This document shows positions 1 to 25,656 of a stretch of DNA of 25,656 bases, piece by piece; positions within the stretch are counted from its first letter, which is position 1; each line of letters starts with the position of its first letter. The notes beneath the pieces were generated by a model, which was not told where the DNA came from, made no database searches, and saw nothing but the letters and a program-made list of their open reading frames with translations. The translations under genes were made by a program, and so were the position numbers. Source of the DNA: a virus. The DNA lies in the IMG/VR virus record IMGVR_UViG_3300021600_000024, positions 1-25,656 of that record. The stretch is one strand, 5' to 3'.

Positions 1-156
1 AAGTTCTGTTAGTGTATGTATTTCTTTTTGTAATTTATCTATTTGAGTTACCAATGATAATACAATAGAACGTAATTCATCCATTTGATTTTGCTGATGT
101 TCAATTGTTAATTCCAATTGCAATATTTTTTTTGTACAATCATCAAATCCGAACAT
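1..156 (-). CDS. Small coiled-coil protein, cut by the window edge
   Basis: The frame begins at ATG 156, whose A is the last base of the preceding TAA, and is open for 52 codons to position 1. The peptide starts MFGFDDCTKKILQLELTIEH, then 'QQNQMDELRSIVLSLVTQID' and 'KLQKEIHTLTEL'. Leu/Ile at every third or fourth position gives a clear coiled coil from residue 10 on. The true end is outside the window. Function unknown. Confidence 0.7.
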   Translation of the reverse strand, partial: MFGFDDCTKKILQLELTIEHQQNQMDELRSIVLSLVTQIDKLQKEIHTLTEL

Positions 157-365
157 TATTTCTTATACCTGTTTTTAATTTCCATTCCTACCATTTTAGT
201 ATTAACTTTTTCGGCAGTTGTCATATTAGTTTTAGATTCTTCATATGTTCTTACACATATTGCAGCAGATTGTTGTTCATCATTATACTCTGGATATAAT
301 ACAGATATACATCTACTTACGAAATCATTTTGGTTTTCACCTTTGTTTGGTTTAGGTATTGGCAT
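156..365 (-). CDS. Small conserved phage protein, 'PIPKP..GE...DF..RC' type
   Basis: A 69-residue protein. The first 45 residues (MPIPKPNKGENQNDFVSRCI, then 'VLYPEYNDEQQSAAICVRTY') match a short motif often found in phages, either alone or at the N-terminus of head-maturation proteins: 'MPIP.P...E...DFI.RCM.......EY...QR.AIC...W'. The Cys at 19 and 37 are part of it. Here it stands alone. The C-terminal 24 residues are basic. Function is unknown; the motif suggests a link to capsid maturation or host take-over, which I cannot decide. Its stop overlaps the next start (TAATG). Confidence 0.75.
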   Translation of the reverse strand: MPIPKPNKGENQNDFVSRCISVLYPEYNDEQQSAAICVRTYEESKTNMTTAEKVNTKMVGMEIKNRYKK

Positions 366-366
366 A

Positions 367-714
367 TTATATTACTTTATAAAGTTTATTTTGAAATCTA
401 CATTTACTTACTGTTTGTAATGTTAGAGTTCTCCACTTAGGTCTCATACCTAAACATTGAACATTAAACATTCCTTCATTTGCTTTTGTATCACTTGCTT
501 CGTTTCCAACATATGCTGAACTATCCCAATACATCCAATAGTAATCATTGTTACCCTCTAAGGTTTCCCACGCTACTCTAATAGGATTACTTCTACTACT
601 ACTTTCTAATAAGTCCTGAAATTGTTTTAAACTTATTTCAGTAGCCGCTAAGTTTTGAATTTTGCTATATACTGAGTTACTAGTCAACGATAGGTCCTCC
701 AACAACCCATGCAT
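367..714 (-). CDS. Unknown protein; start uncertain
   Basis: A frame open from 756 to a TAA at 367. I use the ATG at 714 (MHGLLEDLSLTSN..., 115 aa), which overlaps the Cys-rich gene by 35 nt; the ATG at 756 would overlap by 77 nt. A TTG at 684 sits 8 nt after GGAGG and would overlap by only 5 nt, but that GGAGG is also the conserved Gly-Gly of the upstream protein. The body has 'VYSKIQNLAATEISLKQFQD', 'NPIRVAWETLEGNNDYYWMY' and 'FNVQCLGMRPKWRTLTLQTV', a mixed helix-strand protein with several Trp, clearly coding-like. No family recognised. One base separates it from the next gene. Confidence 0.6.
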   Translation of the reverse strand: MHGLLEDLSLTSNSVYSKIQNLAATEISLKQFQDLLESSSRSNPIRVAWETLEGNNDYYWMYWDSSAYVGNEASDTKANEGMFNVQCLGMRPKWRTLTLQTVSKCRFQNKLYKVI

Positions 715-1093
715 CACAGGTTCTATTAGATGCACATTTAAAATCAAATGCTTCACAATATCCTAAATCACCAGCATCAATTGTATCCCATGCATTAGTT
801 TCATTTCCTATTCCTTCTGCTATACAATTTAATATTGCTTTAGTTTGATTAAAGAAACTACAATTACCACAACGTGCTTTCTTTGCACTTTCTATATCTT
901 CACCACCGAATACTTTTGCTTTTGCTATCCAATAATCTTCATTAGGCTCATTTGGATTGAGAGGACCATAATTCGCCTCATCAATACATTTCTGCCTATT
1001 CTTAAGATTAGTTGGTATATCTTGAGTAGCCGGAGGACATTTCGCTAATCTATATTCTTTTAGTTTGTGTAATAATTTTTGATTACCTAACAT
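680..1093 (-). CDS. Cys-rich protein, possible metal or Fe-S binder
   Basis: A 137-residue protein with a run of eight Cys: C19 and C36 in the first third, then 'ARCGNCSFFNQTKAILNCIA', 'DAGDLGYCEAFDFKCASNRT' and 'CDAWVVGGPI'. The pattern 'RCGNC..FN.......C..GIG......D...AG.LGYC...DFKC...RTC..W..GGPI' is one I associate with conserved phage proteins of unknown function; six closely spaced Cys could hold an iron-sulfur cluster or zinc. The N-terminal about 60 residues are basic and Pro/Asn-rich ('PLNPNEPNEDYW'). It follows the DUF5856-like gene after 1 nt. Confidence 0.8.
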   Translation of the reverse strand: MLGNQKLLHKLKEYRLAKCPPATQDIPTNLKNRQKCIDEANYGPLNPNEPNEDYWIAKAKVFGGEDIESAKKARCGNCSFFNQTKAILNCIAEGIGNETNAWDTIDAGDLGYCEAFDFKCASNRTCDAWVVGGPIVD

Positions 1094-1094
1094 G

Positions 1095-1463
1095 TTATTT
1101 CTTTAGTGTAAGTAAGTAAATTGTTTGTGCTATTTGTGCAGAGATTTCATCTATTTGATTTTGAAACCAAGTCTCTGAATAAAGCGATGTTCTTTCAGTT
1201 TCAACATATTTGTATAAGTTCTGAAAGTATTTAATTGTTTCATCAGTTGATGCCCAATCTACAAAATCATGTGCTTCATATCCTTTAGGTCTACCATATA
1301 TACCTGCTGTACTCTCTACTAAACCATCTAATAGGTCTAATATTCTATCATAGAAACCATTAAGAGTTCTATGTTCACTATACGATTCGGTTTGATTATG
1401 CCAAAAAATAGTTTGTTGTTTAGCTGAGTTTAATACTGATAAAAATTCTACGAATGTTGCCAT
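1095..1463 (-). CDS. DUF5856-like helical protein (ferritin/Dps-like)
   Basis: A 122-residue all-helical protein. The order 'FLSVLNSAKQQTIFWHNQTE', 'SYSEHRTLNGFYDRILDLLD', 'GLVESTAGIYGRPKG', 'TIKYFQNLYKYVETERTSLY' and 'WFQNQIDEISAQIAQTIYLL' follows what I recall of DUF5856 proteins in phages, which look like ferritin/Dps-type four-helix bundles: 'H' in the first helix, 'H...FYD.I.DL.D' in the second, 'QN..DEI' in the last. Metal binding by these His/Asp/Glu residues is possible. Its role in the phage is unknown. One base separates it from both neighbouring genes. Confidence 0.75.
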   Translation of the reverse strand: MATFVEFLSVLNSAKQQTIFWHNQTESYSEHRTLNGFYDRILDLLDGLVESTAGIYGRPKGYEAHDFVDWASTDETIKYFQNLYKYVETERTSLYSETWFQNQIDEISAQIAQTIYLLTLKK

Positions 1464-1464
1464 G

Positions 1465-2256
1465 TTATTTAGTTTGTCCTATCAATGCAGGATGTATATA
1501 ATTCTTTTTCTTTTTAGTTCCACTTTGTCCAGGATAAGATGATACAACACCAGGTTGAACACCATCCATATCGTATTGGTCTATTCTCTGTCCTTTCTTA
1601 AATCTATTATCTGATTTTAATATATTTCTTAATTTACTTAATACTATATTAGCTTCCATATCACTTAACTCAGTTATCTCTTTTTCCAATACACTTTCTA
1701 ACATACTTGCTTTGATAAGTTCATGTGAGAATATTCCTTCTAAAGAAATTCCTTTGAAATCACCTGCCTTAACTTGTTTCCAAACATTAGGATTATCAAC
1801 TTTAAATACACCCATCCATGTTCCTGGCTTTACATTCAATCCGTATGATTTTGCTTTATCATATACTGCACTATCTGTAATCCAACTTTCTACTAATGAA
1901 ACATCATTAGTTGGTTTTTGGTGTTCTAATGTAATGTTGTTTGCTTTATTATCCTTAATGTATTTTTGTGCTAATGCTTTAACTGTTTCTTTTGAGAATA
2001 TTACATAGTAAGGAGTAACACCATCTTCTTTCAATCTCAATATTTTCATATCAGGAATTAAGATTGGTCCTACTATTGTTCTTTGGTCCTCATCCGTTGT
2101 TGCAAATTTAACTAATTCCTTCTTTCCATCTGCACTAAAGTATACAAAATTAGATTGAATTGCTGGATTTGAAACTAATGATAAAGCAAAAACTTCATCT
2201 TCGTTATCTTTCATAACCAATTCATAGGTTTCGTATTGTTGTGAATTATCCATCAT
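1465..2256 (-). CDS. Prohead serine protease (XkdF-like)
   Basis: A 263-residue protein matching XkdF-type prohead proteases. Early, 'DEVFALSLVSNPAIQSNF' and 'TIVGPILIPDMKILRL' are strands of the protease barrel. H112 in 'NITLEHQKPTN' is the likely catalytic His, and 'SLVESWITDS' follows at about 120-129. 'GTWMGVFKVDNPNVWKQVKA' (145-164) leads to 'GDFKGISLEG', whose S171 is the likely nucleophile. The C-terminal about 80 residues are helical, then basic. It should cleave scaffold and capsid N-arms during maturation. It lies after the tape measure, about 15 kb from the capsid gene in transcription order, where most phages place it next to portal or capsid. Starts at the first of two ATGs; either is possible. 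Confidence 0.85.
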   Translation of the reverse strand: MMDNSQQYETYELVMKDNEDEVFALSLVSNPAIQSNFVYFSADGKKELVKFATTDEDQRTIVGPILIPDMKILRLKEDGVTPYYVIFSKETVKALAQKYIKDNKANNITLEHQKPTNDVSLVESWITDSAVYDKAKSYGLNVKPGTWMGVFKVDNPNVWKQVKAGDFKGISLEGIFSHELIKASMLESVLEKEITELSDMEANIVLSKLRNILKSDNRFKKGQRIDQYDMDGVQPGVVSSYPGQSGTKKKKNYIHPALIGQTK

Positions 2257-2271
2257 ATTATATCTTTAACA
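2257..2271 (-). promoter_or_regulatory. Leader element GTTAAAGATATAAT before the protease gene
   Basis: GTTAAAGATATAATATG runs into the start at 2256, identical over 17 bases to the leader at 9153. A second in-frame ATG follows at once (MM). Confidence 0.4.
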
Positions 2272-2289
2272 TAGTTTATTATAAATTTC

Positions 2290-4323
2290 CTATCCGTTAG
2301 CGAATGTTGCACCTCTATTAGCCCTTCTATCTAATTGTTGTTGATTAGATATATCTGAACTAACTACATATGCTCGCGTAGGTTGAGAGGTTGAACTTTG
2401 TATTGTTTGTGATATTTGAGTTGCTGGATTTGCACCACCACTCGTATTAATTGTTGGCATACTTGCACTCGCACCACCACCACCATAAGCCGGCATAGAT
2501 GCTGAACCTCCACCACCTCCACCACTTGCACTCACACCCGGAACTTGAACTGAATTAATATCTTGTATTGCTTTTACACCACTCGCTATAGCTGCTGCTA
2601 CACCCAATGCTCCCGCTACTGTATTGATTACCACCCACGGCATACCGAATGTTAATGGTGATGCGGCAATTGCTTTCGCATTTGCTATCTGAGTATTAAC
2701 AATGATACTACCAATTGCTGCTGCTTTTTCAATTGCTATACCCGCTATTGCTATAGCTTTATTCTTTCCTGCTAATTGACCTAATGAATTACCGATTGAA
2801 CCAATCACATTCAATCTGTCCAATACAATTTGTTTTTCAGCAATAAATGCTTTTAACTTAATATCTTTTAGATTTTGTTCATGCTCAATATTGATTGCTT
2901 CTATTTGTGCTGCATTTCCTTTTGCTTGCTCAATTTTAATTTTATATGCATCATTCTCAATTGCTAAAGAATTTGTTAAGTATGCTTGAGTTCCTTCTGT
3001 TAGAGTTTTTTGTTGAGCAGTTAATAATAATAATTCATCTGAGTATTGTTGTATTCTAGCATCTCTTTCTATTTTAGTTAAATCATTATTGTAAGTTATT
3101 AATAATGCTTTTCTTAATTCTGCTTTTGAACTTTCAGATTCTTTAATAAATTCTTTATCTGCTTCTAAATCACTTAAATCTTTATCATATTTAGCTTTTC
3201 TTACATCTTTAGATTTTTGTATTTCATCTGTTGCAGTTTGTGCTAATATTTCTCTTTTCTTATCTGCGAAATCTTTTTGTGCCTTTATACTATCTTCTAA
3301 TAATTTCTTTTGATTTTCTGCAAATCCTGTTAACTTACTTTGATAATCTGCATCATTTGCAATCTTTTCTGCTAATAATGTTTTTTCTTCTGCACTACCT
3401 TTCTTTTCAAGTTTAAGTCTTTTATCTATCTCAGCATTCTTTAACTCATATGATTTTTTAGCAAATGCCATTTCTACATCTAACTTTTCTTGCTCTGTTG
3501 TTGCTAATGCTAAAGCTGATTGTTTCATCTTTTCCAACATTGCTTCATCATACTTATCTTGTGCCTCTAATCTCTTAAGTAATAATTCCCTACTTTTATT
3601 ATCTGCTTCCTTCTCTCTCTTAGTTTTCTTAGCATATCCTTTATCAAATCTTTCTTCTGTTGCTTCGTATGCTTGTACTGTTTTACCCCACGAACCTGAA
3701 AGTTGTGAATATCCTTCTTTTATTTTATCTAAATCTAAAGTGAATATACCTTTAAGAATTTTACCAACACCTGTTCCTGCTTCTTTAACTAAAGTAAAAA
3801 ATGCAACTAATGAAGAATATAATATTTTAATACCTTGTGTAATGTATGGTAGTGCTGATATAGCTAATTCTATAAATGCATCTAATAAAGGCTGTATTGC
3901 TTCAAATATACCACCTAAGATTTTTTCCATTGCAATGAACAAAGGTTCTAACTTTTTCATTGAACCTTCTGTTTCACTAAATGCCGCAACTAATCCACCA
4001 ATTAATGCAACTATTAAACCAATACCTGTTGCTTTAAGTGCTGAACCGAATGATACCGTTGATTGTTTAAGAGTATTTAATCCTTTACCTAATGCACCGA
4101 TAGGACCACCTGCGCCTTCTAATGAATCAATCCAATCAGCAGATGCTTTCTTTGTTCCTTTAATTTTATCTTCTAAATCATCAATTTGATTATATAGTTT
4201 TTTGAAATCATCAGAACCTGCTGCAGTTTGTTTTAATTGCTTCTTAAGTTCTTTAAGTTGCGCAATAGAACCTTCTACCTTATTGGTATTGACATCAATA
4301 TCTATTTCGACTTTCTTAGCCAT
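2290..4323 (-). CDS. Tail tape measure protein
   Basis: A 677-residue protein. Residues 1-60 have 'VEGSIAQLKELKKQLKQTAA', a coiled coil typical of tape measures. Residues about 90-120 (FGSALKATGIGLIVALIGGL) are a hydrophobic helix able to span a membrane, and 140-170 is another hydrophobic segment. Residues about 220-480 are Lys/Glu/Ala-rich coiled coil ('KREKEADNKSRELLLKRLEA'). Residues about 500-590 are again hydrophobic with many Ala/Ile/Gly. The C-terminus is Gly/Ser-rich and flexible. At 0.15 nm per residue a tail of about 100 nm is expected. It sets tail length and enters the host on infection. No peptidase or lysozyme motif is visible. Confidence 0.85.
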   Translation of the reverse strand: MAKKVEIDIDVNTNKVEGSIAQLKELKKQLKQTAAGSDDFKKLYNQIDDLEDKIKGTKKASADWIDSLEGAGGPIGALGKGLNTLKQSTVSFGSALKATGIGLIVALIGGLVAAFSETEGSMKKLEPLFIAMEKILGGIFEAIQPLLDAFIELAISALPYITQGIKILYSSLVAFFTLVKEAGTGVGKILKGIFTLDLDKIKEGYSQLSGSWGKTVQAYEATEERFDKGYAKKTKREKEADNKSRELLLKRLEAQDKYDEAMLEKMKQSALALATTEQEKLDVEMAFAKKSYELKNAEIDKRLKLEKKGSAEEKTLLAEKIANDADYQSKLTGFAENQKKLLEDSIKAQKDFADKKREILAQTATDEIQKSKDVRKAKYDKDLSDLEADKEFIKESESSKAELRKALLITYNNDLTKIERDARIQQYSDELLLLTAQQKTLTEGTQAYLTNSLAIENDAYKIKIEQAKGNAAQIEAINIEHEQNLKDIKLKAFIAEKQIVLDRLNVIGSIGNSLGQLAGKNKAIAIAGIAIEKAAAIGSIIVNTQIANAKAIAASPLTFGMPWVVINTVAGALGVAAAIASGVKAIQDINSVQVPGVSASGGGGGGSASMPAYGGGGASASMPTINTSGGANPATQISQTIQSSTSQPTRAYVVSSDISNQQQLDRRANRGATFANG

Positions 4324-4457
4324 ATAATTCTTTTTAATTTATACCATACACCTTTCCAGGTATGTGGCAATTCGTATTTCCCTTTTGCTATTTCGATTGT
4401 TTCAGAAACACCAATATGTTCTGATGTTCCCAACATATCTATTATATTCTTTATCAT
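4302..4457 (-). CDS. Small ORF (51 aa) before the tape measure
   Basis: A short frame in the 157-nt gap between the glycosyltransferase-like gene and the tape measure. It starts at ATG 4457 and ends at TAG 4302, overlapping the tape measure start by 22 nt. The peptide begins MIKNIIDMLGTSEHIGVSET, then 'IEIAKGKYELPHTWKGVWYK' and ends 'LKRIIWLRKSK'. It is basic with three Trp and is not low-complexity. The leader element before it is shared with two accepted genes. I do not recognise it. It could be a tail-assembly helper or a leader peptide that couples translation into the tape measure. Confidence 0.55.
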   Translation of the reverse strand: MIKNIIDMLGTSEHIGVSETIEIAKGKYELPHTWKGVWYKLKRIIWLRKSK

Positions 4458-4458
4458 C

Positions 4459-4472
4459 GTTATATCTTTAAC
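4459..4472 (-). promoter_or_regulatory. Leader element GTTAAAGATATAA before a 51-aa ORF
   Basis: Minus-strand GTTAAAGATATAA ends two bases before the ATG at 4457. It matches the leaders of the starts at 2256 and 9153, and its place supports the small ORF below as a true gene. Confidence 0.4.
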
Positions 4473-4480
4473 AATACTAA

Positions 4481-5347
4481 TTAATTAAATAAGTGAAGGT
4501 AATCTTCGTGTTTTTCCCAATAAGAATGTTCTAAGGATAAATTATCTTTTTTGTAGATATTAAAATGTGAAGTGAAGTGAGCACCATGATTTATATGAAT
4601 AGATTGATTCACGGCATTCCATTGTTTTCTTTCCATAGTTTGTGTTTCAATCATACCACTATTAGTTACTAATGCGTTTGGTAATATTTTATTAAAATGT
4701 TCTATTGCATCATCTATTCTCATTGTCATTTGATGCATTGGTTCGTCATTCTGTCCTCTTTCTTGCCAACCATCTCTATTTATTCCACCATAATTCATAT
4801 TTGTCCATACTGCACCTCTTTCAAAATCAGGATAATCAAAATATCCTTCACCATACATTACATCATGCTCTAAAAAAGAAACGTAATCATAGTTACCCAT
4901 TGTGTTTGCTGTATGAATACATTGTAGTATTTGTAACATTTGATTTAAGTGTGATGAACTTTTATTCCAACTAATTATTTCTGTAAATGGATTACTTTGA
5001 ACTCTATTCCATACACACGTTATAATATCAGCTTTATTTTCTGCTGCTTTTTGTATTGTTTCTAAAGATTTTATTACTGCTGGATGATTAGTTTGGTCAT
5101 TTGAATACCATATACCTAAACGATTGTGTGTTGATTTTGGATATACAAATGTTCCACCTTCTACAACACTTTCTGTATATACCTTTCCTTCGAATTCTAA
5201 GAGGACTTCTAAGTGCTTTATTACTCCAACATTAGTATCACCAATAATTGAATTATCTACTCTTAGCGCAACTCTATTACCCTTTATTTTTGATTGTATG
5301 ATATCTGTGCAATCTACTCCACCATATTCTGCTTTAATTATTTCCAT
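4481..5347 (-). CDS. Glycosyltransferase-like protein with N-terminal beta domain (EHD motif)
   Basis: A 288-residue protein. Residues 1-68 (MEIIKAEYGGVDCTDIIQSK, then 'IKGNRVALRVDNSIIGDTNVG') form a beta domain with the 'YGG...DIT..V', 'N...GD...G' pattern of DUF3395-like domains. Residues about 75-288 resemble a GT-A fold: 'HNRLGIWYSNDQTNHPAVIK', a helix 'SLETIQKAAENKADIITCVW', and at 156-165 'VSFLEHDVMY' with E160-H161-D162 in the place of the DxD motif, followed by 'WTNMNYGGINRDGWQERG'. A His-rich end 'SIHINHGAHFTSHFNIY' could provide another metal ligand. It starts inside the end of the previous gene (10-nt overlap), so the two enzymes are probably made together. The EHD form is less usual than DxD, so activity is less certain. 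Confidence 0.65.
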   Translation of the reverse strand: MEIIKAEYGGVDCTDIIQSKIKGNRVALRVDNSIIGDTNVGVIKHLEVLLEFEGKVYTESVVEGGTFVYPKSTHNRLGIWYSNDQTNHPAVIKSLETIQKAAENKADIITCVWNRVQSNPFTEIISWNKSSSHLNQMLQILQCIHTANTMGNYDYVSFLEHDVMYGEGYFDYPDFERGAVWTNMNYGGINRDGWQERGQNDEPMHQMTMRIDDAIEHFNKILPNALVTNSGMIETQTMERKQWNAVNQSIHINHGAHFTSHFNIYKKDNLSLEHSYWEKHEDYLHLFN

Positions 5348-6294
5348 AGTACTGATGTTTTTGCTGTTTCACATATCTCATTCCAATAGTGCCAACTTGC
5401 TGTGTTAGGTGTTATTTGTAAATCTTTATTGTAAGGTAATTCATTCATATATTGTGCTTTATAAAATAGACCTGATGTTGAATTAACAACTCCTGCATTG
5501 TGCATTATGTTCATTTCATTCCAATCTTTTTCAGATGATGTTCCCCAACTGAAATCAAAGTTTTTATGACAGATAGTTTTATTTCCTAATTTCCATCCGT
5601 TCCATAATACTGCCCACATATCTGCACACCATATTTGTAACTCGTGATAAGAAGGGTCTAATGATTTTTTAAAATTATTTAAATCTGAAATTTGTTTAAA
5701 TAGAATTTCACTATCTTTTTCTACATTATCCCAAAAATTATAATTAATTCCTTTCATTAGGTATTGTGCACCAATAGAGTTTAATTCATTTTCTTTAACT
5801 AAATCTTTATCGATATCAACTAATCTACACATTTCACTAAGAACATCTTCACCCTTACCGATAATATAATCATGTCCTATATACCATCTTGTATCACTAC
5901 CATACCAATTTTCATCCATTATCATTTCTTCGGTTATCCATTCACTAATAGGCTTAGTAAATACAATATCTGAATCGTGGTAAAAGATTGCATCCCAATG
6001 AATTTCAGGTCTTGCTTTCCAATGTTGTTTAAGAATGTTAGGACGGATTGATGATATGTAATTTTTAGTTTCTCTTTCATCATCATAAAAGAAAAATCTT
6101 GCTGCATACCCATTGGCTAGTTTTAACCATTCATCAGGTACTACATTGTTTTGCTTCCAACAAACAATATCAACATTATTTAAGTTGATACCTTGCTTTC
6201 TGAAATTGTTTAACATTACCTCTACTTGCCATGCATAGTAAGTTGTTGCGGGTTGTGCTGATACGAATCGTAATTCTCTAAGTGTGATTGCCAT
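5338..6294 (-). CDS. Glycosyltransferase-like protein (GT-A type, DSD motif)
   Basis: A 318-residue protein. Residues about 10-50 have 'RFVSAQPATTYYAWQVEVML' and 'NLNNVDIVCWKQNN', the beginning of a nucleotide-sugar-binding GT-A fold. Residues 103-112 read IFYHDSDIVF, giving D107-S108-D109, the metal-binding DxD motif. Then 'WYGSDTRWYIGHDYI' and, near 175, 'GAQYLM' fit the acceptor region, and 'MHNAGVV' near residue 285 resembles the C-terminal His-containing segment of such enzymes. It is followed by a second such gene with a 10-nt overlap and lies directly after the Thr-rich 935-aa tail gene. It may attach sugars to phage tail proteins or alter host surface glycans. Donor and acceptor are unknown. 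No membrane segment or signal is seen, so it is cytosolic. Confidence 0.75.
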   Translation of the reverse strand: MAITLRELRFVSAQPATTYYAWQVEVMLNNFRKQGINLNNVDIVCWKQNNVVPDEWLKLANGYAARFFFYDDERETKNYISSIRPNILKQHWKARPEIHWDAIFYHDSDIVFTKPISEWITEEMIMDENWYGSDTRWYIGHDYIIGKGEDVLSEMCRLVDIDKDLVKENELNSIGAQYLMKGINYNFWDNVEKDSEILFKQISDLNNFKKSLDPSYHELQIWCADMWAVLWNGWKLGNKTICHKNFDFSWGTSSEKDWNEMNIMHNAGVVNSTSGLFYKAQYMNELPYNKDLQITPNTASWHYWNEICETAKTSVLWK

Positions 6295-6345
6295 TTTAAA
6301 TAACTTTAATTACTTATTTAACCATACTTTTTAGATTTGTATCAA

Positions 6346-9153
6346 TTATACTGCACAAATACTAGCACAATTCGTTCCATGTGGTAATGTAGGGTCTAAT
6401 ATAATTGCAACTTGCGGTGTAGTTGTTCCAGTAATTTTGTATAAGTACCCGTCTAAACTAATATCATTATAATAATGAGTAGAAATATATGAATACCCAG
6501 TAGGGAATGCAACCGCTACATCAGTATTTCTTATAGTTGAACAAGGTGGCTCATTACAATTATACTCATTTGCTAAGTAAAAATCATAAGTAGGCCCAGC
6601 CGTAGTTGTAGTTGTTGTTGTAGTTGTTGTTGGTGTACATGTTTCACAATCACCATAATTACTTCCAAATGTTGCATCATCATCTAATCCAGTATTTGTT
6701 GTTGAAAGAACTACCCAACAATTTATACCATTCATAGTTCCTAAGAATGTAGGTGCGTATACTTTATATACTCCACCAACAACAGGAGTTACATCAGTTG
6801 CATTCATTATATAAGTTGAACCACCACTACACAATTGTATTTCATAATAAGTATTAGGAGGTAATGTAGTTGTAGTTGTAGTTGTTGTTGGTGCTGCAGT
6901 AGTTGTCGTAGTAGTAGGTGCTGCAGTTGTAGTAGTTGTAGTACAATTATTACCAAGTAATACCATCGTACTTACTGTTCCTGAAGTTACTAAAACATAT
7001 CTTCCACCATTTGGTTGTGCTGTAAATGTTCTAGCAGTACCACCGGCATCAGTTACTAATGTTGTTACTCCACCGGCAGCTGCCGGTGCACTAGCATATG
7101 TTGTATTATTCATATAGAATGTACCATTACCACCCGCTAATGTATTAATTGTAAGTGTTTGAGTTAAACCAGTACATGTCGCAACCGTACTATAAGTTAT
7201 TGGAGGTAATGTTGTTGTCGTTGTCGTTGTAGTAGTAGTTGTTGGTGTTGCAGTAGTTGTCGTAGTAGTTGGTGCTGCTGTTGTTGTTGTAGTAGTCGTT
7301 GTTGCTGGACAAGTTTGACAACCAGCACTAATTAATGTTGCAGTATTTTGACCAACTGTATGTGATACTCTTAAAGTTTGACCACCAAAACTTAACCAAT
7401 AATTTCCTGTTGCTGTATAATACCATGTATCTCCTGTGAATATTGTTGAATTACAGAATGTAGAACTATTACCTAACATTATAAATTGTACAGGACAACT
7501 ATAACACGCTGATTGTTGGTCACCACCTTCATTACTTATACATACCGAATCATTGAACGGAGCTGCGGTTGTAGTAGTTGTAGTAGTTGTCGTAGTTGTA
7601 GGTGCTGCAGTTGTAGTAGTTGTTGTTGTACTTGTCGTTGTTGTTGTCGGGCATAAAACACCACTACAAATTTCACTTCCTATTCCATTTAAATGAGTTA
7701 CTAAATATGCACCTGCTGCAATAATATCCAATACTTCAAAAATATATCCACTTATAGGGTCTAAATAAAATCCACTATTAGAAGGTAATTCAGTTGTATT
7801 ACTAATATCAATAAATTCTACAAATTCACATCCACTAGGACCACATGCATATCTTACTGCATTATAAGAAAAATTAGGTAATACAGTTGTAGTTGTAGTA
7901 GTAGTTGGTGCTATCGTAGTAGTTGTACTAGTCGTTGTTGTAGGCGCAATAGTTGTAGTAGTAGTTGTACTAGTAGTTGTAGTTGGTGCAATAGTTGTCG
8001 TAGTAGTAGTTGGTGCTATTGTTGTTGTAGTAGTTGTAGTTGGTGCTATTGTTGTAGTAGTTGTAGTTGTAGGTAATGTAGTAGTTGTAGTAGTAGGTGC
8101 AATCGTTGTTGTAGATGTTGTAGAGGTAGTACTCGTTGTACTTGTCGTTGATGTTGTACTTGTCGTTGATGTCGTACTTGTAGTAGATGTTGTTGTAGTT
8201 GTTCCAGGAGTACCACAAGATGCACAATAAACAAAAAGTCTAGCTGCCGAAGTATTTCCTAACCAATTAAATGTAGGTGTACTTTGTGCACATATGCTCC
8301 ATACTGAACTTCCATCAAAGGATTGTGTTACAGCTGTTGCTGTTGTACAATCAATATATGATGCAGTTGCTGCGATTCCCCATGAAGGTCCAAAGCTATA
8401 CGCTACATAATTTAAACATATTCCTGGTTGTGCAGTAGGAACTCTATCTCTACCACAGCTTCCACATTGTCCTAAACCATATGTTTCACTATTAGGGTCT
8501 GAAATTGTAAATAATAATGGTGAAATACTCGATGTTTCATATTGTACATTTACACAATGCACACCACTACTTCCTGTCCAATTATTACTTCCTACTGTTT
8601 GTCCTGCGGATAAAGTTCCATAAATAGCAGGCATTTCAACAACACCTATTATACTTCCAGTTTCTGGTGTACAACAACTATTTACTGCGTAATATCTACT
8701 AGCTGGTGCTGCGGTTGTAGTTGATGTCGTTGTAGATGTAGTAGATGTAGTTGTTGGTGCTAACGTTGTTGTAGTTGTTGTCGTTGGCACTAACGTAGTA
8801 GTTGTAGTTGTTGGTGCTAACGTAGTTGTTGTCGTTGTTGGTGCTAACGTTGTTGTAGTTGTTGTCGTTGGCACTAACGTAGTTGTTGTCGTTGTTGGTG
8901 CTAACGTTGTTGTAGTTGTTGGTGTTGGTGCTATAATATAATGTATTACTTCATTTGTACATACCCCTTTGCTTTTTAATTTAATACATTGAGTATCTTC
9001 AGGAACATTAAGAGATACACTTTGACCTAAATAAGTTAAAGTAACATCCATAGATGCGGTAAACGCAACACAATCAGGCGAATAATAGACAGTATAGTTT
9101 GGCCCTGAACTAATTCCCTGGTCTGTTAATGTTATTGTTGTTACTAAACTCAT
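6346..9153 (-). CDS. Modular tail protein: seven Cys-rich modules on mucin-like Thr linkers
   Basis: A 935-residue protein. Residues 1-75 form an N-terminal beta domain ('SLVTTITLTDQGISSGPNYT' to 'NVPEDTQCIKLKSKGVCTNE'), probably the virion anchor. Then threonine linkers (about residues 76-149, 316-425, 502-531, 616-649, 736-764 and 839-852; units such as APTTTTTT, LVPTTTT and TSTTST) alternate with about seven modules of 65-85 residues. The modules start with a strand and a Cys ('RYYAVNSCC', 'YYEIQLCSGG', 'DFYLANEYNC') and often end in CxxC ('GQCGSCG', 'YCASCG', 'GDCETC', 'GCQTC'). Thr/Pro/Ala composition resembles mucin O-glycosylation regions. The layout suggests a long, flexible adhesin-like fibre. 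The two glycosyltransferase-like genes follow directly. Binding targets are unknown. Confidence 0.85.
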   Translation of the reverse strand: MSLVTTITLTDQGISSGPNYTVYYSPDCVAFTASMDVTLTYLGQSVSLNVPEDTQCIKLKSKGVCTNEVIHYIIAPTPTTTTTLAPTTTTTTLVPTTTTTTTLAPTTTTTTLAPTTTTTTLVPTTTTTTTLAPTTTSTTSTTTSTTTAAPASRYYAVNSCCTPETGSIIGVVEMPAIYGTLSAGQTVGSNNWTGSSGVHCVNVQYETSSISPLLFTISDPNSETYGLGQCGSCGRDRVPTAQPGICLNYVAYSFGPSWGIAATASYIDCTTATAVTQSFDGSSVWSICAQSTPTFNWLGNTSAARLFVYCASCGTPGTTTTTSTTSTTSTTSTTSTTSTTSTTSTTSTTTIAPTTTTTTLPTTTTTTTIAPTTTTTTTIAPTTTTTTIAPTTTTSTTTTTTIAPTTTTSTTTTIAPTTTTTTTVLPNFSYNAVRYACGPSGCEFVEFIDISNTTELPSNSGFYLDPISGYIFEVLDIIAAGAYLVTHLNGIGSEICSGVLCPTTTTTSTTTTTTTAAPTTTTTTTTTTTAAPFNDSVCISNEGGDQQSACYSCPVQFIMLGNSSTFCNSTIFTGDTWYYTATGNYWLSFGGQTLRVSHTVGQNTATLISAGCQTCPATTTTTTTTAAPTTTTTTATPTTTTTTTTTTTLPPITYSTVATCTGLTQTLTINTLAGGNGTFYMNNTTYASAPAAAGGVTTLVTDAGGTARTFTAQPNGGRYVLVTSGTVSTMVLLGNNCTTTTTTAAPTTTTTTAAPTTTTTTTTLPPNTYYEIQLCSGGSTYIMNATDVTPVVGGVYKVYAPTFLGTMNGINCWVVLSTTNTGLDDDATFGSNYGDCETCTPTTTTTTTTTTAGPTYDFYLANEYNCNEPPCSTIRNTDVAVAFPTGYSYISTHYYNDISLDGYLYKITGTTTPQVAIILDPTLPHGTNCASICAV
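6600..7649 (-). repeat. Thr linkers 3 to 6 interleaved with Cys-rich modules
   Basis: Four shorter linkers lie at about 7561-7649, 7207-7305, 6864-6943 and 6600-6638, each 13-34 codons, with Ala-Ala-Pro, Thr-Ala-Thr-Pro or Leu-Pro-Pro breaks. They separate modules 3 to 7 of the 935-aa protein. Linker length falls toward the C-terminus. Confidence 0.8.
7885..8203 (-). repeat. Thr/Pro linker 2 with 18-nt tandem units
   Basis: About 106 codons, the longest linker. The first part is (Thr-Ser-Thr)n built from 18-nt tandem units near 8130-8195. The rest is T5-7 separated by Ile-Ala-Pro or Leu-Pro. Alternating Thr codons suggest selection for the protein sequence, not only slippage. Confidence 0.85.
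8707..8928 (-). repeat. Thr/Pro linker 1 with higher-order DNA repeats
   Basis: About 74 codons of (L/V)(A/V)P-T6-7 units. At DNA level a 47-bp segment at 8753-8799 recurs exactly at 8837-8883 (offset 84), and its first part recurs again near 8894. Such copies point to recent duplication inside the linker. Confidence 0.85.
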
Positions 9154-9161
9154 ATTATATC

Positions 9162-9174
9162 TTTAACCATTATT
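9162..9174 (-). promoter_or_regulatory. Leader element GTTAAAGATATAAT before the 935-aa gene
   Basis: The sequence GTTAAAGATATAATATG runs into the start at 9153, with GTTAAA ending 8 nt before the ATG. The same 17 bases precede the start at 2256, and a close form precedes 4457. The TATAAT touches the ATG, so a promoter -10 is unlikely; a translation-start context is more likely. Confidence 0.4.
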
Positions 9175-9178
9175 TTTA

Positions 9179-10531
9179 TTATAGTGGTGGAACATCCGGA
9201 CAAGTATTATATCCACTCGTATTAATATTTGTAAAATAATCAGGACTTGCAGCAGTTAAACTTATTACATTAACAACCGGTCCCGATAATTCATTGGTAG
9301 CGTAAAATTTACCTATAACTAATCCCATACTATTTAATATTATTACTGTATCAATATTATTACATTCTACATCGTATATATCTACAACATAATTTGTTGG
9401 TGCAGAAGTAGTTGTAGTTGTAGTAGTTCCTGCTGTTGTAGTAGTTGTAGTTGCTGGTGTATTTGAACATGCTGCCAAACAACTATTAAACGGAACATTT
9501 GATAAAATAGTACCTGTATATATTGGAACTACACTTACTAACTCATATGACCATAATGATATTGCGCCAGGTTCTCTATAAAATTTACCAATTACTCCAG
9601 CTCCATTCATTCTAACATATGTATCAAATGCGAAATTACAACTTCCATCACAAACATATGCGTGAGCGAAATAAAAATGGTCTGGTGGTCCTTCTGTTGT
9701 TGTTGTCGTTGTTGTTGGTGCTATTGTTGTTGTAGTACTTGTTGTAGAAGTAGTAGTTGTAGTTGTAGTTGTAGGAGCTCCACAATCTTCACAATTATTA
9801 TATACATTATAAAGAATACTTCCAGTTAAATCTAATGATGCAGTTGATGCTGCAAGTGTATAACAGCCCTCTAATTCACCAGGTGTACCCCATCTTACAA
9901 CTTGTCCAACACTTAATGATGCGGTTGTATCAAATGTTACACCATAATATGTTATTGAATCATCACATTTAGTTACATTCCATTTTGGTATAGCAGTTAC
10001 AATAAAATCAAATTTACAAGCTTCACCAGGTAAAATATATGCTAAGGTATCAGCAATAATTGGTCCTAATAATTGTAAAGTACATTCACCATTACTTAAA
10101 TTATAATTGTTAATTGCTCTTAAATGATAATAGTTACCTCTCCATTCAACAATATCATTAAGGTTTAATTTAAAATAATTTGCTAATGGAATAATTGCTG
10201 AACAATTAATTAATCTAGTTTTAGGATTATATAAAAGGTTTACATAAGTAGACCAATATTCTGAATATAAACTATTAATTGGAGTTTCACCATAAACACT
10301 TTGTTCATTATTAAATAAAAGAGATTTAGAATTTACAGTTGGTAAATTTCCTAAGTAATTATCAAAATATGGAAATGATGTTTGTGGATATGCATCACCA
10401 TAATTATCCTGAATATAAAATGTATCAGTTTCTAATAAACCATTGTAAAAGAATACTCTAGGTAATACTCTTGCGGGTTTGTAATCAATTGAACTGATAT
10501 AAGTTGGTATGTATATTTTTTGTTTAGCCAT
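9179..10531 (-). CDS. Tail structural protein with Cys-rich modules and Thr linkers
   Basis: A 450-residue protein started at the ATG at 10531 (MAKQKIYIPTYISSIDYKPA), whose A is the last base of the upstream TAA; the longer frame to 10558 only adds upstream coding overlap. Residues about 60-160, with 'SLYSEYWSTYVNLLYNPKTR', 'LINCSAIIPLANYFKLNLND' and 'YHLRAINNYNLSNGECTLQL', are the C-terminal domain of the large tail family whose first part is the upstream gene. Then come three Cys-rich modules of 65-95 residues (ending in ILYNVYNNCEDCG, NVPFNSCLAACS and a C-terminal SGYNTCPDV), with threonine linkers around 9695-9773 and 9397-9456. The modules suggest exposed binding domains on stalks. Confidence 0.8.
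   Translation of the reverse strand: MAKQKIYIPTYISSIDYKPARVLPRVFFYNGLLETDTFYIQDNYGDAYPQTSFPYFDNYLGNLPTVNSKSLLFNNEQSVYGETPINSLYSEYWSTYVNLLYNPKTRLINCSAIIPLANYFKLNLNDIVEWRGNYYHLRAINNYNLSNGECTLQLLGPIIADTLAYILPGEACKFDFIVTAIPKWNVTKCDDSITYYGVTFDTTASLSVGQVVRWGTPGELEGCYTLAASTASLDLTGSILYNVYNNCEDCGAPTTTTTTTTSTTSTTTTIAPTTTTTTTEGPPDHFYFAHAYVCDGSCNFAFDTYVRMNGAGVIGKFYREPGAISLWSYELVSVVPIYTGTILSNVPFNSCLAACSNTPATTTTTTAGTTTTTTTSAPTNYVVDIYDVECNNIDTVIILNSMGLVIGKFYATNELSGPVVNVISLTAASPDYFTNINTSGYNTCPDVPPL
9397..9456 (-). repeat. Thr-rich linker B in the 450-aa tail protein
   Basis: About 20 codons, two Thr runs divided by Ala-Gly, between the second and third Cys-rich modules. Confidence 0.8.
9695..9773 (-). repeat. 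Thr-rich linker A in the 450-aa tail protein
   Basis: About 26 codons, nearly all Thr with a few Ser and one Ile-Ala-Pro break. ACA, ACT, ACG and other codons alternate, so it is not a pure trinucleotide run. It joins two Cys-rich modules. Confidence 0.85.
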
Positions 10532-12570
10532 TAGTAGCACCCTCCAAAGTCTGCACAATTATCACCGGTATCAAATTGAACTATACCTGTTAATGTATCT
10601 ATAGCCCAAATATTACATTGAGTACCAAATGGTGCACCTGCATTATTTACGATAGAACTATATCCAACTACTAAATTAATTCCATATGCATCAAAGTATA
10701 ATACTGCACCTGCTTCTATTGCGCCAGTTGATGAGAATATTTCAAAGAATGTTCCATATGCACAAATATTATAAGGATTACCCGTATTTGATAATTGACA
10801 ATTTCCAATAGAGAATGCAATTGGTCCACCACCACTTTGACTTCCACTTACACCCGTACCTTCTAAATAAATTAATGGAGAACTTGCCAATGTAGTTTTA
10901 ACTGTGAAATCTCCTTGTGAAAAGAAATTCTCAGTATCTACATAATATGCTTTACCAAATTCTCTTGCTGCACCTTTAGAAAATTGTTGTGAAATATAAT
11001 CACCATCTAAAGTATCACCAAAGTTTAAGTTTTGAACTGCTAAGTTATTTGCTGGAATTACTTCAATATTACTATTTAAGTTTATGTATTGATTAAAATC
11101 TACAATATTTCCTTGCTTATACCATTCATTAAATGGCTCTACGATAAAATCGCTTAACTTATTTTTATTTTGTTGTATTACTAAATTGAATTTCTTTTGA
11201 ATACCTGCTACAAAATCAATTAATTTAATACCTGATGTTCCGAATGGCATATTAGATGCAATATCCATTATTAATCCCCCACCACCTTGATTTACTTTAG
11301 TTACACTTAAATAAGATTTTGGTTGATTATCAGGATCTAAAACAACTCTAAAATTGCTACCACCCTGATTTGTATATTGTAAATAAAATGAATAAATTCC
11401 TGCAGGTAATAATTCGGAATTCCATTGAGTTAGTAATTCAAAAGATTGTGTTCTAGTTTGTGTTGCATTATATGTTTGAATTTTATCCATATATTCATTT
11501 ATCTGATACAATGGAGATGTAGAAACAATTGTGCCACCATTTTTAATAATTAAATCAAAATGTGGAATACCATTACCTACTGATAAGTTTTGTATTTCAA
11601 AGTTTAAATTAAGTTCACCTCTTATTTTACTATCAAATGATATTGTATAATTTAAATTAGCATCTAAGTTACCACCTGGATTTTGTAGAATATTATACCA
11701 AGGTAATAATATTGGAGTTGCTGCACTCATTGTTACATTTGTTTCACCACTCCCACTAACAGGTCCTATTTTAAATAATCCGTATGTTTCTAAATCAATA
11801 CCATTACCACCACTCGATCCCGATGCGAATATTGGATATCTTAATTTATTATTACAAACTAAGTAAACATTATTTAACCATCCTTGTTCCCAAAATGCTG
11901 ATGTATATGTAAATCCAAATTCTTCAAATATTGCATCCCATACTGCTTTCAATCGAATTGCCGGTTTAAAATCTTCAACTGCCATGGCACCTTCAGGAGA
12001 ATCAATTCCGAAATGAGTTTCTTCTGGTGAAAAAGTTATTTGTTGACCATATTCAGCTAAAGGATATACAATACTACCTGAGAACAAATTGCCACTCCAA
12101 GACGAAGTTATATTTGATAATGAAGCAGTATGATTGTATTGAGCCAATGAGCTCGTTAAATCGGTTAAAAAGTGTCTTTTAAGGTCTCTACCAAAACTTG
12201 CTAATCCACCATAAACTGTTACTTCATATGAATCAATAAATTTATTTGCTAATACATTTACTTTATTTAATTGTAAGTAACCAGCAGATAAATAAATTCC
12301 ATCAAAATCTAAATAACACGGAACTTTTTGATTTGTAGAAAATGTATAAGGGTTTTCAACAGAAATATCATAAACAAATTCAAAGAAATGATTATTCTTT
12401 TTAGTACCAGGTAGGGTAATAGCTTGAGTAAAATCAGATGGTAATACACCCAAATCAAATAGACCTGTGATGTTATTACTAACTTTAATTTCCTCATCTT
12501 TAAATAGGTCTAAGATTTCGCCATCGGCTACTAACTTAAACTTAAAGCCTTGTACTGATGTTACACCCAT
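10531..12570 (-). CDS. Large tail structural protein, N-terminal part of a split family
   Basis: A 679-residue protein. The start (GFKFKLVADGEILDLFKDEE, then 'FDLGVLPSDFTQAITLPGTK', 'NNHFFEFVYDISVENPYTFS' and 'YLSAGYLQLNKVNVLANKFI') matches a tail protein family frequent in Bacteroidota phages that I recall as a single long chain. The N-terminal about 580 residues are beta-rich. The last about 95 residues (from 'IAFSIGNCQLSNTGNPYNIC' to 'DTGDNCADFGGCY') form a Cys-rich module like those of the next two tail genes. The stop overlaps the next ATG (TAATG), and the following gene begins with what is normally the C-terminal part of this family, so the two ORFs look like one protein split at an inserted module. 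Confidence 0.8.
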   Translation of the reverse strand: MGVTSVQGFKFKLVADGEILDLFKDEEIKVSNNITGLFDLGVLPSDFTQAITLPGTKKNNHFFEFVYDISVENPYTFSTNQKVPCYLDFDGIYLSAGYLQLNKVNVLANKFIDSYEVTVYGGLASFGRDLKRHFLTDLTSSLAQYNHTASLSNITSSWSGNLFSGSIVYPLAEYGQQITFSPEETHFGIDSPEGAMAVEDFKPAIRLKAVWDAIFEEFGFTYTSAFWEQGWLNNVYLVCNNKLRYPIFASGSSGGNGIDLETYGLFKIGPVSGSGETNVTMSAATPILLPWYNILQNPGGNLDANLNYTISFDSKIRGELNLNFEIQNLSVGNGIPHFDLIIKNGGTIVSTSPLYQINEYMDKIQTYNATQTRTQSFELLTQWNSELLPAGIYSFYLQYTNQGGSNFRVVLDPDNQPKSYLSVTKVNQGGGGLIMDIASNMPFGTSGIKLIDFVAGIQKKFNLVIQQNKNKLSDFIVEPFNEWYKQGNIVDFNQYINLNSNIEVIPANNLAVQNLNFGDTLDGDYISQQFSKGAAREFGKAYYVDTENFFSQGDFTVKTTLASSPLIYLEGTGVSGSQSGGGPIAFSIGNCQLSNTGNPYNICAYGTFFEIFSSTGAIEAGAVLYFDAYGINLVVGYSSIVNNAGAPFGTQCNIWAIDTLTGIVQFDTGDNCADFGGCY

Positions 12571-13733
12571 TAGATAATAAGTTTATAGCCTTGTCCAAAT
12601 GCAAATTCAAATGAGTATTGAATTAAATGGTCATTGACTCCGGTTTTGAATTGTATATTTGAAGTTACAATAGTTAATGGTTTTACTTCTTGTGTATTTT
12701 CTAAACACCAATAAATTTCATTACTTACTAATAATTGTTTTAAGATTTCATTCCACCCTTCATCTAACCAATTTGTATTACACGTTATATTTTGTTTTGA
12801 ATCAACAATATAATTTAGTGTTTGTGAATCCCATTCGTTGTATGCTAAGGTTTGTTGTGTCCAACTTCCTAATTGTGGTTGATAAGTTCTTTTTTCTGAA
12901 CTGATTGATTTTCTATTAACCATATCAAAGTTAAGATAATCGAATTGTCCGTATCTATTTTTCCACTTTATTCTTATGTTAGGATACTTTTGTTGACAAT
13001 TAATATCGAACCTTAATTTCGTTCCTAATGGAGTCCCACCATTGAATGCTTGAATTGTGTAAGTATCTAAACCAACAGATGATAATGGAAATCCTGTTTC
13101 TGCAGGAGCCTGTGGATAAGATGTAATTTCAGTTTGAGTAGAACCCGATGCACTTCCTAAATAATAAATACCTCCACCATTATCGCCCGTATAAACGATT
13201 CTATCAGGAATAGTTGTTCCTACATTACCAATATAAACTGCACCACTTCCAACATTATCAATAAATACTGATTGTGTTGTAGGTCCATCTGTCATTAAAG
13301 GCCAATGTGGAGTTAAGTTGTATACTTCCTCACCAATAGGCTCAGGAAATATTTGATAACCATCTACGGATTTAAATGTAGATGATGTGATATGAGAACC
13401 GGTAACATATGAACTACCCGTTTGATATCTATAAAAACTTTCGAAGTTAAAATATTTTACAGGAGAAATTGTTGTCTGAGTTAATTCAGTTTGTGTAGAG
13501 TTTAAAATTCTACTTACATCAAAGATACCCGTCAATCCATTCCATGAAGGATATTTAGCTAATTGCCATACATCACCACTGCCACTATTTGCTAAAGACC
13601 CACTCCATATATTAAGATAACCTATGTATTGGAAATCGGGTTGGTTAACAGCCGTTGAAGATGATACCGAAAATATTGTTGGGGATTGACCCAAAGACAT
13701 TGTCTCCGGCGTTTGTATAAAAGAATATGACAT
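12570..13733 (-). CDS. Tail/baseplate structural protein, unknown family
   Basis: A 387-residue protein with an almost all-beta pattern, rich in Ser/Thr/Gly in the first 200 residues. Notable segments are 'GLTGIFDVSRILNSTQTELT' and 'FNFESFYRYQTGSSYVTGSH' early, and 'IRIKWKNRYGQFDYLNFDMV' with 'NRKSISSEKRTYQPQLGSW' late; the latter ('NR.G..D..NF') recurs in tail proteins of Bacteroidota phages. The C-terminus 'YSFEFAFGQGYKLII' is strand-like. It precedes the next tail gene with a 1-nt TAATG overlap, so the two are translationally coupled and probably form one sub-assembly. A distal-tail or baseplate role is an inference from place. Confidence 0.75.
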   Translation of the reverse strand: MSYSFIQTPETMSLGQSPTIFSVSSSTAVNQPDFQYIGYLNIWSGSLANSGSGDVWQLAKYPSWNGLTGIFDVSRILNSTQTELTQTTISPVKYFNFESFYRYQTGSSYVTGSHITSSTFKSVDGYQIFPEPIGEEVYNLTPHWPLMTDGPTTQSVFIDNVGSGAVYIGNVGTTIPDRIVYTGDNGGGIYYLGSASGSTQTEITSYPQAPAETGFPLSSVGLDTYTIQAFNGGTPLGTKLRFDINCQQKYPNIRIKWKNRYGQFDYLNFDMVNRKSISSEKRTYQPQLGSWTQQTLAYNEWDSQTLNYIVDSKQNITCNTNWLDEGWNEILKQLLVSNEIYWCLENTQEVKPLTIVTSNIQFKTGVNDHLIQYSFEFAFGQGYKLII

Positions 13734-13780
13734 CTAAATCGTTTATTATTTAACCTACCAAAACAAAAAAGTTATTGATA

Positions 13781-14188
13781 CTAAATTTTATCAAATTGCA
13801 TTTCAATATCTTCAACAACATAATCACCTAATAACTTTAAGTATTCTTCAAATTGTTTAGATAAATCATCATCATTCAATGCTGATATTGCGTAATTCCA
13901 ATTACCTTTTCTAATTGCTGTTCTTTGTAATTTCTTTCTACGTTTACTTTTAACTGCAGGTGGCTCATTAAACCATTGACCATACTCTGCTCCAACCGGT
14001 GCATAATCTAAACTGATTACAACTGATAAATCTTTCAATTGTTTAATCATCTTAGTTTTTGCTGGTGTATTAGCTTCTTTAATTCGTCTGCGTAAGTTAC
14101 CCGTATCTTTAGGTGCTCTTACTACTGCTAAATCTCTAATCTTAACCGCAATACTCTCTAATGTTCGTATGTATGGTAATTTAGGCAT
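13781..14188 (-). CDS. HK97 gp10-like head-tail completion protein
   Basis: A 135-residue basic protein. The segment 'AVKIRDLAVVRAPKDTGNLRRRI' (residues about 14-36) is the signature opening of the HK97 gp10 family, in which an N-terminal helix is followed by 'AP.DTG.LR'. Later, 'SVVISLDYAPVGAEYGQWFN' fits the strand and the family's 'YA...E.G' pattern. These proteins join head to tail or complete the tail end. Its order after connector and neck protein agrees. Separated by 3 nt from the upstream stop. Confidence 0.8.
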   Translation of the reverse strand: MPKLPYIRTLESIAVKIRDLAVVRAPKDTGNLRRRIKEANTPAKTKMIKQLKDLSVVISLDYAPVGAEYGQWFNEPPAVKSKRRKKLQRTAIRKGNWNYAISALNDDDLSKQFEEYLKLLGDYVVEDIEMQFDKI

Positions 14189-14191
14189 TTA

Positions 14192-14773
14192 TTAAGGTGC
14201 TGCTGTTGTTGTAGTTGTGCTTGCCGGCGGACAAGTTGTAGTTATTGTAGAATTAAATGGATATAAATTATATAAACATCTCGGTCTATCGTTATGAGTT
14301 GTTAGTGTAAACGTACACACCCAACCTGCTAATCCATTATTAAATCTATCTGCAAAAGGCTCATTAGTTATTGTATCTAATATCTGAAAACTTTCTAAAC
14401 TATATTGTGTGTATGAAACTAAATCATTTATTATACCCAATGTGTTAGCGTGAATATCTACTGTATCATCAACATCAAAGAAAGGAACTTGCATTGTATT
14501 CTCTCTCGGTGCTGATTCGTTATTCTTATTCTTAATTTTATCTGCTACTATTAATTGTATTTCATATTCAGTTGTACTCAATCCAAAATTAGCACCTAAT
14601 ATACTTACATTACCCAATGGATAAAATTGAAATTGATTATCATCTATATGTGGTATATCACCTTGCGACACACTATCGATAGATGGATGATTAATCATAA
14701 TAGTTTTGAAGTAATCTAATATACTATAATAAAGTGTATAATTGACACCGGCGTTATTCTGTAAATAGCTCAT
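14192..14773 (-). CDS. Neck / tail-completion-like protein with an orphan Thr tail
   Basis: A 193-residue protein. The core (residues about 10-165) has 'YYSILDYFKTIMINHPSIDS', 'VSQGDIPHIDDNQFQFYPLG', 'TTEYEIQLIVADKIKNKNNE' and 'NTLGIINDLVSYTQYSLESF', a pattern of strand-helix pairs I have seen in neck or tail-terminator genes between connector and tail genes. The last residues, CPPASTTTTTAAP, form a short threonine linker of the same type as in the large tail proteins, but the protein stops right after it with no module beyond. That may be a recombination remnant or a docking tail. Which neck protein it is remains open. Confidence 0.7.
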   Translation of the reverse strand: MSYLQNNAGVNYTLYYSILDYFKTIMINHPSIDSVSQGDIPHIDDNQFQFYPLGNVSILGANFGLSTTEYEIQLIVADKIKNKNNESAPRENTMQVPFFDVDDTVDIHANTLGIINDLVSYTQYSLESFQILDTITNEPFADRFNNGLAGWVCTFTLTTHNDRPRCLYNLYPFNSTITTTCPPASTTTTTAAP

Positions 14774-14778
14774 AGTTC

Positions 14779-15297
14779 TTATAATTGTATTCCACCAAAG
14801 TATTGATTCGTTTGGTCTGGATATATTTGAGTTTGATTACCGATTGATTGTAAGTATTGTGGAATTTGATTAGAATATGCAATAAGATAGTTTTGTAATC
14901 TTAAAGCGTAGTAATCACCATTCTCTTGTGCTTTTTGCATTAAGAAATCTACATCAGTTTTAGAAGGTGCGATACCTTGCTCACTTTGTTGCTTTACTGC
15001 ACCATTAGATTTAAATTGAATAGAACTGAATGGTATATATTCTACACACGCATACCAAATCAATGCATTCTTAATATAATCATCTAAAAGGTCTTGATAA
15101 TATGCTGATAAACTACCTACTGTATTAGTTACTATTTGTGCCTGTAAATAATCATATAAGATAGTTCCTAATAGATTTTTAAGATACTTTGTTTGTGCTG
15201 TTTTTACAAATGGTAAAAGGGCATCAGCATCAATTGCTCCCTGCAAAGGTGAGTTCTTAATAATATCGTTTCTGTTTATAAAAAGTGCGTAAGCCAT
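14779..15297 (-). CDS. Head-tail connector (DUF6712-like)
   Basis: A 172-residue, mostly helical protein directly after the portal. The sequence 'INRNDIIKNSPLQGAIDADA', 'LLPFVKTAQTKYLKNLLGTIL', 'LLDDYIKNALIWYACVEYIP' and 'SKTDVDFLMQKAQENGDYYA' follows a pattern I know from Bacteroidota phage and prophage connector proteins (DUF6712 as I recall; name uncertain). By place it would be the adaptor that extends the portal ring toward the tail (gp6-like in HK97 terms). The C-terminus (SIGNQTQIYPDQTNQYFGGI) is Gln/Asn rich and likely flexible. One nucleotide separates it from the portal stop, and 5 nt from the next gene. Confidence 0.75.
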   Translation of the reverse strand: MAYALFINRNDIIKNSPLQGAIDADALLPFVKTAQTKYLKNLLGTILYDYLQAQIVTNTVGSLSAYYQDLLDDYIKNALIWYACVEYIPFSSIQFKSNGAVKQQSEQGIAPSKTDVDFLMQKAQENGDYYALRLQNYLIAYSNQIPQYLQSIGNQTQIYPDQTNQYFGGIQL

Positions 15298-15299
15298 AG

Positions 15300-16631
15300 T
15301 TATTTTTGTTTAAATATTTCGTATTCATCTTTGAAGAACATAGAACTTGCATTTATAATGTTTGTTCCTTCACCAGGTCCGTTACCTACGTTATTAGGTG
15401 TTTGGGTTGGTTTATTTTCATCTATTGTAGTTGCATCAGCTGAATCATCAGTTGTTGCTGGATTTTCCATTGCTTTATTAGTTTCATCTTCAATCTTTTG
15501 AACTGAATCACCACTCTCTGTCGCTGCTTTAGATAAAATTACTAATGGAGTTAATTGTTCAAAGTATAATTGTGTATTATCATATCCACCACAAGTCAAT
15601 GCGTAATCTAAAGTATTTAGAATTAAGTTTTGAAATGGAGATATTGTCATTGTTTGTAAGATACTAAACGCTGTCATCATCTCATCTGCCGTAGAACTAA
15701 AACCATTAGTTTGTGTTCTTACACCAAATAAAAGAGGTGAAGTAACTCTATGTGCAACTAAGATTCGGTCTTGTGCGTAATTAGCAACGTATTCATACTT
15801 TTCATGTAAGTTACTGATATCAATTATATCTAATGTAGGTTTAGAAGCTGCATCATCGTTAAATGAAATCATAAATCTACCTGCGTTCTTAGTGCCTGTG
15901 AATTTATGTTGAACTAAATCTTCAATTGTTTGTCTTTCTTCAGGAGCTGGAATACCATTATTAAAGTTTACCATTACTGCCGGTAAGAAACCATTCTCAA
16001 TGTTGTTGATATGTAAGTTACTTAATTCTGCTTCTACATAACTAAATTGTAATGCCGAAACCCAATCAGGTAGAGAATAGTAATATAATCCTGGTGAATA
16101 GTTTTTAATATAAAGTATTTCACATTTCTCTGTTGATGTTTCAAAAGCGGGAATACATTTTTTATTTCTCACTGCTCTTTGGTCATTCCAATCTGTACAA
16201 TAATAATAGTTTTCTATTTTAGGATTATTACCAATCTTTTCTGCTCTAAGGTATTGAACAGGTACGTGATATAATTTAATAATCTTTGTATGTGCATCAT
16301 CCCAATAAACTTGAAATGCAGCATTACCATATAATTTTAAATCAAAACTGACTCTTTTTAATTCCTCTTGTGGTAAAATCTTTTGTAAAGTAGTATTGAA
16401 TACCTCATCTTTAGAATATAATCCCTTACCAAATATTAAATCTGCTATACCTTCAATACATGCTGAGTTAGTTGTAGAGGTAGTATGTGCTAAAGTTACC
16501 ATTTGAAAGAAATCATCGTGTCCGAATATTCCTAATGGGACCCATTGTAGACGAGTTTTAGTATCTTCTAAAATTTGTGGTATATCTTGTGAACCTAAGT
16601 TAACAACTGAAAAGTTTTGTTGGAATTTCAT
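15300..16631 (-). CDS. Portal protein
   Basis: A 443-residue protein with the layout of PBSX/HK97-type portals. The N-terminal domain (residues about 40-80) includes 'TLAHTTSTTNSACIEGIADLIFGKG'. A conserved wing strand 'FDLKLYGNAAFQVYWDDAHTKI' is followed by 'LYHVPVQYLRAEKI'. A 'LHINNIENGFLPAVMVNFNN' region leads to the stem/crown, with 'VAHRVTSPLLFGVRTQTNGFS' and a long helical stretch 'MMTAFSILQTMTISPFQNLI'. The last 60 residues are acidic, rich in Thr/Asp/Asn and probably disordered. The portal forms the dodecameric ring where the terminase docks. It lies after the capsid gene here, whereas in most phages it lies between terminase and capsid. Confidence 0.9.
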   Translation of the reverse strand: MKFQQNFSVVNLGSQDIPQILEDTKTRLQWVPLGIFGHDDFFQMVTLAHTTSTTNSACIEGIADLIFGKGLYSKDEVFNTTLQKILPQEELKRVSFDLKLYGNAAFQVYWDDAHTKIIKLYHVPVQYLRAEKIGNNPKIENYYYCTDWNDQRAVRNKKCIPAFETSTEKCEILYIKNYSPGLYYYSLPDWVSALQFSYVEAELSNLHINNIENGFLPAVMVNFNNGIPAPEERQTIEDLVQHKFTGTKNAGRFMISFNDDAASKPTLDIIDISNLHEKYEYVANYAQDRILVAHRVTSPLLFGVRTQTNGFSSTADEMMTAFSILQTMTISPFQNLILNTLDYALTCGGYDNTQLYFEQLTPLVILSKAATESGDSVQKIEDETNKAMENPATTDDSADATTIDENKPTQTPNNVGNGPGEGTNIINASSMFFKDEYEIFKQK

Positions 16632-16632
16632 A

Positions 16633-16995
16633 TTAAGTGAGTATTACATATTTGTTTTCTGATACATTAGATACAAAAGTGTTATCTAAAGGTATTTGAT
16701 TTGTATAATTTGCTTTATCTAAAGATTGAGATGTAAATACTTGAATACTACCATGCCATATTTCACAACCTCCATTAAATAATGTTGCTCTATATTCATC
16801 TGCTATTACATTAGTAGCTATACTTGCTGTAAATCCTAATAGTGATTCATAACCATTATAAGTTATACCACTTAAACTAGCAGTTGTATTTTCTAAAGTT
16901 AACATATCTTGTAAAGACATTGTAAAACTATTTGAAGCCGTTACAGCTGTTCTTATAGTGAATTCGTTTGAACCTGAAAGGAAATAAGTTAGCAT
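16633..16995 (-). CDS. Beta-rich virion protein of unknown function
   Basis: A 120-residue protein with no Lys-rich or membrane segments and alternating hydrophobic residues typical of beta strands (MLTYFLSGSNEFTIRTAVTA, 'SLSGITYNGYESLLGFTASI'). The C-terminal part 'EIWHGSIQVFTSQSLDK' then 'YTNQIPLDNTFVSNVSENKY' is a pattern I have seen in small proteins next to portal genes of uncultured phages, but no function is known to me. It is the first gene after the hairpin and leader motif and is followed by the portal after a 1-nt gap. Confidence 0.75.
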   Translation of the reverse strand: MLTYFLSGSNEFTIRTAVTASNSFTMSLQDMLTLENTTASLSGITYNGYESLLGFTASIATNVIADEYRATLFNGGCEIWHGSIQVFTSQSLDKANYTNQIPLDNTFVSNVSENKYVILT

Positions 16996-17015
16996 TTATC
17001 TGTGTTTATCTAGTC

Positions 17016-17026
17016 TTTAACACCAC
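17016..17026 (-). promoter_or_regulatory. Leader motif GTGGTGTTAAA, copy 3
   Basis: Exact copy of the 11-mer found at 23775, 20 nt before the ATG at 16995 and just after the hairpin at 17055-17087. Termination followed by this motif is what a new promoter would look like. Confidence 0.5.
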
Positions 17027-17054
17027 ATTATCTCATAATAGTTAAATGACATAG

Positions 17055-17087
17055 AAATAGCTATCCCCATATAGAGAATAGCTATTT
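17055..17087 (-). terminator. Strong hairpin, likely terminator after the tail-tube-like gene
   Basis: The perfect 10-bp inverted repeat AAATAGCTAT / ATAGCTATTT is extended by four pairs (UCUC with GGGG, two of them G-U), giving a 14-bp stem with a 5-nt loop. It lies 26 nt after the stop at 17113. The downstream side reads UAUUUCUAU on the minus strand, a weak U-tract. On the plus strand it is followed by AATATTTTT, so it might act in both directions. Confidence 0.6.
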
Positions 17088-17112
17088 AATATTTTTACAA
17101 TTGTGCTATATA

Positions 17113-17673
17113 CTAAGCTGCACTTCCTGATACAACTGTCGGTGCGTTACCAACTGCTGCGAATGGATTTGTTGCCGTTGAACCGGTAATGAATAGTGCT
17201 GGTAATGGTTCTAAACCTGTCATAGTGATAGAATAGCCGAACATATCGCCTAATCCTGCACCTGTTTGAATTGTACCACCCGTCAAATCTGTTCCTTTAG
17301 TTAAACCTGCAACTAATGCTTCACCATTTGTTGTCCACACAATAGCAACTGGACGACCATAAGCCATAAGTTTCAATTGTGTAGTCATCTCATTAGTTAA
17401 TTTCTTAAGATTAAGAGTTAATGCTTGAGAAAAGAAAGTTGTACCATTATCTCTTGAAGAGTTAACAGTCTCTGTATATGCACTATTGCCTTTTAATTGA
17501 TAGTAGTAAACTGTACTGCCAGAAGGGAAAGCGGTGATTGTTCCGTTTAGCACATCTGTTGAAAATGTTGGGTTATAAGATGATGAAGGATAGTTCATAA
17601 AATAAACTCCTTGCAAACCACCTACTGACTCTTTACATACTTCTTGTCTACCTGCTGATAAATTACAACTCAT
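17113..17673 (-). CDS. Putative tail tube / major structural protein
   Basis: A 186-residue protein if started at the ATG at 17673 (MSCNLSAGRQEVCKESVGGL). I prefer this start because the 24-codon extension to 17745 overlaps a GC-rich hairpin, and because 'M.CN...GR.E.CK.SVGGL' is the usual beginning of this family in uncultured phages as I recall it. Segments such as YYYQLKGNSAYTETVNSSRD, 'NGTTFFSQALTLNLKKLT', 'TQLKLMAYGRPVAIVWTTNG' and 'GDMFGYSITMTGLEPLPALFI' fit the beta-sandwich of tail tube proteins: alternating strands, then a 'GYxxTxTGxE' strand at the end. It is bounded by hairpins on both sides, consistent with high, separate expression. A head decoration protein is the alternative. 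Confidence 0.65.
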   Translation of the reverse strand: MSCNLSAGRQEVCKESVGGLQGVYFMNYPSSSYNPTFSTDVLNGTITAFPSGSTVYYYQLKGNSAYTETVNSSRDNGTTFFSQALTLNLKKLTNEMTTQLKLMAYGRPVAIVWTTNGEALVAGLTKGTDLTGGTIQTGAGLGDMFGYSITMTGLEPLPALFITGSTATNPFAAVGNAPTVVSGSAA

Positions 17674-17705
17674 AGTGTTAATGTTTTTTTGTGTTTGTGA
17701 AATTA

Positions 17706-17742
17706 GTTGGTGGGTTTCTGTTCTACGATACTCCCCACCGAC
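17706..17742 (-). other. GC-rich hairpin between capsid and tail-tube-like genes
   Basis: The arms 17706-17714 and 17734-17742 pair as 9 bp with one mismatch (GTCGGTGGG with CCCACCAAC on the coding strand) around a 19-nt loop. It stands out in an AT-rich sequence and lies between the capsid stop and the ATG at 17673. No U-run follows, so RNA stabilisation or partial attenuation is more likely than full termination. Confidence 0.45.
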
Positions 17743-17759
17743 CAATCAATTATTTTTTA

Positions 17760-18710
17760 TTAAGATGCGTAACCGTAGATAACTACATCAGAATTAATTC
17801 CGACAACAGTTCCACCGGTATATCTCATAATAATACGATAGTTTTGTGAACCATCAATGTTCGCCATGTCTAATACTTTAACTTCATTGTAATCACTTAA
17901 CAAGCCCGTACCGAAGTGTAGGTTTGATTTTTGTGCTGCAACGATTTTGTTATCAGGCATACCTGGACAAAGAACGATTTCAATACCATTAAAGTTAAAT
18001 GGTTTTTCTCCAACGTTCATTTGATTGTTCCAACCATTTGCACCAATTGCTCCACCAGCTAATGCTTGTTGGTATGCTTTTGCTACGTTTGTTGGTGCGT
18101 AAATTAATACGTCTTCTTTTCCATAAACTGTGTTAGGGATTGCTGTTACTACTGTGTTCAATACTGATAATACGTTAGTTGCAGTTACTGCACTTCCTGT
18201 TCCAGCTAAGATAACACCTGTTGATGCTGCTACTGATGCAGATAACGCATTGATAAATCCACCGAATTGTCCATTAGTTGCAGTTGTTCCTTGCCAAATA
18301 GAAATTTCAGTTGCTTGAGCTACGATACCACCAACATAACTAATTAAATAGTCGTTGAATGATTTAGGGATAGTATCAAATGCACTATATCCTAATTGTA
18401 ATGCTTCCCAACTTGCTACGAATTGTTGCTTACATAATTGTAAGTTAACTTGTAATTCTTTTGGAGTTAATACTGCTTCAGTTAATGCTACACTACCTGA
18501 AGTTGTGAAGTCGCAAGATGCATCGTTTACGATGTTTGCAACATCAATTCTTTGGATAACTTCTTTGTACTTAACATTCGGGTGAATGGTAACGTATTTG
18601 TTGTCCAAAGTCTTTGCTGATAATAACGCTGCTGCGATATATTGACCAGCGAACTCACCTGCGTACGTTGATGTAACACTAGGCTCGATAAAGTTTTGTC
18701 TTTTGTTCAT
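17760..18710 (-). CDS. Major capsid protein (HK97-fold type)
   Basis: A 316-residue protein in the expected place after the scaffold. It opens with a short basic N-arm (MNKRQNFIEPSVTSTYAGEF), followed by a hydrophobic helix (AGQYIAAALLSAKTLDN). The middle has 'LTPKELQVNLQLCKQQF', then a long helix-like 'FNDYLISYVGGIVAQATEIS' resembling the spine helix of HK97-fold proteins. The C-terminal half alternates beta strands (KEDVLIYAPTNVAKAYQQAL, FNFNGIEIVLCPGMPDNKIV, YRIIMRYTGGTVVGINSDVV), matching the P- and A-domain order of phage capsid proteins. Length is normal for the fold. Codon choice looks less AT-extreme than its neighbours, as expected for a highly expressed gene. Fold assignment is by pattern, not by search. 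Confidence 0.85.
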   Translation of the reverse strand: MNKRQNFIEPSVTSTYAGEFAGQYIAAALLSAKTLDNKYVTIHPNVKYKEVIQRIDVANIVNDASCDFTTSGSVALTEAVLTPKELQVNLQLCKQQFVASWEALQLGYSAFDTIPKSFNDYLISYVGGIVAQATEISIWQGTTATNGQFGGFINALSASVAASTGVILAGTGSAVTATNVLSVLNTVVTAIPNTVYGKEDVLIYAPTNVAKAYQQALAGGAIGANGWNNQMNVGEKPFNFNGIEIVLCPGMPDNKIVAAQKSNLHFGTGLLSDYNEVKVLDMANIDGSQNYRIIMRYTGGTVVGINSDVVIYGYAS

Positions 18711-18742
18711 TTTAAAATGATTTTTTGTTTGTTTAATATATT

Positions 18743-19465
18743 TTATCTATACATTTTTGAAAGTACAGATGATTGATAATTTCCTGATTTCTTTCCGAAG
18801 TTATTTCTATTTGCTTCTGCTTGTAGTGGGTCAATTGGAGCACCATCTAATTTTGGTAACTCTTCATCTTCATCCGGCTCTACTGCACTCATTGCTGTAC
18901 CACTCGCTGTTGGTTCTAATGAACTAACTAAAGGAGCACCTTCCATTGGAGCTGCACTTTCCATTTTAGTTTGCATTTCTGCAATCATTTTTTCTAATGC
19001 ATCCATTCTAGAACCTAATCTTATAATTGGGTCTTTTGTTTCATCAGGATCTTCACCTAATGAATTTCTGATATCTTCATCAGTTGTGTTTGGTAATGAT
19101 TTAGCAATTTCAGTTGTTGCATCAGCCATTTCAGCTTCTTTTTCTACTTCAACTTCTACTTCTGCATCTTGTAAATCAGCAGGGTTTGCTTCTTCAACAT
19201 TTTCTCTACTTGTTATTTTACCATCTTTAGTTTCAATTCTGATTACTACTTTGTTTCCTTCTGAATCTGTCAATTCAATCTCATGTTCACCATCTGGTGC
19301 TGGAGATTTAGTTCCATCTTCTGAAACTACTTCAACGTCTTCACCTAAATCAAATGTAGGGGATTGTAAAATATTTCCTTTTGCATCTTTAGCATCTGTG
19401 AATTTAACTACCTCATCTGATGATAAGAGAGTCATAATTCTTTTTAATACGCTTTTTGAGTTCAT
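18743..19465 (-). CDS. Putative capsid scaffold protein
   Basis: A 240-residue, very acidic protein directly before the major capsid gene, the usual place for a scaffold. Residues 1-20 are basic/helical (MNSKSVLKRIMTLLSSDEVV). Residues about 50-75 look like a small beta domain (GEHEIELTDSEGNKVVIRIE). Residues about 90-115 are a Glu/Val-rich acidic stretch, and residues about 150-168 (RLGSRMDALEKMIAEMQTKM) read as a coiled coil. The C-terminus (FGKKSGNYQSSVLSKMYR) is basic, as is common for scaffold tails that contact the capsid protein. Scaffolds share little sequence, so the call rests on place, charge and coiled coil. The prohead protease that would remove it is probably the XkdF-like gene at 1465-2256. 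Confidence 0.75.
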   Translation of the reverse strand: MNSKSVLKRIMTLLSSDEVVKFTDAKDAKGNILQSPTFDLGEDVEVVSEDGTKSPAPDGEHEIELTDSEGNKVVIRIETKDGKITSRENVEEANPADLQDAEVEVEVEKEAEMADATTEIAKSLPNTTDEDIRNSLGEDPDETKDPIIRLGSRMDALEKMIAEMQTKMESAAPMEGAPLVSSLEPTASGTAMSAVEPDEDEELPKLDGAPIDPLQAEANRNNFGKKSGNYQSSVLSKMYR

Positions 19466-19483
19466 ATCTTTTGTGTTTAATTG

Positions 19484-19494
19484 TTTAACACTAC
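19484..19494 (-). promoter_or_regulatory. Leader motif GTAGTGTTAAA, copy 2
   Basis: Copy of the GTRGTGTTAAA motif, 18 nt before the scaffold ATG at 19465. It heads the scaffold-capsid block, which needs high expression. Its 5' half is the arm of a 7-bp hairpin. Confidence 0.45.
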
Positions 19495-19507
19495 TTTTTT
19501 GTAGTGT
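19488..19507 (-). other. Hairpin before the scaffold gene
   Basis: A perfect 7-bp inverted repeat (ACACTAC / GTAGTGT) with a 6-base loop lies about 20 nt before the scaffold start. One arm is part of the leader motif copy at 19484-19494. It could tune translation of the scaffold or protect the mRNA 5' end. No U-run follows on the minus strand, so a terminator is less likely. Confidence 0.4.
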
Positions 19508-19519
19508 AGTTATTTTTGG

Positions 19520-19696
19520 TTAATTTAATCTTTTGTTTACGTCTAATAAATTATAATATTCTTCGTATAATTCCCTATTTTTATCTTGCAAATACTGAAT
19601 GTAGCCATATAGACTATCATTTTCGTGCTTCAAATCCTCATTTTCTTCCTCACACAATTCTAACATTACTTCGTATACTGCTATATCTTCATTCAT
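19520..19696 (-). CDS. Small coiled-coil protein (58 aa)
   Basis: A short reading frame in the 232-nt space between the fibre-like gene and the scaffold. It starts one base after the upstream TAA (ATG at 19696) and runs to TAA at 19520. The protein starts MNEDIAVYEVMLELCEEENE and continues with 'DLKHENDSLYGYIQYLQDK', 'RELYEEYYNLLDVNKRLN'. It is strongly acidic and fits one continuous heptad pattern (Leu, Ile, Tyr at a/d positions), so a coiled coil is very likely. Tight coupling to the upstream stop and non-random composition support a real gene. It lies just before scaffold and capsid genes, so an assembly-cofactor role is possible but unproven. Confidence 0.75.
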   Translation of the reverse strand: MNEDIAVYEVMLELCEEENEDLKHENDSLYGYIQYLQDKNRELYEEYYNLLDVNKRLN

Positions 19697-19697
19697 A

Positions 19698-22600
19698 TTA
19701 CGATGGGTTTATAATCATATATGCTACTGTATCTGTATCACCATTATGGTCTGATGTTACACTAAATGTTCCACTACCTTTTGATGTTACTGATACTGTT
19801 CCATTACCACTATTAGTGTTAGTTTGTTTAGTTAAGAATATTAAACTATTAGCAGTTACTAATGAATTTGATATCGTTGCAGTACCTGGATTACTACCAT
19901 CTAATACAAATGTTCCTGTTTGTTTATTAGAGCCCGATGGTAAGTATAATTGGTTACTATTATTATTTGATGCTATATAAATACTACTACTTACTATTTG
20001 TGTATTAGTGAATGTATTACTACCTAATGATGCAAATGTAGTTTGTCCGTTTACACTTAATGAGCCTGTAATTCTAACACTACCTGTCGCTGCAATTGCC
20101 GTATTGTTACCAGCACTCGCTCCATTTACTATTAATGCCGGATTACCACCACCTACTGATTGTGAAACATACATTCCTTTATCAACATATACACTTCTAT
20201 TGAATGAGGTATCTGCTTTGAAATCCATTATCATACAGGTACCTAAGTAATCTAAACCTACTTTATTCGCACCACCACCACTACCGGTAATTGTAGAACC
20301 ACTACTCATTGCGAAATAAGTAGAACCTCCACCAGGTAATGATAATGTTCCGTTGGTTTGTAATCCCCATTGGAACTCAGAACCGGTATATGCATTAATC
20401 TGATTTGCTGTTAAGATTACATTGAATGCGTATGGTTGTCCTTGATATTGATAAACTGATAAACCATCTTTACCATAATTAGTATTCCATACACCACTTA
20501 CACTTCCTGTTGATTGTTGATTGTATACGAATGCAGTACTTCCGTTAGATTTTGCTAAGAATGTTGATGCCGTTACGTTACCACTACCATCTATATTAAG
20601 ATTTGAACCGGTGATTGTAAGAGAACCCGATATGTTTACTACCGATGAACTATCAACTGAAAGTGCTGTTTTTCTATTTCCTGTTCCTGTACCTGTACCT
20701 ACTGCAAATATTGTTTTACCACTATCTGCATATAAATTAGTTATATCATTGTTTCTACCAAAGAATGCACTACCACCATTTCCTGCTGCAGCTCCATCAC
20801 TACCTGTCACTATTAAGTTACTACCGAATATAATACTATTTTGTAAATTTGCACTTGCTGTTGTTGATAATGCATTCGTTGCTGTTACAATTCCACCAAA
20901 TAAGTTTCTTTGATATGTTGTTATACCAAAGTTATTGCTACCACTCGCTAAATCTACTAAAGTTGTAGTTCCTAAGTTTAGTGTATTATTAATATTAAAT
21001 CCTGAACCAGTATTGATAGTAAAATCAGGATTGGTTTTATTACCAGTAACTGTAAGATTTCCTGCGTTAACTACTGAACTTAAAATAATAGATGAACTAT
21101 TAGGATTTAATGTTGCTGTTGATACCATAAGACTATTAGCAATTCTAGCAGCTGTAGCATAACCAAATGCATAACTACCTAATGCTAATGAAGATGATAA
21201 ACCAAGTGTATTATTTATTACTGTTACCGTATTGTTTATAGTTGAGTTAGTAAATAGTACAGGTGCGTATGCCGGAGTTCTTGTTGATGGGAATACCGAT
21301 ATATAAGATTGATTTGCTTGTATCTCTGCCCCATTAGTTGCTGCCGCTCTACCATTTAGAATAATATTATTTGAGCCTGATACAATTGAGCTTGCAGATA
21401 CTAATGTGTTTGTAGTTCCAAATATTAAGTTTGCTGGTGATGTTGCTGCCGGAACATATGTTGTATCACCTAATGTATTTGCTAATCTTGCCACTACAAT
21501 AGTATCTCTATTACCATTAAAGGTTGAAGAACTAACATAAGGTAATATCTTTACGCTTTCAATTCCATTATTCTGATAGTTAACTACACTTAATGAAGAT
21601 GATATTGTTTGAGAACCGGTAAATGTGTTTGCTCCTAATGTAGCTCCACCTCCACCACTTCCACCTGCTATTGTTATTGATGCTGTTCCTGCACTTATTG
21701 ATGCAGATACACCCGCACCATTAAAATTAAATGATGTTGCTGTTCCTAATATAATTCCTTCATCTTGTATTTGTGATTGACCACCCGCTGAATTAAGTCT
21801 ACTATTAACACTTGCACTATACGATGCTAAACTTCCTGTTAATTCTGTAAATGATGCACTGCCCGATACACTAATACCTCTTTGGAATTGTGGAATTGGT
21901 TGAATACCACCATTATTAGGACCTACATTCATTATAGGTGTTGTTGAATAATCAGATGTATTATTATCCCAATCTGTTATTTCTGTTCCTATTGCATTTG
22001 TATTTATCCATAATTCATTATCATATGATAAAGTTGCTGCATCAAATGATATTATACCAAATGAAGCAGTACCATTATTAGATGCAATTGTAGTTGAATT
22101 TGCAGCTATATCTGAACTACCACCATTACCTTGTACTGATATAGCTGCGCCTGAGCCACTAATTGTAATGCTTCTTCTACCTATTGTATTTAAACCACTT
22201 GATGCTGCTCCTGAAATTATTAATTGAGGAGTTTGACCCGATGCAGGTCCACTAATTAAAACTCTACTTTGTACTGTTAAATCGTATGCCGCAGATGAAC
22301 TAATAGTTAAACTACCTGTTAATGATTGTGCTGGATTACTACTACTTCCTGTTGTTAAGAAAGAACCCGTATTAATGTTTCCAGCACTACCTGTTTGAAT
22401 ATAAGGTTGTAATGCTGTTGCTACATTTTGGTATGTATCATAAGTTAATATACCACCACTTGTAAATGTTGCTACATAAGAACCTGTATTTTGAATTATT
22501 CCACCTAATGATACATCTATTCCATCTGCGTAGAATGTACCACTTTGATACATACTACCCGTTATTCCTAATCCTCTTCCGAATTGTGGTGCCGGTTGTG

Positions 22601-23447
22601 AACCATCATTTGCACCGATATTTAAAAAAGGAACTGCTGATATATTACCTATTCCATTATCCCAATCTGTTAATTGTATTCCACTATTATCTGCTTGAAT
22701 CCATAATTCATTATCATATGTTGCACCATCCCAAGATATAATACCCATTGATGCTGAATGATTGTTTGCTGCAATAATACCATATGCATCGGATGTATAT
22801 GTTTCTACATTTATTTCAGTTTCATTAAGACTAGCTACATTACCATTATTAAAAACAGCAATTGAGCCACTTAATATAGTTTGACTACCTGTGAATTCTG
22901 AATTACCTCTTACTTTTAATTTACCATTCCATCCCGTATATCCAACTAATACATCACCTTCACCACCATCATCGTTTAAATGTAATATACCACCATTTAA
23001 TGCTGAGAAATATAAATTACCACTTACATTATTTGTTGATATAAAAGAACTGCTAGGGAAAGTTACATTACCAACTATTGTTTGCTCACCTATGAATGTG
23101 TTACTACCCGTTGTTGCAAATGATGAAGTATCTATGTTTCCACCACTACCTGTCACTGCTAATATTCTAGCACTAAAAGATGCAGAATCTGCTTTGTATT
23201 GAGACCCACTAAACGTTTGTAATAAACCTACTGATGTTGATACCGCGTTAAGAGATGATGTAGTTGCTAATCCATCTATTCTACTATCAAAACTTGCACT
23301 ATCTGTTGTGTATACATCTTGATTGACTGTATTAGCGATTGTTGCATCGTTGTAATCTCTTAGAATTGCTGGAGTAATTGCTCCTGCATTATTATTAGGA
23401 AACGAATTATTATTTAATGCTTCTAATTGTTGTTTAGTTAATCCCAT
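19698..23447 (-). CDS. Large repetitive fibre-like structural protein
   Basis: A 1249-residue protein, the largest in the window, rich in Ser, Thr, Gly, Asn and Ala. The start (MGLTKQQLEALNNNSFPNNN, then ITPAILRDYND) is a conserved virion-attachment-like N-terminus I associate with phage fibre proteins. The body repeats beta-solenoid-like units such as 'TGSNTFxGxQTI.S', near residues 113, 185, 610 and 1150. A longer segment, about residues 221-298, recurs at about 446-531 (both have 'DNELWI', 'TDWDN' and 'P.PQF.RG'). The C-terminus (about 1165-1249: GTFVLDGSNPGTATISNSLV to 'VTSDHNGDTDTVAYMIINPS') matches a beta-domain common at the end of phage particle proteins. I see no S74 chaperone peptidase. 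Host binding or a tail-fibre role is inferred. Confidence 0.8.
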   Translation of the reverse strand: MGLTKQQLEALNNNSFPNNNAGAITPAILRDYNDATIANTVNQDVYTTDSASFDSRIDGLATTSSLNAVSTSVGLLQTFSGSQYKADSASFSARILAVTGSGGNIDTSSFATTGSNTFIGEQTIVGNVTFPSSSFISTNNVSGNLYFSALNGGILHLNDDGGEGDVLVGYTGWNGKLKVRGNSEFTGSQTILSGSIAVFNNGNVASLNETEINVETYTSDAYGIIAANNHSASMGIISWDGATYDNELWIQADNSGIQLTDWDNGIGNISAVPFLNIGANDGSQPAPQFGRGLGITGSMYQSGTFYADGIDVSLGGIIQNTGSYVATFTSGGILTYDTYQNVATALQPYIQTGSAGNINTGSFLTTGSSSNPAQSLTGSLTISSSAAYDLTVQSRVLISGPASGQTPQLIISGAASSGLNTIGRRSITISGSGAAISVQGNGGSSDIAANSTTIASNNGTASFGIISFDAATLSYDNELWINTNAIGTEITDWDNNTSDYSTTPIMNVGPNNGGIQPIPQFQRGISVSGSASFTELTGSLASYSASVNSRLNSAGGQSQIQDEGIILGTATSFNFNGAGVSASISAGTASITIAGGSGGGGATLGANTFTGSQTISSSLSVVNYQNNGIESVKILPYVSSSTFNGNRDTIVVARLANTLGDTTYVPAATSPANLIFGTTNTLVSASSIVSGSNNIILNGRAAATNGAEIQANQSYISVFPSTRTPAYAPVLFTNSTINNTVTVINNTLGLSSSLALGSYAFGYATAARIANSLMVSTATLNPNSSSIILSSVVNAGNLTVTGNKTNPDFTINTGSGFNINNTLNLGTTTLVDLASGSNNFGITTYQRNLFGGIVTATNALSTTASANLQNSIIFGSNLIVTGSDGAAAGNGGSAFFGRNNDITNLYADSGKTIFAVGTGTGTGNRKTALSVDSSSVVNISGSLTITGSNLNIDGSGNVTASTFLAKSNGSTAFVYNQQSTGSVSGVWNTNYGKDGLSVYQYQGQPYAFNVILTANQINAYTGSEFQWGLQTNGTLSLPGGGSTYFAMSSGSTITGSGGGANKVGLDYLGTCMIMDFKADTSFNRSVYVDKGMYVSQSVGGGNPALIVNGASAGNNTAIAATGSVRITGSLSVNGQTTFASLGSNTFTNTQIVSSSIYIASNNNSNQLYLPSGSNKQTGTFVLDGSNPGTATISNSLVTANSLIFLTKQTNTNSGNGTVSVTSKGSGTFSVTSDHNGDTDTVAYMIINPS

Positions 23448-23470
23448 ATTATTGTGTTATGTTATTTTTA

Positions 23471-23755
23471 TTAATATACTATCGTTCCTATATCAAATCC
23501 ATCAGAGAATCCAGAACTAAATCCACCTCTTGTCGCGAAGTGTGCCGGTGCTTCTATTACACCAATACCTTGCGATATCAATGCACCCCCACAACAATCT
23601 CTACTATATTCATTTCTATCTACACAAAGACAACCTCTACGATTATTCTTAGGTGAAGATAAACCTCGTGTAGGTCCTATATAGATACCACTCGCATTCT
23701 GTCTATTGACTGAGTATCTTAGATTACCATTTCTGCTATTAGACCATACTGACAT
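23471..23755 (-). CDS. Small Cys-rich virion-associated protein, unknown
   Basis: A 94-residue basic protein. The middle holds RRGCLCVDRNEYSRDCCGG, giving four Cys in two pairs (CxC and CC) that could bind metal or form disulfides. Before it is YIGPTRGLSSPKNNRRG and after it ALISQGIGVIEAP; the end is Gly/Ser/Phe rich. I recognise the pattern 'GLSSP..RRGCLC.D...YS..CC' from small proteins beside fibre-like genes in uncultured phages, but no function is known to me. It sits just before the 1249-aa structural gene (23-nt gap) and has the GTGGTGTTAAA leader upstream, so it may head a transcription unit. A small head- or tail-decorating protein is a guess. Confidence 0.75.
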   Translation of the reverse strand: MSVWSNSRNGNLRYSVNRQNASGIYIGPTRGLSSPKNNRRGCLCVDRNEYSRDCCGGALISQGIGVIEAPAHFATRGGFSSGFSDGFDIGTIVY

Positions 23756-23774
23756 AGTGTGTTAGGTTTATATG

Positions 23775-23785
23775 TTTAACACCAC
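23775..23785 (-). promoter_or_regulatory. Leader motif GTGGTGTTAAA, copy 1
   Basis: The 11-mer GTGGTGTTAAA (minus strand) lies 19 nt before the ATG at 23755, in the 52-nt gap after the chaperone-like gene. The same motif with one variable base lies 18 and 20 nt before two other starts (19465 and 16995). The fixed spacing suggests a phage promoter or a translation leader; which one cannot be told from sequence. Confidence 0.45.
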
Positions 23786-23807
23786 AAAATAATATTGTTG
23801 TATGTAT

Positions 23808-24580
23808 TTATTTACTTGCAGCCATTACCGCATCGTGCATCATCTTTTCTAATGTGCCTTTATCTGCTTTATAAGATAGTAATAGTAAACATTTTTCCAA
23901 TGGCTCTTTTACTACTTCATCTATTTTTGTGATGTCCCCATTGGCGAGTTCAACAATAGTTGCATAAGACTTCCATTTTTTGCTAAAATTGTATTGAAGA
24001 TTTGAGGCACTTCCTCCTTCACCATTTCCATCGAATAACTCAGGGTAGAAGCTAGTAAGTCCATTGACAAATTTACAAAAAAAAACAAAGAACCGAAGTG
24101 TATATCCATTGAAACATTTAAAAACATATCATCATCTATCTTACCATCATATGATTTAACTGAATAGTATGATGTGTTTGTTTTCTCAATAGGACGATAG
24201 AGTATAGACATTATCTTTGCCCAATTATCATCTATCTGAATTGTATCGTATTTACTTATATCTGCATATGCACCATAACTCATTTTAGATAAGTTCGGTT
24301 CAAATCCATACTCAATACCATTAACGTTTATTTTTCTTTGTAATGGCATTTCAGTTATATTCATAAACTTTGCTAAATCATTCTTAAGAACATTGTATGA
24401 TTCTCTACTAATATTATTTAGTAAGCCTGGTTCAATACCACATAATTTATATAATAAGATTGCAGTTTGTGCTTCCTCATCATCTTTATAGTTTTCCAAC
24501 TCTTTACTCAAATCTAAGTATTGTCTTAAACTGATATCTGCCCAACTTTCAGGCATTGATATTTCTATACTATGCTTCAT
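23808..24580 (-). CDS. Putative -1 frameshift product of the chaperone-like gene
   Basis: If the ribosome slips back one base on the T run at 24077-24085, translation leaves the short frame at 24077 and stays open for 89 more codons to a TAA at 23808-23810, giving about 257 residues. I translated this frame by hand. It continues FCKFVNGLTSFYPELFDG, holds FSKKWKSYATIVELANGDIT, then a helical KIDEVVKEPLEKCLLLLSYK, and ends MMHDAVMAASK. It has balanced, protein-like composition and no stop. Its only ATG codons are two near the very end, so it cannot easily be a separate gene. It overlaps the short frame for 51 codons. A homopolymer sequencing error that split a single gene is the main alternative, but then the readable end of the short frame would be chance. 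Confidence 0.7.
23921..24580 (-). CDS. Tail-assembly-chaperone-like protein, unshifted (short) product
   Basis: A 219-residue protein of a type common in uncultured phages, with an N-terminal 'MPESWADISLRQYLDLSKE' segment, a central 'YGFEPNLSKMSYGAYADI' segment, then 'IMSILYRPIEK' and a hydrophobic 'HFGSLFFFVNL' segment near residue 165. I have seen these segments together in phage proteins but cannot name a Pfam family. The gene holds a run of nine T at codons 166-168. Ribosomes that do not slip there make this form, which ends in 51 residues of helical character. Ribosomes that slip -1 make the longer form listed separately. A short and a long product sharing an N-terminus is the hallmark of tail assembly chaperones (lambda gpG/gpGT). 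Its position after the terminase, about 20 kb from the tape measure, is unusual for that role. Confidence 0.85.
   Translation of the reverse strand: MKHSIEISMPESWADISLRQYLDLSKELENYKDDEEAQTAILLYKLCGIEPGLLNNISRESYNVLKNDLAKFMNITEMPLQRKINVNGIEYGFEPNLSKMSYGAYADISKYDTIQIDDNWAKIMSILYRPIEKTNTSYYSVKSYDGKIDDDMFLNVSMDIHFGSLFFFVNLSMDLLASTLSYSMEMVKEEVPQIFNTILAKNGSLMQLLLNSPMGTSQK
24077..24085 (-). other. T9 slippery sequence (candidate -1 frameshift site)
   Basis: On the coding strand the codons read TTG TTT TTT TTT GTA, so a perfect U-UUU-UUU heptamer occupies 24077-24083. After -1 slippage the next codon is TGT at 24077-24075 and the long alternate frame follows. I saw no strong stem-loop just downstream, which is not required in all phage examples. 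Confidence 0.7.
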
Positions 24581-24773
24581 ATCTATTTATTTCGTTTTTA
24601 TAATTAATCATCCCAATTAGTTTTCTTACTTTTGCTTCTTCGTTATCCAACTTTGCTGACATTGCTATTACGTTGGCTCTCATTGTTTCGTTTGCCTGTA
24701 ATAGTTCTCTACACAAATCAAAGACCTGTGCTACTTCTGTTATTGAATAATCTTTTCCATCAATCTGTATCAT
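24570..24773 (-). CDS. Small helical protein, unknown function
   Basis: A 67-residue protein without Cys pairs or a signal peptide apart from one internal Cys (FDLCRELL). After a short beta-like start (IQIDGKDYSITEV) it reads as one long amphipathic helix from about residue 15 to 62, with heptad-like Leu/Val/Met spacing, so a coiled coil is likely. It overlaps both neighbours: 4 nt with the zinc-ribbon gene upstream and 11 nt with the chaperone-like gene downstream. This tight packing supports it as a real gene. No function can be named. Confidence 0.75.
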   Translation of the reverse strand: MIQIDGKDYSITEVAQVFDLCRELLQANETMRANVIAMSAKLDNEEAKVRKLIGMINYKNEINRYEA

Positions 24774-25156
24774 ATGTTTTCGTTTTTTCTTTGGTCTGCT
24801 ATACTCATTAATCTTATATAATCCATTAACTTAGTATCATCTAATATCCTATCCATTTGTTTACTTATGAATGCTCTTATCTCATCTCTATCGGTTAAAG
24901 GTTTTAATTCTTTGTTTATCTGTCTCCAAAATGCATTTCTATTCTGTAATTTATAATCTCTATATGCTTCTATTCTCTTTATTGCCGCTCCTACTACTGC
25001 TCTCTTATCCTTTTGACCCTTACATATCCTTTGTAATTCAATTCTATAACATACCTTACATAGTGCACGTTTTGGTTGTTTATTACTTAGTGTCTCATCA
25101 AATACTACTCCACACTTACCACAACACTTACTTAACTCTCTTAAACTTCTTGCCAT
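24770..25156 (-). CDS. Zinc-ribbon protein of unknown function
   Basis: A 128-residue basic protein. The N-terminus has two Cys pairs, C12-x2-C15 and C33-x2-C36, with an extra Cys at 11, a typical four-Cys zinc ribbon or knuckle. The rest is predicted helical and rich in Lys, Arg and Asp (residues about 45-125). A small nucleic-acid-binding or packaging-accessory protein would fit its place directly after the large terminase, but I do not recognise the family. A small terminase subunit usually lies upstream of the large one, so I do not make that call. Its stop overlaps the next start by 4 nt (ATGA), which suggests translational coupling. Confidence 0.8.
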   Translation of the reverse strand: MARSLRELSKCCGKCGVVFDETLSNKQPKRALCKVCYRIELQRICKGQKDKRAVVGAAIKRIEAYRDYKLQNRNAFWRQINKELKPLTDRDEIRAFISKQMDRILDDTKLMDYIRLMSIADQRKNENI

Positions 25157-25166
25157 AACTTATTTT

Positions 25167-25656
25167 TTATCTGATACTAATTGAATACTTTCCTGCATTT
25201 ATTTTCTTTGCGTTTAATCTTTCCATACATACATACCTTATCGCATCTATACTATGGTTTGAATAATCAACAGGTATATTCTCAAAGTTACCATTCTTAT
25301 CTACCATCCATACATACTCACTAAATTCTTGTATTGTATTTGTAGACCTCTTTGTAACATTTAATTTATATTGTTGCATTAAATCTATTCCCATTCTAAT
25401 ACTATCTTTACCTTTCTTAACCGGCTTAATATTAAATCCACTACGATATATTTCCTCAATCAATCTACCCTCTGCACTATCTGCCCATATCTCATTACGA
25501 CCTATATCTAATTGGGTTAAGTGTTTTATTATATCTGCTGTTACTAATCCTTTCTTATACAACAACTCATCAATGTATAAATCTTTATCCCTCTTAGAAA
25601 TGCAAACTAATGTAGATGGGTCAATACTAAATCCAAAATCCATACCGAATGCAATA
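25167..25656 (-). CDS. terL: Terminase large subunit, C-terminal nuclease part (cut by window edge)
   Basis: This is the end of the DNA-packaging motor protein, whose C-terminal RNase H-like nuclease cuts concatemeric phage DNA at the portal. The frame stays open past the internal ATG at 25643 to the window edge (Ile-Ala-Phe-Gly before Met-Asp-Phe-Gly), so the N-terminal ATPase lies outside. Three acidic sites fit the metal-binding residues of terminase nuclease domains: the Asp in MDFGFSIDP, the Asp/Glu in WADSAEGRLIEE about 55 residues later, and the Asp in NHSIDAIRYVC near the end. The spacing and the 'DFGF..DPS' opening match PBSX/T4-type terminases. It is the first gene of the run. The next gene starts 10 nt after its stop. 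The family is assigned by motif reading only. Confidence 0.9.
   Translation of the reverse strand, partial: IAFGMDFGFSIDPSTLVCISKRDKDLYIDELLYKKGLVTADIIKHLTQLDIGRNEIWADSAEGRLIEEIYRSGFNIKPVKKGKDSIRMGIDLMQQYKLNVTKRSTNTIQEFSEYVWMVDKNGNFENIPVDYSNHSIDAIRYVCMERLNAKKINAGKYSISIR

Follow-up and report, generated by a model that had tools for sequence, protein, structure and literature searches.

A predicted glycosyltransferase family associated with threonine-rich tracts in phage stalk, tail and capsid proteins

We describe a phage gene family, phrog_4417, that encodes a predicted glycosyltransferase and is coupled to genes with threonine-rich tracts, both among the relatives of the phage studied here and in unrelated phages. 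We consider it probable that the enzyme O-glycosylates Thr tracts of the virion, giving stiff, sugar-coated stalks that carry exchangeable modules. Our belief and our doubt are evenly balanced on a broader proposal, namely that this is a widespread system in which phrog_4417 recognises Thr tracts on stalks or on the C-termini of tail-tube or capsid proteins, with the number of decorated subunits set by programmed -1/+1 frameshifting or by stop readthrough. The association of stalks with the enzyme suggests that sugar coats like those of mucins cover parts of the virion in many phages.

The window and its genes

The whole stretch of DNA analysed, hereafter the window, is the IMG/VR virus record IMGVR_UViG_3300021600_000024, positions 1-25,656 (25.7 kb). 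Judging from protein similarity, its host likely belongs to the Bacteroidota, because the cultured phages closest to it in the 679-aa protein are the Nonlabens phages P12024L/S (24% identity). The late genes lie on the - strand, on which the portal, head and tail genes are followed by genes for proteins of 387, 679, 450 and 935 aa and, after the 935-aa gene, by a 318-aa gene, a 288-aa gene, the gene for the tape measure protein (677 aa) and others. The open reading frames of 935, 450/459 and 679 aa were confirmed at the coordinates given below, all on the - strand; the 450-aa protein begins at an ATG at 10531, a start supported by homologs, and would be 459 aa long if a TTG at 10558 were used. 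A preliminary description of this DNA had passed over the predicted glycosyltransferase gene beside the stalks, which we regard as the most informative feature of the region. The genes and linkers are as follows.

4481..5347, - strand: 288-aa protein with a rhamnose-binding-lectin-like N-terminal domain and an uncharacterised C-terminal part with a conserved LEHD
5338..6294, - strand: phrog_4417 protein, 318 aa, predicted GT-A (GT8-like) glycosyltransferase, proposed poly-Thr O-glycosyltransferase
6346..9153, - strand: 935-aa stalk protein, M1 anchor and seven modules on Thr/Pro linkers
7876..8199, - strand: Thr/Pro linker 2 of the 935-aa protein, 108 residues
8704..8919, - strand: Thr/Pro linker 1 of the 935-aa protein
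9179..10531, - strand: 450-aa stalk protein, with a conserved N-terminal domain of ~180 aa, then Q1, linker, Q2, linker and Q3
10531..12570, - strand: 679-aa tail-region protein with a single C-terminal Cys unit (R1) and no Thr linker
14192..14773, - strand: 193-aa protein
14195..14233, - strand: short Thr tail, ...CPPASTTTTTAAP, at the C-terminus of the 193-aa protein

Threonine accounts for 288 of the 935 residues of the largest stalk protein, and the Thr linkers previously described in the 450- and 935-aa proteins are real; the 679-aa protein has no Thr stalk. The average composition of the linkers (12,884 residues) is 64.5% Thr, 8.7% Pro and 7.9% Ser, with Ala also present, and they qualify as Ser/Thr/Pro-rich tracts of the mucin-like kind. 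Since their synonymous Thr codons are mixed, with runs shorter than in shuffled sequences (longest run of an identical codon 4, against a shuffle mean of 6.8), the linkers are maintained as protein and not as a DNA microsatellite. In some relatives, homologs of the 193-aa protein have complete Thr stalks together with modules.

A predicted GT-A fold

The phrog_4417 gene starts 52 bp downstream of the 935-aa gene and belongs to a family annotated as "unknown function". The AF2 model of its product shows a GT-A fold (pLDDT 93), for which the top Foldseek matches were UGGT, LgtC and glycogenin, and VIA-align gave Z scores of 14.5 with glycogenin (residues 5-318), 14.3 with LgtC and 13.2 with GlyE. 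D107 and D109, which form a DxD motif, are invariant in 178 of 178 distinct sequences, as are H265, G268 and K279, in the arrangement H..G(..)K, in 177 of 177, and such a set is consistent with the site that binds metal and donor in GT8-like enzymes. We predict from the model, with high confidence, that phrog_4417 is a GT-A glycosyltransferase. It has the fold and the DxD and H..G....K layout in common with glycogenin, LgtC and GlyE, which are GT-A enzymes of the GT8 type, but its identity to them is 8-11%, and neither Pfam nor NCBIfam models reach it: the Pfam glycosyltransferase models, including PF01501, matched none of 25 close and 8 distant members, and none of the NCBIfam models recognises the family. 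Because of this lack of a Pfam glycosyltransferase match by sequence, we call phrog_4417 GT8-like and place it outside the PF01501 family. GlyE itself takes part in the glycosylation of Ser-rich repeat adhesins in streptococci, not of virions.

Enzyme and linkers in related phages

Related loci were gathered through the 679-aa protein, independently of both the linkers and the enzyme, and loci found through the enzyme were added. The resulting table holds 56 distinct loci, each of which extends to the tape measure gene or contains the enzyme, with a Thr linker scored at 9 of 15 residues. Thr linker and enzyme were both present in 38 loci, both absent in 18 and found one without the other in none, although many of the related loci are fragments and single cells of the table could change. 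When the threshold is lowered to 8 of 15, two enzyme-free loci (L042 and L043) become Thr-positive, the former having a poly-Pro run and no Thr linker; in this locus and in another enzyme-free relative, L007, it is poly-Pro that joins the modules. Among 19 enzyme-free records, phrog_4417 was absent from the rest of the record as well. On the P679 tree, for which support was obtained with a quick method, about 10 changes of the linker/enzyme state are seen, and the independent contrasts all agree (8 of 8, p=0.008).

In the same table, the 288-aa gene accompanies the enzyme in 20 of its 38 loci and is missing from all enzyme-free loci. An hmmsearch related the N-terminus of the 288-aa protein to SUEL-type lectins (5h4s, E 1.6e-9; CSL3, E 1.7e-5), and the protein has no Pfam match. 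We term this N-terminus lectin-like only, because its ~70 residues hold a single Cys and thus no disulfide-forming set. An assignment of the protein (GT288) to the known glycosyltransferases was rejected, the lectin-like N-terminus alone having found a match. It is possible that this putative partner is a second glycosyltransferase or a protein guided by glycans.

Coupling in unrelated phages and bacterial loci

Homologs of phrog_4417 with 21-39% identity were found in 74 cultured-phage records (50,697 phage records searched), from phages of Enterococcus, Staphylococcus, lactobacilli, Lactococcus, Arcanobacterium and Chryseobacterium. A Thr-rich tract lies on the enzyme strand in 18 of 19 cultured-phage regions, within 700 bp upstream in 14 of them, and none of the 19 has such a tract on the opposite strand; LP65 combines a weak homolog (21%) with no Thr tract. 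In these phages the tract usually forms the C-terminal tail of a structural protein. For instance, phiFL1A has a Thr tail on its major tail protein (...TTTTTSTTTTTTSSTTTTTTTQASSK), while 4995_1 has one on its major capsid protein (...TTTTTTKPTTTTTTTQA). Thr genes directly upstream of the enzyme gene are thus found in three structural contexts, namely fibre stalk, major tail protein and capsid protein.

The bacterial set comprises 61 species loci, 35 of them from Bacillota. The Bacillota homologs sit directly behind major capsid or tail genes ending in TTTTTT tails, and a Thr run occurs no more than 1 kb upstream of the enzyme gene in 34 of the 35 Bacillota loci, compared with 46 of 562 random windows. 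The chromosomal homologs of Bacteroidota mostly have no adjacent Thr tract, are longer proteins and in several cases lie near GG-leader peptide genes, which indicates that the family has other uses; the GG-leader neighbours are consistent with a peptide substrate of another kind.

For the converse test, IMG/VR viral contigs were drawn solely for a poly-Thr codon run, with poly-Ala contigs as the control. phrog_4417 was present in 14 of 99 poly-Thr contigs and in 0 of 50 poly-Ala contigs (p=0.003), and of all families it was the one most often encoded immediately behind poly-Thr genes (8 of 34, with 2 for the next family). The remaining 85 of the 99 poly-Thr contigs, many of which are fragments or use other solutions, lack phrog_4417, so poly-Thr does not require this enzyme. 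Nor do other glycosyltransferases commonly take its place downstream of poly-Thr genes that lack it, where only 2 of 34 genes match GT2. Conversely, among 17 viral contigs in which the enzyme gene has no tract beside it, (ACN)7 was found elsewhere in 8, against 1 of 44 controls, and was absent from 9, in contigs that may be incomplete. Given how common poly-Thr without phrog_4417 is, the enzyme predicts Thr tracts better than the tracts predict the enzyme.

Apparent recoding into Thr tails

In several phages, the structural gene ends at a stop codon ahead of the Thr tail. The tail lies in the -1 frame after a CCCAAAA heptamer in Planchet and in a Lacticaseibacillus prophage (L440), in the -1 frame after other A-rich sites in VPE25, nattely and a Listeria prophage (L430), in the +1 frame at CCC-TAA in SA2 and TPWB06, and in frame beyond a TAA in bIL285. 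From the reading frames, some Thr tails are apparently reached by frameshifting or readthrough, and their position past the stop codon suggests that a minority of subunits is decorated. The programmed frameshifting in the capsid and tail genes of Listeria phage PSA provides a precedent.

Proposed mechanism and alternatives

We propose that the 935- and 450-aa proteins are virion stalks, in which a conserved anchor is followed by exchangeable Cys-rich modules of several families set between Thr/Pro linkers. The phrog_4417 enzyme would take a sugar from a nucleotide-sugar donor and attach it to linker threonines, either ahead of virion assembly or in its course, a poly-Thr peptide such as TTTTTTTT being the proposed type of acceptor. 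The glycans would stiffen the linkers and protect them, presumably also from proteases, as in mucins, and the modules, which are probably receptor- or surface-binding, would be held away from the tail. Because the linkers would be stiff and protected, the modules could stand off the tail and be swapped without refitting the rest. The lectin-like 288-aa protein may extend or guide glycosylation, and in unrelated phages the same enzyme family would decorate the Thr tails of major capsid or major tail proteins.

The best alternative to the glycosylation of Thr tracts is that the enzyme modifies host surface glycans or phage DNA, serving superinfection exclusion or anti-restriction, and simply shares a late operon with the Thr-linker genes. 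Phage glycosyltransferases with such roles are known (passages in PMC12619734), and some phrog_4417 homologs are found away from any Thr tract. We nevertheless think this unlikely, as the linkage recurs in the fibre-stalk, major-tail and capsid contexts, the Thr gene lying immediately upstream each time, the states of linkers and enzyme shift in step in every independent contrast (8 of 8), and hitch-hiking would not give a capsid gene a Thr tail beside the enzyme. It is also conceivable that the Thr tracts are unmodified flexible spacers or products of DNA slippage, and that the neighbouring gene is incidental, given that the linkers are of low complexity and vary in length between relatives, and that most poly-Thr viral contigs lack phrog_4417. 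The order of codons, more mixed than in shuffles, argues against slippage, however, and the perfect co-occurrence over the 56 loci, together with the tract at 34 of the 35 Bacillota host loci, makes an explanation of this kind very unlikely in our view.

Relation to known systems

Glycosylation of virions is already known in mycobacteriophages, in which, according to the passages of PMC12619734 that cite Freeman et al. 2023, phage-encoded glycosyltransferases act and glycans are found at the C-termini of capsid and tail tube subunits. The system proposed here would likewise use a phage-encoded enzyme and C-terminal capsid or tail targets, but it differs in that its proposed target is a poly-Thr tract or stalk, to which the enzyme gene is physically tied, and no mycobacteriophage is among the genera with phrog_4417-matching records (50,697 phage records). 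Mucins and Ser-rich repeat adhesins also combine Ser/Thr/Pro-rich stalks with binding domains and have dedicated glycosyltransferases, whereas the stalks described here would be phage virion proteins, are mostly poly-Thr and have a predicted glycosylation. Modular phage tail fibres share the arrangement of conserved N-terminal anchors and variable C-terminal modules; in the present system, by contrast, two to four adjacent genes encode Thr stalks that bear several small Cys-rich modules, and these stalk genes come before the tape measure gene.

A survey of low-complexity regions in phages (PMC6821194) contains passages on Thr tracts that make no mention of glycosylation, and in the open-licence literature we found no link between phage poly-Thr tracts and glycosylation. 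Nor did we find there a glycosyltransferase family tied to poly-Thr tracts in phages whose hosts span two or more phyla, with control by recoding as a likely feature. The proposal gives a testable function to phrog_4417, which is annotated as unknown in tens of cultured and many uncultivated phages, and turns poly-Thr tails and stalks from a puzzling low-complexity feature into a predicted enzyme substrate. If it is true, virion glycosylation would be far commoner than the mycobacteriophage cases suggest, which would bear on the resistance of virions to proteases and antibodies, on their sticking to surfaces and on how phages swap binding modules without refolding problems.

Module families and shuffling

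Twelve Cys-rich units of 72-97 aa were delimited in the window, eight in the 935-aa protein, three in the 450/459-aa protein and one at the C-terminus of the 679-aa protein.

6349..6591, - strand: M8, family F2; beta-rich model, pLDDT about 90 over most of the module
6628..6855, - strand: M7, family F1
6934..7197, - strand: M6, orphan, 2 Cys
7297..7560, - strand: M5, no family link within the window; homolog in L099
7645..7875, - strand: M4, family F2
8200..8445, - strand: M3, marginal to F1, ends in CASCG; the M2-M3 pair recurs in L013
8452..8703, - strand: M2, family F1, ends in CGSCG
8920..9153, - strand: M1, N-terminal anchor module of the 935-aa protein; homologs start most P935-type proteins
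9182..9397, - strand: Q3, marginal; 81% identical copy in another gene of L008
9461..9682, - strand: Q2, family F2
9770..10000, - strand: Q1, family F1
10534..10824, - strand: R1, C-terminal Cys unit of the 679-aa protein, own family

Cysteine makes up 48 of the 974 residues of these units (4.9%) and 24 of 4681 (0.5%) in twelve other window proteins, and is thus about ten times as frequent in the units. The preliminary description had counted about eleven modules of 65-95 residues, shared by all three proteins and often ending in CxxC; the Cys-rich units are real, but their number and size are corrected here, the 679-aa protein contributes one unit where the other two proteins contribute several, and the CxxC ending is seen in 5 of the 12. 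That the modules keep a shared reading frame says little, because all of them lie in the same open reading frames.

Searches of the modules against Pfam and PHROGs gave no useful match. Families were defined by iterated HMM searches over the related loci, followed by profile-profile comparison with shuffled and real-fragment controls. Links were obtained for M8-Q2 (97.5%), M7-Q1 (84%), M4-Q2 (54%) and M2-Q1 (20%), with a shuffled-control maximum of 8.2%, which yields a family F1 of Q1, M7 and M2 (40 sequences merged) and a family F2 of Q2, M8 and M4 (13 sequences merged). The links of M3 and Q3 are marginal, at 16% where controls stayed below 1.4%. M1 is conserved at the N-terminus of the 935-type proteins and R1 at the C-terminus of the 679-type proteins, and each forms a family of its own; the orphans M5 and M6 have no profile link to any other unit of the window. 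A comparison of F1 with F2 gave an hhalign probability of 0.3%, within the range of unrelated fragments (maxima 1.36 and 0.94 on the same scale).

As profile similarity holds for some pairs and fails for others, there are several module families, at least two of them repeated, plus single units, and not the diverged copies of one module that had been supposed. One family of binding domains shuffled among the three proteins now seems rather unlikely: two families do hold three modules each and copies do move between genes, but with F1 and F2 unlinked, and M1, R1, M5 and M6 standing apart, a single family for all units was rejected against both kinds of control and is refuted at the level of profiles. 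Moreover, relatives carry LamG, Lcl_C or glycine-rich domains on the same linkers, with matches in a few of 98 representative linker-borne domains. Full-length alignments misplaced the modules of the 935-aa protein, and only M7-linker-M8 was folded; in the joint model M8 is beta-rich and M7 is predicted poorly, and Foldseek and VIA-align searches of the PDB gave no convincing relative, with none above Z 4.2. We infer that the modules may serve as binding domains of an adhesion organ, as was suggested earlier.

The suggestion that modules are shuffled among neighbouring tail genes has held up. In each gene, a conserved anchor (the P459 N-terminus, M1 or the P679 body) has a variable part behind it, and close copies of the modules sit in different genes of related phages, so the sequences support the shuffling of small domains among these genes. 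The nearest copies of M2, M3, M4 and M5, which belong to the 935-aa protein here, are found in 459-type proteins of other phages, with the M2-M3 pair in L013, the M4 copy in L016 and the M5 copy in L099. Copies of Q2 occur in 935-type and P193-type proteins, and in the relative L008, copies of M2 and Q3 lie together in a separate 377-aa gene.

Threonine-rich tails encoded beyond stop codons

Among the loci compared with the window, eight were found in which a capsid or tail protein gene is followed, beyond its stop codon and in a different frame, by sequence encoding a Thr-rich tail:

L121:9892-10035
L440:5890-5994 (Lacticaseibacillus prophage)
L383:8462-8617
L389:8387-8548
L430:3029-3214 (Listeria prophage)
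L119:11649-11927
L123:11660-11923
L441:5769-5927

Together with the candidate slippery sites at such tails (CCCAAAA preceding TAG, and CCC-TAA), this arrangement suggests programmed frameshifting into the tails. Stop readthrough is possible for the capsid gene of the type found in Lactococcus phage bIL285, in which NDKTTTTTTRHD is encoded in frame beyond TAA and is similar to the Thr tail KNSKTTTTTTTTTRHD of a structural gene further downstream:

L381:9953-9988, in-frame sequence beyond TAA
L387:8693-8728, in-frame sequence beyond TAA

Modules and homologs of the predicted glycosyltransferase in other loci

Two relatives lacking the predicted glycosyltransferase (phrog_4417) have modules connected by PPPPP or PPPPPPPP runs in place of Thr linkers:

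L007:12022-13347, poly-Pro-joined modules
L042:11184-12560, poly-Pro-joined modules

In one locus, a second protein of the 459 type (L111:13331-14830) has a C-terminal part that, by eye, resembles a leucine-rich-repeat (BspA-like) domain.

In larger phages (L029/L477, L492-L522), the enzyme lies within a cassette of glycosyltransferase-like genes, apart from the structural genes, and only some of these phages have poly-Thr elsewhere. Chromosomal Bacteroidota homologs of the enzyme (L399, L402, L403, L406, L410, L413, L422) have small peptides encoded nearby whose leader is of the SLKNLNLKEVEQLSREQLKNVLGG type and whose cores are rich in S/T/G/C; these are possibly glycosylated peptide natural products. 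At one of these loci, the start of a C39-type transporter is also present.

Other proteins of the window

The 1249-aa protein (19698-23447) has a C-terminal match to K1-lyase_C (Pfam PF24146, E 3.6e-11) and so may represent another tail-spike-like protein of this phage. The 94-aa protein (23471-23755) contains a Cys-rich stretch, RRGCLCVDRNEYSRDCCGG.

Follow-up and report, generated by a model that had tools for sequence, protein, structure and literature searches.

Conservation supports programmed -1 recoding in a probable tail assembly chaperone gene beside the terminase of uncultured phages

Results

Genes and features of the locus

The window, that is, the whole stretch of 25,656 nucleotides of viral DNA that was analysed (IMG/VR record IMGVR_UViG_3300021600_000024), carries on its minus strand a chaperone-candidate gene flanked by a 67 aa ORF that follows the terminase and by a 94 aa ORF. 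According to the ORF list and the translation, this gene begins with an ATG at 24580, a start that is supported by relatives aligning from residue 1, and ends with a stop codon at 23923-23921. The features considered here are:

25167..25655, minus strand: terminase large subunit, C-terminal part (PF17288, E 1.9e-19; conserved upstream neighbour)
24570..24773, minus strand: 67 aa ORF directly upstream, a neighbour conserved in many relatives (ORF list, gene-order comparison)
23921..24580 including stop, minus strand: zero-frame product of 219 aa, composed of a 168 aa shared domain and a 51 aa zero-frame tail (ORF list, translation)
24077..24085, minus strand: T9 run, conserved as T9 or T10, the last seven bases of which (24083-24077) form the heptamer U_UUU_UUU
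23808..24077, minus strand: -1 frame extension, 89 codons from TGT at 24077-24075 plus TAA, readable only after a slip
23924..24076, minus strand: two-frame overlap of the 51-codon zero-frame tail with the -1 extension (zero-frame openness, synonymous conservation)
2290..4323, minus strand: tape-measure-like protein of 677 aa (phrog_3336 tape measure, E 0.0034; phrog_32985, E 7e-8)

The 677 aa protein is called tape-measure-like as its matches to phrog_3336 and phrog_32985 are weak. The T9 run is the longest run of A or T in the window, the runner-up having a length of 8, and it is read as TTG TTT TTT TTT GTA, which places U_UUU_UUU in frame. Verification of the register TTT TTT TTT is in agreement with an earlier note on this DNA, and both codon counts given there hold, namely 89 codons in the -1 frame, closed by a TAA at 23810-23808, and 51 open zero-frame codons on the same DNA. 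Also, the claim that the -1 frame offers no usable internal start was borne out, with the first TTG at codon 59 and the first ATG at codon 78 of that frame; the 17 -1-frame codons located 5' of the slip in the window are devoid of start codons.

Conservation of the T run and of the -1 relation

When the fusion was employed as a query in IMG/VR, 80 relatives were obtained, and a profile search led to at least 80 places, some of which were already in the first set. Among the matches listed, the run was T9 or T10 in all of the 108 distinct relatives, T8 or T11 was found in none of these 108, and the -1 relation was preserved in 106, the two exceptions being L067, which ends at a contig edge, and L076, which has a second lesion downstream. 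The T run occurs in three codon registers among the relatives, indicating that the run has shifted or varied in length with the -1 relation being preserved. As a case against recoding, the earlier note had named homologues with 8 or 10 T and one continuous frame; the T10 relatives still need the -1 shift because the codon register shifts with run length (L066, the one exception in register, requires the shift as well), and the relatives with a continuous frame are remote and lack a T run of 7 or more at this place. The -1 extension is 48-76% identical to relatives over its full length. After grouping of relatives into 62 clusters below 85% protein identity, conservation over these clusters supports the programmed -1 frameshift with two C-termini that had been proposed, and the suggested alignment of homologues revealed that the T run and both frames are kept, the zero frame being open as well. 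A pattern search in GTDB genomes revealed no related locus.

If the frame break were due to a sequencing or assembly error, or to a phase-variable run, the true gene would be continuous. Homopolymers are prone to error, remote relatives of the gene are continuous and gp10 of phage 6H looks broken when compared to 23T (see below), but the -1 relation, preserved in 106 of the 108 relatives, comes from many samples, with the metagenome contigs being consensus assemblies, and from GenBank isolates, and selection keeps the zero frame open (see below). Given this conservation and the lack of T8 or T11, sequencing error and phase variation were ruled out, and we consider such an explanation extremely improbable. 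A -1 ORF translated from its own start as a separate gene would require no recoding, and the annotators of phage P12024L did call gp41 from an internal ATG. However, no start precedes codon 59 in the window, an ATG within the first 30 -1 codons is found in just 14 of the 62 clusters, and the conservation of T9/T10 would lack a reason; with no usable start, a separate downstream gene was ruled out and is given very little probability.

The only cultured relatives found were the Nonlabens phages P12024S and P12024L and, as judged from P12024 and other flavophage relatives, the host of the uncultured phage would be a member of the Bacteroidota, probably of the Flavobacteriia. As in the window, the homologous gene of P12024S/L (gp40-gp41) is located immediately after the terminase, and gp40 carries T9 and a -1 extension, whereas identity to the window amounts to about 28%, the zero-frame tail has 25 codons and the run lies in another codon register. 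In contrast to a single recoded gene, the P12024S/L record presents two hypothetical proteins, gp40 and gp41, in line with the claim that the extension is overlooked by gene calling. Gene callers produce two false genes in the cultured phages and overlook the extension in a large environmental phage group (at least 600 stretches in one search). A more distant search with P12024L in viral contigs returned just itself and one 95% relative. P12024L gp40 and gp41 look like one annotation-split frameshifted gene (L082 23946-24640, NC_018272.1), and PHROGs 32199 and 38404, matched by the two parts, probably mirror the gp40/gp41 split of P12024L.

The zero frame is kept open over the -1 extension

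The zero frame is open for 48 codons, compared to 6.6 expected from a synonymous redraw of the -1 codons (62 clusters, median P 0.001, with P values that treat clusters as independent and thus overstate certainty). In the same synonymous resampling of the 62 clusters, the third frame showed no excess openness. Judged by this resampling, the zero frame is actively kept open beyond chance over the stretch that the earlier note described as 51-codon dual coding. Also, synonymous conservation is raised in the overlap, including codons that are unable to make a zero-frame stop (P 0.03). The zero-frame tail displays a recurrent pattern (DLL..TL.S...ELP.NIKSILE.SG), part of which is a shadow of the -1 frame; the zero-frame residues themselves may, on modest evidence, be under selection. 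In P12024L the tail comprises just 25 codons and therefore a long zero-frame tail is not universal. The long overlap makes a clear case of a second frame that is actively maintained.

Relatives with one continuous frame

Most of the proteins returned by a fold search with the predicted N part (pLDDT 85) were phage proteins without characterisation. In Foldseek, the N part also matched a Caudovirales contig protein annotated as 'tail assembly chaperone' (E 3.8e-3), and a protein of Flavobacterium phage 6H was found with E 9.3e-5, its 191 aa being the length of gp10. In 23T, laban6-1, Ingeline_1, Leef_1 and a Microcystis phage, 6H gp10 has relatives that are each encoded by one ORF, with lengths of 259-301 aa. 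This continuous set consists of Flavobacterium 23T gp10, laban6-1 gp17, Cellulophaga Ingeline_1 gp05 and Polaribacter Leef_1 gp02, together with the Microcystis phage protein (PHROG 25418). Unlike the gene of the window, the continuous relatives possess one unbroken frame of 259-301 aa and lack a slip run at the junction, where no T run of 7 or more was encountered in any of them.

Comparison of an eight-fusion profile with the profile of the continuous relatives by hhalign gave an alignment of 214 columns across the junction (E 6.3e-11). Against the same profile, the N part alone reached E 1.2e-7, and the C part alone was not significant (E 0.13), yet it was collinear and in the right place. 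As the fusion is aligned through the junction, it corresponds to the full-length protein, which the wider family produces in two ways. With frameshifted and continuous forms in one family, it becomes possible to trace how a programmed shift was gained or lost. Phage 6H was considered as a further frameshift case and rejected, since 23T is continuous and slippage at a slippery site does not account for the frames of 6H. The 6H gp10 gene (L251 10044-10927) is broken relative to 23T and the others, and a mutation or a sequencing error is likely.

Assignment as a tail assembly chaperone

PHROG 166 'tail protein' matches the N-terminal domain of 13 of 24 members (best E 2.5e-7) and, over the same stretch, P2 gpE itself (E 4e-7). 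The Pfam family Phage_TAC_7 (PF10109), which includes P2 gpE and Mu gp41, matches 10 of the 24 members, all below the curated cut-off of 25 bits (best E 0.001), with best scores of 19.5 bits for a scanned protein and 22.2 in the record scan, compared to 47.2 for P2 gpE. When 28 IMG/VR records, window included, were scanned with Phage_TAC_7, 17 matched, 16 at the chaperone-candidate gene, with two copies on one of these contigs, and one (G024) elsewhere, and below-cut-off matches were also obtained in several control genomes. The window copy was matched neither by PHROG 166 nor by Phage_TAC_7, and the latter did not match P12024L. Searches of the PDB by fold and by sequence and a single-sequence hhalign comparison with P2 gpE gave no match, and an NCBIfam scan gave chance matches only. 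At the level of sequence families, PHROG 166 and Phage_TAC_7 provide moderate evidence for a P2 gpE-type chaperone. The idea of a tail chaperone, as put forward in the earlier note, thus gains from PHROG 166 and weakly from Phage_TAC_7, but not from the window copy. On the contig of L108 (G007, 62622 bases), two Phage_TAC_7 places with equal open frames lie about 33 kb apart; this contig may be a dimer assembly.

The gene order is conserved and consists of the terminase, often a small ORF, the chaperone-candidate gene, g94, fibre-like genes, g240, capsid and portal. The earlier note's distance of about 20 kb to the tape-measure-like gene stands for the window contig, but contigs are permuted and in L109 that gene precedes the chaperone-candidate gene by about 9.4 kb, on the same strand. 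For P12024L the distance from gp40 amounts to about 7 kb, provided that gp50 is its tape measure. In the window, L109 and P12024L alike, the chaperone-candidate gene is not directly upstream of the tape measure, a position that is usual for a chaperone and not strictly defining. Since the order of the structural genes is unusual throughout, this distance argues weakly against a chaperone role. A further point against the chaperone reading is the length of the zero-frame tail, as 51 codons are many for the short form of a chaperone.

The recoding might be real and yet concern a different protein of virion morphogenesis, such as a neck or tail completion factor, as the gene adjoins the terminase far from the tape measure and the matches of the window copy to chaperone models are weak at the family level. 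We regard this as unlikely in view of the PHROG 166 and P2 gpE link and of the continuous relative of Cellulophaga Ingeline_1, which is found three genes ahead of the tape measure. The gene is most likely a P2 gpE-type tail assembly chaperone placed beside the terminase and not beside the tape measure, and we have good though not full confidence that it encodes a tail assembly chaperone with programmed -1 recoding.

For such a chaperone, standard decoding would yield the short form of 219 aa, and a fraction slipping by -1 on U9 would yield a fusion of 257 aa, the 168 aa domain being common to both. If the two forms act as in lambda gpG/gpGT and P2 gpE/E+E', coating of the tape measure protein would fall to the shared domain and recruitment of tail tube subunits to the -1 domain, and the slip rate would set the ratio of short form to fusion. 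We infer the production of both forms, the identity of the major form and a function as chaperone.

Slippage by the ribosome or by RNA polymerase

An in-frame heptamer of the X_XXY_YYZ type (U_UUU_UUU or U_UUU_UUN) is present in all registers seen. An upstream SD-like sequence (AGGAG/GGAGG) was found in none of the 62 clusters and no downstream structure was detected (folding z +0.35); stimulators of -1 frameshifting are frequent and not obligatory. In all 62 clusters, a G or C stands 5' of the T run (24086 in the window, minus strand). Also, the leucine codon before an in-register run is TTG, CTG or CTC in all 42 clusters concerned, whereas TTA, CTA and CTT make up 86% of the leucine codons elsewhere in the same genes. 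Base and codon bias point to the nucleic acid being selected for more than the heptamer. Elsewhere in the coding DNA of these phages, T runs from 5 bases up are scarcer than in synonymous shuffles, and since avoidance sets in already at 5 bases, it marks no clear slippage threshold.

A survey of other long T runs revealed a T10 in a gene of several relatives that is labelled tail-terminator-like from its position and appearance. In five relatives this gene and the chaperone site are on the same contig (T10 at 18013 in L098, 10665 in L100, 16230 in L107, 11586 in L122 and 10321 in L146); the window homologue (14192-14773) has no T10 run. A DNA pattern scan for the T10 gene returned 71 distinct sequences, nearly all from the tail-terminator-like gene, and a protein search blind to the run found 64 distinct relatives, 61 with exactly T10 and three with no run and a short end. 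The run follows CTT or ATT and reads TTT TTT TTR. The zero-frame extension of the T10 gene reaches about 117-129 codons (2 of 61 run off the contig), the -1 frame meets a stop after 2-6 codons and the +1 frame immediately. A slip at T10 would remove a domain of about 115 aa, leaving the short form, which other relatives encode as such. Of 90 loci, counted with overlapping contigs, 69 carry a single T10 copy, 11 a run-free copy and 10 a tandem pair in which a short copy without run is followed by a T10 copy. That short and long forms sometimes come from two gene copies suggests that both are needed, and as the T10 codons could vary freely, the run is under selection. No paper describing this T10 site was found in the open-access literature.

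The T10 extension was considered as a domain repeat of the window fibre proteins and rejected (best domain E 0.015, filters off, 21 proteins). Long Thr-rich linkers (TTTTT..AAP) are located between Cys-containing segments of tail-region proteins of the window (6346-9153, 9179-10558 and 14192-14773), and the terminator-like gene of L093 has a Thr-rich tail of 290 residues in place of T10.

At the chaperone-candidate gene, RNA polymerase could add or drop U on T9/T10, and one extra U would lead to the fusion by ordinary translation. Such transcriptional slippage fits the run of 9 or 10 in 108 of 108 relatives in three registers, though a 7-base heptamer would suffice, and the expected A/T homopolymer of about 9 or more. 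The absence of an SD-like sequence and of downstream structure, and the G/C base and leucine codons before the run, are in agreement with it as well. In the second gene, the exact T10 in 61 of 61 and the prompt stops in the other frames are as in Thermus dnaX (PMC1088944), and in bacteria slippage has been documented for runs of 9 T (PMC1088944, PMC5009743). However, the in-frame heptamer is also present at every site, and conserved Phe codons together with the heptamer explain much of the run length in the main gene. Also, the tail chaperone shifts described in the literature consulted are ribosomal and, for this reason, ribosomal slippage is slightly preferred, with slippage of RNA polymerase being a plausible, less probable mechanism. 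It is conceivable, if rather doubtful, that one length-tuned T homopolymer device, acting through RNA polymerase slippage, serves in two tail genes, adding a domain in the chaperone and removing one in the tail-terminator-like protein; two protein ratios would then be set by the same kind of event. The fixed T9-T10 length and the second T10 gene make the question of ribosome versus RNA polymerase directly testable for phage tail genes, with existing isolates as a starting point.

Comparison with known recoding systems

In Thermus dnaX and in IS elements, transcriptional slippage takes place on 9 A/T (PMC1088944). They share with the window a homopolymer limited in length to 9-10 and two C-termini, whereas the genes are unrelated and slippage on the window mRNA is putative. 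In lambda gpG/gpGT and other chaperones of long-tailed phages, one gene leads to a short form and, by a -1 shift, to a fusion (PMC5009743). The slippery site, position and overlap length of lambda gpG/gpGT all differ from those of the window, and the likeness noted is one of gene layout. Like the window gene, P2 gpE/E+E' combines a -1 shift at a T-run heptamer, which reads T_TTT_TTG in P2, with a common N-terminus and two C-termini; P2 gpE has 91 aa and a fusion frame of 142 codons, compared to 168 plus 89 aa in the window. Unlike P2, the window family has a T9/T10 run, a gene by the terminase, a zero-frame overlap of about 50 codons and Pfam scores below cut-off. In summary, the arrangement is of a known type and resembles that of tail-building chaperones, but it is found in an unusual place.
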